Shown piece by piece: positions 1 to 64,000 of a DNA stretch of 64,000 nt. Below the pieces are notes generated by a model. The model ran no database searches. It was not told where the DNA came from and saw nothing but the letters and a program-made list of their open reading frames with translations. The position numbers were made by a program, and so were the translations under genes. Source of the stretch: Streptomyces bathyalis (GTDB lineage Bacteria; Actinomycetota; Actinomycetes; Streptomycetales; Streptomycetaceae); NCBI RefSeq assembly GCF_015910445.1, contig NZ_CP048882.1, positions 6,693,501-6,757,500 of the forward strand, read 5' to 3'. Position 1 is the first letter of the stretch. The number at the start of each line of letters is the position of its first letter.

Positions 1-22
1 GTGGCGAGCGCCTGACGGTGCC

Positions 23-538
23 TCAGGCCGCGCCGGCGCGGGAACGGCGCAGCCACAGCAGGCCCGTCACCGGCAGGATCACCGGGATGAACAGATAGCC
101 CATGCCGTAGTCCGACCACACGGTCGCGTCGGGGAAGGCGGACGGCTCCACGAGCGTCCAGGTGCCGACCGCCAGTACGCCCAGCAGCTCGACGCAGCAG
201 CAGCCGAACGCCGCCTTACGTGCCCTTTCGCCGCCCCGTACGAGCGAGAAGGTGATGAACGCGTAGACGAGGGCTGCCACGGCCGACAGGAGATAGGCCA
301 GCGGCGCCTCGTCGAACCGGGTCGTCAGCTGGACGATCGAACGGGAGGCCGCGCCGACGGTGAAGATGCCGTAGAGCGTGACGAGCAGCGTGCCGGGTCC
401 CTTGCCGATGGGGGCCTGCCGCGCCGGGGCCGCGGGTGTCGCCCCTTCCGGTGAACGGGCGGCGGGGCCCTCCGGATCCTGCGATTCCCGGGGCTCCGGC
501 GACTCCCGCGAGTCCCGTGGTGATGTGTCAGGCGCCAT
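23..538 (-). CDS. Small multi-spanning membrane protein, function unknown
   Basis: 171 residues from the ATG at 538. The first ~50 residues are polar and rich in Pro, Ser and Glu. Four hydrophobic stretches follow, beginning with a segment containing LLVTLYGIFTVGAASRS and ending with YLFIPVILPVTGLLWL. The fold suggests a small integral membrane protein of a type common in Streptomyces. I cannot assign a function. The start overlaps the stop of the upstream gene (528-899) by 11 bases, so the two are probably co-translated and may act together in the membrane. A longer reading from 589 exists but would run deep into the upstream gene. Confidence 0.8.
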   Translation of the reverse strand: MAPDTSPRDSRESPEPRESQDPEGPAARSPEGATPAAPARQAPIGKGPGTLLVTLYGIFTVGAASRSIVQLTTRFDEAPLAYLLSAVAALVYAFITFSLVRGGERARKAAFGCCCVELLGVLAVGTWTLVEPSAFPDATVWSDYGMGYLFIPVILPVTGLLWLRRSRAGAA

Positions 539-899
539 TTCCGCCTCCCCAGATCTCGTGCAGCCGTGCCTGGAGCACCGCCAGCACAAGTGCCCCTGCC
601 GCGACGGTGAGCGAACCCCACCTGGTCCGCTCCGTCAGCGAGATGAGGCCCACAACCGGGATGCAGGCGGCGACGGCGACCAGATAGGACACGAAGATGA
701 CCGTGCCCTCGTCGGCGTCCTCTCCGCCCGCGAGCCGCACGATGCCGACGACGAGCTGCACGAGCGCGAGCAGCGAGACCACTGCCATGCCGATGAAGTG
801 CCAGTCCTTCGTTGGCTGGTCACGGTAGGCCGCCCAGCCGCACCAGACGGCGAGGGCGAGCGCGGTCACGGCGAGGGCGACGGTGAGCGGCGTGAACAC
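528..899 (-). CDS. Small four-helix membrane protein, function unknown
   Basis: 123 residues from the GTG at 899, nearly all hydrophobic: about four membrane segments covering residues 3-25, 36-58, 68-88 and 92-112. The start is chosen because TAGACT lies exactly 7 nt upstream (912-907 on this strand) with no Shine-Dalgarno, the arrangement expected for leaderless Streptomyces transcripts. The reading frame stays open further upstream through the CCTG repeat, but that extension has low-complexity composition and no initiation signal. It overlaps the next gene (23-538) by 11 bases. Function unrecognised. Confidence 0.75.
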   Translation of the reverse strand: MFTPLTVALAVTALALAVWCGWAAYRDQPTKDWHFIGMAVVSLLALVQLVVGIVRLAGGEDADEGTVIFVSYLVAVAACIPVVGLISLTERTRWGSLTVAAGALVLAVLQARLHEIWGGGNGA

Positions 900-906
900 G
901 GTGCGA

Positions 907-912
907 AGTCTA
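907..912 (-). promoter_or_regulatory. Leaderless -10 element TAGACT
   Basis: TAGACT reads on the minus strand at 912-907, with 7 nt to the GTG at 899. The transcription start would coincide with the start codon. No convincing -35 was seen. A CCTG tetranucleotide repeat begins about 30 bp upstream. Confidence 0.5.
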
Positions 913-940
913 GGAGGCGGCCCGGACGGCGTACGCACCG

Positions 941-978
<38 letters not shown>

Positions 979-1596
979 GGGGCCGGGACAGGCGCCCACG
1001 GCCGGGCGGCGGGCCCCGCCCCGGCCGGTGGCTGTCCAGGACCCGGACGGGGACCAGCTGATCGGACCCCGGAATGCCTCTCCGACCCGGGTGCGCACGA
1101 ACACGAGGAGTAACCGGCAGCACCCCTGGGACGAGTGGATTCATCGGCCCCCTGGGGCCCGGGCACGTCCCACACACCGGCAGCGACTCCGGGCCGGAGG
1201 TGCGTCGTCGTCAAGCAAAGAACGCGGGACCGACCCCTGCGGGCGGAAACTCGCATTGCCGCTCAACTCGCCCCACCTGAGGCAACGCGTCGAGGACCAG
1301 TGCAAGGCCAATCCTCCCGCGCTCCGGGCGGGCGCCGGGCACCCACGTCCGAAGCGTCCGGGGAAGCCGATGGAGGTGCCTGTATCGACAAGTCGGCATG
1401 CGGCGCCGCGTCCCGCCTGCGAAGGGCTCTCTGACACTGCGCACACACCGTCCAATGCTGCATGCTGTGCACTGCGGCAATCGTCTGGTGCACCCAGGAC
1501 CCCCTGCCGGCGGTCCTCTCAGAGCGGCCGGCAGACCCCGCGGTGGTCTTCTGGGGAGCGACGCCCCCAGCCCCCTCGATCCGTATGGAGCGGCAC
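979..1596. other. Long intergenic region between divergent genes
   Basis: About 620 bp between the microsatellite and the GNAT gene. Several overlapping open frames run through it on both strands, but none has a Shine-Dalgarno, a recognisable family or consistent codon bias. No tRNA, riboswitch or strong hairpin was recognised. Confidence 0.5.
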
Positions 1597-2247
1597 ATGA
1601 CTTCGATCTTTCCGGACGTCACGATCAGCACGGACCGTCTCGTGCTGCGCCCGTTCGAGGAAGCGGACGTGCACTCGCTCACGGAGATGATGCGCGATGA
1701 GCTCGTTGCCGCCTGGACGACCGTGCCGGTGCCCTACCGGGAGGCCGACGCGCGCAAGTTCATCCTGCGCCAGGCCCGGGCCCTGCGCATGGACGGTGAC
1801 GGCATCGTCTTCGCCGTCGTCGAGTTCCTCACCCAGCGCCTCGTCGGTCTCCTCCGGCTCGACCACACCGACTGGCGCATCCTCGCGACCGAGGTCAGCT
1901 ACGTCACCGCGCCCTGGGCGCGGGGCGAGGGATACGCCTCCGAGTCGGTGATGGCGCTGGCCCAATGGCTCTTCCATGACCGCAAGTTCGAGCGGATGGA
2001 GCTGCGCACGGCTGCGGACAACACCGCGGCGCAGCAGGTCGCGCAGAAGCTCGGCTGCATCAGCGAGGGCGTGCTGCGCAACGCCTGGATAGCGCGCACC
2101 CGCACCGAGGACGGCGGCTGGGCGGAGATCCGCACCGATCTGCTCGTGTGGAGCCTGCTGCCCGAAGACCTCGACGGACTTCCCGAACAGCTCGCCGACG
2201 CGGGCGGCTACGCACCGTACCCGGACTGGCTGCACTCGCCGCGCTAG
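1597..2247 (+). CDS. GNAT family N-acetyltransferase (RimJ/RimL type)
   Basis: 216 residues. The N-terminus TDRLVLRPFEEADV is the classic opening of RimJ/RimL-like acetyltransferases, which move acetyl from acetyl-CoA to an amine on a protein or small molecule. The acetyl-CoA binding region is around residues 105-125 (WARGEGYASESVMALAQW), followed by ELRTAADNTAAQQVAQKLGC, the conserved strand and helix that follow it. ATG 1597 is chosen because GGAG ends 6 nt before it. An in-frame ATG at 1585 is the alternative. The substrate cannot be inferred. It stands alone, followed by the cobalamin genes on the same strand. Confidence 0.85.
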   Translation: MTSIFPDVTISTDRLVLRPFEEADVHSLTEMMRDELVAAWTTVPVPYREADARKFILRQARALRMDGDGIVFAVVEFLTQRLVGLLRLDHTDWRILATEVSYVTAPWARGEGYASESVMALAQWLFHDRKFERMELRTAADNTAAQQVAQKLGCISEGVLRNAWIARTRTEDGGWAEIRTDLLVWSLLPEDLDGLPEQLADAGGYAPYPDWLHSPR

Positions 2248-2399
2248 GTTCCGGCTCAGGGCGCGCGGCACTCCCAGGGTGCAAATCCCGTCGTACACCT
2301 GCATATCCGGAACCGTCGGTACCCGGCATCGGGGTCCGGCCGCCGCAGAGGTACGCTCGATGAGCCCCGACCTGCGACGAGCCCAGGAGAGACGGACCG

Positions 2400-3707
2400 A
2401 TGGCCGACCGCGTCACCGTGATCGGGTGGGACGGTTCGCCCTTGTCAGGCGCCGCCCGCTCAGCCCTCGGTGCCGCCACGCTCGTCGCCGGAGCCGCACA
2501 CCATCTGCAACTGCCCGAAGTGCCGTCCCGCGCCGAGCAGGTCAGGCTCGGCAGCGTGTCGCTCGCGGCGGAGCGCATCGCCCGCCACCGCGGCACCGCA
2601 GTCGTCTTCGCGGACGGCGACCCGGGCTTCTTCGGCGTCGTACGGACGTTGCGCGCGCCCGAGCACGGCCTCGAGGTCGAGGTCGTCCCGGCGGTCTCCT
2701 CGATGGCAGCCGCCTTCGCCCGTGCCGGGATGCCCTGGGACGACGCGCAGTTGGTGGTCGCCAACTCCCGCACGCTGCGCCACGCGGTGAACGTCTGCCG
2801 CGCCCACACCAAGGTCGGCGTGCTCACGTCGCCGGGCGCCGGTCCGGCCGAACTGGCGCTGCTGCTCGGTCCGGTGCACCGCACATTCGTCATCTGCGAG
2901 GCGCTGGGCACGTCGCATGAGGAAGTCACCGTCCTCACCTCCGACAAGGTCGCCGACCACTCCTGGCGGGATCCGAACGTCGTGATCGTGGCGGGCGGTT
3001 CGTCGGGTCCGGCACCGCATCGCGGTCCGGCGGGCGCCGCGACCGGTACGGGCCCGGGCCCCGGAGCCGCACAAGGCGGTCACGGCGGGGCATGGCTCGC
3101 CGCCCACGGCCCGGACTACCCGCCCGCCGTGCGCGGCTGGGCACTCCCGCTGTCGCACTACGCGGACGGCGAGGCGGCCGGAGGCGAAGCAGGCCCGGCG
3201 GCACCCGCGCGTGCGAGCGAGTCGCAGCAGCTGCGCGCCGGGCAGCTCGCCCGCCTCGGCCCCCGCATCGGCGACCTCGTGTGGGACATCGGCACGGGCA
3301 GGGGAGCGCTCGCCATCGAGGCGGCTCGCTTCGGCGCCGCCGTCATCGCCGTCGACCGGAATCTGGATGCCTGCGCCGCTGTCGCGGCCGCCGCCCGGCG
3401 TTTCGGCGTACAGGTGGACACCGTGCACGGCACGGCACCGCAAGTCCTTGAGGATCTGCCGGAACCGGACGTGGTGCGCGTGGGCGGGGGAGGCGTCCCC
3501 ACCGTCACTGCTGTCGTCGACAGACGGCCGGGTCGCATCGTCACCCACGCCGCGACGCGGGACGAGGCGGAGGCGATCGGAAGGGCGCTCAAGGACGGTG
3601 GTTACACCGTGGAGTGCGCCTTGCTCCAGTCCGTGGAACTGGACACCGCGCAGTGGGTGGAAAGTGAACGTGCTGTCGTTTTCCTGCTTTCCGGTGTCCG
3701 GATCTGA
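2400..3707 (+). CDS. cobL: Precorrin-6Y C5,15-methyltransferase, fused CbiE-CbiT
   Basis: 435 residues. The N-terminal ~200 are a CbiE-type tetrapyrrole methylase (VTVIGWDGSPLS start, FADGDPGFFGVVRTL). A Gly/Ala-rich linker occupies ~200-270. The C-terminal ~160 are a CbiT-type Rossmann methyltransferase with the SAM loop DIGTGRGALAIEAA near residue 295. In the aerobic cobalamin route this enzyme methylates C5 and C15 of precorrin-6Y and decarboxylates the acetate side chain, giving precorrin-8. GGAGAG precedes the ATG. The next genes supply the lower ligand (BluB-CobT) and the first methylation steps (CysG), so this is part of a cobalamin block. The linker is longer and lower in complexity than usual. 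Confidence 0.93.
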   Translation: MADRVTVIGWDGSPLSGAARSALGAATLVAGAAHHLQLPEVPSRAEQVRLGSVSLAAERIARHRGTAVVFADGDPGFFGVVRTLRAPEHGLEVEVVPAVSSMAAAFARAGMPWDDAQLVVANSRTLRHAVNVCRAHTKVGVLTSPGAGPAELALLLGPVHRTFVICEALGTSHEEVTVLTSDKVADHSWRDPNVVIVAGGSSGPAPHRGPAGAATGTGPGPGAAQGGHGGAWLAAHGPDYPPAVRGWALPLSHYADGEAAGGEAGPAAPARASESQQLRAGQLARLGPRIGDLVWDIGTGRGALAIEAARFGAAVIAVDRNLDACAAVAAAARRFGVQVDTVHGTAPQVLEDLPEPDVVRVGGGGVPTVTAVVDRRPGRIVTHAATRDEAEAIGRALKDGGYTVECALLQSVELDTAQWVESERAVVFLLSGVRI

Positions 3708-3822
3708 ATCTCTGTGGCCAGTGGGTGACGAAGCACGACGAAGTGCTGTTTCTCACCCCTCCGTGGACGGAGGCCGGCTCCGCCCCGGGTAGGCTGACCG
3801 ATCGATGTGCCGCCATGCGGTG

Positions 3823-3841
3823 TTGACGGTTCGTCCGTCAA
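3823..3841. promoter_or_regulatory. Perfect 7-5-7 inverted repeat upstream of bluB-cobT
   Basis: TTGACGG-TTCGT-CCGTCAA lies 123 bp before the ATG at 3964. It could be a dimeric repressor operator or an RNA hairpin in the leader. The left arm also resembles a -35 hexamer (TTGACG). Confidence 0.45.
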
Positions 3842-3963
3842 TGTCCGGATGGCGCGTGGCTGGAGAACGTGCCGCACCGTGTGCACGCTCGTTCTTCATC
3901 TGCGGGGCCCCGCGGCTGTTCGCAGGGCTGGAAGAAGCACTACCGATGGGGCGAGGGGTACGC

Positions 3964-6900
3964 ATGACTGACACCGGCCGGATCCCGGGTGAGGGGCAGC
4001 CGGAGAATTCAGGCGGGCAACCGGACGGCCAGCAGCCGGAGTTTGCGGTGAACGGCTACCCCTACGCGGCCCATGGTGACGCCCTCGGTGACGCGCATGC
4101 TCCCGGAGTCGCCTCCATGGACCCGGAGTTGCTCCTGCCGGGATCGCATGGTGCGTGGAACGATCCGCACGCGGCCGCGGCTGCTCAGGCCCATACGCAG
4201 GTCGCCGCCCAGCAGGACGTGTACGCGGGACAGGGCGCTTACGCCCAGCATGACCCGTACGCCCCTCACGATCCGTACACGCAGCATGATCCGTACGCGC
4301 AGCAGAACGCCTATGCGGAGATGGACCTGTACGGCGGTCAGGTGCAGCAGCAACAGGCCATGCCGCAGGGGCAGTTCGCTCCGCCGCAGGAGCCCGTCCA
4401 CGTGCCGGGACCGCATGAGACGGACGGACGTGACTCCGGCGCCATCGACTGCGGCGCCGTGCGTGCCGCGAACCCCGAAGCCCAGGAGACCCCCGCCAAG
4501 GGCACCCGGCGCGCCCAGACTCCTCCCCGCCGGCCGCTCCACCTCGGCCCGCCCGTGCCCGAACAGTCCGGAGCGGTACGTCCGCTCTCCGACCGCGGAC
4601 TCGGCAGCCGGGCCGGCGGCGCGTCGCAGAAGGGGACCTCCGGCCCTGGCGCGTCCGCGGAGGCCTCGCCGCAACCGCAACCCCAGCCGCAGCCGGAACC
4701 GCACACGACGCAGGCACAGCCGGAACCGCAGGCCCAGCCGGAACCGCAGCCGACGCAGGCCCAGCCTCAGCCTCAGGCCGAACCCACCCCGCAACAGGGC
4801 GAGTTCGCTCCTCAATACGACACCGCGTCGCCTCAGTACGACACCGTGGCGCCTCAGGACGCGAGCGCGACGTCCAGCGGTCTCGAGTACCTGGACTTCA
4901 CCGAGGCGAACGCCGACTCGCTGCCAGGTCCCCAACTCGGGGCGCTCCCGCCGGAGAACGAGACGTGGGCGGTAGCACCCGGGCAGCAGCAGCCCGGTGC
5001 CGGGGAGATGCCCGCCCAGGCACAGGACGACGCGGCGCAGGCGGGTCACCAACCGGCCGCCGTCCCCGAGGAGAAGGCCCTCCAGCCGGGCGCCATCCCC
5101 GGGCAGGCCGCACCGCCCGCAGAGTCGATTCCGTCCACCACATCTGCGATCCCCCGGACGCCGTCCATCGTTCCGGAGGCGCAGACTCCTGCCCCCGAGG
5201 CGCAGACCCCTGTTCCGGACGCGCCAACTGCCGTTCCGGAGGCGCAGACTCCTGCCCCGGATGCGCAGACCCCTGTTCCGGATGCGCCAACTGCCGTTCC
5301 GGAGGCGCAGACCTCTGCCCCGGATGCGCCGTCCATCGTTCCGGAGGCGCAGGCCCCTGCCCCGGAGGCGCCAACTGCCCTTCCGGAGGCACCGGCCGTC
5401 GTTCCCGAGGGCACCGAACCGCAGCCGGAGGGTTCCCCGGCGCCCGGTACGGATCAGGGCTCGGTAGCCGCAGCACCTGAGGGACAGACGCCCGCGCCAC
5501 GGCCCGGCGGCGGCCGGAAGCGGAAGCACCGCCGTGCCAAGAGTGCGAGCACCAACGAGACCACGGGCACCGGCAACACCTGGGTCTCGTCGCCGGGTTC
5601 GACGGCCGTGGAGGCCATCGAGCCCCTGCAGCAGGGCACGGTCACGGCTGTCGAGACCGACGGGGCCGTCGCGCCAGCCCCGGAGAGTGCGTCGGACACA
5701 CAGGCCGCCGGCCCTTCGTCGGACGGAGCGAAGATCCCCGCCCAGCACACGGGGGAGCCCGTCACCGCTGAAACCCTGCCCGCACAGGACGCGGTGCAGG
5801 ACGGATCCGCCAACGGCGAGCCGGCGGGCGCGGTCCCCGGTATCCCCGCGCAGCAGGCCCGGCACGCGGACTCCCCGGCGGGACGGGACCAGCAGGACCA
5901 GCAGGACAACCTGGGAGAGCAGGGCCAGGAGGCCGCCGGTAGCGGTGAGGGCGGCGCAGCAACCGGTCCGCGGCCGGAGCAGCCGGAGGCCAGTGCCACC
6001 GTCCCGAGACAGGGCCAGCACAGCGGACAGCCGGAAGCGGAGGCCGAGGCGGGTCCGCAGTCCGACGCAGCACACGACGCCGGGCCGCAGCCCGCCGCAG
6101 CACAGGACGCCCAGGCCACGCCTGTTCCCGCTTCTGAGCCCGAGCCGGAGCCGGCTTCCGCGACCCAGGCCGTCACGGCGGCGAAGGAGGACGGGAGCGC
6201 GGACTCCGCTACAGTGCCCCAACCCGCCGCGGACGCAAAGGAAGAGGGCCCGCCGGCGGCCGCAGCCGCCCCCGAGGCAGGCGAGACCCCAGGAGGAGCC
6301 GTGGACACACCGGAGCCGTCCCCTGTGGCGGACGTCCAGGCATCCGCCCCCGGGTCCGAGCAGGAGGCCGAAGCAAAGACCGGCGAGCAGGCCGAGGCTG
6401 AGGCAGGCACAGAGGCCGCTGCCGGGTCCGGGACGCAGCCGGAGCCCGCACAGGAAGCAGAGGCCCCGGCCGAGTCTCCCGAACCGGCCGGTTCCCCGGC
6501 CCCGGGATACGCCGACGAGGAGCGCGAGGCCGTACACCGTCTGATGCGCGAGCGCCGCGACATCCGCAACGGCTTCCGCCCCGACCCCATCCCGCACGAG
6601 GTGCTGCTCCGTGTGCTCGAGGCGGCCCACACCGCACCGAGCGTCGGACACTCCCAGCCGTGGGACTTCGTCGTCATCCGCTCCGAGGAGACCCGGCGTG
6701 CCATGCACGAGCTGGCCGAGCGCCAGCGCGATGCCTACGCCGAGTCCCTGCCGAAGGGCCGCGCGAAGCAGTTCAAGGAACTGAAGATCGAGGCGATCCT
6801 CGACACCCCCGTCAACATCGTCGTCACGGCCGACCCGACCCGCGGCGGCCGCCACACGCTCGGCCGCCACACCCAGCCGCAGATGGCGCCCTACTCCTCT

Positions 6901-8226
6901 GCGCTCGCCGTGGAGAACCTGTGGCTGGCGGCCCGCGCCGAGGGACTGGGTGTCGGCTGGGTCAGCTTCTTCGACGAGCGCGAGATGGTCCGCGCGCTGG
7001 AGCTGCCTGAGCACCTGGAGGTCGTGGCCTACCTGTGCGTCGGCTACGTCGATGAGTTCCCGCCCGAGCCGGAGCTGGCGCAGGCGGGCTGGTCCAAGCG
7101 CCGTCCGCTGTCCTGGGTGGTGCACGAGGAGTCGTACGGGCGTCGCGTCCTGCCCGGCGCCGAACCTCAGGACTTGCTCTCCGACACGGTCGCCGCCATC
7201 CGCCCGCTGGACGCCAAGGCGCTCGGCGAGGCGTGGGAGCGGCAGAAGCGGATGACGAAGCCGGCCGGTGCCCTGGGCATGCTGGAGATCATCTCCGCGC
7301 AGCTGTGCGGGCTCTCCCGCAAGTGCCCTCCACCGCTGCCGGAGCCGGCCGCCGTCGCCATCTTCGCGGGCGACCACGGTGTGCACGCCCAGGGCGTCAC
7401 CCCGTGGCCGCAGGAGGTGACGGGCCAGATGGTCGCCAACTTCCTTGGTGGCGGCGCGGTGTGCAACGCCTTCGCCAATCAGGTCGGGGCCGAGGTCTGT
7501 GTCGTCGACGTGGGCGTGGCGAGCGAACTCCCGTCCACGCCAGGGCTGTTGCCCCGCAAGGTCCGTGCCGGCACGGCCGACATGACGCAGGGCCCGGCGA
7601 TGACCCGGGAGGAGGCGCTGCGGGCCGTCGAGGTGGGCATCGAGACCGCGCGCGACCTGGTCGCCGCCGGCAACAAGGCGCTGCTCACAGGCGAGATGGG
7701 CATCGCCAACACGACCGCGTCCGCCGTCCTCATCGCCGCGTGCACCGGCACCGACCCCTCCGAGGTCACCGGGCGTGGCACTGGCATCAACGACGAGACG
7801 CACGCCCGCAAGGTCGAGGTCGTACGCCGCGCACTCGAGGTCCACCAGCCCGACCCCGAGGATCCTCTCGGGATGCTGGCCGCCGTCGGCGGCCTCGAAC
7901 ACGCCGCGCTGGTCGGGCTCATCCTCGGCGGTGCCTCCCTGCGTACCCCCGTGATCCTCGACGGGGTCAGCGCGGGTGCCGCCGCCCTCGTCGCGCGCTG
8001 CGTCGCCCCCGAGGCGTTGGCCGCGTGCATCGCGGGGCACCGCAGCTCCGAACCCGGGCACGTCGCGGCGCTCACCAAGCTCGGGCTGCGCCCGCTGGTC
8101 GACCTGGATCTGCGGCTCGGTGAGGGCACAGGTGCGCTGCTGTCGCTGCCCATGGTGCAGAGCGCCGCGCGTGCCATGCACGAGGTCGCGACGTTCGACT
8201 CCGCCGGAGTGACCGGGAAGGGCTGA
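3964..8226 (+). CDS. cobT: BluB-CobT fusion with a giant disordered N-terminus
   Basis: 1420 residues from ATG 3964. Residues 1-~845 are low-complexity Pro/Ala/Gln/Glu sequence. They include DPYAQH-type tyrosine repeats (~90-125), a QPQP run (~235-285) and a 21-residue tandem repeat rich in PEAQTP (~400-480). Residues ~848-1062 are a BluB flavoprotein (RRDIRNGF, APSVGHSQPWDFVVI, GVGWVSFF) that fragments FMN to 5,6-dimethylbenzimidazole. Residues ~1065-1420 are CobT, which joins that base to nicotinate mononucleotide to give alpha-ribazole phosphate. Glu1387 in GEGTGA is the expected catalytic base. The fusion couples production and activation of the cobalamin lower ligand. ATG 3946 and an upstream extension to 3805 are possible but less likely starts. 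Confidence 0.9.
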   Translation: MTDTGRIPGEGQPENSGGQPDGQQPEFAVNGYPYAAHGDALGDAHAPGVASMDPELLLPGSHGAWNDPHAAAAAQAHTQVAAQQDVYAGQGAYAQHDPYAPHDPYTQHDPYAQQNAYAEMDLYGGQVQQQQAMPQGQFAPPQEPVHVPGPHETDGRDSGAIDCGAVRAANPEAQETPAKGTRRAQTPPRRPLHLGPPVPEQSGAVRPLSDRGLGSRAGGASQKGTSGPGASAEASPQPQPQPQPEPHTTQAQPEPQAQPEPQPTQAQPQPQAEPTPQQGEFAPQYDTASPQYDTVAPQDASATSSGLEYLDFTEANADSLPGPQLGALPPENETWAVAPGQQQPGAGEMPAQAQDDAAQAGHQPAAVPEEKALQPGAIPGQAAPPAESIPSTTSAIPRTPSIVPEAQTPAPEAQTPVPDAPTAVPEAQTPAPDAQTPVPDAPTAVPEAQTSAPDAPSIVPEAQAPAPEAPTALPEAPAVVPEGTEPQPEGSPAPGTDQGSVAAAPEGQTPAPRPGGGRKRKHRRAKSASTNETTGTGNTWVSSPGSTAVEAIEPLQQGTVTAVETDGAVAPAPESASDTQAAGPSSDGAKIPAQHTGEPVTAETLPAQDAVQDGSANGEPAGAVPGIPAQQARHADSPAGRDQQDQQDNLGEQGQEAAGSGEGGAATGPRPEQPEASATVPRQGQHSGQPEAEAEAGPQSDAAHDAGPQPAAAQDAQATPVPASEPEPEPASATQAVTAAKEDGSADSATVPQPAADAKEEGPPAAAAAPEAGETPGGAVDTPEPSPVADVQASAPGSEQEAEAKTGEQAEAEAGTEAAAGSGTQPEPAQEAEAPAESPEPAGSPAPGYADEEREAVHRLMRERRDIRNGFRPDPIPHEVLLRVLEAAHTAPSVGHSQPWDFVVIRSEETRRAMHELAERQRDAYAESLPKGRAKQFKELKIEAILDTPVNIVVTADPTRGGRHTLGRHTQPQMAPYSSALAVENLWLAARAEGLGVGWVSFFDEREMVRALELPEHLEVVAYLCVGYVDEFPPEPELAQAGWSKRRPLSWVVHEESYGRRVLPGAEPQDLLSDTVAAIRPLDAKALGEAWERQKRMTKPAGALGMLEIISAQLCGLSRKCPPPLPEPAAVAIFAGDHGVHAQGVTPWPQEVTGQMVANFLGGGAVCNAFANQVGAEVCVVDVGVASELPSTPGLLPRKVRAGTADMTQGPAMTREEALRAVEVGIETARDLVAAGNKALLTGEMGIANTTASAVLIAACTGTDPSEVTGRGTGINDETHARKVEVVRRALEVHQPDPEDPLGMLAAVGGLEHAALVGLILGGASLRTPVILDGVSAGAAALVARCVAPEALAACIAGHRSSEPGHVAALTKLGLRPLVDLDLRLGEGTGALLSLPMVQSAARAMHEVATFDSAGVTGKG
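5158..5400 (+). repeat. 63-bp coding tandem repeat inside bluB-cobT
   Basis: About three degenerate copies with a 63-bp period. For example, GCGCCAACTGCCGTTCCGG starts at 5221 and again at 5284. They encode a 21-residue unit mixing PEAQTPAPDA and PTAVPEAQT. The period is a multiple of three, so copy-number change keeps the frame. Confidence 0.85.
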
Positions 8227-8290
8227 CCGCGCCGTGCCCGCGGCGCCACGCACACGCGGAACCGCATGTCCGTGGCGGCGTCGTGCATCC

Positions 8291-8346
8291 CTGCGCATGC
8301 ATGGCTGCGCATGCATGGCTGGGCATGCATGGCTGGGCGGGCACGG
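8291..8346. repeat. Tandem 14-bp repeat with GCATGCAT core
   Basis: CTGCGCATGCATGG occurs twice (8291-8304, 8305-8318), then CTGGGCATGCATGG (8319-8332), then a degraded fourth copy (11 of 14 matches). Each unit contains the palindrome GCATGC/ATGCAT, so it could be an array of operator sites. Confidence 0.9.
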
Positions 8347-8348
8347 CT

Positions 8349-8365
8349 GTACAGGCCCGCTGTAC
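8349..8365. promoter_or_regulatory. Inverted repeat GTACAG-N5-CTGTAC
   Basis: A perfect 6-5-6 inverted repeat directly after the 14-bp repeat array and 179 bp upstream of cysG. It is a candidate operator or leader hairpin. The binding protein is unknown. Confidence 0.45.
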
Positions 8366-8543
8366 GCCGCCGCCCACCGCCCGCGCCCTCCGGTGGTGAT
8401 CGTCCCGCAGTGATCCGCGGAACAGCGGCCGCACGCCGCGAGCCATAGGCTGTACGCGAGTCCGTACGGGGACGCCCCCACGCACCTCATCTGCCGCTCC
8501 AGCGCCGTAGCGGCCCGTTCCGGAAGCAAGGAGCCGCACCCGC

Positions 8544-9917
8544 ATGCCCGAGTCCGAGTCCGTCACCGGGACCGGTCATCAGCCCGATGCCCGGACCGAC
8601 CACCCCGCCTATCCCGTGGGTCTCCGCCTCGCAGGGCGCCGGGTCGTGGTCGTCGGCGGCGGAAGCGTCGCCCAGCGGCGGCTTCCCGCACTGCTGGCCG
8701 CGGGCGCTGACGTGGTGCTGATCTCGCCCTCCGTGACCCCGTCCGTCGAAGCCATGGCCGACGCGGGTGAACTGACCTGGCAGCGCCGCTCGTACACCGA
8801 CGGCGACCTGGACGGTGCCTGGTACGTGCTGATCGCCACCGACGACCCGGCGACCAACTCGGCCGCCTCCGCCGAAGCGGAGTCCCGCCGGGTGTGGTGC
8901 GTGCGCAGTGACGACGCCTCGGCAGCGACCGCGTGGACCCCGGCCACGGGCCAGAGCGAAGGCGTCACCGTCGCCGTCCTCACCGGACGCGACCCGCGCC
9001 GCTCGGCAGCCGTTCGCGACGCCGTCGTCGAAGGGCTGCACACCGGCACCCTCGGCGCGCCCCGGCACCGCGGCCGCAGCGGGGGAGTGGCCCTCGTCGG
9101 CGGCGGTCCCGGCGACCCGGAGCTGATCACGGTGCGCGGCCGCCGGCTGCTCGCGGAGGCCGACGTGGTCGTCGCCGACCGGCTCGGGCCACGCGATCTG
9201 CTGGCCGAACTGCCCCCGCACGTCGAGGTGATCGACGCCGCGAAGATCCCCTACGGGCGCGCGATGGCGCAGGAGGCCATCAACGACGCCCTCATCGAGC
9301 ACGCCAAGGCAGGGAGATCCGTCGTACGCCTCAAGGGCGGCGACCCGTTCGTCTTCGGCCGCGGCATGGAGGAGGCGGAACAGCTCGCGGAGGCAGGCGT
9401 CCCCGTCACCGTCGTGCCCGGAATCACCAGCGCGGTGAGCGTCCCCGCCTCCGTCGGCATCCCCGTCACGCACCGCGGCGTCGCGCACGAGTTCACGGTG
9501 GTCAGCGGCCACGTCGCCCCCGACGACCCGCGGTCGCTCGTCGACTGGCCCGCGCTGGCGAGGCTGCGTGGCACGCTCGTGCTGATGATGGCCGTGGAGC
9601 GGATCGGCGCCATCGCCGAGACCCTGATGCAGCACGGCAGGGACGCTGACACGCCCGTCGCCGTCATCCAGGAGGGGACGACCGCGACCGAACGCCGTGT
9701 GGACGCCACCCTGGCGACCGTCGCCGAGCGCGCCGCCGCGGAGCAGGTGCGTCCGCCGGCCGTCATCGTCGTCGGGGACGTCGTATCCGTCGGCGCCGCC
9801 GTCTCGCGCGCAGCGTCGGCCGGGAACCCACCGGGCACAGGAACGGACGACGACGCCACCGGCAGCGACGGCCGAACGGCCTCCGGACCCGGCGCGGACT
9901 CAGGGACCGGAAGCTGA
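8544..9917 (+). CDS. cysG: Siroheme synthase / uroporphyrinogen-III C-methyltransferase
   Basis: 457 residues. The N-terminal Rossmann domain (RRVVVVGGGSVAQRR, ~32-46) is the precorrin-2 dehydrogenase/ferrochelatase module. The C-terminal methylase starts with VALVGGGPGDPELIT (~183-197) and carries RLKGGDPFVFGRG (~260-272) and PVTVVPGITSA. It converts uroporphyrinogen III to precorrin-2 with SAM, and can oxidise and metallate it to siroheme. It thus feeds both cobalamin and sulfite/nitrite reductase cofactors. AAGGAG lies about 10 nt before the ATG. The last ~40 residues are a low-complexity tail. Whether the organism uses it mainly for siroheme or for B12 is not decidable here, but it follows cobL and cobT. 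Confidence 0.92.
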   Translation: MPESESVTGTGHQPDARTDHPAYPVGLRLAGRRVVVVGGGSVAQRRLPALLAAGADVVLISPSVTPSVEAMADAGELTWQRRSYTDGDLDGAWYVLIATDDPATNSAASAEAESRRVWCVRSDDASAATAWTPATGQSEGVTVAVLTGRDPRRSAAVRDAVVEGLHTGTLGAPRHRGRSGGVALVGGGPGDPELITVRGRRLLAEADVVVADRLGPRDLLAELPPHVEVIDAAKIPYGRAMAQEAINDALIEHAKAGRSVVRLKGGDPFVFGRGMEEAEQLAEAGVPVTVVPGITSAVSVPASVGIPVTHRGVAHEFTVVSGHVAPDDPRSLVDWPALARLRGTLVLMMAVERIGAIAETLMQHGRDADTPVAVIQEGTTATERRVDATLATVAERAAAEQVRPPAVIVVGDVVSVGAAVSRAASAGNPPGTGTDDDATGSDGRTASGPGADSGTGS

Positions 9918-9930
9918 ACCGGGGCCGACC

Positions 9931-10737
9931 GTGGCTGAAATCATCCCCGTCGACGATCCGGACGACCCCAGGCTGACCGACTTCACCGGGCTCACCGACG
10001 TCGAGCTCCGCCGCAGGCGAGAGCCCGCGGAGGGCTTGTTCATCGCGGAGGGCGAGAAGGTCATCCGCCGTGCCGCGGAGGCCGGTTACCCGATGCGCTC
10101 GATGCTTCTCTCCGAGAAGTGGGTCCCCGTCATGCGGGACGTCATCGACCAGGCGCGGGCACCCGCGTACGTCGTGAGTCCCGAGCTGGCCGAGCGCGTC
10201 ACCGGATACCACGTCCACCGCGGCGCGCTCGCCTCCATGGGACGCACGCCGCTGCCCGCGCCCGAGGCGCTGCTGGCGTCGGCGCGGCGCGTGGTGATCA
10301 TGGAGGCGGTCAACGACCACACCAACATCGGCGCGATATTCCGCAGCGCCGCGGCGCTCGGCATGGACGGTGTGCTGCTCTCACCGTCCTGCGCCGACCC
10401 GCTCTACCGGCGCTCCGTGAAGGTGTCGATGGGCGCCGTCTTCTCCGTCCCGTACGCGCGGCTCGCCGCGTGGCCGCACGGCCTCGCCTCCGTCCGCGAG
10501 GCCGGGTTCCGGCTGCTGGCGCTCACGCCCGAGGCCGGGGCCGTGCCGCTCGACGATGCCGGCGCGCACCGGCTGCCGCGAGTGGCGCTGCTGCTGGGAG
10601 CGGAGGGGGACGGGCTGTCCGAGCGCGCGATGCGGGTCGCCGACGAACGCGTCCGCATCCCGATGGCGCACGGTGTGGATTCGCTCAACGTCGGTGCCGC
10701 CGCGGCCGTGGCCTTCTACGCCGTGACGAGGACCTGA
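9931..10737 (+). CDS. TrmH/SpoU family rRNA 2'-O-methyltransferase
   Basis: 268 residues from GTG 9931, 13 bp after cysG. It has an N-terminal RNA-binding region (TDVELRRRREPAEGLFIAEG) typical of the 23S rRNA methyltransferases in this family. The three SPOUT motifs follow: NDHTNIGAIFRSAAALG (~129-145), VALLLGAEGDGLS (~217) and IPMAHGVDSLNVGAAAAVAFY near the C-terminus. It should methylate a ribose in rRNA or tRNA with SAM. The target base cannot be told from sequence. The close spacing suggests read-through from cysG without an obvious functional link. An upstream extension overlapping cysG lacks family sequence. Confidence 0.88.
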   Translation: MAEIIPVDDPDDPRLTDFTGLTDVELRRRREPAEGLFIAEGEKVIRRAAEAGYPMRSMLLSEKWVPVMRDVIDQARAPAYVVSPELAERVTGYHVHRGALASMGRTPLPAPEALLASARRVVIMEAVNDHTNIGAIFRSAAALGMDGVLLSPSCADPLYRRSVKVSMGAVFSVPYARLAAWPHGLASVREAGFRLLALTPEAGAVPLDDAGAHRLPRVALLLGAEGDGLSERAMRVADERVRIPMAHGVDSLNVGAAAAVAFYAVTRT

Positions 10738-10792
10738 ACCGGCCGGACGGAGAGGGCGAGCCCGACGGGCAGCCGGTCCTGACGGAACGGAA

Positions 10793-10826
10793 GCAGTGCG
10801 TCGGGGACGCTGCAGGCCCCGACTGC
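10793..10826. terminator. Hairpin between convergent genes
   Basis: TCGGGG (10801-10806) pairs with CCCCGA (10817-10822), and GCAG/CTGC pair outside across a 4-nt bulge. It sits between the SpoU methyltransferase and the convergent kinase gene. Confidence 0.4.
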
Positions 10827-10834
10827 CGCCCGGA

Positions 10835-12466
10835 TCAATGCAGTTCGCGTGCCGCCCGCGCCCCGTCCGAGCCCTGAACCTCGTGCGCCGGGGCGACCGA
10901 CGCCGGACGCTCGGTCCCCTGCTGTTTGCCGAGGCCGCGCGCCGGCCCCTGGCAGCCCTGCGCCGCAGCGATCCCCAGCGCCACGAGCAGGGTCACCGTC
11001 ACGAACACGATGAGCCGCTGCCGCAGCAGCCTGCGGTCCGCCACGCGCCGCGCCGGGCCCTGCCCCTGGTCGCGGCCTTCCGTGCCCGGCCGCCGCGCCT
11101 GACCGGTGCGACCGGCACCGGAGTTGCCGCCCGCACGCGTGGAGGTCCGCGAAGAGGGACGGCTCCCGGTCCTGGACGCCGCGGAACGCTCGCCGGTGCG
11201 GGGCGTCGAGGCGCGCGGCGAGCCCACATGGCCCCCGGCACCGGACGATGAGCCGTCAGAGGTGCCGTGGTCACGCTGGTGCTCGCGGTGCCGGTCCTTG
11301 CGGGTGCCGTCGGCACGCTGCCGCCGGCGCTCCTCGGACCGCCGGAGGCGGGGACGGTCGCCCGGCGGCCTCGACCGGGGAACCATTCCGCCCCGGGCGC
11401 CGGACCCGGCCGAACCGCCTGACGAGCCCGGCCTGTTGGCGTTCGTGTTGACGCCTGTGGCCCTGGCGGCCGGGGGCCGCGTGCCGGCGCCCTGCCCGCC
11501 GCCGGAGCCCGCCCCGCTGCCGGCGGCGCCCCTGCCGCCCGGCCGGTCGGAGCCGTACGAGCCGTGGGAGCCGGTCGAGGCGCCGCCCCTGCCCGCCGTG
11601 TCCGTACCCGTACCTGCCGCACCGCCCGTCTGTTCCGACAGGCCGCGCGCCTCACGTGCCGCGATCTCCTTGAGCCGGAGGGAGAGCTGAAGGGGACTGG
11701 GGCGCTCCTCCGGCGACTTCACCAGACAGGCGTGGATGAGGGGAGCGAGAGCCGCGTGGACACTCTCCAGCTGCGGCTCCTCGTGGACCACGCGGTAGAG
11801 CATCACCTCGGAACTGCCCTGCCCGAAGGGGGAGTCGGCGGTCGCCGCGTACGCCAGCGTGGCCCCCAGCGCGAACACGTCGGTCGCGGGGGTCACCAGT
11901 GCGCCCCGCACCTGCTCGGGCGCCAGGAAGCCGGGGGAGCCGACGGCCGTGCCCACATGCGTCAGCGTGCTCGCACCCGTCGCCCATGCGATGCCGAAGT
12001 CGATGATGCGGGGGCCCTTGGGGGAGAGCAGGATGTTCGACGGCTTGAGGTCACGGTGCACGACGCCCGCCTCGTGCACGGCGACCAGCCCCTCCGCCAA
12101 CGACGCCCCGATGGAGGCGACTTGGCTCGCGGGAAGGGGACCGGCCTCGGTGACCTTGTCGTGCAGCGACGGACCCGGCACGTACTGCGTGGCGAACCAG
12201 GGCCTGTCCGCCTCCAGGTCGGCGGCCACCAGACGGGCGGTGCAGCCTCCGCGGATCCGCCGTGCGGCGGACACCTCGCGGGCGAAGCGCGAGCGGAACT
12301 CCTTGTCCTCCGCGAGATCCGGACGGATCACCTTCAGTGCGACCCGCTGCCCCCGGCGGTCGGAGCCGAGGTAGACGACGCCCATCCCGCCGGCCCCCAG
12401 CCGCCTGTGAAGCCTGAACGAGCCGACGACTCGCGGATCCTCGCGTCGGAGCCGCATCATCGCCAT
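10835..12466 (-). CDS. Membrane-anchored Ser/Thr protein kinase (PknB-like)
   Basis: 543 residues from ATG 12466, preceded by AGGGGAA. The kinase domain spans ~15-280 and has intact catalytic features: glycine loop GAGGMG (24-29), Lys45 in VALKV, HRDLKPSN (137-144), DFG (156-158) and FLAPEQV. Next comes ~190 residues of Gly/Ser/Arg-rich disordered linker, a single membrane helix near 485-502 (LIVFVTVTLLVALGIAA), and a short outer tail of ~40 residues. There is no PASTA or other sensor domain, so the input is unlikely to be a peptidoglycan fragment. A longer reading from 12574 has no Shine-Dalgarno. Active kinase is expected; substrates are unknown. Confidence 0.9.
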   Translation of the reverse strand: MAMMRLRREDPRVVGSFRLHRRLGAGGMGVVYLGSDRRGQRVALKVIRPDLAEDKEFRSRFAREVSAARRIRGGCTARLVAADLEADRPWFATQYVPGPSLHDKVTEAGPLPASQVASIGASLAEGLVAVHEAGVVHRDLKPSNILLSPKGPRIIDFGIAWATGASTLTHVGTAVGSPGFLAPEQVRGALVTPATDVFALGATLAYAATADSPFGQGSSEVMLYRVVHEEPQLESVHAALAPLIHACLVKSPEERPSPLQLSLRLKEIAAREARGLSEQTGGAAGTGTDTAGRGGASTGSHGSYGSDRPGGRGAAGSGAGSGGGQGAGTRPPAARATGVNTNANRPGSSGGSAGSGARGGMVPRSRPPGDRPRLRRSEERRRQRADGTRKDRHREHQRDHGTSDGSSSGAGGHVGSPRASTPRTGERSAASRTGSRPSSRTSTRAGGNSGAGRTGQARRPGTEGRDQGQGPARRVADRRLLRQRLIVFVTVTLLVALGIAAAQGCQGPARGLGKQQGTERPASVAPAHEVQGSDGARAARELH

Positions 12467-13214
12467 GTGTTCCCCTGCCTGCGGTGGTGAGGTCTGCCTG
12501 CCCCAGCGGGGATACCCCGACCGGTACGGGTGGACCCCCTGGTCTTTTCCTAGCGCGTCCGTCTGACGAGGCACAGCTTACGGACTGCTGCCACGCGGCG
12601 ACGACAGGCCGCGCACGCGGCGCTTCACCTGTTGCCCGGGCGGGAAACCCGCCGTCCGAGCGGCTCAACTGGCGTGCACCGTCCGGACGGAGCCTCCACG
12701 ACACGGCCCAACGTCCTCTTCTCGCAAGCGACTTGACGGCCCGGGAGTCACCTGGCGAGCAGACGTCTGAATGTCACGGGTGCCATCCCCGGACGGGTGT
12801 ACTGGAGGGCCGGAGACGGGACTTGACGAGGTGACGGTGCGGCAGCCGGTGCACCGATGGTGAGCGATGTCACCTGTTCACACGACCGGGTTCCCGCGCC
12901 GACGCAAGCGCCGTGCCACACCCCTTCCCACCGGCGCGTGCCCTGCGGCGGAGCATGCCGGCGCGGCTCCGGCGGCCTTGCTGCGCCGCTGCGCGGGTAC
13001 CCCTCCGGGAAGACCCCCGGACAGGGGGCGTCCGCCTCCACCCTGGGGAGTATCCGGCGGGCCCCGCCGTCATCCTGGGGGAGGCCCCGCAGTCGATACG
13101 CGGGCATGACGCTTCGCAGGTGCCCCCGCGCCTAATCTTTCTGCAAGCGGCGGGCGAAGCACTCGTCCCCCGAGGTCAGTCGCCCGCCGCCCCAGGAGGA
13201 GACGGGAGCGGACC
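12467..13214. other. Long divergent intergenic region
   Basis: About 750 bp between the kinase and the small membrane protein. Two TTGACG hexamers (12733 and 12823) lie exactly 90 bp apart inside CTTGACG, but neither has a fitting -10. Open frames across it look like random GC-rich frames. No RNA gene recognised. Confidence 0.45.
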
Positions 13215-13424
13215 ATGGCGCACACGGCAGAGCGCGCGGCACGCAGAGCGCGGGGACGGTTGGCGGCCATCGCCGACATCGGCACCCGTGGGAGCGGCCG
13301 GCGCCACCCGCTGGTGGCGGCCGCGATGGTCCTGCCCCTGGCCATCGTTCTGGCCATCGCCTTCGGTGCGGTGGAAGCGGTGGTCACACAGGCGTCGTCC
13401 GTGGCCGGAATGCTGGGGCACTGA
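13215..13424 (+). CDS. Small single-span membrane protein, function unknown
   Basis: 69 residues. An Arg/Ala-rich cytoplasmic N-terminus (ERAARRARGRLAAI) is followed by one hydrophobic helix at ~33-58 (LVAAAMVLPLAIVLAIAFGAV). The strong upstream GGAGGAGACGGGAG and clean ATG support translation. Basic residues before the helix predict the N-terminus inside. A strong hairpin about 90 bp downstream closes the unit, so the gene is probably monocistronic. I do not recognise the family. Confidence 0.65.
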   Translation: MAHTAERAARRARGRLAAIADIGTRGSGRRHPLVAAAMVLPLAIVLAIAFGAVEAVVTQASSVAGMLGH

Positions 13425-13510
13425 TCCGTGCTCCAGGCTCGGGAGAGCGGCCCGAGTCGGGGATAACCCGGCGATCAGCCCCGTGGGGACGGGGGTGCGA
13501 CGGACGGCAT

Positions 13511-13546
13511 TGAGGTCCGGGCAGCTGGGGAGCTGCCCGGACCTCA
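13511..13546 (+). terminator. Strong hairpin terminator, 16-bp perfect stem
   Basis: The arm 13511-13526 (TGAGGTCCGGGCAGCT) pairs perfectly with 13531-13546 around a GGGG loop, followed by CGTTTGTG. It ends transcription of the small membrane protein gene and insulates the phosphotransferase gene. Confidence 0.85.
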
Positions 13547-13664
13547 CGTTTGTGCGGGCGCGTCCGCGCGTACGATCCCACGAAGGGTGGCCGCCGCGAT
13601 CCGTACGAGCGACGGACCCGGCCCCGTTCCCCGATTCCGAACCGCTTCCGTCGCTGGGGGGACA

Positions 13665-14717
13665 GTGCCGACGACACTCTCGCTCACGGAGCGGCTGCGC
13701 GAACTCGCACGGGACGCGGCCGCGTCGCGCGACCGGTCCGCCGTCCCGGCTCAGGCCACGGCGGCCCTGCTCGCCGACCGTCCGGACGGCACGGTCGTCG
13801 GATGGGGCGACGTCGTCGCCAAGGCACACCCGGCCGCGTCGGAAGCCGGCGTGCGGGAACTGACCGTGCGCCTGAGCGTCGCCGCGCACCCCCGCCTCAC
13901 GGGCATCATGCTGGCGCCGCTCGCTCCCGGCGGCAGCCCGGCGGAACCCACCACGGAGACACGTCCGCTGCTCCTGGACGGGGAGCGTCCCGTGACCGTC
14001 TGGCCCCGCGGCGAGCCCGTGGATCCGGATGCACCCGACGCCGCCCCCTGGGAGGCGGCGGGCACGCTCCTCGCCCGCCTGCACTCCGTCCCCGCGGACG
14101 CGCTGGCCGCACAACTCCCGGGCCCGCTGCCGGCGATGAGAGGCCCGGCGAAGGCGGCACGAGCGGTCGAGCGGATGCGGACCGCGCTCGGCGACGGCAC
14201 CGCCGCTCCCGCACTCACCGCTGCGGCCGTCGCCGCCGAGGCCGCCTGGGCGACGCTGCCCGCCTGGTGCAGGGACGAGGAGCCGCAGGAGCCGTCAACT
14301 GCGGGCACTCTCTGCCACGGTGACTTCCACCTGGGTCAGTTGATCAGGCACCCGGCCGGCGGCGGGCCGTGGCAGCTCATCGACGTCGACGATCTGGGCC
14401 TCGGCGATCCGGCGTGGGACCTCGCCAGGCCCGCCGCCTGGTTCGCCACGGGGCTGCTGCCCGCGGCGTCCTGGAGCACGTTCCTGCACGCCTACCAGGC
14501 CGAATCCGGCACGGAAGCGGTGGACCCCTGGCCCCGCCTCGATGCGCCGGCGCGGGCCCTGACCGTTCAGACGGCCGCGATCGCCGTGGCCAAGGCGCAT
14601 GCTGCCCGGCGCCCACTGGACGAGGCCGAGGAGGAGTGCGCCGCGGCCTGCGACCGCATCGCCGCGGCCGCATCCGGACAACCCGGCGACCCGGGCTTTA
14701 GTCTTGATTCGCAGTAG
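13665..14717 (+). CDS. APH-fold phosphotransferase (aminoglycoside/choline kinase-like)
   Basis: 350 residues from GTG 13665, just after GGGGGGA. The C-terminal lobe has the Brenner-type motif LCHGDFHLGQLI (~216-227), where Asp is the catalytic base, and the metal-binding LIDVDDLGLGDPAWDLARPA (~237-256). The N-terminal lobe contains VVAKAH, the probable ATP-contacting strand and lysine. It should phosphorylate a hydroxyl on a small molecule using ATP. Members of this family act on aminoglycosides, homoserine, choline, maltose and many unknown substrates, so resistance should not be assumed. It is followed after 39 bp by a zinc-ribbon gene, perhaps in the same transcript. Confidence 0.85.
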   Translation: MPTTLSLTERLRELARDAAASRDRSAVPAQATAALLADRPDGTVVGWGDVVAKAHPAASEAGVRELTVRLSVAAHPRLTGIMLAPLAPGGSPAEPTTETRPLLLDGERPVTVWPRGEPVDPDAPDAAPWEAAGTLLARLHSVPADALAAQLPGPLPAMRGPAKAARAVERMRTALGDGTAAPALTAAAVAAEAAWATLPAWCRDEEPQEPSTAGTLCHGDFHLGQLIRHPAGGGPWQLIDVDDLGLGDPAWDLARPAAWFATGLLPAASWSTFLHAYQAESGTEAVDPWPRLDAPARALTVQTAAIAVAKAHAARRPLDEAEEECAAACDRIAAAASGQPGDPGFSLDSQ

Positions 14718-14756
14718 CCGAGCGGTGATCACACCGACGTGGAGAGGAAGTTGACC

Positions 14757-15062
14757 ATGCAGTGTCCCAAGTGCGGTGCGCCGATGCAGACGTTCAATCG
14801 CAACGGAGTCCAGATCGAGCAGTGCGGCGGCTGCCGGGGAATCTTCCTCGACTACGGCGAACTCGAGGCGCTCACACGCCTTGAGGGTCAGTGGTCGCAG
14901 CCCTCGGGCCCGCCTCCGGCAGCCCCGTACGGCCAGCAGGGCCACGCCCCGCAGGCATACCCCGCCGCGCCCGCCTGGGGCGGCTCGCACCACGGGCACC
15001 ACGGGCATCACGGCCATCACGGGCACAAGCGCGGCTTCGGCCACATGCTCTTCTCGTCATGA
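14757..15062 (+). CDS. Zf-TFIIB-type zinc ribbon protein with His-rich tail
   Basis: 101 residues. Cys pairs at the N-terminus (CPKCGAPM, residues 3-6) and CGGCRG (~24-27) form a TFIIB-like zinc ribbon with the family signature IFLDYGELEAL. The middle is Pro/Gln/Ala-rich. The C-terminus has HHGHHGHHGHHGH, a likely metal-binding histidine cluster. GGAGAGGAAG sits 6 nt before ATG 14757; GTG 14739 would destroy that spacing. Function is unknown. Proteins of this family are small, abundant and often found in actinobacteria. Strong terminator hairpin 60 bp downstream belongs to the opposite strand. Confidence 0.85.
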   Translation: MQCPKCGAPMQTFNRNGVQIEQCGGCRGIFLDYGELEALTRLEGQWSQPSGPPPAAPYGQQGHAPQAYPAAPAWGGSHHGHHGHHGHHGHKRGFGHMLFSS

Positions 15063-15120
15063 GCCCAGCCCCGGCGTGGGGTTGATCCGGGCACAAGGCC
15101 CGTCGCGTGAGACACAGAAA

Positions 15121-15146
15121 TGCCCCGGCCGCCATCGGCCGGGGCA
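15121..15146 (-). terminator. Terminator after tRNA-Val(GAC)
   Basis: TGCCCCGGCC pairs perfectly with GGCCGGGGCA around GCCATC. On the minus strand it is followed by TTTCTGTG. It ends the tRNA transcript. Confidence 0.85.
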
Positions 15147-15155
15147 CTCTCACTG

Positions 15156-15227
15156 TGCGCGGTACTGGGATTGAACCAGTGACCTCTTCCGTGTCAGGGA
15201 AGCGCTCTCCCGCTGAGCTAACCGCGC
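15156..15227 (-). tRNA. tRNA-Val(GAC)
   Basis: 72 nt. Acceptor GCGCGGT/ACCGCGC with discriminator A, D arm GCTCAGCGGGAGAGC, anticodon arm CTTCC-CTGACAC-GGAAG (anticodon GAC), and T arm ACTGG-TTCAATC-CCAGT. CCA is not encoded. The body from D arm to T arm is identical to the tRNA-Val at 17121-17192, but the acceptor stem differs. Confidence 0.95.
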
Positions 15228-15845
15228 GGGCTGTTGCGTCAGAGATATTGTCACGCTCTGACCTGCAAGACAAATCCGCTGGAGTGCGTGGGCGTCCGGG
15301 GCTGTTCCGTCCCCCGGCGCGAGGTACGGCCTGCGAGCGGAACGCGTCCGTGAGCTCGGACCGGAGCCGATGCAGGGCGAACTCGACGTGGCCCTCGACG
15401 AGTTCGAGGCATGAGACCCCGGGGACTCGCGCGGACACGGCCGGGGATGAGCCCGGTGATCGTCGCCTACGACTGCTCGATGAGCGAAGGCATCATGAGG
15501 CTGGAGCGGGCATCGCGGCCCCGCGCCCGCCCCGCTGTCTCCAGCGGCGCCGCCACGAGCCCCAGTGGCTTGCGCCCTCGTGCATCGTCTCCACCCGTCC
15601 GGGACTTCTCCGTTCGTCGCGGTTGACCGCCCTGCCGCGCCGCGGGACACCAGCGGCCGGGACCGTCGGAATGCGGGCGGCTGAGCTGTTCGAGGGTTGT
15701 TTGAAAGCGGCAACCTTTCTATCCGATGCCGGGCCGGTGTGGCGGGCTAGCGTCTGAATTTCCAGGGTGCAGGGGCCTTTGTGAATTGCGGAGTGGCCGT
15801 TTCGTGCGCTCTGGCGTTCATGGAGCAATCGATGAAGGGCCCGAC
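15228..15845. other. Intergenic region with possible gene remnant
   Basis: 618 bp. Beyond the tRNA promoter, a plus-strand frame at 15301-15414 ends in ERVRELG, then PMQGELDVALDEFEA and a stop. It reads like the C-terminus of a protein but has an upstream in-frame stop (15259) and no start. A second short frame from 15448 begins MSPVIVAYDCSMSEG. I could not identify either. They may be decayed coding sequence. Confidence 0.3.
15245..15273 (-). promoter_or_regulatory. Promoter for tRNA-Val(GAC)
   Basis: On the minus strand TTGTCT (15273-15268) and CAATAT (15250-15245) are separated by 17 bp, placing the transcription start roughly 10 nt before the tRNA 5' end. Confidence 0.6.
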
Positions 15846-16865
15846 ATGTCCAACCACTTCACCGGCCTCAGCCTTGGATCACCACTGGGCGACCAGCGGC
15901 TCGACCTGTGCGACCTGTACGCCTTCCAGGCACCCGGCGATTCCAGCAGGACCGTTCTCATCCTCAACGCCAATCCCAACGCCGATGCTCTTCACCCCGA
16001 TGCCGTGTACCGGCTGAACATCGACAACGACGGCGACTATCTGACCGACGTCGCCTTCAGCTGGGTCTTCAGCCCGGCAGCATCCGACGGCTCCCAGACC
16101 TACAGCGTCTTCATGGCGACCGGCACGGAATCCCGCAGGCCCGAGGCGGTGGGAACCAAGATCGTGTCGGAGTCCGCCGTCTCCTTCGGCCCACATGCCA
16201 ATGTGGTCAGCAACGGCGACTACAAGGTGGCCGCCGGCAGCCGCAGTGACGCCTTCTTCTTCGACTTCGACGGCATCACGAATCTGTTCGACACCAGCGG
16301 CAAGCGGAATTTCACGGCACCCCATCTCGACGGGAAGTCACCGTGGACCGGCGTCGACTCCAACACCACGGCCAACGTCTTCTCCATGGCCATCGAACTG
16401 CCGACCTCGGAGCTGGCCCCCGACCCCGAGCTGCGCATCTGGGGTCGCTGCAGCGTTCTTCGCGACGGCGAACTCATCCATGCGGACCGGGCAGGGCACC
16501 CCTCGGTCAGCAGTTTCTTCAACACGGACGACACCAAAGAGGAGTACAACGCCAGCGAGCCGGTCAACGACCGGGAGAGGTGGACGGACCAGTTCGTGCA
16601 TCTGCTGGGCCACACCGGCGACTACTCGCGTGAGGAGTCGATCAGGGCACTCGACGAGGAGGGCATCCTGCCGGACGTGCTCCACTTCGACCCCGCCAAG
16701 CCTGCCGTCTACCCCAACGGCCGGATGTTCACGGAAGACGTCATCGACATCCGCGTCGCGTTCCTCACCAAGAACGAGGCCCCTCCCACCGGCCTGAGCC
16801 CGCACACCGACATCCTGGACCGGTTCCCGTACCTCGGCGATCCGCACCCGGCAGCCGCCTCCTGA
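15846..16865 (+). CDS. DUF4331 family protein
   Basis: 339 residues, beginning MSNHFTGLSLG and the family signature LGDQRLDLCDLYAF. Further conserved pieces are ILNANPNAD, YRLNIDNDGDYLTDVAFSWVF, and NVFSMAIELPTSEL near the middle. No signal peptide or membrane helix is visible, so it is probably cytoplasmic or leaves by another route. DUF4331 has no established biochemical activity. AAGG precedes the ATG. It sits alone between two tRNA-Val loci on the opposite strand, which suggests late arrival at this position, though its base composition resembles its neighbours. Confidence 0.8.
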   Translation: MSNHFTGLSLGSPLGDQRLDLCDLYAFQAPGDSSRTVLILNANPNADALHPDAVYRLNIDNDGDYLTDVAFSWVFSPAASDGSQTYSVFMATGTESRRPEAVGTKIVSESAVSFGPHANVVSNGDYKVAAGSRSDAFFFDFDGITNLFDTSGKRNFTAPHLDGKSPWTGVDSNTTANVFSMAIELPTSELAPDPELRIWGRCSVLRDGELIHADRAGHPSVSSFFNTDDTKEEYNASEPVNDRERWTDQFVHLLGHTGDYSREESIRALDEEGILPDVLHFDPAKPAVYPNGRMFTEDVIDIRVAFLTKNEAPPTGLSPHTDILDRFPYLGDPHPAAAS

Positions 16866-17080
16866 GAATCCGGGCCGAAACATCCGGGCCTTCGGCGACC
16901 GCGCCACAGGGGCGAGGTCCGCTACGGGCGCGAGCAGGTGTCAGCGGAACGTGAACTCCTCGTTCCTCGGCCACATCGCGCCGCGAAGCACCCGAAGTAC
17001 GGCCACTCCGGCCCGAGTTCGCTCGCCAGGACCCCAAGTCCACCCCGCAGTCGCGCGGTTGGGGATCCTCACGAAATGCC

Positions 17081-17112
17081 AGAGGCCGTCCCCTCGTCGG
17101 GGGACGGCCTCT
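17081..17112 (-). terminator. Terminator of tRNA Gly-Cys-Val operon
   Basis: AGAGGCCGTCCCC (17081-17093) pairs perfectly with GGGGACGGCCTCT (17100-17112) around TCGTCG. It lies 9 nt past the tRNA-Val 3' end, reading on the minus strand, and is followed by GGCATTTCGT. Confidence 0.9.
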
Positions 17113-17120
17113 GATCTGCG

Positions 17121-17192
17121 TGGACGATACTGGGATTGAACCAGTGACCTCTTCCGTGTCAGGGAAGCGCTCTCCCGCTGAGCTAATCGTCC
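17121..17192 (-). tRNA. tRNA-Val(GAC)
   Basis: 72 nt. Acceptor GGACGAT/ATCGTCC, discriminator A, anticodon loop CTGACAC giving GAC. It is the last gene of a three-tRNA transcript. Its body matches the tRNA at 15156-15227 outside the acceptor stem. Confidence 0.95.
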
Positions 17193-17196
17193 TTGG

Positions 17197-17267
17197 AGGT
17201 GGAGACGGGATTTGAACCCGTGTAGACGGCTTTGCAGGCCGTTGCCTCGCCTCTCGGCCACTCCACC
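17197..17267 (-). tRNA. tRNA-Cys(GCA)
   Basis: 71 nt. Acceptor GGTGGAG/CTCCACC with discriminator U as expected for Cys, and anticodon arm ACGGC-CTGCAAA-GCCGT (anticodon GCA). Only 4 nt separate it from the downstream tRNA-Val. Confidence 0.95.
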
Positions 17268-17297
17268 GAGGTGGGAGTTGCACGAACTCCCACGCAG

Positions 17298-17370
17298 AGC
17301 GGACGACGAGATTCGAACTCGCGACCCTCACCTTGGCAAGGTGATGCTCTACCAACTGAGCCACGTCCGC
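17298..17370 (-). tRNA. tRNA-Gly(GCC)
   Basis: 73 nt. Acceptor GCGGACG/CGTCCGC, anticodon loop TGCCAAG with GCC, T loop TTCGAAT. First gene of the Gly-Cys-Val transcript. Confidence 0.95.
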
Positions 17371-17417
17371 AGGTGTTGCCGTCCGGGTCGGCTTACGCGT
17401 TCCCGGCGACGGGTTGA

Positions 17418-17445
17418 ACTCTAGCTGATATCCCTGCCAGCTCAA
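17418..17445 (-). promoter_or_regulatory. Promoter of tRNA Gly-Cys-Val operon
   Basis: Minus strand TTGAGC (17445-17440), 16-bp spacer, TAGAGT (17423-17418), about 48 bp before tRNA-Gly. Shifting to TTTGAG gives a 17-bp spacer. Confidence 0.65.
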
Positions 17446-17573
17446 ATTCTGTTTGCCCTGCGTGACCGTCCGGCCGGCTCCGCCGAGCAGCGCCGCACCC
17501 CGTCCTCGAGCCTCGCCGGGGCCGCTCAGAGGTGCCCGTACGGGACGCCCGCAGAACTCCGGCACCCGCACCA

Positions 17574-17579
17574 TAGACT
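17574..17579 (+). promoter_or_regulatory. Leaderless -10 element TAGACT for pabB
   Basis: TAGACT with 7 nt to the GTG at 17587, the same sequence and spacing as upstream of the gene at 528-899. No Shine-Dalgarno is present. Confidence 0.55.
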
Positions 17580-17586
17580 CGGTCAT

Positions 17587-18729
17587 GTGTACGCTCCGTC
17601 GCCCTTCGCCCGCTTCGGCTCTCTCCTCGCCACCGACCTGCGCGACGTCACAAGCGACCCCTCGGCCCTGGAATCCTCCGGGTGGTGGGCGGTCGTCGCC
17701 GACTTCGAGGGCCGGGTGCTGTGCGCGCGCTTCGGCGACGTACGGGAGACACCGAGGCCCGGCGCGTACGCGGGGGCACCGAACACCCCCGCGGCCTCGC
17801 GATGGCGCGGCCCGGTACCCGGTGCGTGGACCAGCTCCATGGACCGCACCGCCTACACCAGCGGGGTACGGCGCATACGCGAGCACATCGCCGCCGGTGA
17901 CGTCTACCAGGCGAACCTCTGCCGCGTGCTGAGCGCGCCGCTGCCCGATCCCTCGCCGGAAGCCTCGGACCTCGCCGGGCTCTCGGCCCTGCTGGCGCGC
18001 GGCAACCCCGCCCCGTACGCCGGCGCCGTCCGTCTCCCCGCTCACGGCGTGGAGGTGGCCACGGCCTCCCCGGAGCTGTATCTGCGCCGCGAGGGCAGCA
18101 CCGTCACCTCGGGTCCGATCAAGGGCACGGCCCGTACGGCCGAGGAGCTGCTGGAGAAGGATCACGCCGAGAACGTGATGATCGTCGACCTCGTACGCAA
18201 CGACCTCGGCCGAGTCTGCGCAGCCGGCTCGGTCACCGTGCCGGGCCTGTGCGAGGTCGAGCCGCACCCCGGGCTCGTCCACCTCGTCTCCACCGTGCGC
18301 GGCGAACTGGCGGCCGGGGCGGGATGGCCGGATCTGCTGCGGGACACCTTTCCGCCGGGCTCCGTCACCGGCGCCCCGAAGCTCAGTGCCCTGCGGATCA
18401 TCGGCGAGCTCGAACCCACGCCGCGCGGCCCGTACTGCGGAGCCATCGGCTGGGTCGAAGCCGACCGCGGCACGGGCGAGCTCGCGGTGGGCATACGGAC
18501 CTTCTGGATGGAACGCGGCACTCCCGCCGGAAGCGCCACGGGAACCCGGACCGGCGCCAGCGCCGTGCTCCGCTTCGGAACGGGCGCCGGGATCACCTGG
18601 GGATCCGACCCGGAAGGGGAGTGGGCGGAGACGGAACTCAAGGCATCCGGGCTGCTCAAGGTAGCGTCGGACATGCGGCACCACGAGGTGCCCGGCCCCA
18701 CGGCGACGAACGGAAGGGGAGCCCTGTGA
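17587..18729 (+). CDS. pabB: Chorismate-binding enzyme, aminodeoxychorismate synthase component I
   Basis: 380 residues, the chorismate-binding catalytic domain alone with no fused glutamine amidotransferase. Signature stretches are AGDVYQANLCR (~102-112), SGPIKGTART (~176-185), ENVMIVDLVRNDLGRVC (~196-212), PPGSVTGAPK (~256-265) and AVGIRTF near the end. It should aminate chorismate to 4-amino-4-deoxychorismate for folate, pairing with the lyase encoded next. The partner gene overlaps by 4 nt (GTGA), which strongly supports the PabB assignment over anthranilate synthase. It is shorter than fused PabAB proteins because the N-terminal lobe is trimmed. Translation is probably leaderless. Confidence 0.88.
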   Translation: MYAPSPFARFGSLLATDLRDVTSDPSALESSGWWAVVADFEGRVLCARFGDVRETPRPGAYAGAPNTPAASRWRGPVPGAWTSSMDRTAYTSGVRRIREHIAAGDVYQANLCRVLSAPLPDPSPEASDLAGLSALLARGNPAPYAGAVRLPAHGVEVATASPELYLRREGSTVTSGPIKGTARTAEELLEKDHAENVMIVDLVRNDLGRVCAAGSVTVPGLCEVEPHPGLVHLVSTVRGELAAGAGWPDLLRDTFPPGSVTGAPKLSALRIIGELEPTPRGPYCGAIGWVEADRGTGELAVGIRTFWMERGTPAGSATGTRTGASAVLRFGTGAGITWGSDPEGEWAETELKASGLLKVASDMRHHEVPGPTATNGRGAL

Positions 18730-19547
18730 GGATCTGGCTCGACGGCGGACTCCGGGACGTCGACGACGCGCACGTCTCCGTTCTGGACCACGGACTGACC
18801 GTAGGAGACGGGGTCTTCGAGACGGTCAAGACGACCGACGGCACGCCCTTCGCCCTCACGCGGCACATCGAACGCCTCGGCAGGTCGGCCCGCGGCATGG
18901 GCCTGCCGGAACCCGATCCCGACGAGGTGCGTCGCGCCTGCGCCGCCGTGACCCAGGCCGAGGTGGTCCCGCTCGGCAGGCTCCGCATCACCTATACCGG
19001 CGGGCCCTCACCGCTCGGCTCCGACCGTGGTGATGTCCGGCCGACCCTCGTCGTCGTCCTGAGCGAATCGCACCGGCGTCCCGACAGCACCGCCGTGATC
19101 ACCGTCCCCTGGACACGCAACGAGCGGGGCGCGCTCACCGGGCTGAAGACGACCTCGTACGGCGAGAACGTCCTCGCGCTCGCCCGCGCGCACCGGCAGG
19201 GCGCCGGTGAGGCTCTCTTCGCCAACACGCAGGGCCGCCTGTGCGAGGGCACCGGCACGAACGTCTTCGTCGTCCTCGACGGCGAACTGCACACGCCGCC
19301 ACTGGAGTCGGGTTGTCTCGCGGGGATCACGCGAGCCCTGGTCGCCGAGTGGTCGGGCGCGCGGGAGACCGACCTGCCGCTGGACGCGCTGGAGCGGGCC
19401 GAGGAGGTCTTCCTCACCTCCTCCCTGCGCGACGTCCAGGCCGTGAACCGCGTCGACGGCCGCGAACTGCCGGGCGCCCCGGGCCCGGTCACCCGCGAGG
19501 CGATGAAGCTCTTCGCCGAACGCTCCGCGGCCGACATCGACCCGTGA
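18726..19547 (+). CDS. pabC: Aminodeoxychorismate lyase, class IV aminotransferase fold
   Basis: 273 residues from the GTG that overlaps the pabB stop as GTGA. Fold-type IV PLP enzyme motifs are VLDHGLTVGDGVFETVK (~18-34), LKTTSYGENVLALARA (~140-155, where Lys141 is the probable Schiff-base lysine) and the cofactor-binding CEGTGTNVF region. It removes pyruvate from aminodeoxychorismate to yield p-aminobenzoate. Class IV aminotransferases such as BCAT look similar, but the coupling to pabB decides the call. It ends 73 bp before the next gene. Confidence 0.88.
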   Translation: MRIWLDGGLRDVDDAHVSVLDHGLTVGDGVFETVKTTDGTPFALTRHIERLGRSARGMGLPEPDPDEVRRACAAVTQAEVVPLGRLRITYTGGPSPLGSDRGDVRPTLVVVLSESHRRPDSTAVITVPWTRNERGALTGLKTTSYGENVLALARAHRQGAGEALFANTQGRLCEGTGTNVFVVLDGELHTPPLESGCLAGITRALVAEWSGARETDLPLDALERAEEVFLTSSLRDVQAVNRVDGRELPGAPGPVTREAMKLFAERSAADIDP

Positions 19548-19620
19548 CGAGCACCCCTGCGGGTCGCCGCCGACCGCACGGCGCGTGACGGGGAGCCGCC
19601 CGGCCGGGTAGAACACGAGC

Positions 19621-20457
19621 GTGACGACGACCCTGCGCCCGACCGGCCCCGACCAGTACGACGCCGACGGCATCCGCTCCCGCTCGTACGACATCTGCGT
19701 CAACAGCCGCCCGGTGGGCCTCCTCCGGCTGACCGTCGACCCGAGGCACGGCCCGGTGACGGGACGGGTGGCGCAGCTCGTCGTCGAAGAGCGTGAACGG
19801 CGGCGCGGGCGCGGTGCGGTCGCCGCCCTCGCCGCGGAAGAGGTGCTGCGCGACTGGGGCTGCCGGGCGGTCGAGATCAGCGTCCCGGTGAAGGCCGGCG
19901 CGGCACTCGGACTCGCTGCGGGCCTCGGCTACGGCGAACGCAGCCGCAGCATGCTCAAGGAACTGGGGGAGGAGCCGCCGCTTCCCCGCGGCAGCACCGT
20001 TCGTCCCATGACCGACGCGGAGTTCCCCGCCTGGCGCGAGAGCGGACTGCCCCGGCTGCTGGAGACGATGACGGAGCGGGGCATGCCCGCCGACGAGGCC
20101 GGGCGCAGAGCCGCCACGTCGTTCGAGCAACTGCTTCCCCGCGGGGCGTCGACGCCGGGTGCGGCGCTGCGCGTCCTCGTCCACGAAGGGACGGACGTCG
20201 GCAGGGTCTGGGTCGAACTCGAACGCAGCCCACGCCCCGACTGCGACGCCTACGTCTACGAGGTGGAGGTCGAGGAGGAACTGCGCGGCCACGGCCACGG
20301 CCGCACCCTGATGCTCGTCGCGGAGCGGGAAGCGCTGGCGGCCGGAGCGCACACGCTCGGACTGCACGTCCTCACCGCCAACACCCCGGCGATACGCCTG
20401 TATTCGTCACTGGGCTACCAGGTGGCCGAGCACCACTTCCGCAAGCCGCTGCTCTGA
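19621..20457 (+). CDS. Double-domain GNAT acetyltransferase
   Basis: 278 residues from GTG 19621. Two GNAT halves are visible. The first (~1-110) has the partial acetyl-CoA region RRRGRGAVAALAAEEVL. The second (~120-278) has VEEELRGHGHGRTLMLVAEREA (~220-241) and the closing LHVLTANTPAIRLYSSLGYQV. Only the second keeps a clean Q/R-x-x-G-x-G/A loop (RGHGHG). TAGAAC lies 6 nt before the start, so translation may be leaderless. Substrate unknown. It converges with the DsbA-fold gene. Confidence 0.82.
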   Translation: MTTTLRPTGPDQYDADGIRSRSYDICVNSRPVGLLRLTVDPRHGPVTGRVAQLVVEERERRRGRGAVAALAAEEVLRDWGCRAVEISVPVKAGAALGLAAGLGYGERSRSMLKELGEEPPLPRGSTVRPMTDAEFPAWRESGLPRLLETMTERGMPADEAGRRAATSFEQLLPRGASTPGAALRVLVHEGTDVGRVWVELERSPRPDCDAYVYEVEVEEELRGHGHGRTLMLVAEREALAAGAHTLGLHVLTANTPAIRLYSSLGYQVAEHHFRKPLL

Positions 20458-20463
20458 CGGCCG

Positions 20464-20477
20464 GGGAGGATCCTCCC
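20464..20477. terminator. Palindrome between convergent genes
   Basis: GGGAGGATCCTCCC, a perfect 14-bp palindrome 7 bp after the GNAT stop and before the convergent DsbA-fold gene. Short stem; a weak candidate. Confidence 0.3.
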
Positions 20478-20508
20478 TGCCAGACGTGCGGACCGTGGCC
20501 CGAGAGGG

Positions 20509-21015
20509 TCAGGCGCCGCCGACCAGACCGTCCGCGATCTCCTCGATGCGGGCCCTCAGCCCTTCCTGGCTCTTCCCGCCGTCCAGCAGCTGCCCGCCGA
20601 TGACATACGTCGGGGTGCCCTTGACCCCGATCGCCTTTCCCTCCGCCTGGTCGGCGTCGACGATCAGCAGATGCCGCCCGTCGATCAGCGCGCTCTCGAA
20701 CTCCCCGTCGTCCAGCCCGAGCTCGCGCGCCACCTCCAGCAGCAACTCCTCGCCACGCTTCGCGAGTTCGGCGTTGCGAGCCAGCACGGCCGCCGCGTAG
20801 ACATCGCCCTGTCCCTGGGCGAACGCCTCCTCCGCCGCCTGCGCCGCGGCGTAAGCGTGCTTGTGCTTCTCCAGGGGGAAGTGCCGCAGCCGGATCTCCA
20901 GCCGCTCCCCGTACCGCTCCCGCAGCGCGGCCAGGTCCCCCTGAGCGCGGTGACAGTCGGGGCATTGAAGCTCGCACCAGTAATCGAGCACGGGGCGGGA
21001 GGAGACATCGTCCAT
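20509..21015 (-). CDS. DsbA/FrnE-family thioredoxin-fold oxidoreductase
   Basis: 168 residues, the size of compact DsbA-fold proteins. The redox motif CPDC lies at residues 18-21, just after the first strand (PVLDYWCELQ), with an extra Cys at 14. The cis-proline loop GTPTYVIGG follows the helical insertion near residue 132. There is no signal peptide, so it works in the cytoplasm. It probably acts in thiol-disulfide exchange or as a dithiol isomerase with mycothiol-type partners, but this is inference. Start at ATG 21015. It is divergent from the membrane protein gene at 21121. Confidence 0.85.
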   Translation of the reverse strand: MDDVSSRPVLDYWCELQCPDCHRAQGDLAALRERYGERLEIRLRHFPLEKHKHAYAAAQAAEEAFAQGQGDVYAAAVLARNAELAKRGEELLLEVARELGLDDGEFESALIDGRHLLIVDADQAEGKAIGVKGTPTYVIGGQLLDGGKSQEGLRARIEEIADGLVGGA

Positions 21016-21120
21016 GGCGACAGTCTCTCAGCCGCACCGAAGGCCGATGACCCGGAGATCTCCCCTGAATCGGAGGGACGGGCATGGCCTGTGACGTGCG
21101 CGCGTAGCAAGATGGTGCAC

Positions 21121-21630
21121 ATGCTGACCACGACCGTGTGCGCCGCACTCTCCGCAGCCGGCCTGGCCGTCGCCTTCCTGACGGCCTTCCGGCGGCGCTT
21201 CGCCGCCGCCGTCCGTATCGCGGCGTTCTCGCTCGTACCGGTCGGGCTCGCGATGTCCGGCCTGATCGGCCTCGGCGGCAAGATCGTCAAGGCGGTGGGC
21301 ACCTGGGCCGCGGACCTCGTGCTCAAGCCCTCCGTCTGGGCGGGGTTCGCTGTTCTGGCCGTGGCGTTCGTGCTGTACGTCATCGGCCGCGTCGCGAGCC
21401 GCCACTCGCGCCGGAAGTCCCGCGAGGCGCCCCGCGCCACCGCGACGTCCCCCGGCCGCGCTGCCGCCCCCGGCACGGCGAACGCCCCCGCCCTCGGCTC
21501 CGGCACACCGGCACCCTCGGGCGGACAGGAGCGAAAACAGGCCGCCGGCAAGCAGGGGAAGGCCTCCTCCGGCGGCGACGCCGACGACTTCTCAGACATC
21601 GAGGCCATCCTCAAGAAGCACGGCATCTGA
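21121..21630 (+). CDS. Membrane protein with conserved acidic C-terminal tail
   Basis: 169 residues. About three hydrophobic segments occupy ~1-25, ~35-58 and ~75-98 (VWAGFAVLAVAFVLYVIGRVA). A basic, Ala/Pro/Gly-rich cytoplasmic stretch follows, and the protein ends FSDIEAILKKHGI, a motif that looks like a docking peptide. In-frame starts also exist at 21112 and 21115. TAGCAA ends just before them, so the start could be leaderless at one of these. Function unrecognised. Confidence 0.7.
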   Translation: MLTTTVCAALSAAGLAVAFLTAFRRRFAAAVRIAAFSLVPVGLAMSGLIGLGGKIVKAVGTWAADLVLKPSVWAGFAVLAVAFVLYVIGRVASRHSRRKSREAPRATATSPGRAAAPGTANAPALGSGTPAPSGGQERKQAAGKQGKASSGGDADDFSDIEAILKKHGI

Positions 21631-21785
21631 CGCTCCTGCCAGCAACATCAGTACGTCGCAGCCGCGCCCACCGGGCGGTCGCTTACCACGATCTTCACCA
21701 CGGCACCGGCTTACCCATGAACTCCAGCGTGACGTGGGCGTGTTGACCATCACCGGGGTGCGGGCTGCGTCATCATCACCGCGAG

Positions 21786-22004
21786 ATGGACATGACGCCG
21801 AATCCCCCGGCCGAGCTCGCCGAGCCGCCCTCCGCGCCTGCCGCGACCGCCCAGCCCGTCCACGTCCCGGCCCTGCCCGAGGTGCCGCTGCCGGAGCCGA
21901 AGGGCTGCCTCTACGCCCTTTCCCAGCCGCCGCTGATGTTCTTCCTGGCGTTCATCGCCATGCTTCTCGCCATCACGGGCGCGCATGATCTCTTCCTGGA
22001 CTGA
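21786..22004 (+). CDS. Small single-span membrane protein, function unknown
   Basis: 72 residues. The N-terminal half is Pro/Ala-rich with acidic residues (PALPEVPLPEPKG), followed by one helix at ~48-66 (PLMFFLAFIAMLLAITG) and a short DLFLD tail. A TTGACC hexamer lies about 43 bp upstream, without a good -10. The clean hydrophobic segment and codon bias support a gene. An overlapping frame starting at 21734 looks like a shadow. Confidence 0.55.
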   Translation: MDMTPNPPAELAEPPSAPAATAQPVHVPALPEVPLPEPKGCLYALSQPPLMFFLAFIAMLLAITGAHDLFLD

Positions 22005-22040
22005 GCGGGGCGGACACGGCGGGAGGCCCGGAGAGGTCGC

Positions 22041-22613
22041 TCAGCCCTGAGCCGTCTCCTCCGCGGACTCCCGCTGCCGGGCACGGTAGGCGGCGACGTG
22101 GAGCCTGTTTCCGCACGTACGGCTGTCGCAGTAGCGCCGTGAGCGGTTCCGCGAGAGGTCCACGAAGGCCCGCCGGCAGTCGGGAGCGGCGCACCTGCGC
22201 AGCCGGTCCCGCTCCCCGGAGACGATGATGAAGGCCAGAGCCATGCCGCCGTCGGCGGCCAGGTGGTGGGCCACGGAGGCGCCCGGCGCGAAGTAGTGCA
22301 CGTGCCAGTCGTAGCCGTCGTGATCGGTCAGCTGCGGGGTCGTCCCCGCCTCGGCCACGAGCGCGTTGACCAGCTCGGCGGCCGTACGGACGTCGCTCGC
22401 GCCGAAGACCTCCGTGAAGCGCTCCCGCACCGACCGCACCGCGTCCAGATCCGCGTCGGTGAGCGTCCCGACGTCGCTGAGGCTGTTGCGCTCCACGTAC
22501 GCCCTGAGGTGCGTCACCGAGACCAGCAGGTCGGGGCGGTCGCCGTCGGCCGCGGTGTTGAGCAGGTCCACGACGTCATCGAGTGCGCACCGGGTGTCGT
22601 GGTTGATCTGCAC
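22041..22613 (-). CDS. CGNR zinc finger regulator (ABATE domain)
   Basis: 190 residues from GTG 22613, with GAGGAG 6 nt upstream. The N-terminal ~130 residues are the ABATE-like ligand or stress-sensing region (opening with LLNTAADGDRP). The C-terminal zinc finger is CAAPDCRRAF and then RRYCDSRTCGNRLHVAAYRARQ, containing the eponymous CGNR. These are predicted DNA-binding transcription regulators of small-molecule responses. Targets are unknown. It is downstream of ssgB on the same strand but separated by ~190 bp and a terminator hairpin, so it has its own promoter. Confidence 0.88.
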   Translation of the reverse strand: MQINHDTRCALDDVVDLLNTAADGDRPDLLVSVTHLRAYVERNSLSDVGTLTDADLDAVRSVRERFTEVFGASDVRTAAELVNALVAEAGTTPQLTDHDGYDWHVHYFAPGASVAHHLAADGGMALAFIIVSGERDRLRRCAAPDCRRAFVDLSRNRSRRYCDSRTCGNRLHVAAYRARQRESAEETAQG

Positions 22614-22758
22614 GGGTCGCTCCTCGGGTCAGCCCAGCGGGGTCCGGTGCGCAGAGACTAACGCCTGGGACGCACGGCGACGCCGCCACCGCCGGAGCCC
22701 GCTGAGGACGGGTCCGGGGGTGACGGCGTTGCCTGCGTGCCCTGCTGGGCCGAGGGAG

Positions 22759-22791
22759 GCGCAGCCGTCGCCCCGAGTCGGACGGCTGCGC
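22759..22791 (-). terminator. Terminator after ssgB
   Basis: GCGCAGCCGTC and GACGGCTGCGC form an 11-bp perfect stem with an 11-nt loop, starting 13 bp past the ssgB stop on the minus strand. Confidence 0.75.
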
Positions 22792-22804
22792 GGGACCGGT
22801 GGAC

Positions 22805-23218
22805 TCAGCTCTCGGCGAGGATGTGCGAGAGCTCTGTGTCGAGGTCGAAGTGTCGGTGCTCGGTGCCGGGCGGCACGGCAGCGTCGGTTCGCTTGAGGAA
22901 GGACTCCAGGGCCCGCGCCGGGGCCTCGAGCAGAGCCTCGCCCTCGGGAGAGCTGAGGGCGATACAGACGACTCCCTGACCGTGGCTCCGGGAGGGCCAT
23001 ACGCGGACGTCACCGGTGCCTGTGGGCCTGTGCAGCCCCTCGGCGAGGAGATCGCGCGCGAAGACCCATTCGACGGTCTCCTCGGCGCCGGTGTGGAAGG
23101 TGGCGTGGACGGCATAGGGATCGGCCGTGTCGTACCGCAGCCCCGCGGGTACCGGCAGTGATGACTCGCTCGAAACAACGAGGCGCAGGTGCAGCTCGCA
23201 GCTGACCGTGGTGTTCAT
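22805..23218 (-). CDS. ssgB: Sporulation-specific cell division activator SsgB
   Basis: 137 residues beginning MNTTVSCELHLRLVVSSESS, essentially the SsgB sequence known from Streptomyces, at the family's exact length. SsgA-like proteins are restricted to morphologically complex actinomycetes. SsgB positions FtsZ at sporulation septa together with SsgA. The whole protein is one SsgA-like domain, and conserved stretches include FARDLLAEGLHRPTG and SSPEGEALLEAPA. Family knowledge says ssgB transcription depends on the stress sigma factor SigH in S. coelicolor; I could not pin its site here. It stands divergent from the TIGR02611 gene. This is the best single marker that the organism is a streptomycete. 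Confidence 0.97.
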   Translation of the reverse strand: MNTTVSCELHLRLVVSSESSLPVPAGLRYDTADPYAVHATFHTGAEETVEWVFARDLLAEGLHRPTGTGDVRVWPSRSHGQGVVCIALSSPEGEALLEAPARALESFLKRTDAAVPPGTEHRHFDLDTELSHILAES

Positions 23219-23408
23219 AAGCGCCAGGGCCTTTCGCTCAGTGTGCGCTCGGGGGTTCGCACGTCGGCGAAATCGACATGCCACGTACTCGTCGGTTGTA
23301 AACCCCTCTGACCGTTTTGCGAGTAATGCAGCCCTTGATATGGCCTGCGGCGTTTTTGTGGCGTACGGCTATTCCGGTGACGCCGTCGAGTTCGGTTACG
23401 TTGGGGAT

Positions 23409-23738
23409 ATGTACGCAGAGAGTGACCAGCGACCGTTGGGGTCTCGAGCCCCCCGGTTCATCAAGGCATCGAGGCCCCTCCACCGAACCTGGCAGGTGCT
23501 GATCTTCGTTCTGGGTCTGGCGATAGTGGCCGGCGGGGTGGTGCTCCTTCCGCTTCCCGGTCCCGGCTGGCTGATCATCTTCGCGGGCATCGGTCTGTGG
23601 GCGACGGAGTTCCCCTGGGCACAGCGTGTGCTGCGCTGGACGAAGCGACAGGTCCTGGAGTGGACGCACCGGTTCCAGGCCCGGCGGCACGAGCGCCGGC
23701 GGCGCAAGGAGATCAAGGAGAAGCAGTACGTGCGGTAG
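23409..23738 (+). CDS. TIGR02611-family small membrane protein
   Basis: 109 residues from ATG 23409. A short polar N-terminus is followed by two close membrane helices at ~30-52 (VLIFVLGLAIVAGGVVLLP) and ~56-72 (PGWLIIFAGIGLWATEF), joined by the PLPGPGW turn typical of TIGR02611. A strongly basic C-terminus ends the protein (RRHERRRRKEIKEK). TACGTT lies 6 nt upstream of the ATG, so it may be leaderless. A GTG at 23358 would add 17 residues. Function unknown; the gene is divergent from ssgB and upstream of a tRNA. Confidence 0.75.
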   Translation: MYAESDQRPLGSRAPRFIKASRPLHRTWQVLIFVLGLAIVAGGVVLLPLPGPGWLIIFAGIGLWATEFPWAQRVLRWTKRQVLEWTHRFQARRHERRRRKEIKEKQYVR

Positions 23739-23783
23739 GGGCGGGGAGTTCCCGCGAGGTCTGGAGCACGACTTCACATGCGG

Positions 23784-23789
23784 TAATCT
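23784..23789 (+). promoter_or_regulatory. -10 TAATCT before tRNA-Val(CAC)
   Basis: TAATCT 12 bp before the tRNA 5' end. No matching -35 at 16-18 bp. Confidence 0.35.
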
Positions 23790-23801
23790 GGTGCGCGCAG
23801 C

Positions 23802-23873
23802 GGGCGATTAGCTCAGCGGGAGAGCGCTTCGTTCACACCGAAGAGGCCACTGGTTCGAACCCAGTATCGCCCA
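23802..23873 (+). tRNA. tRNA-Val(CAC), copy 1
   Basis: 72 nt. Acceptor GGGCGAT/ATCGCCC with discriminator A, anticodon loop TTCACAC giving CAC, T arm ACTGG-TTCGAAC-CCAGT. It differs from the copy at 24692 by one base in the variable loop (GGCC versus GGTC). Confidence 0.96.
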
Positions 23874-24181
23874 CCGCTTCATGCGGGGTCCGGGTGAAAG
23901 CCCAGGGCCCCGTTCTTGTGCCGCCGCACGCGAGTGTTCCTGTCTTCTGTGCGGGCCCGCGGTGTTTCTCGACGGAGTGGAGATACGGCGGGAATTCACT
24001 TCATCGGTAATTACGGATGGATGTATTCCGCTGGGACCGGTCCGTGAAGTCCCGCCGGAACAGGCGAATTCGAAGACCGGCACTTCGCGTACCGCGCCGG
24101 CCTTGGTGACAGGATGCGGGAAGGCCCTCGGACCGCGGGCGCGAACGGCGGTCCGTGCGGAGGATCGTGAGGAGTGTGCCG
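23874..24181. other. Spacer between tRNA-Val and SRPBCC gene
   Basis: 308 bp. The first 45 bp form the tRNA terminator. A short A/T-richer patch at 23990-24020 may include a promoter for the SRPBCC gene. Nothing else is recognisable. Confidence 0.45.
23884..23917 (+). terminator. Terminator after tRNA-Val(CAC) copy 1
   Basis: CGGGGTCC pairs with GGGCCCCG through a GT wobble, with a shorter inner GG/CC stem, followed by TTCTTG. Confidence 0.6.
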
Positions 24182-24658
24182 ATGACGTCCAGGCGCCACC
24201 GCTTCGTCTTCCGCAGCGTCTGGCGGCTCGACGAGTCCCCCGAAGCGGTCTACGCGGTGCTCGAGCGGGCCGGTGAGTACCCCCTCTGGTGGCCCCAAGT
24301 GCGGGAGGTGCACGCGCTGGACGGGATGTCGGGCACGGCGCGCATCCGTTCCGTCCTTCCCTTCGACCTGTGGATCACGGGCAGGGCGACGCGGCACGAT
24401 CCCGACGCCGGCGTCCTGGAGATGGAGATCACCGGCGATGTGGCCGGCTGGGCGCGCTGGGCGCTGAGGAGGGACGAAGCCTCCCGCTCCGGCGGCACCG
24501 TCGCCGTGTACGAGCAGCAAGTGGAGGTGCGCAAGCCGCTGCTGCGTCAGCTGGCGGTGCCCGCACGCCCCTTCTTCCGGGCCAACCACGCGCTGATGAT
24601 GCGGGCGGGACGGCGAGGCCTGGAGCGGTGGCTCGAAGGGGGTTTGGATGATGACTGA
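24182..24658 (+). CDS. SRPBCC-fold (polyketide cyclase/dehydrase-like) protein
   Basis: 158 residues from ATG 24182, with GAGGAG 7 nt upstream. The N-terminal strand and first helix (FRSVWRLDESPEAVYAVLERAGEYPLWWPQVREV) are the standard START/SRPBCC opening, which forms a deep hydrophobic pocket. The C-terminal helix is ANHALMMRAGRRGLERWL. Such proteins bind lipids, polyketides or plant-hormone-like molecules, or work as cyclases. No biosynthetic genes are nearby, so the ligand is unknown. It sits between two tRNA-Val(CAC) copies, and its 3' end overlaps the promoter of the second. Confidence 0.8.
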   Translation: MTSRRHRFVFRSVWRLDESPEAVYAVLERAGEYPLWWPQVREVHALDGMSGTARIRSVLPFDLWITGRATRHDPDAGVLEMEITGDVAGWARWALRRDEASRSGGTVAVYEQQVEVRKPLLRQLAVPARPFFRANHALMMRAGRRGLERWLEGGLDDD

Positions 24659-24673
24659 GCCGCACTGTATGGT
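24644..24673 (+). promoter_or_regulatory. Promoter of second tRNA-Val(CAC)
   Basis: TTGGAT (24644-24649), 18-bp spacer, TATGGT (24668-24673), ending 18 bp before the tRNA. The -35 lies inside the SRPBCC gene's last codons. Confidence 0.6.
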
Positions 24674-24691
24674 TCTGCACGTGCCGCGAGC

Positions 24692-24763
24692 GGGCGATTA
24701 GCTCAGCGGGAGAGCGCTTCGTTCACACCGAAGAGGTCACTGGTTCGAACCCAGTATCGCCCA
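24692..24763 (+). tRNA. tRNA-Val(CAC), copy 2
   Basis: 72 nt with the same structure as copy 1 and anticodon CAC. This gives two CAC and two GAC valine tRNAs within 10 kb. Confidence 0.96.
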
Positions 24764-24770
24764 CGTGTTC

Positions 24771-24807
24771 AAGAGGCCGGTCCGTCACATCGACGGGTCG
24801 GCCTCTT
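24771..24807 (+). terminator. Terminator after tRNA-Val(CAC) copy 2
   Basis: AAGAGGCCG pairs with CGGCCTCTT and CCGTC with GACGG, joined by two GT wobbles, giving a 16-bp stem and ACATC loop. It begins 7 nt after the tRNA. Confidence 0.85.
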
Positions 24808-24837
24808 CGTGTGCGTTGGCCCCCGGAGGTCCGCGTC

Positions 24838-25518
24838 TCAGGCGGCCGTCATCGGGCGCAGCGGCCAGATGTGGTCCGCCGCCCGCCGCGCGCCGCTGGT
24901 GAACCAGGCCGTGGGGCCGCCCGCTTCGGCGGCGAACCAGACCGCCTGGAGGGTGTGCAGTGCGGCCGGTGTGAGTCCGGCGAGCCGTGGCGCGAAGTGG
25001 CGGCCGAGCGCTCTCGCGAGCGCCAACGCTGCGGCAGCCTCGTCCTGGACGGTCTCGACGGGCGCGGAAATGCCGTAGCGGTCGCAGAGCCGCGCGAGCC
25101 CGCGGTGCGGGTCCGCTGCTGCCGACGGGCGGTCGAGGCGCCTGTCGAGAAGCACGGGATCGAGTACGCACATGCCGCGGCCGCCCAGGCAGCTCGCGAG
25201 CGGCATGTTCCTGTGACGTCTCAACTCCCGGTCGAGCAGCGTCAGATCGTACGGAGCATTCATGACGACCAGAGGTCTGCCGGCGGCATGGGCCGCCAGG
25301 AAGCGCGCCACGCAGTCGGCCATCGGTCCCGCCGGGAGCCCGGGGGCGCCGGGCGGGATGTGCAGCTCCACCGGTGCGCCCGGTGCCTGCTGGGTGACGA
25401 CCGCGGCGGCACTGAGACGGTCCCGTTCGGGGTCGGCGCCCTCTGCGCCCGGCTCCGGCTCAGGGCGGTGGGCCCGGAGCGCGAGTGCCGCGAGGGGTCC
25501 CTCGTACCACTGGGTCAT
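24838..25518 (-). CDS. DnaQ-like exonuclease homologue lacking catalytic residues
   Basis: 226 residues. Family members open with [20 protein letters not shown], where the Asp-x-Glu binds the catalytic metals. Here the same position reads [20 protein letters not shown], so exonuclease motif I is gone. Motif II survives ([16 protein letters not shown], ~83-98), as does LCVLDP-like [14 protein letters not shown]. Motif III, usually H-D-A-x-x-D, reads [12 protein letters not shown] and lacks the His and final Asp. The C-terminal region up to WPLRP is family-like. I infer a protein without nuclease activity, either decaying or kept for binding. The frame is intact and codon use is normal, which argues for retention. 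Confidence 0.75.
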
Positions 25519-25732
25519 GGCAGCACTCCTGTCGGTAAGGGCGCCCGCGCTGCTGATACCGCACTCCGCGGCACGTCAATCACGGTCACCCGCGCGGGAA
25601 TCGGCCCGGGGTGGCGGTCGCGGGCGCCGAGGAGCCCGTAACCGTTTCGCGGGAAGGGGACCGCTCTCGGTACGATTCCAGCGGCGCTCGGCGCACGTCG
25701 GCGCTCAGCGAAACAAGAGTCAGGAGAGACCG

Positions 25733-27709
25733 GTGACCGATGTCCGTGTGATCATCCAACGCGATTCCGAGCGGGAAGAGCGCGTGGTGACGACGGGCAC
25801 GACTGCCGCCGCTCTCTTCGAGGGGGAGCGTTCCGTCGTTGCCGCGCGTGTGGCTGGCCAGCTGAAGGACCTGGCGTACGAGGTCGCCGACGGCGACGAG
25901 GTCGAACCGGTCGAGCTGGCCAGCCAGGACGGGCTCGACATCCTCCGGCACTCCACCGCTCACGTCATGGCGCAGGCCGTGCAGGAGCTCTTCCCCGAGG
26001 CCAAGCTCGGCATCGGCCCGCCCGTGCGTGACGGCTTCTACTACGACTTCGACGTCCCGGAGCCGTTCACCCCCGACGATCTGAAGCTCATCGAGAAGAA
26101 GATGCAGCAGATCCAGAAGCAGGGGCAGCGCTTCTCACGCCGGGTCACCACCGACGAGGATGCGCGCGAGGAACTGGCGGACGAGCCCTACAAGCTGGAG
26201 CTGATCGGCCTGAAGGGCTCGGCGGCCGACGCGGCGGAAGGCGCCTCCGCGGAGGTCGGCGCCGGCGAACTGACCATCTACGACAACGTGGACGCGAAGT
26301 CCGGCGAGCTGTGCTGGAAGGACCTGTGCCGCGGCCCGCACCTGCCGACCACGCGGGCGATTCCCGCGTTCAAGCTCATGCGCAGCGCCGCCGCGTACTG
26401 GCGGGGCAGCGAGAAGAACAAGCAGCTGCAGCGCATCTACGGCACCGCGTGGCCGACCAAGGACGAGCTCAAGGCCCACCTGGAGTTCCTGGCCGAGGCC
26501 GAGAAGCGCGACCACCGCAAGCTCGGCGCCGAACTCGATCTGTTCTCCATCCCGGAGGAACTGGGCTCGGGGCTGGCCGTCTTCCATCCCAAGGGCGGCG
26601 TCGTACGCAAGGTCATGGAGGACTACTCGCGGCGGCGGCACGAGGAGGCGGACTACGAGTTCGTCAACACCCCGCACATCTCCAAGGAGCAGCTGTTCGA
26701 GACCTCGGGTCACCTGCCGAACTACGCGGAGTCGATGTTCCCGCCGCTGGAGTTCGAGGGGCAGAACTACCGGCTCAAGGCCATGAACTGCCCGATGCAC
26801 AACCTGATCTTCAAGGCGCGCGGCCGTTCCTACCGCGAACTGCCCCTGCGACTCTTCGAGTTCGGCACGGTCTACCGCTATGAGAAGTCCGGTGTCGTGC
26901 ACGGACTCACCCGCGCCCGGGGCTTCACCCAGGACGACTCGCACATCTACTGCACCAAGGAGCAGATGGCCGACGAGCTGGACAGCCTGCTCACCTTCGT
27001 CCTGAACCTGCTCCGTGACTACGGGCTCAGCGACTTCTACCTGGAGCTGTCCACCCGCGAGGAGGGCAACCCCAAGTTCATCGGGGAGCCCCACGAGTGG
27101 GAGGAGGCCACCGAGGAACTGCGCCTCGCCGCGGGCAAGCAGGGCCTTGAGCTGGTGATGGACCCCGGCGGCGCCGCCTACTACGGGCCGAAGATCTCCG
27201 TGCAGGCCAAGGACGCCATCGGGCGCACCTGGCAGATGTCCACCATCCAGGTCGACTTCCAGCAGCCCAAGCGCTTCGCGCTCGAATACACCGCCGCCGA
27301 CGGCTCGCGTCAGCAGCCGGTGATGATCCACCGCGCTCTCTTCGGTTCGATCGAGCGGTTCTTCGCCGTGCTGCTGGAGCACTACGCGGGTGCGTTCCCG
27401 GCGTGGCTGGCCCCGGTGCAGGCCGTGTGCATCCCGATCGGCGACACCCACGTTCCGTACCTGGAGGAATTCGCGGCGGAGGCCGGGAAGAAGGGTCTGC
27501 GCATCGAGGTCGACTCGTCCTCGGACAGGATGCAGAAGAAGATCCGCAACGCTCAGAAGTCCAAGGTCCCCTTCATGATCATCGCGGGGGACGAGGACGT
27601 CTCCGCGGGCGCGGTCTCCTTCCGCTACCGCGACGGTACGCAGAAGAACGGTGTGCCTCAGAACGAGGCCGTGGCGGAGCTGCTGGAGGCCGCCCGTCCC
27701 AGCTCGTAG
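25733..27709 (+). CDS. thrS: Threonyl-tRNA synthetase
   Basis: 658 residues from GTG 25733, with AGGAGAG just upstream. Domains run in the usual order. The TGS domain covers ~1-65. The N2 editing domain ([16 protein letters not shown] and then [10 protein letters not shown]) discharges mischarged Ser-tRNA. The class II core includes [15 protein letters not shown] (Cys in the zinc site near 352), [13 protein letters not shown] (motif 2) and [12 protein letters not shown] (motif 3). The C-terminal anticodon domain runs to residue 658. All catalytic motifs are intact. The open frame extends far upstream, but the family starts here. No T-box leader was seen. Confidence 0.97.
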
Positions 27710-27748
27710 AGCCGCGGCGGCGCGTCCCGCCCGCCCGCGGACGCCGTG

Positions 27749-27787
27749 CGGGGCGGGGCTCCGGAGACACCCTGGAGCCCTGCCCCG
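27749..27787 (+). terminator. Terminator between thrS and HIT gene
   Basis: The 14-bp arms 27749-27762 and 27774-27787 pair throughout (one GT wobble) around an 11-nt loop. It lies between the thrS stop and the leaderless promoter of the HIT gene. Confidence 0.65.
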
Positions 27788-27801
27788 TACCTGGTAAGTC
27801 C

Positions 27802-27807
27802 TATGCT
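27802..27807 (+). promoter_or_regulatory. Leaderless -10 TATGCT for HIT gene
   Basis: TATGCT with 7 nt to ATG 27815 and no Shine-Dalgarno. Confidence 0.5.
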
Positions 27808-27814
27808 GGCCCGC

Positions 27815-28360
27815 ATGACGAGCGAGCCGGAAGAGCAGATCGGGGTGGGGACGCCGGATGCGTTCCAGCGCCTGTGGACACCGCACCGCATGGCGTACAT
27901 CCAGGGTGAGAACAAGCCCACGGGCCCCGGCGAGGACGACGGTTGTCCCTTCTGCTCGATTCCGGCCAAGAGCGACGAGGACGGGCTGATCCTCGCCCGC
28001 GGTGAGCACGTCTACGCGGTGCTCAACCTGTATCCGTACAACGGCGGCCACCTCATGGTGATCCCTTACCGGCACGTGGCGGACTATCCGGGGCTGACGG
28101 ACGAGGAGACCACCGAGCTCGCCGAGTTCACCAAGCGGGCCATGAAGACGCTGCGGGTCGCCTCCGCGGCGCAGGGCTTCAACATCGGCATGAACCAGGG
28201 TTCGGTCGCCGGCGCAGGGATCGCCGCGCATCTGCACCAGCACGTCGTGCCGAGGTGGGGCGGCGACACCAACTTCATGCCGGTCGTCGGGCACACGCGG
28301 GTCCTGCCGCAGCTGTTGGGTGAGACCCGCGCGATGCTGGCAGACGCCTGGCAGGAATAG
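27815..28360 (+). CDS. HIT-family nucleotide hydrolase/phosphorylase
   Basis: 181 residues from ATG 27815. The catalytic histidine triad is HLHQHVV (His139, 141, 143), with GFNIGMNQGSVAGAGI preceding it. An N-terminal CPFC (~48-51) plus later His may bind zinc, as in Ap4A-phosphorylase-like HIT proteins. Mycobacterial relatives hydrolyse or phosphorolyse dinucleoside polyphosphates such as Ap4A. The gene follows thrS, and aminoacyl-tRNA synthetases make Ap4A, so a clearing role is plausible but inferred. A longer frame upstream overlaps the terminator and is not used. Confidence 0.88.
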   Translation: MTSEPEEQIGVGTPDAFQRLWTPHRMAYIQGENKPTGPGEDDGCPFCSIPAKSDEDGLILARGEHVYAVLNLYPYNGGHLMVIPYRHVADYPGLTDEETTELAEFTKRAMKTLRVASAAQGFNIGMNQGSVAGAGIAAHLHQHVVPRWGGDTNFMPVVGHTRVLPQLLGETRAMLADAWQE

Positions 28361-28361
28361 C

Positions 28362-28401
28362 TCACCCACGGACCCGGGGTTGAGGCTGGAGCCGCTCAGG
28401 C
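28362..28401. repeat. Left copy of 40-bp direct repeat
   Basis: Begins CACCCACGGACCCGGGGT one or two bases past the HIT stop region. 35 of 40 positions match the copy at 32037-32076. Together they bracket the channel/miniprotein/permease block. Confidence 0.7.
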
Positions 28402-28466
28402 CGACGATGCGCCAAGTGCCCCTTGCCACGCGGTGGTCCGGCGCCGGCGCGAGCGAGTGCCGGGCG

Positions 28467-29890
28467 TCACCGGCCCAGGCTCGCCGCCGTCGGCTGGTGG
28501 TCGCACCGGTCCATCTGTGGCCACGGCACGACATCCCCTGCCGCGCGCTCCACCAGGAGCTGTCTGCCGTGCGCCATCACACCGTACGGCCGCAGTCCGC
28601 ACATGGCCGCGGTCGTGTACGCGGCGCTCAGACTGTTGAGGTCGTGGACCAGGCCGATCCTGAACAGTGAACGCGTCTCCGCGATGGCCTCGTGGTCGCC
28701 CGCGCGCATGACCACGCGCAGTTCGGGCGCGACTGCGAGAGCCGCAACCGAGACCGCGATGTTGTCCCGGTCGTCCGAGGCGACGGCTGCCATTGCCGTC
28801 GCCCGCCCGAGGCCGAGCTTGCGCAGTACGAACCTGTCCGTCGCGTCGGCGACGACGACGGGCAGGCCAAGTGCCTTTGCCAGGCGCAGATTCGGGGCCG
28901 TCGGATCCCGCTCGACCGCGACCACGCCGATGCCCAGAGCCTGCAACTGGGTGCACGCCGCAGCCCCACCTGGCCCAGCCCCACGACCACCACATGACTG
29001 CCACGGGGCAGGGTCCTGGGACCCACGATTCCGACGGGGCGCGGAGCCAGCAGGCGGTCCACCATGCCTGCCGTGAAGACGGCGGTGAAGACGATGGTGC
29101 CGAGCATCGCGAGAGAGGCGAACACCAGATAGGCGTCCGACCCGTGCGCGGTTGCGGGGCCGACGGCGGAAACTGTCCGCGCGGCTTCGAAGAGCGCCTC
29201 TACGGGTGTGCGATGGCGGAGTGCCACCGACCAGATCCAGTCCGCCAGCAGCACCCCGAAGATCCCCGTCAGGCCGGCCAGCATGATCCGCGAACTGCCG
29301 TCGTGCGGTCTCAGCTGTCCTCGCACCTTCCCCAGCCGTGCTCGGTACCTCAGCGAGCGCGGTGGCCGGTAGGGCTGGAGGTGCACGGTCTCCCCGTCCC
29401 AACGGCCACCGAGGAAGCCCGAGGGTGTGCGGGTGATCGCCAGCAACTCCGGTTCGAGGCAGGCGGCCAGGAAGGAGGGAGCGCCGACCTCGGCGGGCGA
29501 AGCGACCTGGCAGTTGGGGACCACGCGCACGAGCTGATCGGCGACCGTGCGGTCGAACACCGCCGCCACGAGCGTCACGTCGGGGTGGATGTGCTCGACT
29601 GCGAGGGCATAGCGCAGGGACTCGGCGTCGCTGTCGAACAGGACCGCGACGCCCGCCACTTCGCCATCGAGCGCCTCGCGCAGCGCTTCGTCCGTGGGGT
29701 GCATGAGGTGGCGTACGCGGTGCCCCGACGACTCCAGGGAGCCGCAGACCTTGCGCGCCACATCCCCGCCGCCGATCACCACGTGGTATTCCGCCGGGCC
29801 CCCGCACCTGGAGGGGGGATGCCCCTCCTCGGTGCGGAGGCTGTCACGGGAACCGGCAGGGGAGTGATCAGCGGTCGGAACGGCAGTCAT
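28467..29890 (-). pseudogene. Two-RCK ion channel-like gene, frameshifted
   Basis: Reads as one channel protein split across two frames. From ATG 29890 the first part has a Rossmann/TrkA-N domain (YHVVIGGGDVARKVCGSLES), membrane segments around MLAGLTGIFGVLLADWIW, a pore-like TVSAVGPATA, and LVFASLAMLGTIVFTAVF. A second TrkA-N domain then starts with VVVVGLGQVGLR. There the frame breaks at about 28957. The other frame resumes with CTQLQALGIGVVAVERDPTAPN and runs to the stop at 28467. One missing base explains it. CASTOR/POLLUX-like or K+ channel RCK proteins have this layout. It is probably inactivated unless it is a sequencing error. Confidence 0.7.
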
Positions 29891-30074
29891 CGGAACGATA
29901 GGGGTCGCACCGCAGGCAGCGGAGATCCGGGCAGTCGCCGCATTGCTGGAGTGGCTCGCCGCAGTGGCAGTGGCAGTGGCGGGGGTCGGCGGTCTCACCG
30001 GCACCGTCGGCACCGTCGGCACCGTCGGAGCCGATGGGCCGGACGCCGCCGAGCCTGTCCGCTTTGACGATCAC
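29868..30074 (-). CDS. Cys-rich miniprotein coupled to amino acid permease
   Basis: 68 residues from GTG 30074, which overlaps the permease stop as GTGA. Sequence order is VIVKADRLGG, a DGADGADGA stretch, HCHCHCGEP, LQQCGDCPDLRCLRCDPY and RSDDCRSDR. Eight Cys in ~25 residues, with C-x2-C, C-x4-C and C-x2-C spacings, suggest a zinc or iron-sulfur site. The HC and DGA repeats come from 6-bp and 9-bp DNA repeats, both multiples of three. The 3' end overlaps the channel gene start. No family recognised; calling it a gene is inference from coupling and motif. Confidence 0.5.
   Translation of the reverse strand: MIVKADRLGGVRPIGSDGADGADGAGETADPRHCHCHCGEPLQQCGDCPDLRCLRCDPYRSDDCRSDR
29961..30027. repeat. 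Short in-frame tandem repeats (6 bp and 9 bp)
   Basis: GCAGTG three times at 29961-29978, and GCACCGTCG three times at 30001-30027. On the minus strand they encode (HC)3 and (DGA)3 of the miniprotein. Confidence 0.85.
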
Positions 30075-31576
30075 GAGTCACCACCCTTGGGAGCGGCGTC
30101 AGCACCGGAGCCCGCGGCGGTCGCGGGCTGGGAGGGTCCGCCGGCGCCGCCCGCCTTCCCCGCTCCCTGTCCGAGCTTGGAGTGCCGGTAGCCGTAGACG
30201 CCGTAGACCGCGAGGCCGAGCGCGAACCAGATGAGGAAGCGGATGAACGTCATGGTCTGCAACTGCGCGACGAGCCACAGCGAGAAGCCGATGCCGACGA
30301 GGGGTACGAGAGGCATTCCGGGGCAGCGGAAAGTACGCGGAAGCTCCGGCGAGCGGTAACGCAGAACGATGACCGCGGCCGAGACGACCACGAAGGCCAG
30401 CAGAATGCCGATGTTGGTGAGCTCCGCGGCCTCGGCGATCGGCATCAGACCCGCGATGCACGCCGAGACGATGCCGATGATCCAGGTGGGCCGGTGCGGT
30501 ACTTCGGTCCGCGGGTGAACCTTCGCGAACCAACCGGGCAGCAGGCCGTCCCGGCTGATCGCGAACCACACCCGGGACGCGCCGAGCATGAAGGAGAAGA
30601 GCACGGTGAGGATGCCGACGATCGCACCGATCGCGATGATGTCGGCGAAGACGGGCAGGCCCACCGACTGGAAGACGGTCGCGAACGGGCTTTCCGCGTC
30701 GATCTTGTTGTAGTGCTGCATGCCCGTCAGCACGGCGCAGGCGAGCAGGTACAGCACCATCGCGATGGCCAGTGACAGCACGATCGCCTTCGGCAGGTTG
30801 CGCTGGGCGTCCTTGGACTCCTCCGCGGCGGTACTCATCGCGTCGTAGCCGAACACGGCGAAGAAGACCGTCGCCGCACCGGTGACCACACCGCCGAAGC
30901 CGTACGGCAGGAACGGGGTGAGGTTTCCGGAGTTGACGTAGAAGGCTCCGACGACGATGACGGCGATGACGATGGCGATCTTCACGAACACCAGAACCGT
31001 TTCGACCCTGGCGCTGGTCTTCATGCCGCGGTTGAGAAGCCAGGCGATCAGCAGGCACAGCAGCGCGGCGAACAGGTCGATGCGGTGTCCGTCGCCCGTG
31101 CCCGGTGCGCCCAGCATCCACGCGGGCAGATCGACGCCGAGCCCCTCGAGCAGGAACGAGAAGTAGCCGGATACGCCGATGGCCACGACGGCGACGATCG
31201 CCGTGTACTCCAGCAGCAGATCCCATCCGATGAGCCAGGCGACGAGCTCACCCAGCACGGCATAGCTGTAGGTATAGGCGGATCCGGACCGGGGGATGAG
31301 TCCCGCGAACTCTGCGTAGGAGAGCGCCGCCGCGGCGCTCGCCACACCGGCCAGAATGAAGGACAGGCTGACGGCGGGGCCCGCGGTGCCGTTGGCCACC
31401 GTTCCGGCGAGAGTGAAGATTCCCGCCCCGATGATCGCGCCGAGCCCGATTGCGGTGAGCTGCCACAGACCCAGCGTGCGCTTGAGCCCGGAGGACTCGC
31501 CCCCACCGGAATCGTCAGTGATCGGTTGCCTGCGGAATACGCCGGTCCGTGGACCGGGTTTGTCGAGAACACTCAT
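30071..31576 (-). CDS. APC-superfamily amino acid permease (cationic type)
   Basis: 501 residues with about 12 membrane helices. The family signature at the first helix is LWQLTAIGLGAIIGAGIFTLAG (~38-59), followed by SGSAYTYSYAVLGEL and FFAVFGYDAMSTAAEESKDAQRN, typical of the CAT/YfnA group that imports basic or neutral amino acids with protons. The C-terminal ~40 residues are a Gly/Ala-rich cytoplasmic tail. AGGAGTAACCG precedes the ATG. It leads a probable operon with the Cys-rich miniprotein and the broken channel gene, all on the minus strand. The transported amino acid cannot be told from sequence. Confidence 0.92.
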   Translation of the reverse strand: MSVLDKPGPRTGVFRRQPITDDSGGGESSGLKRTLGLWQLTAIGLGAIIGAGIFTLAGTVANGTAGPAVSLSFILAGVASAAAALSYAEFAGLIPRSGSAYTYSYAVLGELVAWLIGWDLLLEYTAIVAVVAIGVSGYFSFLLEGLGVDLPAWMLGAPGTGDGHRIDLFAALLCLLIAWLLNRGMKTSARVETVLVFVKIAIVIAVIVVGAFYVNSGNLTPFLPYGFGGVVTGAATVFFAVFGYDAMSTAAEESKDAQRNLPKAIVLSLAIAMVLYLLACAVLTGMQHYNKIDAESPFATVFQSVGLPVFADIIAIGAIVGILTVLFSFMLGASRVWFAISRDGLLPGWFAKVHPRTEVPHRPTWIIGIVSACIAGLMPIAEAAELTNIGILLAFVVVSAAVIVLRYRSPELPRTFRCPGMPLVPLVGIGFSLWLVAQLQTMTFIRFLIWFALGLAVYGVYGYRHSKLGQGAGKAGGAGGPSQPATAAGSGADAAPKGGDS

Positions 31577-32108
31577 CGGTTACTCCTGATCAGCTGATGG
31601 CCTCGGGCGTGCAGAGCCGGAGTAGGCCGCGGGCCGGCCGCAAGGCCGTGCACGGGCGTAGGAGATTGGAGGTCTGCGGGGAACGAAGCCCCGAAGACGC
31701 CGTGACATGGGGACGCAGTACGCGGCACGCAGCCGTGGCCGGTCGATTCGGGAACCGGCTGACCGCACCGCCGGAATCGCTCCCTCGCGGGATGCGGGCG
31801 GTGCGTCACACTCCGGGCCGGATGTCTTCCTGCGGGAATGCGGGGGCACGGCGGCAGTGAGTGACGGGGATTGCCCGGCACGTGAAACTCACGTACGCAG
31901 AAGGTAGAAGCGGACCGCCCTGTTGCCCATGGACGGATGTCCGACGTCAGCGGCCTCGCTTCATACAGATGCTCAAACCGCCCTGCCGGTCCGGGAGTCC
32001 GCCCGCGCCGGCAGGGGCCCGGGAGGACCAGCTGTTCACCCACGGACCCGGGGTCGAGGCCGTAGCCGTTCCGGCCTCTGCCAGGCGTCGTCATGTGATC
32101 ATGTCCGC
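31577..32108. other. Divergent intergenic region with repeat
   Basis: 532 bp between the permease and the CPT-like gene. It contains the right copy of the 40-bp repeat (32037-32076) and, right after it, CTGCCAGGCGTC, the reverse complement of bases at the 3' end of the HIT gene. Promoters for both flanking genes must lie here, but none is clear. Confidence 0.5.
32037..32076. repeat. Right copy of 40-bp direct repeat
   Basis: CACCCACGGACCCGGGGT plus 22 further bases, 35 of 40 identical to the copy at 28362-28401. Confidence 0.7.
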
Positions 32109-32705
32109 ATGGCAGGTGGCCGGATCATCTTTCTCAACGGCACGTCCAGTTCGGGGAAGTCGAGCATCGCCCGGGAGCTGCTCGGCATCCTCGACGACGG
32201 TGTCTTCTTCCACCTGTCGGTCGACAGCTTCAATGCGATGCGCACGAAGCGGAACCTCACGCAGGAGGACCTCGACACCGCTCTGCGGCGGACAAGGATG
32301 GGCTTCCACCGCTCGATCGCGGCCATGGCCGAGGTGGGCAACGACGTCGTCGTCGACCATGTCCTCAGCGAGCCGTGGCGGCTGATCGACTGCCTGACCG
32401 TGCTGCGCCCGGAGGACGTGCTGTTCGTCGGCGTCCGCTGCTCACCGGCCGAACTGGCCCGCCGCGAAGAGGCCCGTGGCGACCGTCCATCGGGCCTGGC
32501 GGCGCTCCAGTACGACATCGTCCATCAGCACGGCGACTACGACTTCGAATGCGATACCAGCACGGCGGGCCCCCGCGAATGCGCCGAGCTGATCAAGGAG
32601 TTCCTCCCGCGGCGGCCGGCGACCACGGCCTTCACCCGCCTCCGCGCACGGTACTTGGCAGCCGGTGACGAACCACCTGAGCGGGGACACACGCGAGCCA
32701 CGTAG
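32109..32705 (+). CDS. Chloramphenicol phosphotransferase-like P-loop kinase
   Basis: 198 residues from ATG 32109. Walker A is GTSSSGKSS (11-19). The next strand holds HLSVDSFNAM with Asp39, which matches the catalytic Asp of chloramphenicol 3-O-phosphotransferase. Later pieces VLFVGVRCSPAELARREEARGDR and YDFECDTSTAGPRECA are also family-like. CPT proteins phosphorylate chloramphenicol in its producer, but many homologues have unknown substrates, so resistance is only possible. A longer frame from 31923 lacks start signals. The gene lies just outside the repeat-bounded block and may have come with it. Confidence 0.82.
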   Translation: MAGGRIIFLNGTSSSGKSSIARELLGILDDGVFFHLSVDSFNAMRTKRNLTQEDLDTALRRTRMGFHRSIAAMAEVGNDVVVDHVLSEPWRLIDCLTVLRPEDVLFVGVRCSPAELARREEARGDRPSGLAALQYDIVHQHGDYDFECDTSTAGPRECAELIKEFLPRRPATTAFTRLRARYLAAGDEPPERGHTRAT

Positions 32706-32743
32706 GGCGGCGCGCCCGTGCGGAGCGCCGCCGTCCCGCCGCC

Positions 32744-34414
32744 TCATGCGTCGTAGGCGTCGGCCTTCTTGGGCTCGGCGCCCTGCACCAGACCGCTGAG
32801 GACGAGGGAGCGGGCGCCGAACTGCTCGACGTCGCAGCCGTTCTCCTCGAGTACGCGCATCGCCGCCGAGTGCACGACACGCAGCACCGGAGTGGCCGCG
32901 CGCAGCGCGTCGTCGGCCATGAAGCGGTGCCGCCACGGCTTGTCCGCCCAGGCGTGACGCAGGCCGAACGGCTCCGGAAGAGTCAGCTTGCCGCCGAGGA
33001 AGTCCAGCACCGGGGGGAACCAGGTGAAGGGCGCGCGGGCCGAGAGCCGCACCACCTCCCTGGCCTCCACCAGCGGCAGGTTGACCTCCTTGGTCTCCCA
33101 GAACTTCACGCTCTTGGAGACCTCTTTGGTCTTCGCCTTGGGCTTCGTGGTGAAGAGCGGGTGCACGGGCCCGAGGGCATGGCCTGTGACCTCGATGCGC
33201 AGCGTGTGGTGGAGCACCGTCACGGTGATCAGCAGCGTGATCACCAACTGGCCGTCCCAGAGCACGAACTGGACGCCGAGATAGTGCCTGTTGCCGCTGC
33301 CGAACTGCTGCTCGTTGCAGATGCGCTGTATCTCGAAGTCCTTGATGCGGTAGCCCTCGACCTCCTGGCCCTCGGGACGCGTGACCTCGGTGGCGCCCTC
33401 GCCGATGGGGGAGACGACCCAGTGCCGTATCGAAGGCGTGGGGAATCCGCCGGTGTGCAGCGGGCCGCGCTCGAGCCGGCGCAACTGGTCGTGGATGGCG
33501 CGCACCACGTCCCAGCTGCGGAAGGGGTTGATGTCGGCCTCGGGGTCCTTGGGGATCAGCTCCTCGGCGAGCTGCCAGCTGCCCCAGCGGGTGCCCATGC
33601 CGAGTATCCCCTTGGGGCCCGCGTAGTAGACGAGGTTGCTGGCCTGCTCGGCGCTGAGCTTGGCGAGGCCGAGCCGGATGCGCTCGGCGCCCTTGTCACC
33701 CGGGTCCTGCGGGACGGCCTCGGGGATCTTCGCTCCCACGCCGCTGCCACCCAGCAGCTGCCCCCACTGGCCGCGCAGCATCTTGGCGGAGCGCTCGCAG
33801 ACCTGCTTCGCCCACAGCCAGCCGACCACCGGGACGATCAACATGGCCCGCAGATAGATGGCGAGGATCCCGCTGAAGGGAAGCTTGAGCATGAACAGCA
33901 CTGCCAGGCCGCCCAGCGCGACCATGGCGGCCATGCCGAACGCGCCCATCCGCTTGTCCTGCGCGCCGGCGATCGCGCGGCGCAGCTGGAAGGCCAGCAG
34001 CCACAGCAGCGTCCCCGGCAGGAACAGCACCCCGAAGATGACCATGATGACGGTCAGCCGGGTGTCGCGGTCCTTACGGATGCGGGTGGCCGCCAGGCAG
34101 TGCTCGACCACCGTCTGCGGTTCGATGCCGAAGGACTGGATGAGTGCTTTGCGGGCTCCTCCCAGCAGGCGCGCCTGTACCGCGCGCGAGAAGGCCTCGC
34201 CCAGGTTCGGCTCGAAGAGGGAGACGCGCGGGGCCTTCACCTTCGCGCCGTCGTTCGCGGCGATCAGGTCCGTGATCGGGCCGTCCCGGTACGCGGCGGA
34301 TGCGAGGGCCTGCGTGGCAGCGGTCTGCCCGCCCGAGCCCGAGAGGGGCACCTGGGCGCCCGGACTGAAGTCGGACGCGGCCTCGATCCCCTCGAAATCC
34401 TCGAACCCGGCCAC
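32744..34414 (-). CDS. Conserved multi-spanning membrane protein, function unknown
   Basis: 556 residues. The N-terminal ~120 residues are soluble. Membrane helices follow at ~125-150 (LTVIMVIFGVLFLPGTLLWLLAF), ~165-185, ~190-210 and ~395-415 (GQLVITLLITVTVLHHTLRI). Large soluble segments lie between and after them, including the Trp-rich WRHRFMADDALRAATPVLRVVH near the end. It appears to be an actinobacterial family without known function. It lies 120 bp downstream of the EF-G2 gene on the same strand and could be cotranscribed. Confidence 0.8.
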   Translation of the reverse strand: MAGFEDFEGIEAASDFSPGAQVPLSGSGGQTAATQALASAAYRDGPITDLIAANDGAKVKAPRVSLFEPNLGEAFSRAVQARLLGGARKALIQSFGIEPQTVVEHCLAATRIRKDRDTRLTVIMVIFGVLFLPGTLLWLLAFQLRRAIAGAQDKRMGAFGMAAMVALGGLAVLFMLKLPFSGILAIYLRAMLIVPVVGWLWAKQVCERSAKMLRGQWGQLLGGSGVGAKIPEAVPQDPGDKGAERIRLGLAKLSAEQASNLVYYAGPKGILGMGTRWGSWQLAEELIPKDPEADINPFRSWDVVRAIHDQLRRLERGPLHTGGFPTPSIRHWVVSPIGEGATEVTRPEGQEVEGYRIKDFEIQRICNEQQFGSGNRHYLGVQFVLWDGQLVITLLITVTVLHHTLRIEVTGHALGPVHPLFTTKPKAKTKEVSKSVKFWETKEVNLPLVEAREVVRLSARAPFTWFPPVLDFLGGKLTLPEPFGLRHAWADKPWRHRFMADDALRAATPVLRVVHSAAMRVLEENGCDVEQFGARSLVLSGLVQGAEPKKADAYDA

Positions 34415-34534
34415 TGAGCCCCCACTTCGTCAAGCTTCGGCGCTGCCCGCCCACGTGCGGTGCCGACCACAGCACATTCCCAACTGCCGTGGCCGGCACA
34501 CCTCTTCACGTGCCTTTGTCCAGCGTAACCGCAG

Positions 34535-36733
34535 TCAGCCGCCGTTCTGGGCGGCTTCCAGGATCTTGCCGGCCAGCTGCTGCGGCATCGGTTCGTGGCA
34601 CGCGTAGGAGCGGGCGAAGCGGCCCGTCCCGTGGGAGAGCGACCGCAGCTCCACCGCGTACCGGCTGATCTCGATCTCGGGGATCTGCGCCCGTACGAGC
34701 GTGTGCCCGTCGGTTGCCTGCTCGGTGCCGGAGACCTTTCCGCGCCTTCCGGACAGGTCGCTCATCACCGAGCCGACGTACTCGTCCTCGACGTCCACCT
34801 GCAACTCCGCGACGGGTTCGAGGAGATGGATGCGCGCCTTGGAGGCGCACTCGCGCAGCGCGAGCGCGCCCGCCGTCTGGAACGCCGCGTCCGAGGAGTC
34901 CACCGAGTGGGCCTTGCCGTCGTGCAGCGTCACCCGGAAGTCCACCAGGGGGTAGCCGGCGGCGACGCCCTTGGCGGCCTGAGCACGGATGCCCTTCTCC
35001 ACCGAAGGGATGAACTGCCGTGGTACGGCGCCTCCGACGACCTTGTCGACGAACTCGATGCCCGAACCGCCCGGCAGCGGCTCGACCGTGATCTCGCAGA
35101 TAGCGAACTGCCCGTGCCCGCCGGACTGTTTGACGTGCCTGCCGCGGCCGTCGGCGCCCTCGGCGAAGGTCTCCCGCAGCGACACCTTGTGCGGCACGGA
35201 ATCGACGTTGACTCCGTAGCGGGTGCGCAGCCGCTCCAGGGCGACGCCCATGTGCGCCTCGCCCAGACACCACAGGACGAGCTGGTGCGTGTCCGGGTTC
35301 TGCTCCAGACGCATCGTCGGATCCTCGGCGACGAGCCGGGACAGCCCGTGCGAGAGCTTGTCCTCGTCGGCCTTGGTGTGCGCCTCGATGGCGACAGGCA
35401 GCAGCGGATCCGGCATCACCCACGGCTCCATCAGCAGCGGGTCGTCCTTCGCGGACAGGGTGTCACCTGTCTCCGCGCGGTTCAGTTTGGCCACGCAGGC
35501 GAGGTCGCCGGCCACGGCCTTGGACAGCGGGCGCTGCTGCTTGCCGAAGGGCACGGACAGCGCTCCCACCCGCTCGTCGACGTCGTGGTCCTCATGCCCC
35601 CGGTCCTCCAGCCCGTGACCGGAGACGTGCACGACCTCGTCGGGACGGAGCGTGCCGGAGAAGACACGGACGAGTGAGATGCGGCCGACGTAGGGGTCGG
35701 ATGAGGTCTTGACGACCTCGGCGGCCAGCGGGCCGTCGGCGTCGCAGGTCAACGTCGGGCGCGGCTTGCCCTCCGGCGTGGTGACGGCCGGGATCTCGTG
35801 CTCCAGGGGCGAGGGGAAGCCGCCCGTGATCAGCTCCAGCAGCTCCAGGGTGCCCAGTCCGTGCCGTGCGCCTTCCGCGGCGGGCGCCGCCGCCAGCACG
35901 GGGTGGAAGACGCCGCGCGCGACAGCCTTCTCCAGGTCCTGGATGAGCGTCGGGACGTCGCACTCCTCGCCGCCGAGATAGCGGTCCATGAGGGTCTCGT
36001 CCTCGCTCTCGGAGATGATCCCCTCGATGAGCCGGTTCCTGGACTCCTCGATCTGCGGCAGCTGTTCGGGGTCCGGGTCCCGCTCGGTGCGTGTTCCGGA
36101 GGAGTAGTCGTAGACGCGCTGGGAGAGCAGCCCTATGAGGCCGTCGACGGGCGCGTGTCCGTCGGCGCCCTCCTCACCGCGCAGCGGCAGGTACAGCGGG
36201 ATCACGGCGTCGGGGTCGTCCCCGCCGAAGACGCTCTGGCAGACCGAGACCATTTCCTCGAAGTCGGCGCGTGCGGCGTCGAGATGAGTCACGACGATGG
36301 CGCGCGGCATCCCGACCGCCGCGCACTCCTCCCACACCAGCCGCGTCGCGCCGTCGACGCCGTCGGCCGCCGAGACAACGAAAAGGGCCGCGTCCGCTGC
36401 CCGCAGACCGGCCCTCAACTCCCCGACGAAATCCGCATATCCGGGGGTGTCCAGTACGTTGATCCGGATGCCTTCCCACTCGACCGGCACCAGAGAGAGC
36501 TGCACCGAGCGGTGCTGACGATGCTCGATCTCGTCGTAGTCGGAGAGGGATCCGCCGTCCTCCACCCTTCCCGCTCTCGTCACTGCCCCGGAGGCCAGCG
36601 CGAGTGCTTCGACGAGGGTGGTCTTTCCCGATCCGCTGTGGCCGACCAGTACCACGTTCCGCAGCTTGGATGGGTGGTCGGCCGCCGCTGCCCTGCCGGC
36701 GGCTCCGGGGTGTGTGCTCGCCTTGTCGCCCAT
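34535..36733 (-). CDS. Elongation factor G-like protein EF-G2
   Basis: 732 residues with the full EF-G domain order. G1 is GHSGSGKTT (31-39) and G3 is DTPGYADF (~95). G4 differs: THLDAARADF stands where EF-G has NKMD. Domains III-V follow (ETFAEGADGRGRHVKQSGGHGQF, SVEKGIRAQAAKG and the C-terminal QIPEIEISRYAVELRSLSHGTGRF). This paralogue group often lacks ordinary translocase activity. In mycobacteria EF-G2 binds GTP but does not fully replace EF-G. It may act in stress or ribosome rescue. Divergent from pgsA. Confidence 0.88.
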   Translation of the reverse strand: MGDKASTHPGAAGRAAAADHPSKLRNVVLVGHSGSGKTTLVEALALASGAVTRAGRVEDGGSLSDYDEIEHRQHRSVQLSLVPVEWEGIRINVLDTPGYADFVGELRAGLRAADAALFVVSAADGVDGATRLVWEECAAVGMPRAIVVTHLDAARADFEEMVSVCQSVFGGDDPDAVIPLYLPLRGEEGADGHAPVDGLIGLLSQRVYDYSSGTRTERDPDPEQLPQIEESRNRLIEGIISESEDETLMDRYLGGEECDVPTLIQDLEKAVARGVFHPVLAAAPAAEGARHGLGTLELLELITGGFPSPLEHEIPAVTTPEGKPRPTLTCDADGPLAAEVVKTSSDPYVGRISLVRVFSGTLRPDEVVHVSGHGLEDRGHEDHDVDERVGALSVPFGKQQRPLSKAVAGDLACVAKLNRAETGDTLSAKDDPLLMEPWVMPDPLLPVAIEAHTKADEDKLSHGLSRLVAEDPTMRLEQNPDTHQLVLWCLGEAHMGVALERLRTRYGVNVDSVPHKVSLRETFAEGADGRGRHVKQSGGHGQFAICEITVEPLPGGSGIEFVDKVVGGAVPRQFIPSVEKGIRAQAAKGVAAGYPLVDFRVTLHDGKAHSVDSSDAAFQTAGALALRECASKARIHLLEPVAELQVDVEDEYVGSVMSDLSGRRGKVSGTEQATDGHTLVRAQIPEIEISRYAVELRSLSHGTGRFARSYACHEPMPQQLAGKILEAAQNGG

Positions 36734-36949
36734 GTGTCCCGCCTTCCGGTCGACACCTGCGGTGTCCGTCTGGCTTCGTCGCGATAAACAACGCGGTACT
36801 TCGAGCTTTCCACCGCTCCGGGCACGCGTCCATACGTAGCGCAGGGCAGCGCCGCCGGCCCTGGAACCGCGGGCCTGCGCGCCTGGCTAACATGGGCCAG
36901 CCGGTGGCCGTATCCGCTGCCGGGCCCGCCTTCGATCAACGGGACGACC

Positions 36950-37594
36950 ATGCTGAACAAGTACGCGCGTGCGTTCTTCACGCGTGTCCTCACCCCCTTC
37001 GCGACGATGCTGCTGCGACTGGGAGTGAGCCCGGATACGGTCACCCTGATCGGCACCGGAGGAGTGGTCGCGGGAGCGCTGGTCTTCTACCCGCTCGGCG
37101 AGTTCTTCTGGGGCACCGTGGTCATCACGCTGTTCGTCTTCTCCGATCTCGTGGACGGCAACATGGCACGGCAGTTGGGGCGCTCCAGCCGGTGGGGGGC
37201 CTTCCTCGACTCGACCCTCGACCGCGTCGCGGACGCGGCCGTCTTCGGCGGCATCGCGCTGTGGTACGCGGGAGGCGGCGACAGCGTCCTGATGTGCGGC
37301 GTGACGATCTTCTGCCTCGCGAGCGGCCAGGTCGTCTCCTACACCAAGGCGCGGGGGGAGAGCATCGGGCTGCCGGTGAACGTCAACGGCCTTGTGGAGC
37401 GCGCCGAGCGGCTCGTCATCACGCTCGTCCTTGCCGGGTTCTCGGGCTTCACGACCTTCGGCGTGCCCTACATCGGCGTGCTGCTGCCCATCGCGCTGTG
37501 GATCGTCGCGCTCGGCAGTCTCGTCACACTCGGGCAGCGGGTGGTGACCGTACGGCGCGAGGCGGCCGAGGCGGAAGGGACGGGCACGGCGTGA
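36950..37594 (+). CDS. pgsA: Phosphatidylinositol phosphate synthase
   Basis: 214 residues, five or six helices, with the CDP-alcohol phosphotransferase motif split as DLVDGNMARQLG and SSRWGAFLDSTLDR (residues ~66-92), where the Asp residues bind metal. In actinobacteria this enzyme joins CDP-diacylglycerol to inositol phosphate, the first step of phosphatidylinositol and PIM synthesis. The next two genes are a PIM acyltransferase (GTGA overlap) and the PimA mannosyltransferase (ATGA overlap), so the three act in sequence at the inner membrane. TAACAT at 36888 is a possible -10. Confidence 0.92.
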   Translation: MLNKYARAFFTRVLTPFATMLLRLGVSPDTVTLIGTGGVVAGALVFYPLGEFFWGTVVITLFVFSDLVDGNMARQLGRSSRWGAFLDSTLDRVADAAVFGGIALWYAGGGDSVLMCGVTIFCLASGQVVSYTKARGESIGLPVNVNGLVERAERLVITLVLAGFSGFTTFGVPYIGVLLPIALWIVALGSLVTLGQRVVTVRREAAEAEGTGTA

Positions 37595-38574
37595 GCGGCA
37601 AAGCCAGTGAGCGGCTGACCGACTCGCTGTACGGGCTGGGCTGGGCCGGCGTGCGCCGGCTCCCGGAACCGGCCGCGGCGGCCCTGGGCCGGAGCATCGC
37701 GGACACCGTCTGGAGGCGGCGTGGCAAGGGCGTGAGCCAGCTCGAGGCGAACCTCGCCCGTGTCGTGCCCGGCGCCTCGCCGGAGGGCCTCAGGCAGCTC
37801 TCACAGGCCGGGATGCGCTCGTACCTGCGGTACTGGATGGAGTCGTTCCGGCTTCCCGCGTGGCGTGAGCAGCACATACAGGACAGCGTGCACATCCACG
37901 ACGTGAAGCTGCTGACCGACGGCATCGCCTCGGACCGCGGAGTGATCCTCGCCCTGCCGCACCTGGCCAACTGGGACCTGGCGGGGGCGTACGTCACCAC
38001 CGCCCTGAAGACGCCCTTCAGCACGGTCGTCGAACGTCTCAAGCCCGAGTCGCTCTTCGACCGCTTCGTCGCCTACCGGGAAGGGCTCGGGATGGAGGTG
38101 CTGCCGCATTCCGGCGGGAGCGCCTTCGGCACGCTCGCGCGGCGGCTGCGGGACGGCGGCCTGGTGTGCCTCGTGGCCGACCGGGACCTGTCCTCCTCCG
38201 GGGTCGAGGTGACCTTCTTCGGCGAACGCACGCGGATGCCCGCGGGGCCGGCCCTGCTCGCACAGCAGACCGGGGCGATGCTGCTGCCGGTGACCCTCTG
38301 GTACGAGGAGTCGCCGAGGATGGAAGGCAGGGTGTATCCGCCGGTCCCGGTGCCTTCGGAGGGCACACGCGAGGAGAAGACCGCCGTCATGACGCAGGCC
38401 GTCGCTGACACCTTCGCCGGCGGCATCGCCGAACACCCAGAGGACTGGCACATGCTCCAGCGGCTGTGGCTCTCGGACCTTCCGGCCCGCCCCGGTCCGA
38501 GGGGTGGTGCCCGCGGCGCCGAGGAGGACACGGTGGGAGGGCACGCGAAGCCCGGGGAGGGGCGGGAGGCATGA
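37591..38574 (+). CDS. Phosphatidylinositol mannoside acyltransferase
   Basis: 327 residues from the GTG overlapping the pgsA stop. LpxL/PatA-family acyltransferase. The catalytic HxxxxD motif is in LPHLANWDLAG (~124-134), and substrate-loop residues follow in GGSAFGTLARRLRDGGLVCLVADRDLS. It transfers an acyl chain from acyl-CoA to the mannose of PIM at the cytoplasmic membrane face. The extreme C-terminus is a Gly/Glu-rich tail overlapping pimA by ATGA. The corresponding mycobacterial enzyme is PatA; I leave the symbol open because the sequence is divergent. Confidence 0.88.
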   Translation: MSGKASERLTDSLYGLGWAGVRRLPEPAAAALGRSIADTVWRRRGKGVSQLEANLARVVPGASPEGLRQLSQAGMRSYLRYWMESFRLPAWREQHIQDSVHIHDVKLLTDGIASDRGVILALPHLANWDLAGAYVTTALKTPFSTVVERLKPESLFDRFVAYREGLGMEVLPHSGGSAFGTLARRLRDGGLVCLVADRDLSSSGVEVTFFGERTRMPAGPALLAQQTGAMLLPVTLWYEESPRMEGRVYPPVPVPSEGTREEKTAVMTQAVADTFAGGIAEHPEDWHMLQRLWLSDLPARPGPRGGARGAEEDTVGGHAKPGEGREA

Positions 38575-39731
38575 GGATCGGGATCGTCTGCCCGTACTCC
38601 TGGGACGTCCCGGGCGGAGTCCAGTTCCACGTGCGGGACTTGGCGGAGCACCTGCACCGCCTGGGGCACGAGGTCTCCGTGCTCGCGCCGTCCGACGACG
38701 AGACGCCGCTGCCGCCCTACGTGGTCTCCGCGGGCCGCGCCGTACCCGTTCCGTACAACGGCTCCGTTGCGCGGCTGAACTTCGGCTTCCTCTCCGCCGC
38801 CCGCGTACGGCGCTGGGTGCACGACGGCCGCTTCGACGTGCTGCACATCCACGAACCGGCCACGCCCTCCCTCGCGTTGCTCACCTGCTGGGCGGCCCAG
38901 GGCCCCATCGTCGCCACGTTCCACACCTCCAACCCGCGCTCGCGGGCGATGATCGCGGCATACCCGATCCTGCAGCCCGCCCTGGAGAAGATCAGCGCGC
39001 GGATCGCCGTGAGCGAGTACGCACGGCGTACGTTCGTCGAGCACCTCGGTGGTGACGCCGTCGTCATTCCCAACGGCGTCGACGTCGACTTCTTCGCGCG
39101 AGCCGAGCCCAAGGCCGAGTGGCAGGGCGGCACGATCGGCTTCATCGGGCGCATCGACGAGCCCCGCAAGGGACTTCCCGTCCTGATGAAGGCACTCCCG
39201 CGCATCCTCGAATCGCTGCCCGGAACGCGGCTGCTGGTCGCCGGACGGGGCGATGAGGAAGAGGCCGTGGAGTACCTCCCCGAACACGTGCGGGAGCGGG
39301 TCGAGTTCCTCGGCATGGTCAGCGACGAGGACAAGGCACGCCTGCTGCGCAGCGTCGACCTGTACGTGGCGCCCAACACGGGAGGCGAGTCCTTCGGGAT
39401 CATCCTCGTCGAGGCGATGTCCTCCGGAGCTCCGGTTCTCGCCAGCGATCTGGACGCCTTCGCGCAGGTGCTGGACGGGGGAGAGGCCGGCGAGCTCTTC
39501 CCCAACGAGGACGCCGACGCCCTCGCGGACGCCGCCGTGCGGCTGCTGTCCGACCCGGAGCGGCGGGAGCGGCTGCGCGAGTACGGAAGCCGCCATGTAC
39601 GGCGCTTCGACTGGTCCACAGTTGGCGCCGACATCCTCGCCGTCTACGAGACCGTCACCGACGGCGCCGCCGCCGTCGCGCCCGACGAACGCATCGGACT
39701 GCGCGCCCGCTTCGGCCTGGCCCGTGACTGA
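38571..39731 (+). CDS. pimA: Phosphatidylinositol alpha-mannosyltransferase PimA
   Basis: 386 residues, GT4 glycosyltransferase. The N-terminal Rossmann half opens MRIGIVCPYSWDVPGGVQFH, with acceptor-side residues in FHTSNPRSRAM. The C-terminal half binds GDP-mannose through IGFIGRIDEPRKGLPVL and GESFGIILVEAMSSGAPVLAS, the E-x7-E motif near residues 275-283. It adds the first mannose to phosphatidylinositol on the inner membrane face. Start ATG overlaps the acyltransferase stop. Position and motif order agree with the mycobacterial pimA operon. Confidence 0.94.
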   Translation: MRIGIVCPYSWDVPGGVQFHVRDLAEHLHRLGHEVSVLAPSDDETPLPPYVVSAGRAVPVPYNGSVARLNFGFLSAARVRRWVHDGRFDVLHIHEPATPSLALLTCWAAQGPIVATFHTSNPRSRAMIAAYPILQPALEKISARIAVSEYARRTFVEHLGGDAVVIPNGVDVDFFARAEPKAEWQGGTIGFIGRIDEPRKGLPVLMKALPRILESLPGTRLLVAGRGDEEEAVEYLPEHVRERVEFLGMVSDEDKARLLRSVDLYVAPNTGGESFGIILVEAMSSGAPVLASDLDAFAQVLDGGEAGELFPNEDADALADAAVRLLSDPERRERLREYGSRHVRRFDWSTVGADILAVYETVTDGAAAVAPDERIGLRARFGLARD

Positions 39732-39805
39732 GCGGGGCGCCGTCGCTCGGCGCGTACGGCGGGCCCTCAGGGCTGCGAGCGGTCCCGCGGCCCCCGGGCG
39801 TGCGG

Positions 39806-39862
39806 CCGGTGACGGCTGAAGTACCCGGTGACGGCTGAAGTGCCCGGCGACCGCTGAAGAAC
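39806..39862. repeat. Three tandem 19-bp repeats
   Basis: Copies CCGGTGACGGCTGAAGTAC (39806), CCGGTGACGGCTGAAGTGC (39825) and the diverged CCGGCGACCGCTGAAGAAC (39844). Each contains TGA. They end 19 bp before the next gene's start. Confidence 0.9.
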
Positions 39863-39881
39863 GAGGGAGAGCGCGGAAGCG

Positions 39882-40442
39882 ATGCCCACCATGACCACCC
39901 TGATCCTGCTCGTCGTAGCCGTGCTCCTCATCGGCGTCTACCTCAGCTGGACCGCCGGACGGCTCGACAGGCTGCACGCCCGCATCGACGCCGCGCGGGC
40001 CGCCCTCGACGCCCAACTGCTCCGTCGGGCCTCCATCGCACAGGAGTTGGCCACCGCCGGCGTGCTCGACCCCGCGGCGTCGATGGTCCTCTACCAGGCC
40101 GCGCACGACGCGAGACAGGCGCCGGAGGAGCAGCGCGAGGTCGCCGAGAGCGAACTGAGCCAGGCGCTGCGAGCCGTGTTCGACGAGAGCGCGCAGGTCG
40201 AGGCCGTACGTGCCGCTCCGGGCGGAGAGGACGCGGCCGTCGAACTCGCCGCGGCCGTACGGCGGGTGCCGATGGCGCGGCGCTTCCACAACGACGCGGT
40301 GCGCGCCGCGCGTGCCCTGCGGCGCCATCGCACCGTCCGCTGGCTCCGGCTCGCCGGTTACGCGCCCTTCCCGCTGGCCTTCGAGATGGACGACGAACCG
40401 CCGCCGGCCCTGGCGGACCGGGGCAACGGAGCGCCCGGGTAG
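39882..40442 (+). CDS. LemA-like membrane protein
   Basis: 186 residues from ATG 39882. One N-terminal helix (~5-25, [18 protein letters not shown]) precedes a coiled helical bundle with LemA-like spacing: [30 protein letters not shown] (~28-57). Later comes [18 protein letters not shown], matching the LemA ARRFYNDAV element, and [15 protein letters not shown]. LemA proteins are membrane-anchored with unknown biochemical function. It follows pimA after the 19-bp repeats. The assignment rests on motif resemblance. Confidence 0.65.
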
Positions 40443-40635
40443 GCGCGGCGGGCAGCGGCAGCGGAGCAGCGGCGACGGCGCGTCCGGGAGCCGTGCCACG
40501 GAGCTCCCGAGTGCCCGACGGGCAGTCCACCGCAGCCGGATTGGCCCTTTTCCAAGGCCACCCCTCTCCGGGACTGTGTATGCAGCGGACCTACCATGGT
40601 CCTGTCGTACTTTTTACCGTCGAGTGAGGTCATCC

Positions 40636-41565
40636 GTGTCCAGCCCGTCTTCCGTGCCCTCTGCCACCTCCGCCGCCCAGGCCCCCGAGACCGGCACCGC
40701 GCGCGTCAAGCGCGGCATGGCCGAGCAGCTCAAGGGCGGCGTGATCATGGACGTCGTGACGCCGGAGCAGGCGAAGATCGCCGAGGACGCCGGTGCCGTC
40801 GCGGTCATGGCGCTCGAGCGGGTTCCCGCGGACATCCGCAAGGACGGCGGCGTCGCGCGGATGTCGGACCCCGACATGATCGAGGGCATCATCGAGGCCG
40901 TCACGATCCCGGTGATGGCCAAGTCCCGCATCGGCCACTTCGTCGAGGCGCAGCTCCTCCAGGCGCTGGGCGTCGACTACATCGACGAGTCCGAGGTCCT
41001 CACCCCGGCCGACGAGGTCAACCACAGCGACAAGTTCGCCTTCACCACGCCCTTCGTGTGCGGCGCCACCAACCTCGGCGAGGCCCTGCGGCGCATCTCC
41101 GAGGGAGCGGCCATGATCCGCTCCAAGGGTGAGGCGGGCACGGGGAACGTCGTCGAGGCCGTGCGGCACATGCGTCAGATCAACGGCGACATCGGCAGGC
41201 TCAGGTCGCTGGACAGCCACGAGCTGTACGGCGCCGCCAAGGAGCTGCGCGCACCGTACGAGCTGGTCAAGGAGGTCGCCACGCTGGGCAAGCTGCCGGT
41301 GGTCCTCTTCTCCGCCGGCGGCGTCGCCACTCCCGCGGACGCCGCGCTGATGCGTCAACTCGGCGCCGAGGGCGTCTTCGTGGGCTCCGGGATCTTCAAG
41401 TCCGGTGATCCGGCTAAGCGCGCCGCGGCGATCGTGAAGGCCACGACCTTCTACGACGACCCGAAGATCATCGCCGATGCGTCGCGCGGTCTCGGTGAGG
41501 CCATGGTGGGCATCAACTGCGACACCCTGCCCGAGGGTGAGCGCTACGCCTCCCGCGGCTGGTGA
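40636..41565 (+). CDS. pdxS: Pyridoxal 5'-phosphate synthase subunit PdxS
   Basis: 309 residues from GTG 40636. TIM-barrel synthase subunit with the family's long conserved blocks: [17 protein letters not shown] (~24), the active-site lysine region [23 protein letters not shown], and [16 protein letters not shown] near the phosphate site. It builds PLP from ribose 5-phosphate, glyceraldehyde 3-phosphate and ammonia delivered by PdxT. The next gene, 60 bp on, is pdxT, so the pair forms the 12+12 complex. No upstream regulator is visible. Confidence 0.97.
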
Positions 41566-41625
41566 CCCACCCGGCGCCGTAGGACGTCCGCAAGGAAACA
41601 ACACCCGTACGAGAGGCACCCGTTC

Positions 41626-42237
41626 GTGAGCACTCCCACCGTCGGCGTCCTCGCCCTGCAGGGCGACGTACGTGAGCACTTCGCCGCCCTGGCCGCGGCG
41701 GGCGCGCGGACGTGTGCCGTGCGACGTGCCGAGGAACTGGCCGGCGTGGACGGCCTGGTCGTCCCGGGCGGCGAGTCGACGACGATCTCCAAGCTGGCCG
41801 TCCTCTTCGGTCTCATGGAGCCGCTGCGTGAGCGCGTGCGGGCGGGGATGCCGGTCTACGGCTCCTGCGCGGGCATGATCCTTCTCGCGGACAAGATCCT
41901 GGGCACCGCCCCCGTCACCTCCGGTGGGCAGGAGCAGGAGACCATCGGCGGGATCGACATGCTCGTGCGCCGCAACGCCTTCGGGCGGCAGAACGAGTCC
42001 TTCGAGGCGCCGCTCGACGTCAAGGGCGTCGAGGGCGGCCCCGTCGAGGGAGTCTTCATCCGGGCACCGTGGGTGGAGTCGACGGGGGAGCGCGCCGAGG
42101 TCCTCGCCGTCCACGACGGGCACACCGTCGCGGTGCGCCAGGACGCCCTGCTGGCGACGTCCTTCCACCCCGAACTCACGGGTGACCACCGGGTGCACGC
42201 GATGTTCGTGGAGATGGTGCGCAGCGCACGCGGCTGA
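41626..42237 (+). CDS. pdxT: Pyridoxal 5'-phosphate synthase glutaminase PdxT
   Basis: 203 residues. Class I glutamine amidotransferase. The nucleophile Cys sits in YGSCAGMIL (~85), the substrate-binding [10 protein letters not shown] at ~46-55, and the catalytic His-x-Glu in SFHPELTGD near 181. It releases ammonia for PdxS. GTG start follows GAGAGGCACCCGTTC. Slightly longer than the family average because of a short internal extension. Confidence 0.97.
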
Positions 42238-42382
42238 CCACCGGGTGTGCACGCCCCGTTGCGCAGGACAACGCCGAAAAGGCATGGGCCTGGGGCGGAA
42301 GAGCGGGGCGGTCGGCGCTCTGAGCCGCTGACGGTAGGATCTCCGCGTCGGTTCATGTCGGTGACGTCGAAGGAGCGAGGCT

Positions 42383-43141
42383 GTGTCCGGCCACTCTAAG
42401 TGGGCAACCACCAAGCACAAGAAGGCCGTGGTCGATGCCAAGCGCGGCAAACTCTTCGCCAAGCTGATCAAGAACATCGAGGTCGCCGCCCGTACCGGAG
42501 GAGCCGACCCCGACGGCAACCCGACCCTTTACGACGCCATCCAGAAGGCGAAGAAGAGCTCGGTCCCCAACAAGAACATCGACAGTGCGGTCAAGCGCGG
42601 CGCCGGCCTGGAGGCAGGCGGTGCCGACTACGAGACGATCATGTACGAGGGCTACGGCCCCAACGGTGTCGCGGTGCTCATCGAGTGCCTGACGGACAAC
42701 CGCAACCGCGCCGCCTCCGACGTGCGGGTCGCCATGACCCGCAACGGCGGCTCCATGGCCGACCCGGGCTCCGTCTCGTACCTCTTCAACCGCAAGGGGG
42801 TCGTGATCGTCCCCAAGGGCGGCGACGGGCTCTCGGAGGACGACGTGCTCGCCGCGGTCCTGGAGGCCGGGGCCGAGGAAGTCAACGACCTGGGCGAGAA
42901 CTTCGAGGTCATCAGCGAGGCCACCGACCTCGTCTCGGTGCGCACGGCCCTGGTGGACTCCGGCATCGACTACGAGTCCGCCGACAACAGCTTCCTGCCC
43001 ACCGTGCAGGTGCCGTTGGAGGAGGAAGGCGCCCGCAAGATCTTCAAGCTGATCGACGCGCTCGAGGACAGCGACGACGTGCAGAACGTCTTCGCCAACT
43101 TCGACGTCGACGACGACGTCATGGCGAAGGTCGACGCCTGA
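42383..43141 (+). CDS. YebC/PmpR-family transcriptional or translational regulator
   Basis: 252 residues from GTG 42383, with GAAGGAG upstream. N-terminal [31 protein letters not shown] is the YebC signature, followed by [22 protein letters not shown] and [14 protein letters not shown]. YebC-type proteins bind DNA or help ribosomes with polyproline. Its place before ruvC is conserved in actinobacteria. TAGGAT near 42334 may be a -10. A strong terminator follows. Confidence 0.94.
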
Positions 43142-43164
43142 CGTCCTGCCCGGGGTCGCCGTTC

Positions 43165-43200
43165 CGGCCGCCGCCTGCGGAGTGCCGCACGCGGCGGCCG
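43165..43200 (+). terminator. Terminator after yebC
   Basis: CGGCCGCCGC pairs with GCGGCGGCCG (10 bp), with an inner TGCGG/CCGCA stem and AGTG loop separated by one mismatch. Confidence 0.75.
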
Positions 43201-43355
43201 AGTCGTCTCCGCTGCCCGCAACTGCCGCCGGGATCCGGCCCGTTCACCGACCCGTTCGCGCATCCGTGCCGGTACGTTGCCGCAGGATTGTCGGTGCCTG
43301 CCGATAACCTGCGGGAACACAGTCGGAGCGCGAGGCGTGAGCGAGGAGGACGGGC

Positions 43356-43961
43356 GTGCGTGTGCTCGGTGTCGATCCGGGACTGACCCGCTGCGGCATC
43401 GGTGTCGTCGAGGGGGTCGCCGGCAGGCCGCTGACGATGAAGGGGGTCGGCGTCGTACGCACACCGGCCGACATCTCCGTCGCCGAACGCCTCGTGATGA
43501 TCGAGCAGGGCATCGAGCAGTGGCTCGACCGGTACAGCCCCGAAGCCGTCGCCGTGGAGCGGGTGTTCAGCCAACACAACGTCCGCACCGTGATGGGCAC
43601 GGCACAGGCGAGCGCGGTCGCGATGCTGTGCGCCGCGCGCCGCGGACTGCCCGTCGAGCTCCACACTCCCAGCGAGGTGAAGGCCGCGGTCACTGGCGCG
43701 GGCAGGGCGGAGAAGGCGCAGGTCGGCACCATGGTCATGCGGCTGCTGCGGCTCGATGAACCCCCGCGTCCGGCCGATGCCGCCGACGCCCTCGCGCTCG
43801 CGATCTGCCACATCTGGCGCACTCCGTTCCAGCAGCGCCTCAACCGCCTCCAGCAGGCGCACGCGAGGCACGCCGCCGCCTCCTCACCCGGGCCCGGTGC
43901 GGGTGCACAGGCTGCCGCCGCGGACGACACCGCACGAGCCCCGAAAGGCACCTCCCGATGA
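43356..43961 (+). CDS. ruvC: Holliday junction resolvase RuvC
   Basis: 201 residues from GTG 43356. Acidic catalytic residues are visible: Asp in [13 protein letters not shown] (~7), Glu in [10 protein letters not shown] (~69), and Asp residues in [14 protein letters not shown] (~141-148). The C-terminal ~30 residues are an Ala-rich tail not needed for the nuclease fold. It cuts Holliday junctions as a dimer in the RuvABC resolvasome. The ruvA start overlaps its stop (ATGA). Confidence 0.95.
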
Positions 43962-44593
43962 TCGCCTTCGTATCCGGCACCGTCGCATCTCTCGCCCCCG
44001 ACACGGCCGTTGTCGAGGTCGGCGGTGTCGGCATGGCCCTGCAGTGCACGCCGGGCACGCTCGCCCAGTTGCGCGTCGGCCGGCACGCCAAACTCGCAAC
44101 CTCCCTCGTCGTACGGGAGGATTCGCTGACCCTGTACGGCTTCGACGACGAAGACGCCCGGCAGACCTTCGAGTTGCTGCAGACGGCGAGCGGGGTCGGG
44201 CCACGCCTCGCCCAGGCCATGCTGGCGGTCCACTCGCCGGACGCGCTGCGGGCGGCCGTCTCGAGCGGCGACGAGAAGGCCCTGACGGCCGTGCCGGGCA
44301 TCGGGAAGAAGGGTGCGCAGAAGTTGCTGCTGGAGCTCAAGGACCGCCTCGGTGAGCCGGTGTCCGCCGCGGCGGCACACCTTCCCGGGCAGAGTGCGGG
44401 CGCGGCGGGTGGCGGGGGCTGGCGCGGCCAACTGCACTCCGCTCTCGTCGGGTTGGGCTATGCGACGCGCGAGGCGGACGAAGCAGTCGCGGCCGTCGCC
44501 CCGCAGGCCGAGGAGGCGGCGGCCTCCGGCGCGGAGCCGCCCGTGCCGCAGCTGCTGCGTGCCGCGCTCCAGACGCTGAACCGGGCGCGGTGA
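43958..44593 (+). CDS. ruvA: Holliday junction DNA helicase subunit RuvA
   Basis: 211 residues. The N-terminal OB domain ([21 protein letters not shown]) is followed by two helix-hairpin-helix motifs, including [14 protein letters not shown] and [20 protein letters not shown] (~107-126). The acidic-pin region and a C-terminal three-helix domain that contacts RuvB ([18 protein letters not shown]) complete it. Tetramers hold the four-way junction while RuvB pumps DNA. Confidence 0.96.
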
Positions 44594-44734
44594 GCCGCGA
44601 GTGACGCCGCGCAGGAGAACTGCCGGGGCACGACCGGGGACATCGCAGGGGACGCCCCGCGCCGATGCCCCGCGGGAGCCGCAAGAGAGCCATATGCACG
44701 GCCCCGTGCACCACCACAGTCGGAGGCAGACGCC

Positions 44735-45835
<1,101 letters not shown>

Positions 45836-45881
45836 CGTGGACGACCGGGGCACACCAGGAACCCCAGTGGCACCCTTGACG

Positions 45882-45911
45882 TTGTTCCATTGGCGAGGGC
45901 TCGCTTAGACT
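45882..45911 (+). promoter_or_regulatory. Promoter upstream of yajC
   Basis: TTGTTC (45882-45887), 18-bp spacer, TAGACT (45906-45911), with ~88 bp to the yajC start. An alternative -35 TTGACG at 45876 has a 24-bp spacer, too long. Confidence 0.6.
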
Positions 45912-45998
45912 CCGCCGACGCCGTCCCTTCACGGGCGGCACGCCCACCCCGAAACCCGGCCGCTTCTGTCGCGGTCCGTCGAAGGACTTTCTCCCGCC

Positions 45999-46502
45999 GT
46001 GAATATCGTTACTCTCCTCCCCTTCATCGTGCTCATCGGGGCCATGTTCCTGATGACCCGGTCCGCCAAGAACAAGCAGCGCAAGGCCGCCGCCATGCGT
46101 GATGCGATGACGCCGGGCACCGGTGTCCGCACGATCGGCGGCATGTACGCCACCGTCAAGGAGATCCGCGACGACACGGTCCTCCTTGAGGTTGCTCCCG
46201 GGACGCACGCCCTCTACGCCAAGAACGCCGTCGGCGCCGTGCTCGAGCAGGAGGAGTACGAGCGGATCGTGAACGGCGCGCCCAGCGACCTCGAGATCGG
46301 CAAGACCGTCGTCCCGGACGACGCCTCCTCGCTCACCTCGGACGACGACGCCGACAGCTCCAAGGTGGACTTCGCCAAGGACGACGACGAGTCCGCTTCC
46401 GCCAAGGACGCCAAGACCACGGCGGCCGACGCGAAGGACGAGTCGGCAAAGGGCGACGACCAGCCCGAGGACGCCAAGCGGAAGGGCACCGACTCCGAGT
46501 AA
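45999..46502 (+). CDS. yajC: Sec translocon accessory protein YajC
   Basis: 167 residues. One N-terminal helix (VTLLPFIVLIGAMFLM, ~4-19), the conserved GTGVRTIGGMYATVKEI (~44-60), and a long acidic Asp/Lys/Ser tail after residue 110, longer than in E. coli YajC. It associates with SecDF at the membrane. It is the first gene of yajC-secD-secF, with GTG start 45999. Confidence 0.92.
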   Translation: MNIVTLLPFIVLIGAMFLMTRSAKNKQRKAAAMRDAMTPGTGVRTIGGMYATVKEIRDDTVLLEVAPGTHALYAKNAVGAVLEQEEYERIVNGAPSDLEIGKTVVPDDASSLTSDDDADSSKVDFAKDDDESASAKDAKTTAADAKDESAKGDDQPEDAKRKGTDSE

Positions 46503-46508
46503 GGTCGG

Positions 46509-46540
46509 CGCCGCCGGGCCACTGACCGGGCCCGGCGGCG
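46509..46540 (+). terminator. Stem-loop between yajC and secD
   Basis: CGCCGCCGGGCC and GGCCCGGCGGCG form a 12-bp perfect stem around ACTGACCG, just after the yajC stop. There is no U-run, so it may attenuate or process mRNA rather than fully terminate. Confidence 0.5.
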
Positions 46541-46630
46541 AAGCACGTCCGCAGACCATTTGTGCGCCGCGTGGCGGCCCCACTCAACTCCTGGGCCGGC
46601 ACAGGCTGCTGGGACAGGAGAGACGAGAAG

Positions 46631-48397
46631 GTGGCAGCACCGAAGAAAGGCCGCAGGAGCCCGGGCGCACACGCGAAACCTTGGCGTTCGCTGTTGCTGA
46701 TCCTGCTGGCACTGGTGGGCCTGACCGGGGGAATGTTCTTCTCCGGTCACAGCACCCCCCGGCTGGGCATCGATCTCGCCGGCGGTACGAGCATCACGCT
46801 CGAGGCCAAGAACCAGCCGGGGAAGCCGAACGCGATCAATCAGACCAACATGGAAACCGCCGTTGGCATCATCGAGCGGCGTGTCAACGGTCTGGGTGTG
46901 TCGGAGGCCGAGGTCCAGACCCAGGGCGACCGGCACATCATCGCGAACATCCCCCGCGGCACCAATGAGAAGCAGGCGCGCGAACAGGTCGGTACGACCG
47001 CCAAGCTGGCCTTCCGGCCCGTGCTGACGTACATGCCGACCACCAAGCAGCCCAAGCCGCCGCAGCAGCAGCCCTCGCAGTCCCCCTCCAAGTCGCCCTC
47101 GCAGTCCAGCGAGAGCCGGAGCAGTCAGGGCCAGCAGGGCAGTGGCCAGGACGACCAGGGCCGTGCCGTCACCGACGGGCTCAAGGCGCAGGCCGCAGCC
47201 GCCGCACCCGCCGACGACAAGCCCAGCCCCAAGCCGGACAAGACCACGCCGCCCACCACGCCTCCGCAGCAGCAGCTGCCGCCGGGTGTGCCGCCGGAGC
47301 TGGCGAAGAAGCTGCAGAAGCTGGACTGCAACGGCAAGCAGGCCAAGGCCAAGGTGAGCGAGCGGGCCTCCGCCGCCAAGTCCAGCGAGCCGGTCCTCGC
47401 CTGCGACTCCAAGGAGAAGATCAAGTACGCGCTGGGTCCGGTCGGTGTCGAGGGCAAGAACGTCACCGACGCCAAGGCCCAGTTCGACCAGCAGCGCGGT
47501 CAGTGGATCGTCACCATGTCCTTCGACGGCAAGGGCTCCGACGACTTCGGTGACACCACGGGCAAGCTCGCCAAGAAGCAGCAGCCGCAGAACCAGTTCG
47601 CGATCGCCTTGGACGGCGAGGTCGTCTCCGCGCCCTCCGTGAGCCAGCGGCTGTCGGCCAACGCCGAGATCTCCGGAAGCTTCACCCAGGAGTCGGCACA
47701 GGAGCTGGGCAACATCCTCTCCTACGGCGCGCTGCCCCTCACATTCGAGGAGTCGGACGTCACGACGGTGACCCCGGCCCTCGGCAGCGAACAGCTGATG
47801 GCGGGCCTCATCGCCGGTGCGATCGGACTGGGACTCGTCGTGGTCTATCTGGTCGCGTACTACCGGGGCCTGTCCCTGATCGCGATTCTCAGCCTCCTGG
47901 TCTCCGCGGTGCTGACGTACACGATCATGTCGTTGCTCGGCCCCGCCATCGGCTTCGCGCTGAACCTCCCGGCGGTGTGCGGTGCGATCGTCGCCATCGG
48001 TATCACCGCGGACTCGTTCATCGTCTACTTCGAACGCATCCGCGACGAGATCCGCGAGGGACGCACGCTGAGGCCCGCCGTCGAGCGGGGCTGGCCACGC
48101 GCCCGGCGCACCATCCTGGTCTCCGACTTCGTGTCGTTCCTCGCCGCGGCGGTGCTGTTCATCGTCACCGTCGGCAAGGTGCAGGGCTTCGCGTTCACGC
48201 TCGGACTGACCACGCTCCTGGACATCGTCGTGGTCTTCTTCTTCACCAAGCCGCTGATGACGCTGCTGGCACGTACGAGGTTCTTCTCCAGCGGTCACTC
48301 GTGGTCGGGCCTCGACCCGACCAGGCTCGGGGCCAAACCTCCACTGCGCCGCGGCCGACGCGCGTCCGCCGTCCGTACCGACCCGAAGGAGGCATGA
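46631..48397 (+). CDS. secD: Protein translocase subunit SecD
   Basis: 588 residues from GTG 46631, with AGGAGAG nearby. First helix at ~18-38, then the periplasmic P1 head (LGIDLAGGTSITLEA), interrupted by a ~90-residue Pro/Gln/Ser/Lys-rich linker (~137-225) absent in E. coli. A second soluble part and the five-helix C-terminal block (GALPLTFEESDVTTVTPALG, AIVAIGITADSFIVYFERIRDE) follow. With SecF it uses the proton gradient to pull exported proteins. Ends with a basic tail and overlaps nothing; secF starts 2 bp later. Confidence 0.96.
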   Translation: MAAPKKGRRSPGAHAKPWRSLLLILLALVGLTGGMFFSGHSTPRLGIDLAGGTSITLEAKNQPGKPNAINQTNMETAVGIIERRVNGLGVSEAEVQTQGDRHIIANIPRGTNEKQAREQVGTTAKLAFRPVLTYMPTTKQPKPPQQQPSQSPSKSPSQSSESRSSQGQQGSGQDDQGRAVTDGLKAQAAAAAPADDKPSPKPDKTTPPTTPPQQQLPPGVPPELAKKLQKLDCNGKQAKAKVSERASAAKSSEPVLACDSKEKIKYALGPVGVEGKNVTDAKAQFDQQRGQWIVTMSFDGKGSDDFGDTTGKLAKKQQPQNQFAIALDGEVVSAPSVSQRLSANAEISGSFTQESAQELGNILSYGALPLTFEESDVTTVTPALGSEQLMAGLIAGAIGLGLVVVYLVAYYRGLSLIAILSLLVSAVLTYTIMSLLGPAIGFALNLPAVCGAIVAIGITADSFIVYFERIRDEIREGRTLRPAVERGWPRARRTILVSDFVSFLAAAVLFIVTVGKVQGFAFTLGLTTLLDIVVVFFFTKPLMTLLARTRFFSSGHSWSGLDPTRLGAKPPLRRGRRASAVRTDPKEA

Positions 48398-48398
48398 G

Positions 48399-49595
48399 AT
48401 GTCGCGACTCGGCAACCTCGGTGCCCGGCTCTACCGCGGTGACGTCGGCTACGACTTCATCGGCAAGCGCAAGTTCTGGTACGGCGTCTCCATCCTGATC
48501 ACGATCACGGCGATCGTGGGGCTCGTGGTCCGCGGCCTCAACATGGGCATCGAGTTCCAGGGCGGCGCGGTGCTCACAACGCCCAAGACGACCGCCTCCA
48601 TCCAGCACACGACCGAGGTCGTGGAGAAGGAATCCGGCCGCGCTGCGATCGTCCAGCAGCTGGGCAGCGGCGGCATGCGCATCCAGATCGCCGGTCTGGA
48701 CACGGACAAGTCGACGGAGGTCAAGGAATCCATCTCGAAAGAGCTGAAGGTCGACGCCAACCAGATCGACACTCAGCTCGTCGGCCCCAGCTGGGGTGAG
48801 CAGATCGCCAACAAGGCGTGGCTGGGTCTGGGGATCTTCATGGTCCTCGTGGTGATCTATCTGGCCATCGCCTTCGAGTGGCGGATGGCGCTGGCCGCGC
48901 TCATCGCGCTGATCCACGACATCACGATCACCGTCGGCATCTATTCGCTCGTCGGGTTCGAAGTCACGCCGGGCACAGTCATCGGCCTGCTGACGATTCT
49001 CGGTTACTCCCTCTACGACACCGTCGTCGTCTTCGACAGCCTGAGAGAGAGCAGCCGAAGCGTCACCAAGCAGACGCGCTACACCTACAGCGAGATCGCC
49101 AACCGCAGCATCAACTCCACCCTGGTGCGTTCCATCAACACCACAGTCGTGGCGCTGCTGCCCGTCGCGGGGCTGCTGTTCATCGGCGGCGGTCTGCTGG
49201 GCGGCGGCATGCTCAACGACATCGCGCTCTCCCTCTTCGTGGGCCTCGCGGCCGGTGCGTACTCCTCGATCTTCATCGCGACGCCGCTCGTCGCCGACTT
49301 CAAGGAGCGTCAGCCGGAGATGAAGGCCCTGGCCCGCCGCGTGCGGAGCAAGAGGCTCAAGAACGAGGACCGCGAAGCCCGCGAGGACGAGGAGGACGGA
49401 TTCGAGGGCCACGGTCCGTCCGACGGTTTCGAGGGCCCCGGGCACGGCGGTGTGCAGGCCCCGGACGCCGCCGCGACGGCCGCCGCCGGAGTCGTCGGCC
49501 CGCGCGGCGGGAGCGAGGCAGGTTCCCGCAGCCAGCGTCGCCAGCCGCCCTCGCGCAGCCGCAGCCGCAACCGTCCGTCCGGAAAGCGCAGGTGA
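48399..49595 (+). CDS. secF: Protein translocase subunit SecF
   Basis: 398 residues. First helix at ~28-48, conserved NMGIEFQGGA (~50-59), the P1 domain, then five helices with TVGIYSLVGFEVTPGTVIGLLTILGYSLYDTVVVFD split over the family signature. The ~75-residue C-terminal tail is Arg/Gly/Ser-rich and cytoplasmic. It forms a complex with SecD. Start ATG 48399 lies 2 bp past the secD stop. Confidence 0.96.
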   Translation: MSRLGNLGARLYRGDVGYDFIGKRKFWYGVSILITITAIVGLVVRGLNMGIEFQGGAVLTTPKTTASIQHTTEVVEKESGRAAIVQQLGSGGMRIQIAGLDTDKSTEVKESISKELKVDANQIDTQLVGPSWGEQIANKAWLGLGIFMVLVVIYLAIAFEWRMALAALIALIHDITITVGIYSLVGFEVTPGTVIGLLTILGYSLYDTVVVFDSLRESSRSVTKQTRYTYSEIANRSINSTLVRSINTTVVALLPVAGLLFIGGGLLGGGMLNDIALSLFVGLAAGAYSSIFIATPLVADFKERQPEMKALARRVRSKRLKNEDREAREDEEDGFEGHGPSDGFEGPGHGGVQAPDAAATAAAGVVGPRGGSEAGSRSQRRQPPSRSRSRNRPSGKRR

Positions 49596-49599
49596 TCCG

Positions 49600-50172
49600 A
49601 TGACCGGCATCAGCGACCCGGAGGCCGCGGTCCCCGGCGCCGTGCGCGACATGCTGCTCGGCCGGATCCGCGACGTGGCGGACTACCCGGTGCCCGGGGT
49701 GATGTTCAAGGACATCACGCCGCTCCTCGCCGACCCCGAGGCGTTCACGGTGCTCACCGACAGCCTCGCGGCGATCTGCTCCCGGCGCGGCGCCACCAAG
49801 GTCGTCGGCCTCGAGGCGCGGGGCTTCATCCTCGCCGCGCCGGTGGCCGTGCGGGCGGGCCTCGGCTTCATCCCGGTACGCAAGGCCGGCAAGCTCCCGG
49901 GCGCCACGCTCGCGCAGTCCTACGAGCTGGAGTACGGCACCGCCGAGATGGAGGTGCACGCCGAGGACCTCACCTCGGAGGACCGGGTGGTGATCGTCGA
50001 CGACGTGCTGGCCACAGGGGGCACCGCCGAGGCCGCGCTGCAGCTGGTGCGGCGGGCCGGGGCGCAGGTCGCCGGCATCGCGGTCCTGATGGAGCTCGGT
50101 TTCCTCGGTGGCCGGGACAAGCTCAAGCCCACGCTGCGCGATGCCCCGTTGGACGCATTGGTCACGGTCTGA
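49600..50172 (+). CDS. apt: Adenine phosphoribosyltransferase
   Basis: 190 residues from ATG 49600. The PRPP-binding motif is VVIVDDVLATGGTA (~128-141), with the adenine-loop region GLEARGFILAAPVA (~68-81) and FKDITPLLAD near the start. It salvages adenine to AMP using PRPP. It is in the secF-apt-relA arrangement common to actinobacteria, 4 bp after secF, so the three are probably cotranscribed. Confidence 0.95.
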   Translation: MTGISDPEAAVPGAVRDMLLGRIRDVADYPVPGVMFKDITPLLADPEAFTVLTDSLAAICSRRGATKVVGLEARGFILAAPVAVRAGLGFIPVRKAGKLPGATLAQSYELEYGTAEMEVHAEDLTSEDRVVIVDDVLATGGTAEAALQLVRRAGAQVAGIAVLMELGFLGGRDKLKPTLRDAPLDALVTV

Positions 50173-50331
50173 CCACGACAGGACGCCATGGGGCGGTCAC
50201 CCGGTACGTTCTCCCCAGGAGACGCGGGTGACCGCCTTCGTGCTGTGGCCGCACCGCCGGTGGCGGGCGGGGGCGCCTCCGAGGTCGATACCATGGCAGC
50301 AGTCCGACCTGGGGTCCAACGAGGAGTGCTC

Positions 50332-52965
50332 TTGCCAGACGAGGCCCAGCCGTACACCGCGGCACAGCGTCACGACGCCGAGCCCGGCGGGCCCGGCGCT
50401 CTCGCCGCTGCCCCGGACGGGCTGCCTCGGGACGGCGCCGGCGCCGCGGACCACCGTGAGACCCGCGGTTCCCGTCCCCCTGCCGGGCCGCAGCGCGGCG
50501 GCCGCGGCCCGACCGGATCCGCGCATGAGGACGGAGGCAGCGCCAATCCCGCCGGCACGGCCGTGGAGGAGCGCGCCGCAGCCGCGGAGTCGGCCGAGAA
50601 GGCGCAGAGCGAGCGTGTGGCCCCGGCCCGCGCCGTCTCCGGTGTCTCGGGCCGCTCCGGCTCCTCCAACCGCGTACGGGCCCGTCTCGCGCGTCTCGGC
50701 GTCCAGCGCTCCAGCCCCTTCAACCCGGTCCTGGAGCCGCTGCTGCGGATAGTGCGCGGCAACGACCCCAAGATCGAGTCGGCGACGCTGCGCCAGATCG
50801 AGCACGCCTACCAGGTCGCCGAGCGCTGGCACCGCGGCCAGAAGCGCAAGAGCGGCGACCCGTACATCACGCACCCGCTCGCCGTCACCACCATCCTCGC
50901 GGAGCTCGGGATGGACCCGGCGACGCTCATGGCCGGGCTGCTGCACGACACCGTCGAGGACACCGAGTACGGCCTGGACACCCTCCGCCGCGACTTCGGA
51001 GAGCAGGTGGCGCTCCTCGTCGACGGCGTCACCAAGCTGGACAAGGTCAAGTTCGGTGAGGCGGCGCAGGCGGAGACCGTGCGCAAGATGGTCGTCGCCA
51101 TGGCCAAGGACCCTCGGGTGCTGGTCATCAAGCTCGCCGACCGGCTGCACAACATGCGCACGATGCGCTACCTGAAGCGGGCGAAGCAGGAGCAGAAGGC
51201 CCGGGAGACCCTGGAGATCTTCGCACCCCTCGCGCACCGCCTGGGCATGAACACCATCAAGTGGGAGCTGGAGGATCTCGCCTTCGCGATCCTCTACCCG
51301 AAGATGTACGACGAGATCGTGCGGCTCGTCGCCGAGCGGGCCCCGAAGCGGGACGAGTATCTGGCCGTCGTCACCGACGAGGTGCAGGGCGATCTGCGCG
51401 CCGCCCGGATCAAGGCCACCGTCACCGGCCGCCCGAAGCACTACTACAGCGTCTACCAGAAGATGATCGTCCGCGGCCGGGACTTCGCGGAGATCTACGA
51501 CCTGGTCGGCATCCGCGTCCTGGTGGACACCGTCCGCGACTGCTATGCGGCACTGGGCACCGTGCACGCACGGTGGAATCCGGTTCCCGGCCGGTTCAAG
51601 GACTACATCGCGATGCCGAAGTTCAACATGTACCAGTCGCTGCACACGACGGTGATAGGGCCTGGGGGCAAGCCCGTCGAACTTCAGATCCGCACCTTCG
51701 ACATGCACCGCCGTGCCGAGTACGGCATCGCCGCCCACTGGAAGTACAAGCAGCAGGCCGTCGCCGGCGCCTCCAAGGTGCGCACGGACGTGCCCAAGGG
51801 CACCGGCAAGGGCGACGAGCACGTCAACGACATGTCCTGGCTGCGCCAGCTGCTGGACTGGCAGAAGGAGACCGAGGACCCGGGCGAGTTCCTGGAGTCG
51901 CTGCGCTTCGACCTGTCCCGCAACGAGGTCTTCGTCTTCACCCCCAAGGGCGACGTCATCGCGCTTCCCGCGGAAGCCACACCCGTCGACTTCGCGTACG
52001 CCGTGCACACCGAGGTCGGCCACCGCACCATCGGGGCCCGCGTCAACGGGCGTCTGGTGCCGCTGGAGTCGACGCTCGAGAACGGCGACACCGTCGAGGT
52101 CTTCACCTCCAAGTCCCCGGGCGCCGGGCCCTCCCGCGACTGGCTGGGCTTCGTCAAGTCGCCCCGTGCCCGCAACAAGATCCGCGCCTGGTTCACCAAG
52201 GAACGCCGGGACGAGGCCATCGAGCAGGGCAAGGACGCCATCGTCCGCGCGATGCGCAAGCAGAACCTGCCGATCCAGCGCATCCTCACCGGCGACTCCC
52301 TCGTGACCCTGGCCCACGAGATGCGCTACGCCGACATCTCCGCCCTCTACGCGGCCATCGGCGAGGGCCATGTGTCGGCGCAGAGCGTCGTTCAGAAGCT
52401 CGTGCAGTCCCTCGGCGGGGAGGACGCCGCCAACGAGGACCTCGCCGAGACCGCGCCGCCCATGCCGGCCGCCACACGGCGGGCCAAGCGGCGGGCGAAC
52501 TCCGACCCGGGTGTCGTCGTGAAGGGCGTCGACGATGTGTGGGTCAAACTGGCCCGCTGCTGTACGCCGGTGCCCGGTGACCCCATCATCGGCTTCGTCA
52601 CGAGGGGCAACGGTGTCTCCGTGCACCGTACGGACTGCGTCAACGTGGATTCCCTGACGAAGGAGCCCGAGCGGATCATCGACGTGGAGTGGGCGCCGAG
52701 CCAGTCGTCGGTCTTCCTCGTCGCCATCCAGGTCGAGGCTCTGGACCGCTCCAGGCTGCTCTCGGACGTCACGCGAATCCTCTCCGACCAGCACGTCAAC
52801 ATCCTCTCGGCGGCCGTCCAGACCTCTCGGGACCGCGTCGCCACCTCGCGCTTCACCTTCGAGATGGGCGACCCCAAGCACCTCGGGCACGTGCTGAAGG
52901 CGGTGCGTGGCGTGGAGGGTGTCTACGACGTCTACCGGGTGACCTCGGCACGCAGGCCGTCCTGA
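50332..52965 (+). CDS. relA: Bifunctional (p)ppGpp synthetase/hydrolase Rel
   Basis: 877 residues if started at TTG 50332, preceded by GAGGAG at 5 nt. GTG 50326 overlaps that site, and ATG 50293 is another option. A ~125-residue disordered N-terminus leads to the HD hydrolase domain ([16 protein letters not shown] motif intact at ~203-208), the synthetase ([21 protein letters not shown], ~420, and [11 protein letters not shown], ~463), TGS ([24 protein letters not shown]), a zinc-finger/helical part with [12 protein letters not shown], and a C-terminal ACT domain. RFKD is the bifunctional signature, not the EFDD of pure synthetases. It controls the stringent response. Confidence 0.94.
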
Positions 52966-53039
52966 CCCTCGGGGCCTCCCCGGTCATGGAGCCCTGCCCT
53001 GGTGCGTCCGGCGCCTCGGTGTGCCCGGTGCACACAGAA

Positions 53040-53073
53040 CGGTGCGCTGCCTGCCACCGCAGACAGCGCACCG
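53040..53073. terminator. Bidirectional terminator between relA and DUF349 gene
   Basis: CGGTGCGCTG and CAGCGCACCG form a 10-bp perfect stem with a 14-nt loop between convergent genes. Confidence 0.6.
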
Positions 53074-53104
53074 GCTTCCGGTCCCCGGGTGATCGGGCTC
53101 CCCG

Positions 53105-54337
53105 TCAGCCGCCGAACTCCTCCAGGCCCTTCATCGCCTGGTCCAGCAGCTCCTGGCGGCCGGCGAGCTCCTTCTCCAGCTTCTCGGCCTTGGCGGTGTT
53201 CCCCGCCGCGCGGGCCTTCTCGGCCTGGCCGCGCAACTTGTCGACGGCGTCCTGCAGCTGGCCCGTCAGCCCCGCCGCGCGTGCCCGCGCCTCGGGGTTC
53301 GTACGGCGCCACTCGGCCTCCTCGGCCTCCTGGATCGCCCGCTCCACCGCGTGCATGCGGCCCTCGATCTTGGGCCGGGCGTCGCGGGGGACATGCCCCA
53401 CGGCGTCCCAGCGCTCGTTGATGGCGCGGAAGGAGCCACGGGCCGTCTTCAGATCGGTGATGGGCAGCAGCTTCTCCGCCTCGGCGGCCAGCTCCTCCTT
53501 GCGCGCCAGGTTCTCCCGCTGCTCGACGTCGCGTTCGGCGAACACCTCGCTGCGGGCCTGGAAGAAGACGTCCTGAGCGCCGCGGAAGCGCTGCCACAGG
53601 TCCTCCTCGTACTCCCGCTGCGCACGCCCCGCGGCCTTCCACTCCTGCATCAGCTCGCGGTACTTGGCCGCGGTCGGGCCCCACTCGCGGGAGCCGGAGA
53701 GGGCCTGGGCCTCGGCCACCAGCTTCTCCTTGCGCTGACGGGCCTCCTCACGCTGCGCGTCGAGCTGGGCGAAGTGGGCCTTGCGGCGCTTGGAGAAGGC
53801 CGAACGGGCGTGGGAGAAGCGGCGCCACAGCTCGTCGTCGGTCTTGCGGTCGAGCCGCGGCAGGCGCTTCCAGTTCTCGACCAGGGCACGCAGCCGCTCG
53901 CCGGAGGCCCGCCACTGCTCGCTCTGCGCGAGCTCCTCCGCCTCGTTGACCAGCTCCTCCTTGGACTGGCGCGCCCGCTCGTTCTGGTGCGCCTTCTCCG
54001 CCTTGCGCTCCTCGCGGCGCTTGTCCACGGCGACCGTCAGGGCGTCGAGGCGCTTGCTGAGCGCGTCCAGGTCGCCGACCGCGTGATGCGCGTCCACCTG
54101 CTCGCGAAGATGCTCGATCGCGGCACTGGCGTCCTTGGCGGACAGATCGGTGGTCTGCACACGCTTCTCCAGGAGGCTGATCTCCACGACCAGGCCCTCG
54201 TACTTGCGCGTGAAGTAGGCGAGGGCTTCCTCCGGGGAGCCTGCCTGCCACGATCCGACGACCTTCTCACCGTCGGCTGTACGCACGTATACGGTCCCCG
54301 CCTCATCGACGCGGCCCCACGACGGGTCGCTGCTCAC
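53105..54337 (-). CDS. DUF349 coiled-coil protein
   Basis: 410 residues from GTG 54337 with GGAGGAG upstream. After a short N-terminal part (WGRVDEAGTVYVRTADGEKVVGSW), most of the protein is charged helix with at least three repeated DUF349 modules of the type W-x2-L-x-R-x-D-x5-LWxRF (for example ENWKRLPRLDRKTDDELWRRF and EWKAAGRAQREYEEDLWQRF). No membrane segment. DUF349 proteins are cytoplasmic. Some are linked to competence or DNA processes, but no activity is established here. Confidence 0.88.
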   Translation of the reverse strand: MSSDPSWGRVDEAGTVYVRTADGEKVVGSWQAGSPEEALAYFTRKYEGLVVEISLLEKRVQTTDLSAKDASAAIEHLREQVDAHHAVGDLDALSKRLDALTVAVDKRREERKAEKAHQNERARQSKEELVNEAEELAQSEQWRASGERLRALVENWKRLPRLDRKTDDELWRRFSHARSAFSKRRKAHFAQLDAQREEARQRKEKLVAEAQALSGSREWGPTAAKYRELMQEWKAAGRAQREYEEDLWQRFRGAQDVFFQARSEVFAERDVEQRENLARKEELAAEAEKLLPITDLKTARGSFRAINERWDAVGHVPRDARPKIEGRMHAVERAIQEAEEAEWRRTNPEARARAAGLTGQLQDAVDKLRGQAEKARAAGNTAKAEKLEKELAGRQELLDQAMKGLEEFGG

Positions 54338-54497
54338 AGCGCCTCCTCCACAAGATGCCCAGGCTGGGTGCGGGCCCCCCGGCATCGTCCACAGATCTCG
54401 TCACTGCCAACATAGGCGAACGTCGCCCACGCTGTCCGCATGCCGACGGAGCGAAATTGTGCATGCGAAGGGCACTGTGCGTATACGGGCGGGCCGG

Positions 54498-55313
54498 TCA
54501 GGACTTGCGTACGGAGGTCCCCTCGATCACCACGGTCGCGATCGGGGCGACGTTCCGGTTCTCCGGCTCCGGCCTCGAACCCGCCGCCGCGATCTTCTTC
54601 AGCACACCCATGCCCTTGGTGATCTTTCCGAACGGCGTGAAGTCCGGCGGCAGCTTGCTGTCCTTGTAGACGAGGAAGAACTGGCTGCCCCCGGTGTCCC
54701 GGCCCTTGCCGGTCTGCGCCTGGTACCGGTTCGCCATCGCGACGGTGCCGGCCGGGTAGGTGCCGCCCTTCACACGTGGGTCCTTCAGGTTCTCGTCCGG
54801 AAGCGTGTAGCCGGGGCCGGACTTGCCGGTGGCGGTGGGGTCGCCGCACTGCAGGACGTAGGGGCCCTGCTTCACGAGGCGGTGGCACTTGGTGTGGTCG
54901 AAGAACTTCTCCCCGGACAGGAAGCGGAAGGAGTTGACGGTGCGCGGGGTCTTCGACGCGTCCATGTCGAAGCTGATGTCACCGCATGTCGTGCGCAGCG
55001 TCATCGCGTACTTCGCGGATTCGTCGATGCCGAGTTCGGGCTCCTTCTTCCACTTCTCTCCGCTCGGCTTGCCCGGTGCGGCCTCGGTGCAGGGGTCCGG
55101 GTCCTTGTTCGCGGAGGCGTCCTTCTTCTTCTCCTCGCCATCGAGGCCGCCCGAGGCCATGTAGGCCGCGCCCGCCCCGATCACCAGCGCGGCGCCCGTC
55201 AGGATCCCGATGGTGCGCAGACGTGCCCGGCGCCGGCGCTGCGCCCGCCGCTCCTGCTGTCTCAGGTACTTCTCGCGTGCGAGCTGCTTTCTGCGCTGTT
55301 CGCTGCTGACCAC
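54498..55313 (-). CDS. Membrane-anchored cyclophilin-type peptidyl-prolyl isomerase
   Basis: 271 residues from GTG 55313. An Arg/Lys/Gln-rich cytoplasmic N-terminus precedes one helix at ~34-54 (GILTGAALVIGAGAAYMASGG), a linker with PDPCTEAAPG, then the cyclophilin domain (~95-271). Recognisable pieces are TPRTVNSFRFLSGEKFFDHTKCHRL, GTVAMANRYQAQ, GSQFFLVYKDSKLPPDFTPFG and the final strand. Active-site residues of cyclophilins (Arg, Phe, Gln equivalents) are only partly kept, so it is divergent. The isomerase domain is outside the membrane and would aid folding of exported proteins. Confidence 0.85.
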   Translation of the reverse strand: MVSSEQRRKQLAREKYLRQQERRAQRRRRARLRTIGILTGAALVIGAGAAYMASGGLDGEEKKKDASANKDPDPCTEAAPGKPSGEKWKKEPELGIDESAKYAMTLRTTCGDISFDMDASKTPRTVNSFRFLSGEKFFDHTKCHRLVKQGPYVLQCGDPTATGKSGPGYTLPDENLKDPRVKGGTYPAGTVAMANRYQAQTGKGRDTGGSQFFLVYKDSKLPPDFTPFGKITKGMGVLKKIAAAGSRPEPENRNVAPIATVVIEGTSVRKS

Positions 55314-55533
55314 CGGGGGCTTCTCCTTCGGGCCGTGCGTGCGTGGGGATGCGTGCGTACCTACCAGAGTCCGCCCGTACCGTATACGGGTTCGCGGCTC
55401 CGTGGCCGCCGCCGGTAGGCTGTGACCAGCTTGATCGGCGGGGCGATTTGCGCTGACCGCCGCGGGCTCCCGGCGCTCCCCGGGCAGGATGCCCCGGCCG
55501 CCGTGACCGTTTCCGGACGACTGAAGGACGATC

Positions 55534-56250
55534 GTGCTCGTTGCCGGGTTCCCCGCCGGGGCCTGGGGGACCAACTGCTACCTGGTCGCCCCCGCCGCCG
55601 GCGAGGAGTGCGTGATCATCGACCCTGGCCACCAGGCCACCGAAGGTGTGGCGGAGGCCGTCGCCAAGCACCGGCTGAAGCCGGTTGCCGTCGTGCTGAC
55701 CCACGGCCACATCGACCATGTCGCCTCGGTGGTGCCGGTGTGCGGCGCCCACGACGTGCCCGCCTGGATCCACCCCGAGGACCGCTACATGATGAGCGAC
55801 CCGGAGAAGGCCCTGGGCCGCAGCATCGGGCAGCCGCTCATGGGTGAGCTGACCGTGGGCGAGCCCGATGACATCGAGGAGCTCACCGACGGCGCCACCC
55901 TCCGCCTGGCCGGGCTGGAGCTGACCGTCACGCACGCACCGGGCCATACCAAAGGGTCGGTGACGTTCCGGATGCCCGAACAGGCAGATGTGCCACCGGT
56001 GTTCTTCTCGGGCGACCTGCTCTTCGCCGGCTCCATCGGACGCACCGATCTTCCCGGGGGCGACCACGAGGAGATCCTTCAGTCGCTGGCGCGCGTGTGC
56101 CTGCCGCTGGAGGACGAGACGGTGGTGCTCTCGGGCCACGGCCCCCAGACGACCATCGGCCGGGAGCGTGCCACCAACCCCTTCATGCAGCAGGTGGCTG
56201 CCGGGCCGGGCGGCGGCAGTACGGGCGCCGCCCCGCGACGAGGAATGTGA
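55534..56250 (+). CDS. MBL-fold metallo-hydrolase (glyoxalase II-like)
   Basis: 238 residues from GTG 55534. The metal ligands are HGHIDH (57-62), with the later His in HAPGHTKG (~138), Asp in [16 protein letters not shown] and the final His in LSGHGPQT. This is the layout of GloB-like hydrolases. A thioester or related substrate is likely. In this genomic position before hisS it is conserved in actinobacteria. It is divergent from the cyclophilin gene. Confidence 0.9.
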
Positions 56251-56261
56251 CGAGACCTTCC

Positions 56262-57524
56262 GTGACCACGTTCAAGGCCCCCAAGGGCACCTACGACCTC
56301 ATCCCGCCCGAGTCCGCGGACTACCTCGCGGTGCGTGAGGCGCTCTCGGCACCGCTGCGCCGGGCCGGGTACGGCTACACCGAGACGCCCGGCTTCGAGC
56401 AGGTCGAGCTCTTCGCGCGCGGTGTCGGCGAGTCCACCGACATCGTCACCAAGGAGATGTACACCCTCACCACGAAGGGCGGCGACGAGCTCGCGCTGCG
56501 TCCCGAAGGCACCGCCTCCGTGCTGCGCGCCGCCCTCGAGGCCAGCCTGCACAAGAGCGGCAACCTTCCGGTGAAGCTGTGGTACTCGGGCTCGTACTAC
56601 CGCTACGAGCGTCCGCAGAAGGGCCGCTACCGGCACTTCTCACAGGTGGGCGCCGAGGCGATCGGTGCCGAAGACCCGTCGCTGGACGCCGAGTTGGTCG
56701 TCCTGGCGCACGACGCGTACCGCTCGCTCGGGCTGCGCGAGTTCCGCATCCTGCTCAACTCCCTCGGGGACAAGGAGTGCCGCCCCGTCTACCGTGCGGC
56801 GCTCCAGGAGTTCCTGCGGCGTCTCGACCTCGACGAGGACACGCGCCGCCGCATCGAGATCAACCCCCTGCGTGTTCTGGACGACAAGCGGGAGAGCGTG
56901 CAGCGGCAGCTGACGGACGCGCCGATGATGCGGGACCACCTGTGCGAGGCGTGCAAGTCGTACCACGAGCAGGTGCGCGAACTGCTGACGGCGGCGGGCG
57001 TCGCCTACGAGGACGACCCCCGGCTGGTGCGCGGGCTGGACTACTACACGCGCACCACCTTCGAGTTCGTGCACGACGGGCTCGGTTCGCAGTCCGCCGT
57101 GGGCGGCGGCGGGCGCTACGACGGACTGTCGGAGATGATCGGCGGTCCGGAGCTGCCGTCCGTCGGCTGGGCCCTGGGCGTGGACCGCACGGTCCTGGCG
57201 CTGCGCGCGGAGGGCGTGGAGCTCGAACTGCCCGCGGCCACGGACGTGTTCGCGGTGCCGATCGGCGACGAGGCACGCCGCGCACTCTTTCGGGTGGTGA
57301 CCGAACTGCGCCGGGAGGGCGTCGCCGCCGACTTCGCGTACGGCGGCAAGGGCATGAAGAACGCCATGAAATCGGCCAACCGTTCCGGCGCGCGCTACGC
57401 GCTGCTGGTCGGGGAGCGGGATCTGGCCCAGGGAGTGGCGCAGCTGAAGGATCTGCTCAGCGGCGAGCAGACCGCCGTGCCGCTCGACGGAGTGGTGGCC
57501 GAGGTGGCCGCGAAACTCCGCTGA
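56262..57524 (+). CDS. hisS: Histidyl-tRNA synthetase
   Basis: 420 residues from GTG 56262, 11 bp after the MBL stop. Class II motif 1 region [15 protein letters not shown]. Motif 2 is [20 protein letters not shown]. Histidine-binding [15 protein letters not shown] (HisA) and GGGGRYDGL with motif 3 GWALGVDR follow. The C-terminal anticodon domain includes [25 protein letters not shown]. Length is normal for the compact bacterial enzyme. Strong Shine-Dalgarno is lacking. Confidence 0.97.
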
Positions 57525-57594
57525 CGGCGCGGGCCTTGGTGCACAATGAGCGGCACACGGGGCAGAAGAGGACCGACGACGGGATCAAGGGCTT

Positions 57595-58230
57595 ATGACC
57601 ATGACGGCACCCCTCGACGACGCTCGCACGGGCACGGACGAGCCCCCCAGGAGCGTCGTCGGCGCCGGACGAGCCTTCGCCTGGATGCTGCTGATCACGG
57701 CGGCCGCCGGGCTGCTGGCGTCCTGGGTGATCACCCTCGACAAGATCAAGCTGGCGGAGAACCCGGACTTCTCACCCGCCTGCAGCCTCAACCCGGTCAT
57801 CTCCTGCGGCAGCATCATGAAGAGCGAGCAGGCCGAGGCCTTCGGGGTGCCGAACCCGATGATCGGTCTCGTGGCGTACGCGATCGTGATCTGCGTCGGG
57901 ATGAGCCTCCTGACGAAGGCCCGCTTCCCTCGCTGGTACTGGCTGACGTTCAACGCCGGCACGCTCTTCGGCGTCGGATTCTGCACCTGGCTCATGTACC
58001 AGTCGCTGTACGACATCGGCGCCCTGTGCCTGTGGTGCAGCCTCGCCTGGGTCGCCACGATCACCATGTTCTGGTACGTGACGGCGCACAACGTGCGGCA
58101 CGGCTTCCTGCCCGCACCCGCTCCTGTCCGGGGCTTCCTCGACGAGTTCCCCTGGGTGCTTCCGCTCCTGCACATCGGGATCATCGGCCTGCTGATCCTC
58201 GTGCGCTGGTGGGAGTTCTGGACCGGCTGA
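57595..58230 (+). CDS. Vitamin K epoxide reductase family protein
   Basis: 211 residues with five helices. The four redox Cys are present: the loop pair C63/C71 in ACSLNPVISCGSI and the active CLWC at 145-148. Bacterial VKOR pairs with a DsbA-like partner to oxidise cysteines outside the membrane, using menaquinone. No DsbA gene is adjacent; the one at 20509 lacks a signal peptide. Start ATG 57595, with ATG 57601 as an alternative. Confidence 0.9.
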   Translation: MTMTAPLDDARTGTDEPPRSVVGAGRAFAWMLLITAAAGLLASWVITLDKIKLAENPDFSPACSLNPVISCGSIMKSEQAEAFGVPNPMIGLVAYAIVICVGMSLLTKARFPRWYWLTFNAGTLFGVGFCTWLMYQSLYDIGALCLWCSLAWVATITMFWYVTAHNVRHGFLPAPAPVRGFLDEFPWVLPLLHIGIIGLLILVRWWEFWTG

Positions 58231-58270
58231 CGCCGGAGGCACTCCCGCCGTCGTTGTCGGAGGGTTGATT

Positions 58271-58276
58271 TAGGGT
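58271..58276 (+). promoter_or_regulatory. Leaderless -10 TAGGGT for rarA
   Basis: TAGGGT with 7 nt to GTG 58284 and no Shine-Dalgarno in the interval. Confidence 0.5.
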
Positions 58277-58283
58277 TCCTGGC

Positions 58284-59690
58284 GTGGAACCCGACCTGTT
58301 CACCGCGGCCGCAGAGGAACGCCAGGCGAAGGATCCGTCGGCCAGCCCGCTGGCCGTGCGGATGCGCCCGCGCACCATCGATGACGTCGTGGGCCAGCAG
58401 CACCTGCTGCGCCCGGGGTCTCCGCTGCGCCGCCTCGTCGGGGAGGGCGGCGGAGGTCCTGCCGGTCCGTCGTCGGTGATGCTGTGGGGCCCGCCGGGCA
58501 CCGGCAAGACGACCCTCGCGTACGTCGTCAGCCAGGCCACCGACAAGCGCTTCGTGGAGCTGTCCGCCATCACGGCGGGCGTGAAGGAGGTCCGCGCGGT
58601 CATCGAGAGCGCGCGCCGTTCCTCCGGTGCGTACAGCAAGGACACGGTCCTCTTCCTCGACGAGATCCACCGGTTCAGCAAGGCCCAGCAGGACTCCCTG
58701 CTGCCCGCGGTCGAGAACCGCTGGGTCACCCTGATCGCCGCGACGACGGAGAACCCGTACTTCTCGGTGATCTCTCCGCTTCTGTCGCGTTCGCTCCTGC
58801 TGACGCTGGAGGCGCTCACCGATGAGGACGTGCGCTCCCTGATCGGCCGTGCCGTTGAGGAGGAGCGCGGCCTCGGCGGCTCGGTGACGCTGCCGCCCGA
58901 GGCCGAGAGCCATCTGCTGCGCATCGCAGGAGGCGACGCCCGGCGTGCGCTGACCGCCCTGGAGGCGGGCGCGGGTGCCGCCCTGGCCAAGGGGGAGACG
59001 GCCGTCACCCTCGCCACTCTGGAGGAGGCGGTCGACCGGGCGGCGGTCACTTACGACCGCGACGGCGACCAGCATTACGACGTGGCGAGCGCTCTGATCA
59101 AGTCCATCCGTGGCTCGGACGTCGATGCGGCGCTGCACTATCTGGCGCGCATGGTCGAGGCGGGGGAGGACCCCCGGTTCATCGCGCGCCGCCTGATGAT
59201 CTCCGCCAGCGAGGACATCGGGCTGGCCGACCCGTCGGCCCTGCAGACGGCTGTGGCGGCAGCCCAAGCGGTCGCCATGATCGGCTTCCCGGAGGCCCGC
59301 ATCACGCTGGGCCATGCCGTTGTCGCGCTCGCCCTGGCCCCGAAGTCTAACGCCGCGTACATGGCGATCGACGCGGCCCTCGCCGACGTGCGGGACGGGG
59401 CGGCCGGCCCCGTCCCGGCACATCTGCGCGACACCCACTACCAGGGCTCCGCGAAGCTCGGCCACGGCAAGGGCTACCAGTACCCGCACGATCTGCCGGG
59501 CGCCATCGCCGCGCAGCAGTACGCCCCGGACGCGATCCACGGCAAGCGCTACTACGAGCCGACGCGTTACGGCGCCGAGGCCCGCTACGCGGAGGTGGCC
59601 GAGCGCGTCCGTGAGCGGCTGCGCGGTACCGCCCCCGCGTCCGAGGAGCCGCAGCCCGCACAGGAATCCAAGAAGTCCCAGGAGGGCTGA
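58284..59690 (+). CDS. rarA: Replication-associated recombination protein A (MgsA/RarA)
   Basis: 468 residues. AAA+ ATPase with the RFC-like opening [21 protein letters not shown], Walker [10 protein letters not shown] (~69-77), Walker [21 protein letters not shown] and sensor-1 [12 protein letters not shown] helical tetramerisation domain follows, with the family's [22 protein letters not shown] and a C-terminal [18 protein letters not shown]. RarA works at stalled replication forks with SSB. The ~25-residue C-terminal tail is Pro/Glu/Lys-rich. Confidence 0.95.
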
Positions 59691-59694
59691 CACG

Positions 59695-59725
59695 GCGCGG
59701 GGCCCGGCGAATCCCGGGCCCGCGC
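59695..59725. terminator. Hairpin between convergent rarA and DUF2470 gene
   Basis: GCGCGGGGCCCGG pairs with CCGGGCCCGCGC with one bulged G, just after the rarA stop. Could serve both directions. Confidence 0.6.
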
Positions 59726-59769
59726 GTGACCGCGCATGTCCCCGGTCCTCTGCCGCTCTCCCGCGTCCG

Positions 59770-60615
59770 CTACTGCTCGGCGGCCTCGAAGAGCAGTCGC
59801 ATCGCCTGCCGCAGCTGAGCCACGTCGTCGACCGGGTCCGGGAACTCGAACCTGGCGTCGAAGCATGCCGAGGGGGGCTCTCCCTCGATGCCGCAGAAGC
59901 GCACCCGCATCCCGTAGCGGTCCACGGACAGGGGCACAGCGTCGGCGCCGGCCGCCGCGCAGGCCGGCCCGGTCTCGCCCAGCAGCCCGCACAGAGTGCG
60001 CATCTGGTCATCGTGCGAGGACGCCAGGTGCTGGAGCAGTTCGGCCTCGTGGGGCGCCAGAGGATCGGGCGTCGCCGCCGCGAAGTCGTCGGGTTCCACC
60101 GCTTCCGAGCCCCACAGGTCATCGACGTGTGCCTCGCCGACCTCCAGCCGAAGCAGGACCCACGCCACGTCGGCCGCCGGCGGTCCGGCCGGGTGCCGGT
60201 CCGCGACCAGCCGCGCGAGCGCCGCGCGCTCACCGGGCCCGACGGCGGTCAGCCAGCCCGCGACCCAGGCCCTGCCCCGCACGCGGTGGGGAACCGCGAC
60301 GGGCGCGACGTCGGTGATTTCCATCACCGCGACGACCTCGTCGCCGCTCGCGTGTTCCGCCAGCTGAGCCGCCGGTGAGGAGGCGGGGACGAGGAGCACC
60401 ACGTCACCGTCCTTGGTGACGGCCCGTGCCTCCGGACTGCCGTATCCGACCGGGGCGGGCTCCGCCGACCGGGCCGACGGAATGTCCAGCACGGCCGATA
60501 CGCTGGATTCAACGAGAGTTCGTACGCGCTCCGCGGCAGTTGGTGCCCGGGCGTCTTCCACGGGACGCGGCTGTCCCCCGCCGGAGTCGGTGCGGGGAAT
60601 CCCAGGTCGAAACAT
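59770..60615 (-). CDS. DUF2470 domain protein, haem-iron utilisation type
   Basis: 281 residues. The N-terminal ~165 resemble a split-barrel flavin/haem-binding fold (VVLLVPASSPAAQLAEH, ALARLVADRHPAG, VAWVLLRLEVGEAHVDDLWG). The C-terminal DUF2470 region covers ~185-275 (HEAELLQHLASSHDDQMRTLCGLL, DRYGMRVRF). HugZ-like haem-degrading proteins have this two-part layout. GGAGGAGAACGT precedes ATG 60615, and an iron box lies 15 bp upstream of the start, so iron-repressed expression via a DtxR/DmdR protein is likely. Whether it degrades haem is inference. Confidence 0.82.
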   Translation of the reverse strand: MFRPGIPRTDSGGGQPRPVEDARAPTAAERVRTLVESSVSAVLDIPSARSAEPAPVGYGSPEARAVTKDGDVVLLVPASSPAAQLAEHASGDEVVAVMEITDVAPVAVPHRVRGRAWVAGWLTAVGPGERAALARLVADRHPAGPPAADVAWVLLRLEVGEAHVDDLWGSEAVEPDDFAAATPDPLAPHEAELLQHLASSHDDQMRTLCGLLGETGPACAAAGADAVPLSVDRYGMRVRFCGIEGEPPSACFDARFEFPDPVDDVAQLRQAMRLLFEAAEQ

Positions 60616-60629
60616 ACGTTCTCCTCCGC

Positions 60630-60648
60630 TAAGGTAAGCCTCACCTAA
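60630..60648. promoter_or_regulatory. Iron box (DtxR/IdeR/DmdR site)
   Basis: TAAGGTAAGCCTCACCTAA matches the actinobacterial iron box TTAGGTTAGGCTCACCTAA at 16 of 19 positions. It is in the 53-bp gap between the DUF2470 gene (minus) and rpsD (plus), 21 bp before the rpsD start codon. Confidence 0.75.
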
Positions 60649-60668
60649 CTTACATGGAGGTCCGTTCA

Positions 60669-61280
60669 GTGAACCAGTCGCGTCCCAAGGTCAAGAAGTC
60701 GCGTGCCCTCGGCATCGCGCTGACCCCCAAGGCCGTGAAGTACTTCGAGCACCGGCCCTACCCGCCGGGGGAGCACGGCCGGGGTCGCAAGCAGAACAGT
60801 GACTACAAGGTCCGGCTGCTGGAGAAGCAGCGGCTGCGTGCCCAGTACGACATCAGCGAGCGCCAGATGGTCCGTGCCTACGAGAGCGCCCGCAAGAGCG
60901 ACGGCAAGACCAGCGACGCGCTCGTCATCGAGCTGGAGCGCCGCCTCGACGCCCTCGTTCTCCGCTCCGGCCTGGCCCGCACGATCTACCAGGCCCGTCA
61001 GATGGTCGTGCACGGCCACATCTCGGTGAACGACCGTAAGGTCGACAAGCCCTCCTACCGGCTGAAGCCGGACGACGTGGTGCAGGTCCGCGAGCGCAGC
61101 CGCACCAAGCACCCCTTCCTGGTGGCACGCGAGGGCGGCTACGCCCCCGACGGCGAGACCCCGCGCTACCTCGAGGTCAACCTGGAGGCGCTCGCTTTCC
61201 GTCTCGACCGCACGCCCAACCGCAAGGAGATCCCTGTGGTTTGCGACGAGCAGATGGTCATCGAGTACTACGCACGCTGA
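60669..61280 (+). CDS. rpsD: Ribosomal protein S4
   Basis: 203 residues from GTG 60669, with GGAGG 8 nt upstream. N-terminal [24 protein letters not shown] lacks the CxxC zinc pair of some S4 proteins, so this is the zinc-free form. The S4 RNA-binding domain follows ([32 protein letters not shown]). It binds 16S rRNA early in small-subunit assembly. It stands alone, away from the ribosomal protein operons, and is divergent from an iron-regulated gene. Confidence 0.97.
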
Positions 61281-61777
61281 GCCCGCGGGCGCGGGAGAGG
61301 CCACACGGTCCAGCGGTACATTCGCCTCGCGCCTCCTGCGGCGCCCTCGGCGTCGCGTTGCGACGACAGCGCAACACGACGGCACAGCCCGCCTGCCGCA
61401 CGCGTCCGGCCCCCGGCCCGGCGCCGGCACGGCGGGCTGCCGTGTCCCCGTGAGAGCTCAACCCGGCCCGGATGCGCGTTCGTTCGTCTCAGCGCGACCA
61501 ACCTCCATGCCGCACATGCCGTTTCGGGCCGCCGGCCGCTCCGTCCGGTCCCGTACCGCGGCCGGGGGCCGTGCCGCGCGTACGTGCTCCACCGGCGGAG
61601 CGCACGCCCTCCGTCCTGCTCCGATGCCGTCATTTATGCGGTACGAACGGGCCCTGCGGGCGCGATAGGCTCGGTACAGAGCCTCCGCCGCCCGGACAGG
61701 GTGCCGGACGCGGTCCGTGTGCGAGCGCGTCCAGGAACGGAGGCGGACCCCGAACGACCCGAGGGAAGCGGTGCAGC
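61281..61777. other. Long intergenic region after rpsD
   Basis: 497 bp. A long-range stem with CAGCCCGCC (near 61386) and GGCGGGCTG (near 61432) may act as rpsD terminator. Nothing else coding or RNA-like was recognised. Confidence 0.45.
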
Positions 61778-62221
61778 GTGTCCGGTGGAGAGGTGGCCGG
61801 TCTCCTCGTGGCGGTCTTCTGGGCGATTCTGGTCTCGTTCCTCGCCGTGGTGCTGGTGAGGCTCGCACAGACGCTCAAGGCGGCCACCAAGCTGGTGACG
61901 GGCGTGACCGAACGGGCCGTCCCGCTGCTGGGAGAGGCGTCCGCGACGGTGCGTTCCGCCCAGACGCAGCTGGCCCGCGTGGACGCGATCGCGACGGACG
62001 TCCAGGAGGTCACCTCCAACGCCTCCGCGCTCTCCTCCACCGTCTCCACCACCTTCGGCGGACCGCTGGTGAAGGTCGCGGCCTTCGGCTACGGCGTACG
62101 GCGTGCGCTCGGCCGGAAGCGGAAGGCCGAGGCATCGCAGAAGCCGCCGCCCGTCGTCGTGACCCGCACCCTGCCGGGTGCACGGCGCGGCGGACTTGGG
62201 CGTGAGCGAGGAAAGGGCTGA
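61778..62221 (+). CDS. DUF948 membrane protein
   Basis: 147 residues from GTG 61778. One N-terminal helix (~6-30, VAGLLVAVFWAILVSFLAVVLVRLA) is followed by an amphipathic helical region (LVTGVTERAVPLLGEASATVRSAQTQLARVDAI), typical of DUF948, and a basic tail. Function is not established. It is 7 bp upstream of the DUF6167 gene and before alaS, an arrangement I remember from Streptomyces. Confidence 0.85.
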   Translation: MSGGEVAGLLVAVFWAILVSFLAVVLVRLAQTLKAATKLVTGVTERAVPLLGEASATVRSAQTQLARVDAIATDVQEVTSNASALSSTVSTTFGGPLVKVAAFGYGVRRALGRKRKAEASQKPPPVVVTRTLPGARRGGLGRERGKG

Positions 62222-62228
62222 TCCGCAG

Positions 62229-62567
62229 ATGTTCCGCCGTGCCTTCTGGTTCACCACGGGCGCCGCAGCCGGTGTGTGGGCCACCACCAAGGTCCAGCGC
62301 AAGCTGCGCTCGCTCGCACCCGACGCGCTCGCCGTCCGTGCCGCTGACAAGGCCGTCAAGGGGGGCCACCGGCTCAAGGACTTCGCCCTGGACGTACGCG
62401 CCGGAATGGCCCAGCGCGAAAGCGAGTTGAACGACGCTCTCGGACTGGACACTCCACCTCCCGACCAAGGCCCCGGGCTCCCCACTCAAGCCCGCAGGCC
62501 ACAACTGGGCTCCGCACACCACCGGCAGGGCCCCGACCGACCGAACGACCGAAACGAGGACCACTGA
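62229..62567 (+). CDS. DUF6167-like small protein
   Basis: 112 residues. One short helix region near the start ([27 protein letters not shown]), then a charged helix ([25 protein letters not shown]) and a disordered Pro/Arg/Gly tail. It sits between DUF948 and alaS and overlaps the alaS start by one base (TGATG). Function unknown. Sequence resembles the short protein normally found in this position. Confidence 0.75.
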
Positions 62568-64000
62568 TGGAGTCGGCTGAAATCCGCCGCCGCTGGCTGC
62601 GCTTCTTCGAGGAGCGGGGGCACACCGTCGTGCCGTCGGCGTCGCTGATCGCGGACGACCCGACGCTGCTGCTCGTCCCGGCGGGCATGGTCCCCTTCAA
62701 GCCCTACTTCCTCGGCGAGGTCAAGGCGCCGTACAAGCGCGCCACCAGCGTGCAGAAGTGCGTGCGCACACCGGACATCGAAGAGGTCGGCAAGACGACG
62801 CGCCACGGCACGTTCTTCCAGATGTGCGGCAACTTCTCCTTCGGCGACTACTTCAAGGAAGGCGCCGCCGTCTACGGCTGGGAACTGATGACGACCCCGC
62901 AGGACAAGGGCGGTTACGGTCTGGACCCCGAGCGCCTGTGGATCACTGTCTTCGAGGAGGACGACGAGGCGGAGCGCATCTGGCGCGACGTCGTCGGCGT
63001 CCCCGCCGAGCGCATCCAGCGGCTCGGCAAGGACGAGAACTACTGGGACATGGGCGTTCCCGGCCCCTGCGGCCCGTGCTCGGAGATCAGCTACGACCGG
63101 GGCCCGGAGTTCGGTCCCGAGGGCGGTCCCGCCGTCAACGACGAGCGCTACGTCGAACTGTGGAACCTGGTGTTCATGCAGTACGAGCGCGGTCCGGGGG
63201 AGGGCAAGGACTACCCGATCATCGGGGATCTGCCCAGCCAGAACATCGACACCGGCCTCGGCTTCGAGCGCCTGGCGATGATCCTTCAGGGCGTGCACAA
63301 CATGTACGAGATCGACACCTCGCGCATGGTGCTCGACAAGGCCACCGCACTGACCGGTGTGCGCTACGGCGCCGCCGAGCAGACCGATGTCTCCCTGCGC
63401 GTGGTCGCCGACCACATCCGTACCGCCGTCATGCTCATCGGCGACGGCGTCACACCGGGAAACGAGGGCCGCGGCTACGTACTTCGCCGCATCATGCGCC
63501 GCGCCATCCGCAACATGCGCATCCTCGGTGCGACGGATCCGACCGTCGCCGAGCTCACGGACACCGTCATCAAGGCCATGGCGCCGCAGTACCCGGAGCT
63601 GGAGACCGACCGCAAGCGCATCGAGACGGTCGCCCTCGCCGAAGAGGCCGCCTTCCTGAAGACCCTGCGTTCCGGGACCAACATCCTGGACACCGCCGTC
63701 AGCGAGACCCAGGCCTCCGGCAGCTCGGTCCTGCCCGGGGAGAAGGCGTTCCTGCTGCACGACACGTGGGGCTTCCCGATCGACCTCACGCTGGAGATGG
63801 CCGCCGAGCAGGGCCTCACGGTCGACGAGGCCGGCTTCCGCCGGCTGATGCAGGAGCAGCGCGACCGTGCCAAGGCCGACGCCAAGTCCAAGAAGCAGGG
63901 TCACGCCGACCTCTCCGCGTACCGCGAGATCGCCGACAGCAGCGGCGCCACGGACTTCACGGGCTACAAGCACACGGCGGGGGAGGCCTCGATCGTCGGG
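62567..64000 (+). CDS. alaS: Alanyl-tRNA synthetase, 5' part (cut by window end)
   Basis: First 478 residues, reading on past the window end without a stop. Class II catalytic domain: [51 protein letters not shown] (motif 2), [35 protein letters not shown] and [19 protein letters not shown]. The editing domain would follow. Start ATG 62567 overlaps the previous stop by one base. The sequence ends in the region linking the aminoacylation and editing domains. Confidence 0.97.

Follow-up and report, generated by a model that had tools for sequence, protein, structure and literature searches.

The window, i.e., the whole 64,000-nucleotide stretch of Streptomyces bathyalis DNA analysed here, encodes on its minus strand a small Cys-rich protein (hereafter, the miniprotein) between an amino acid permease gene and a gene for a TrkA_N/RCK protein (hereafter, TrkA). 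The features of the locus are the following:

28467-29891, minus strand: TrkA_N/RCK – 2TM pore-like – RCK gene, its TrkA homology split over two frames, of which the C-terminal one matches PF02254 at 1.1e-15
29868-30074, minus strand: Cys-rich miniprotein gene, 68 residues, GTG start and TGA stop, based on the ORF and its relatives
29883-29969, minus strand: conserved 29-residue core of the miniprotein, CHCG...CGDC...RCLRCDPYRSDDC, residues 36-64, based on alignment and pN/pS
29889-29891, minus strand: ATG of the TrkA gene, lying within the miniprotein's SDDC codons, read from the sequence and placed likewise in 18 of 21 cores
30071-30074, minus strand: GTGA overlap of the miniprotein start with the permease stop, read from the sequence
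30071-31576, minus strand: APC amino acid permease gene (AA_permease_2), seen in this position only in this genome
30078-30088, minus strand: Shine-Dalgarno-like AAGGGTGGTGA ahead of the miniprotein GTG and within the permease end, read from the sequence
31927-31976, minus strand: two-box element TTGAGCATCTGTA...GTCGGACATCCGTCCATGG, its boxes 32 bp apart, ahead of the permease gene, found by consensus match

The miniprotein frame opens with the GTG at 30072-30074, which shares GTGA with the permease stop, and by eye no other ATG, GTG or TTG lies in frame; AAGGGTGGTGA ends three bases 5' of this GTG. An earlier, sequence-only reading of this DNA had described a 68-residue frame starting on the permease stop, with eight cysteines, the motifs HCHCHCGEP and CGDCPDLRCLRC, and frame-preserving repeats of 6 and 9 bp, all of which are present as described: the 9-bp repeat encodes Gly-Ala-Asp and the 6-bp repeat encodes His-Cys three times. 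The latter produces HCHCHC at a place where the relatives presented below carry a single C-x-C, and one of the eight cysteines is therefore derived from the repeat. The C-terminal tail of the window miniprotein also diverges from those of its relatives in the alignment. Pfam and NCBIfam profiles returned no family for the window miniprotein up to E 1 in either library, and no paper on this protein family was found in the literature searched. Its structure model, built without metal, is poor (pLDDT 60.3, pTM 0.32) and thus gives no fold backing for zinc binding. The gene next downstream, which overlaps the end of the miniprotein ORF, had not been mentioned in the earlier reading.

A pattern scan of one genome per species yielded 322 matches, 16 of which encode relatives of the miniprotein, all on contigs of other Streptomyces. 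The pattern they share is CxCG-x5-CxxC-x3-RC-x2-C-x-P-x3-[D/E]DC, mostly in the form CHCG...CDPYRSDDC, preceded by a variable N-terminal part, and its seven cysteines are invariant in the 17 aligned rows (the 16 relatives and the window). With at least four Cys/His residues in CxxC or CxC pairs, this conserved set is of the kind used to recognize zinc-binding microproteins. Over 21 core sequences, pN/pS is 0.33, a value biased low since the extraction pattern fixes some positions, and it falls to 0.09 in the five DPYRS positions that this pattern left free, in contrast to 0.92 in the nearly unconstrained loops between the cysteines. Synonymous variation occurs at six of the seven Cys codons, and amino acid identity is 0.69 in the miniprotein frame versus 0.49 and 0.53 in the other two frames, which contain stops. 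A profile search of 392 Streptomyces genomes, including that of the window, recovered the core at E 0.001 or better in 10 of them; some genomes of this genus sample recur among the 16 contig loci (e.g., L116 with L044), and the two sets cannot be counted as independent. A single-sequence protein search of 100 genomes and a DNA search of the 392 genomes each gave, beyond the window, only weak matches, which were attributed as a group to chance or low complexity. From these sequence comparisons, we conclude that the miniprotein ORF is a genuine, overlooked conserved gene, in agreement with its initial description as a real small protein.

That description had further presented the miniprotein as a possible metal-binding partner of the permease, coupled to it in translation, and suggested looking for small frames behind this permease family in Streptomyces genomes. 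Three features of the window are consistent with such a partnership: the GTGA overlap, the Shine-Dalgarno-like sequence at the end of the permease gene, and the presence of the operon-type element upstream of that gene. Of the 392 genomes, 162 (own included) have a member of the permease family at E 1e-150 or better, with about 66-72% identity among the matches listed. However, the 29 best-scoring permease loci from other genomes contain neither the miniprotein within flanks of up to 1.5 kb (best E 0.059) nor the two-box element, and conversely no permease was detected at E 1e-5 near the miniprotein relatives (0/16 loci, within flanks of up to 4 kb). From that proposal, the metal-ligand-like Cys pattern stands and the permease as partner falls; in this genome, the overlap of the permease stop with the sole start codon available to the miniprotein is confirmed. 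Frameshifts or non-conservation of the Cys pattern in other permease-bearing genomes had been named in the earlier reading as grounds for rejection, and the absence of the miniprotein from the permease loci read counts in this sense against the permease link and not against the gene itself. We therefore regard a metal-binding partner of the permease as a very improbable function for the miniprotein.

The neighbour that accompanies the miniprotein is TrkA. Homology to TrkA lies beside the miniprotein in all 16 loci, downstream in 15 and upstream in one, although in L052 it is present only in pieces. When ORFs of at least 80 codons with coding-like composition were clustered, TrkA was the only coding cluster common to at least three of the 16 loci and the window (15 loci), the sole other cluster being its own antisense frame; the window and L052, where the frames are broken, fall outside this TrkA cluster. 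Among the 10 genomes of the genus sample that carry the core (own included), nine have it beside TrkA homology, reduced to a 57-residue piece in L122, and L123 has none. Of the 392 genomes, 32 contain a TrkA homologue at E 1e-60 or better, and the miniprotein is present in eight of the 11 genomes (own included) whose TrkA homologue has 71% identity or more. The 30 TrkA loci that were read (L124-L153) include eight with the miniprotein, none of them among the 19 more distant loci (L135-L153); the close homologues L124, L125 and L127 also lack it. The miniprotein label requires four changes on the TrkA tree, which has 13 open forks and long branches. On the evidence of these gene neighbourhoods, the constant neighbour of the miniprotein is the TrkA_N/RCK protein and not the permease. 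In L125, traces of the miniprotein core remain upstream of TrkA, and its last codons (DLDRTDDC) cross the TrkA start.

In the TrkA protein, a Rossmann domain at the N-terminus is followed by two transmembrane helices and a pore helix, predicted with low confidence, and then by a TrkA_N domain at the C-terminus. PF02254 scores 4.4e-22 in L050. In the model of the fused protein of Streptomyces natalensis described below, the predicted helices span residues 240-265, 269-282 and 293-320, where pLDDT reaches only 35-67 (in blocks of ten); the model as a whole is mediocre (pLDDT 58.2, pTM 0.55), with about 28 in its Cys-rich part. GsuK resembles this type of TrkA protein both in sequence over the TM2-RCK part (5.1e-8, from residue 242 on) and in the fold search, in which the TrkA gating ring and GsuK came out on top with TM-scores of only 0.3-0.4. 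In contrast to GsuK-type channels, the TrkA protein has one Rossmann (RCK-like) domain before the pore and one after it. Canonical K+-selective channels have a selectivity filter of the TVGYG (VGYG) type. No filter of this type was found in the window or the 20 close homologues listed, which have VGP instead (e.g., L050), the close homologues in the form T[VL][AS][TA]VGP, and other variants occur in the distant homologues, L045 included. The ion selectivity of this TrkA/RCK family is thus uncertain, since VGP replaces VGYG in the close homologues, which also sets them apart from GsuK-type channels.

The two genes overlap in a characteristic way. In the 18 cores with a nested start, the TrkA ATG lies within the SDDC codons, about 20 nt before the miniprotein stop, and the three remaining cores are fused (L041), reversed (L045) or part of a decayed locus with a TrkA remnant (L122). 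In S. natalensis (L041), the miniprotein and TrkA are joined in one open frame of 617 codons, although an indel error may explain this fusion. At L045, from Streptomyces sp. JJ36, TrkA comes first and the miniprotein follows with an ATGA overlap, preceded by a Shine-Dalgarno sequence, AAGGAGAG; this TrkA belongs to a distant clade of the tree, a placement that rests on long branches. The nested start raises the alternative of a leader ORF, in which the translation of the miniprotein and not its product would matter, with ribosomes being brought to the TrkA ATG and expression made sensitive to cysteine or redox state. Cys-rich leader ORFs act as attenuators in mycobacteria, and such a role would agree with the position of the ATG inside the ORF, with the lack of a purine-rich Shine-Dalgarno sequence over some 20 nt upstream of this ATG, and with an open miniprotein ORF beside broken TrkA frames. 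However, the leader peptides of cysteine attenuators contain a run of Cys codons in a short ORF, whereas the cysteines of the miniprotein are dispersed at a fixed, metal-ligand-like spacing, and the DPYRS residues, which are not cysteines, are under the strong purifying selection reported above. In addition, the core persists in the fusion with TrkA (L041), in the gene that follows TrkA and has a Shine-Dalgarno sequence of its own (L045), and at loci without TrkA nearby (L155 and L156, see below); being fused, downstream or without TrkA, these four cores cannot be TrkA leaders. DPYRSDDC is kept in L041 and L045, which need no nested start, and is therefore conserved as protein and not merely for the start codon nested in it. 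A function as leader alone appears decidedly unlikely.

Upstream of these operons, we found an element of two boxes with the consensus TTGAGCATCTGTC followed by GTGTGACATCTGTCCATGG, spaced by 32-33 bp from CATC to CATC, which is about three helical turns. It is present at 14 of the 16 contig loci (L038-L044, L046-L049 and L051-L053) and at L126, L128 and L131, is absent at L045, L050 and L122, and also precedes the close TrkA genes that have no miniprotein (L124, L125 and L127); in six loci, the first box lies 246-378 nt from the miniprotein start. To derive the consensus, 13 contig loci were combined with L124, L125 and L127, and the window, L041, L043, L044, L126, L128 and L131 had no part in it. 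The window copy has four mismatches in 32 positions, compared with best sums of 11-13 in five shuffles of the whole window, and a pattern fitted to this copy matches only once in the genome. Neither the 29 permease loci nor the 19 distant TrkA loci yielded the element (best 13 in each set). Rfam gave no match in positions 31500-32300 of the window and, at the gathering threshold, none in the loci of eight of the 16 relatives. The element looks like a promoter or operator for a putative regulator. Since it precedes the permease gene here and the miniprotein operon in the relatives, the permease gene seems to sit inside a pre-existing operon: it probably entered an operon already made up of the element, the miniprotein and TrkA in this lineage, and is probably a passenger of the operon in the window organism rather than a conserved partner.

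In this assembly, the window TrkA gene has a frame break between about 28955 and 28994, so that its two parts lie in different frames. The TrkA frame is also broken in L044 and L052, and only a remnant is left in L122, while at each of these four loci the miniprotein frame is uninterrupted. The window locus could then be a decaying remnant, with TrkA inactivated by the frameshift and the miniprotein left without a function, as the repeat-expanded HCHCHC and the divergent tail of this copy might also indicate, together with the bare core traces upstream of TrkA in L125. Against such decay, the seven cysteines and DPYRSDDC are intact in the window, and the frameshift may be a sequencing error. 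We consider a functionless remnant unlikely.

The two gene orders, the single fusion, the nested translation, the shared element and the existence of precedents for each half of the proposal favour a direct role of the miniprotein with the RCK protein. In such a role, the seven conserved cysteines would hold one or two Zn2+ ions, and the miniprotein would be translated before the TrkA gene and in coupling with it, would bind the RCK protein and would act as its metal- or thiol-responsive subunit or assembly factor. On balance, we lean towards this interpretation, in which the miniprotein would be a microprotein that binds metal and serves the RCK protein as an assembly factor or a detachable subunit. 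Several observations weigh against it: three close and 19 more distant TrkA loci lack the miniprotein, TrkA is broken or reduced to a remnant at four loci with an open miniprotein frame, L123, L155 and L156 show no TrkA in the stretch read, the element is absent at L045, L050 and L122, the structure model is poor, the loops between the cysteines are nearly unconstrained, the fusion in L041 may be an indel error, and the tree position of L045 depends on long branches. More tentatively, and with clearly lower confidence, the miniprotein may sense metal or redox state as a detachable part of an unusual RCK-gated ion channel. It would be a Cys-rich module of 50-70 residues, supplied as a separate protein whose gene spans the channel start codon, as an N-terminal fusion or from a downstream coupled gene, through which zinc or thiol state would control ion flux in Streptomyces.

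Three known systems offer comparisons for these proposals. Mistic is a membrane-integrating protein and is not known to have a Cys core of the miniprotein type. Its gene in Bacillus subtilis, mstX, forms an operon with a single further gene, yugO, which lies directly downstream and encodes a putative K+ channel with a TrkA domain; the authors proposed that MstX mediates the assembly of the YugO channel (PMC3667857). The likeness to the miniprotein and TrkA is one of gene arrangement, i.e., a small gene upstream of a gene for a TrkA-domain channel or channel-like protein, and the difference is that the miniprotein gene is nested over the start of its partner and can be fused to it or reversed. 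Zinc binding within an RCK protein itself is described for GsuK, whose RCK2 domain holds Zn2+ by two His and two Cys (PMC3510474). Finally, HVO_0758 of Haloferax volcanii is a zinc-finger micro-protein of fewer than 70 residues with four essential cysteines, from a group with two C(P)XCG motifs (PMC10716476). The miniprotein is likewise under 70 residues long with paired cysteines, and zinc is bound in proteins of the HVO_0758 type; the miniprotein family differs in its seven cysteines, single CxCG and DPYxSxDC tail. A conserved microprotein family without a Pfam or NCBIfam model is now tied to a concrete candidate partner, namely an RCK protein that resembles a channel and has a degenerate pore. 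Should a metal or thiol signal be carried by the miniprotein, an input to RCK gating would come from a separate, overlapping small gene. More generally, a small ORF that seemed to be the partner of a permease acquires another meaning once its relatives are compared.

Outside Streptomyces, 296 genomes drawn from the class contained two convincing members of the miniprotein family, in which the seven cysteines are kept and the His of the core is not conserved. One (G642; loci L155 and L164, at 2675-2860 of L164) is encoded between aldehyde dehydrogenase and aminopeptidase P genes with a TGATG start overlap, and the other (G518; loci L156 and L165) near a DUF3303 gene; TrkA homology was not found in loci L155 and L156. 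Pfam profiles returned no family up to 0.01 for the distant member of L164, and a search of the family around G642 recovered the gene in one of four genomes, G642 itself. Of the 11 genomes with class-level matches, seven had matches with E above 0.002, which were set aside as chance; five of these seven contain internal stops.

These two loci bear on a further alternative, namely that the protein is a stand-alone, zinc-ribbon-like microprotein with general nucleic-acid or protein binding, its TrkA link being mainly a matter of operon history in Streptomyces. The members beside aldehyde dehydrogenase, aminopeptidase P and DUF3303 genes agree with it, as does a related Cys motif in a different frame of G197. 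This frame, of 170 residues (L123, 1147-1656, minus strand), contains CEDCGTVLALCVQCGEASRCLVCDPY followed by a hydrophobic stretch, has no Pfam match, and may represent this Cys domain joined to a membrane segment; the match in G197 is weak, and no TrkA was present in the stretch of L123 that was read. Nevertheless, the miniprotein adjoins TrkA genes of two distant clades, in either order and once as a fusion, which exceeds what one inherited operon would leave. We hold the stand-alone explanation to be improbable, and the association with the RCK protein is retained as the preferred one. In G642, the domain is used outside TrkA operons, in what seems to be an operon for amino acid or peptide catabolism.
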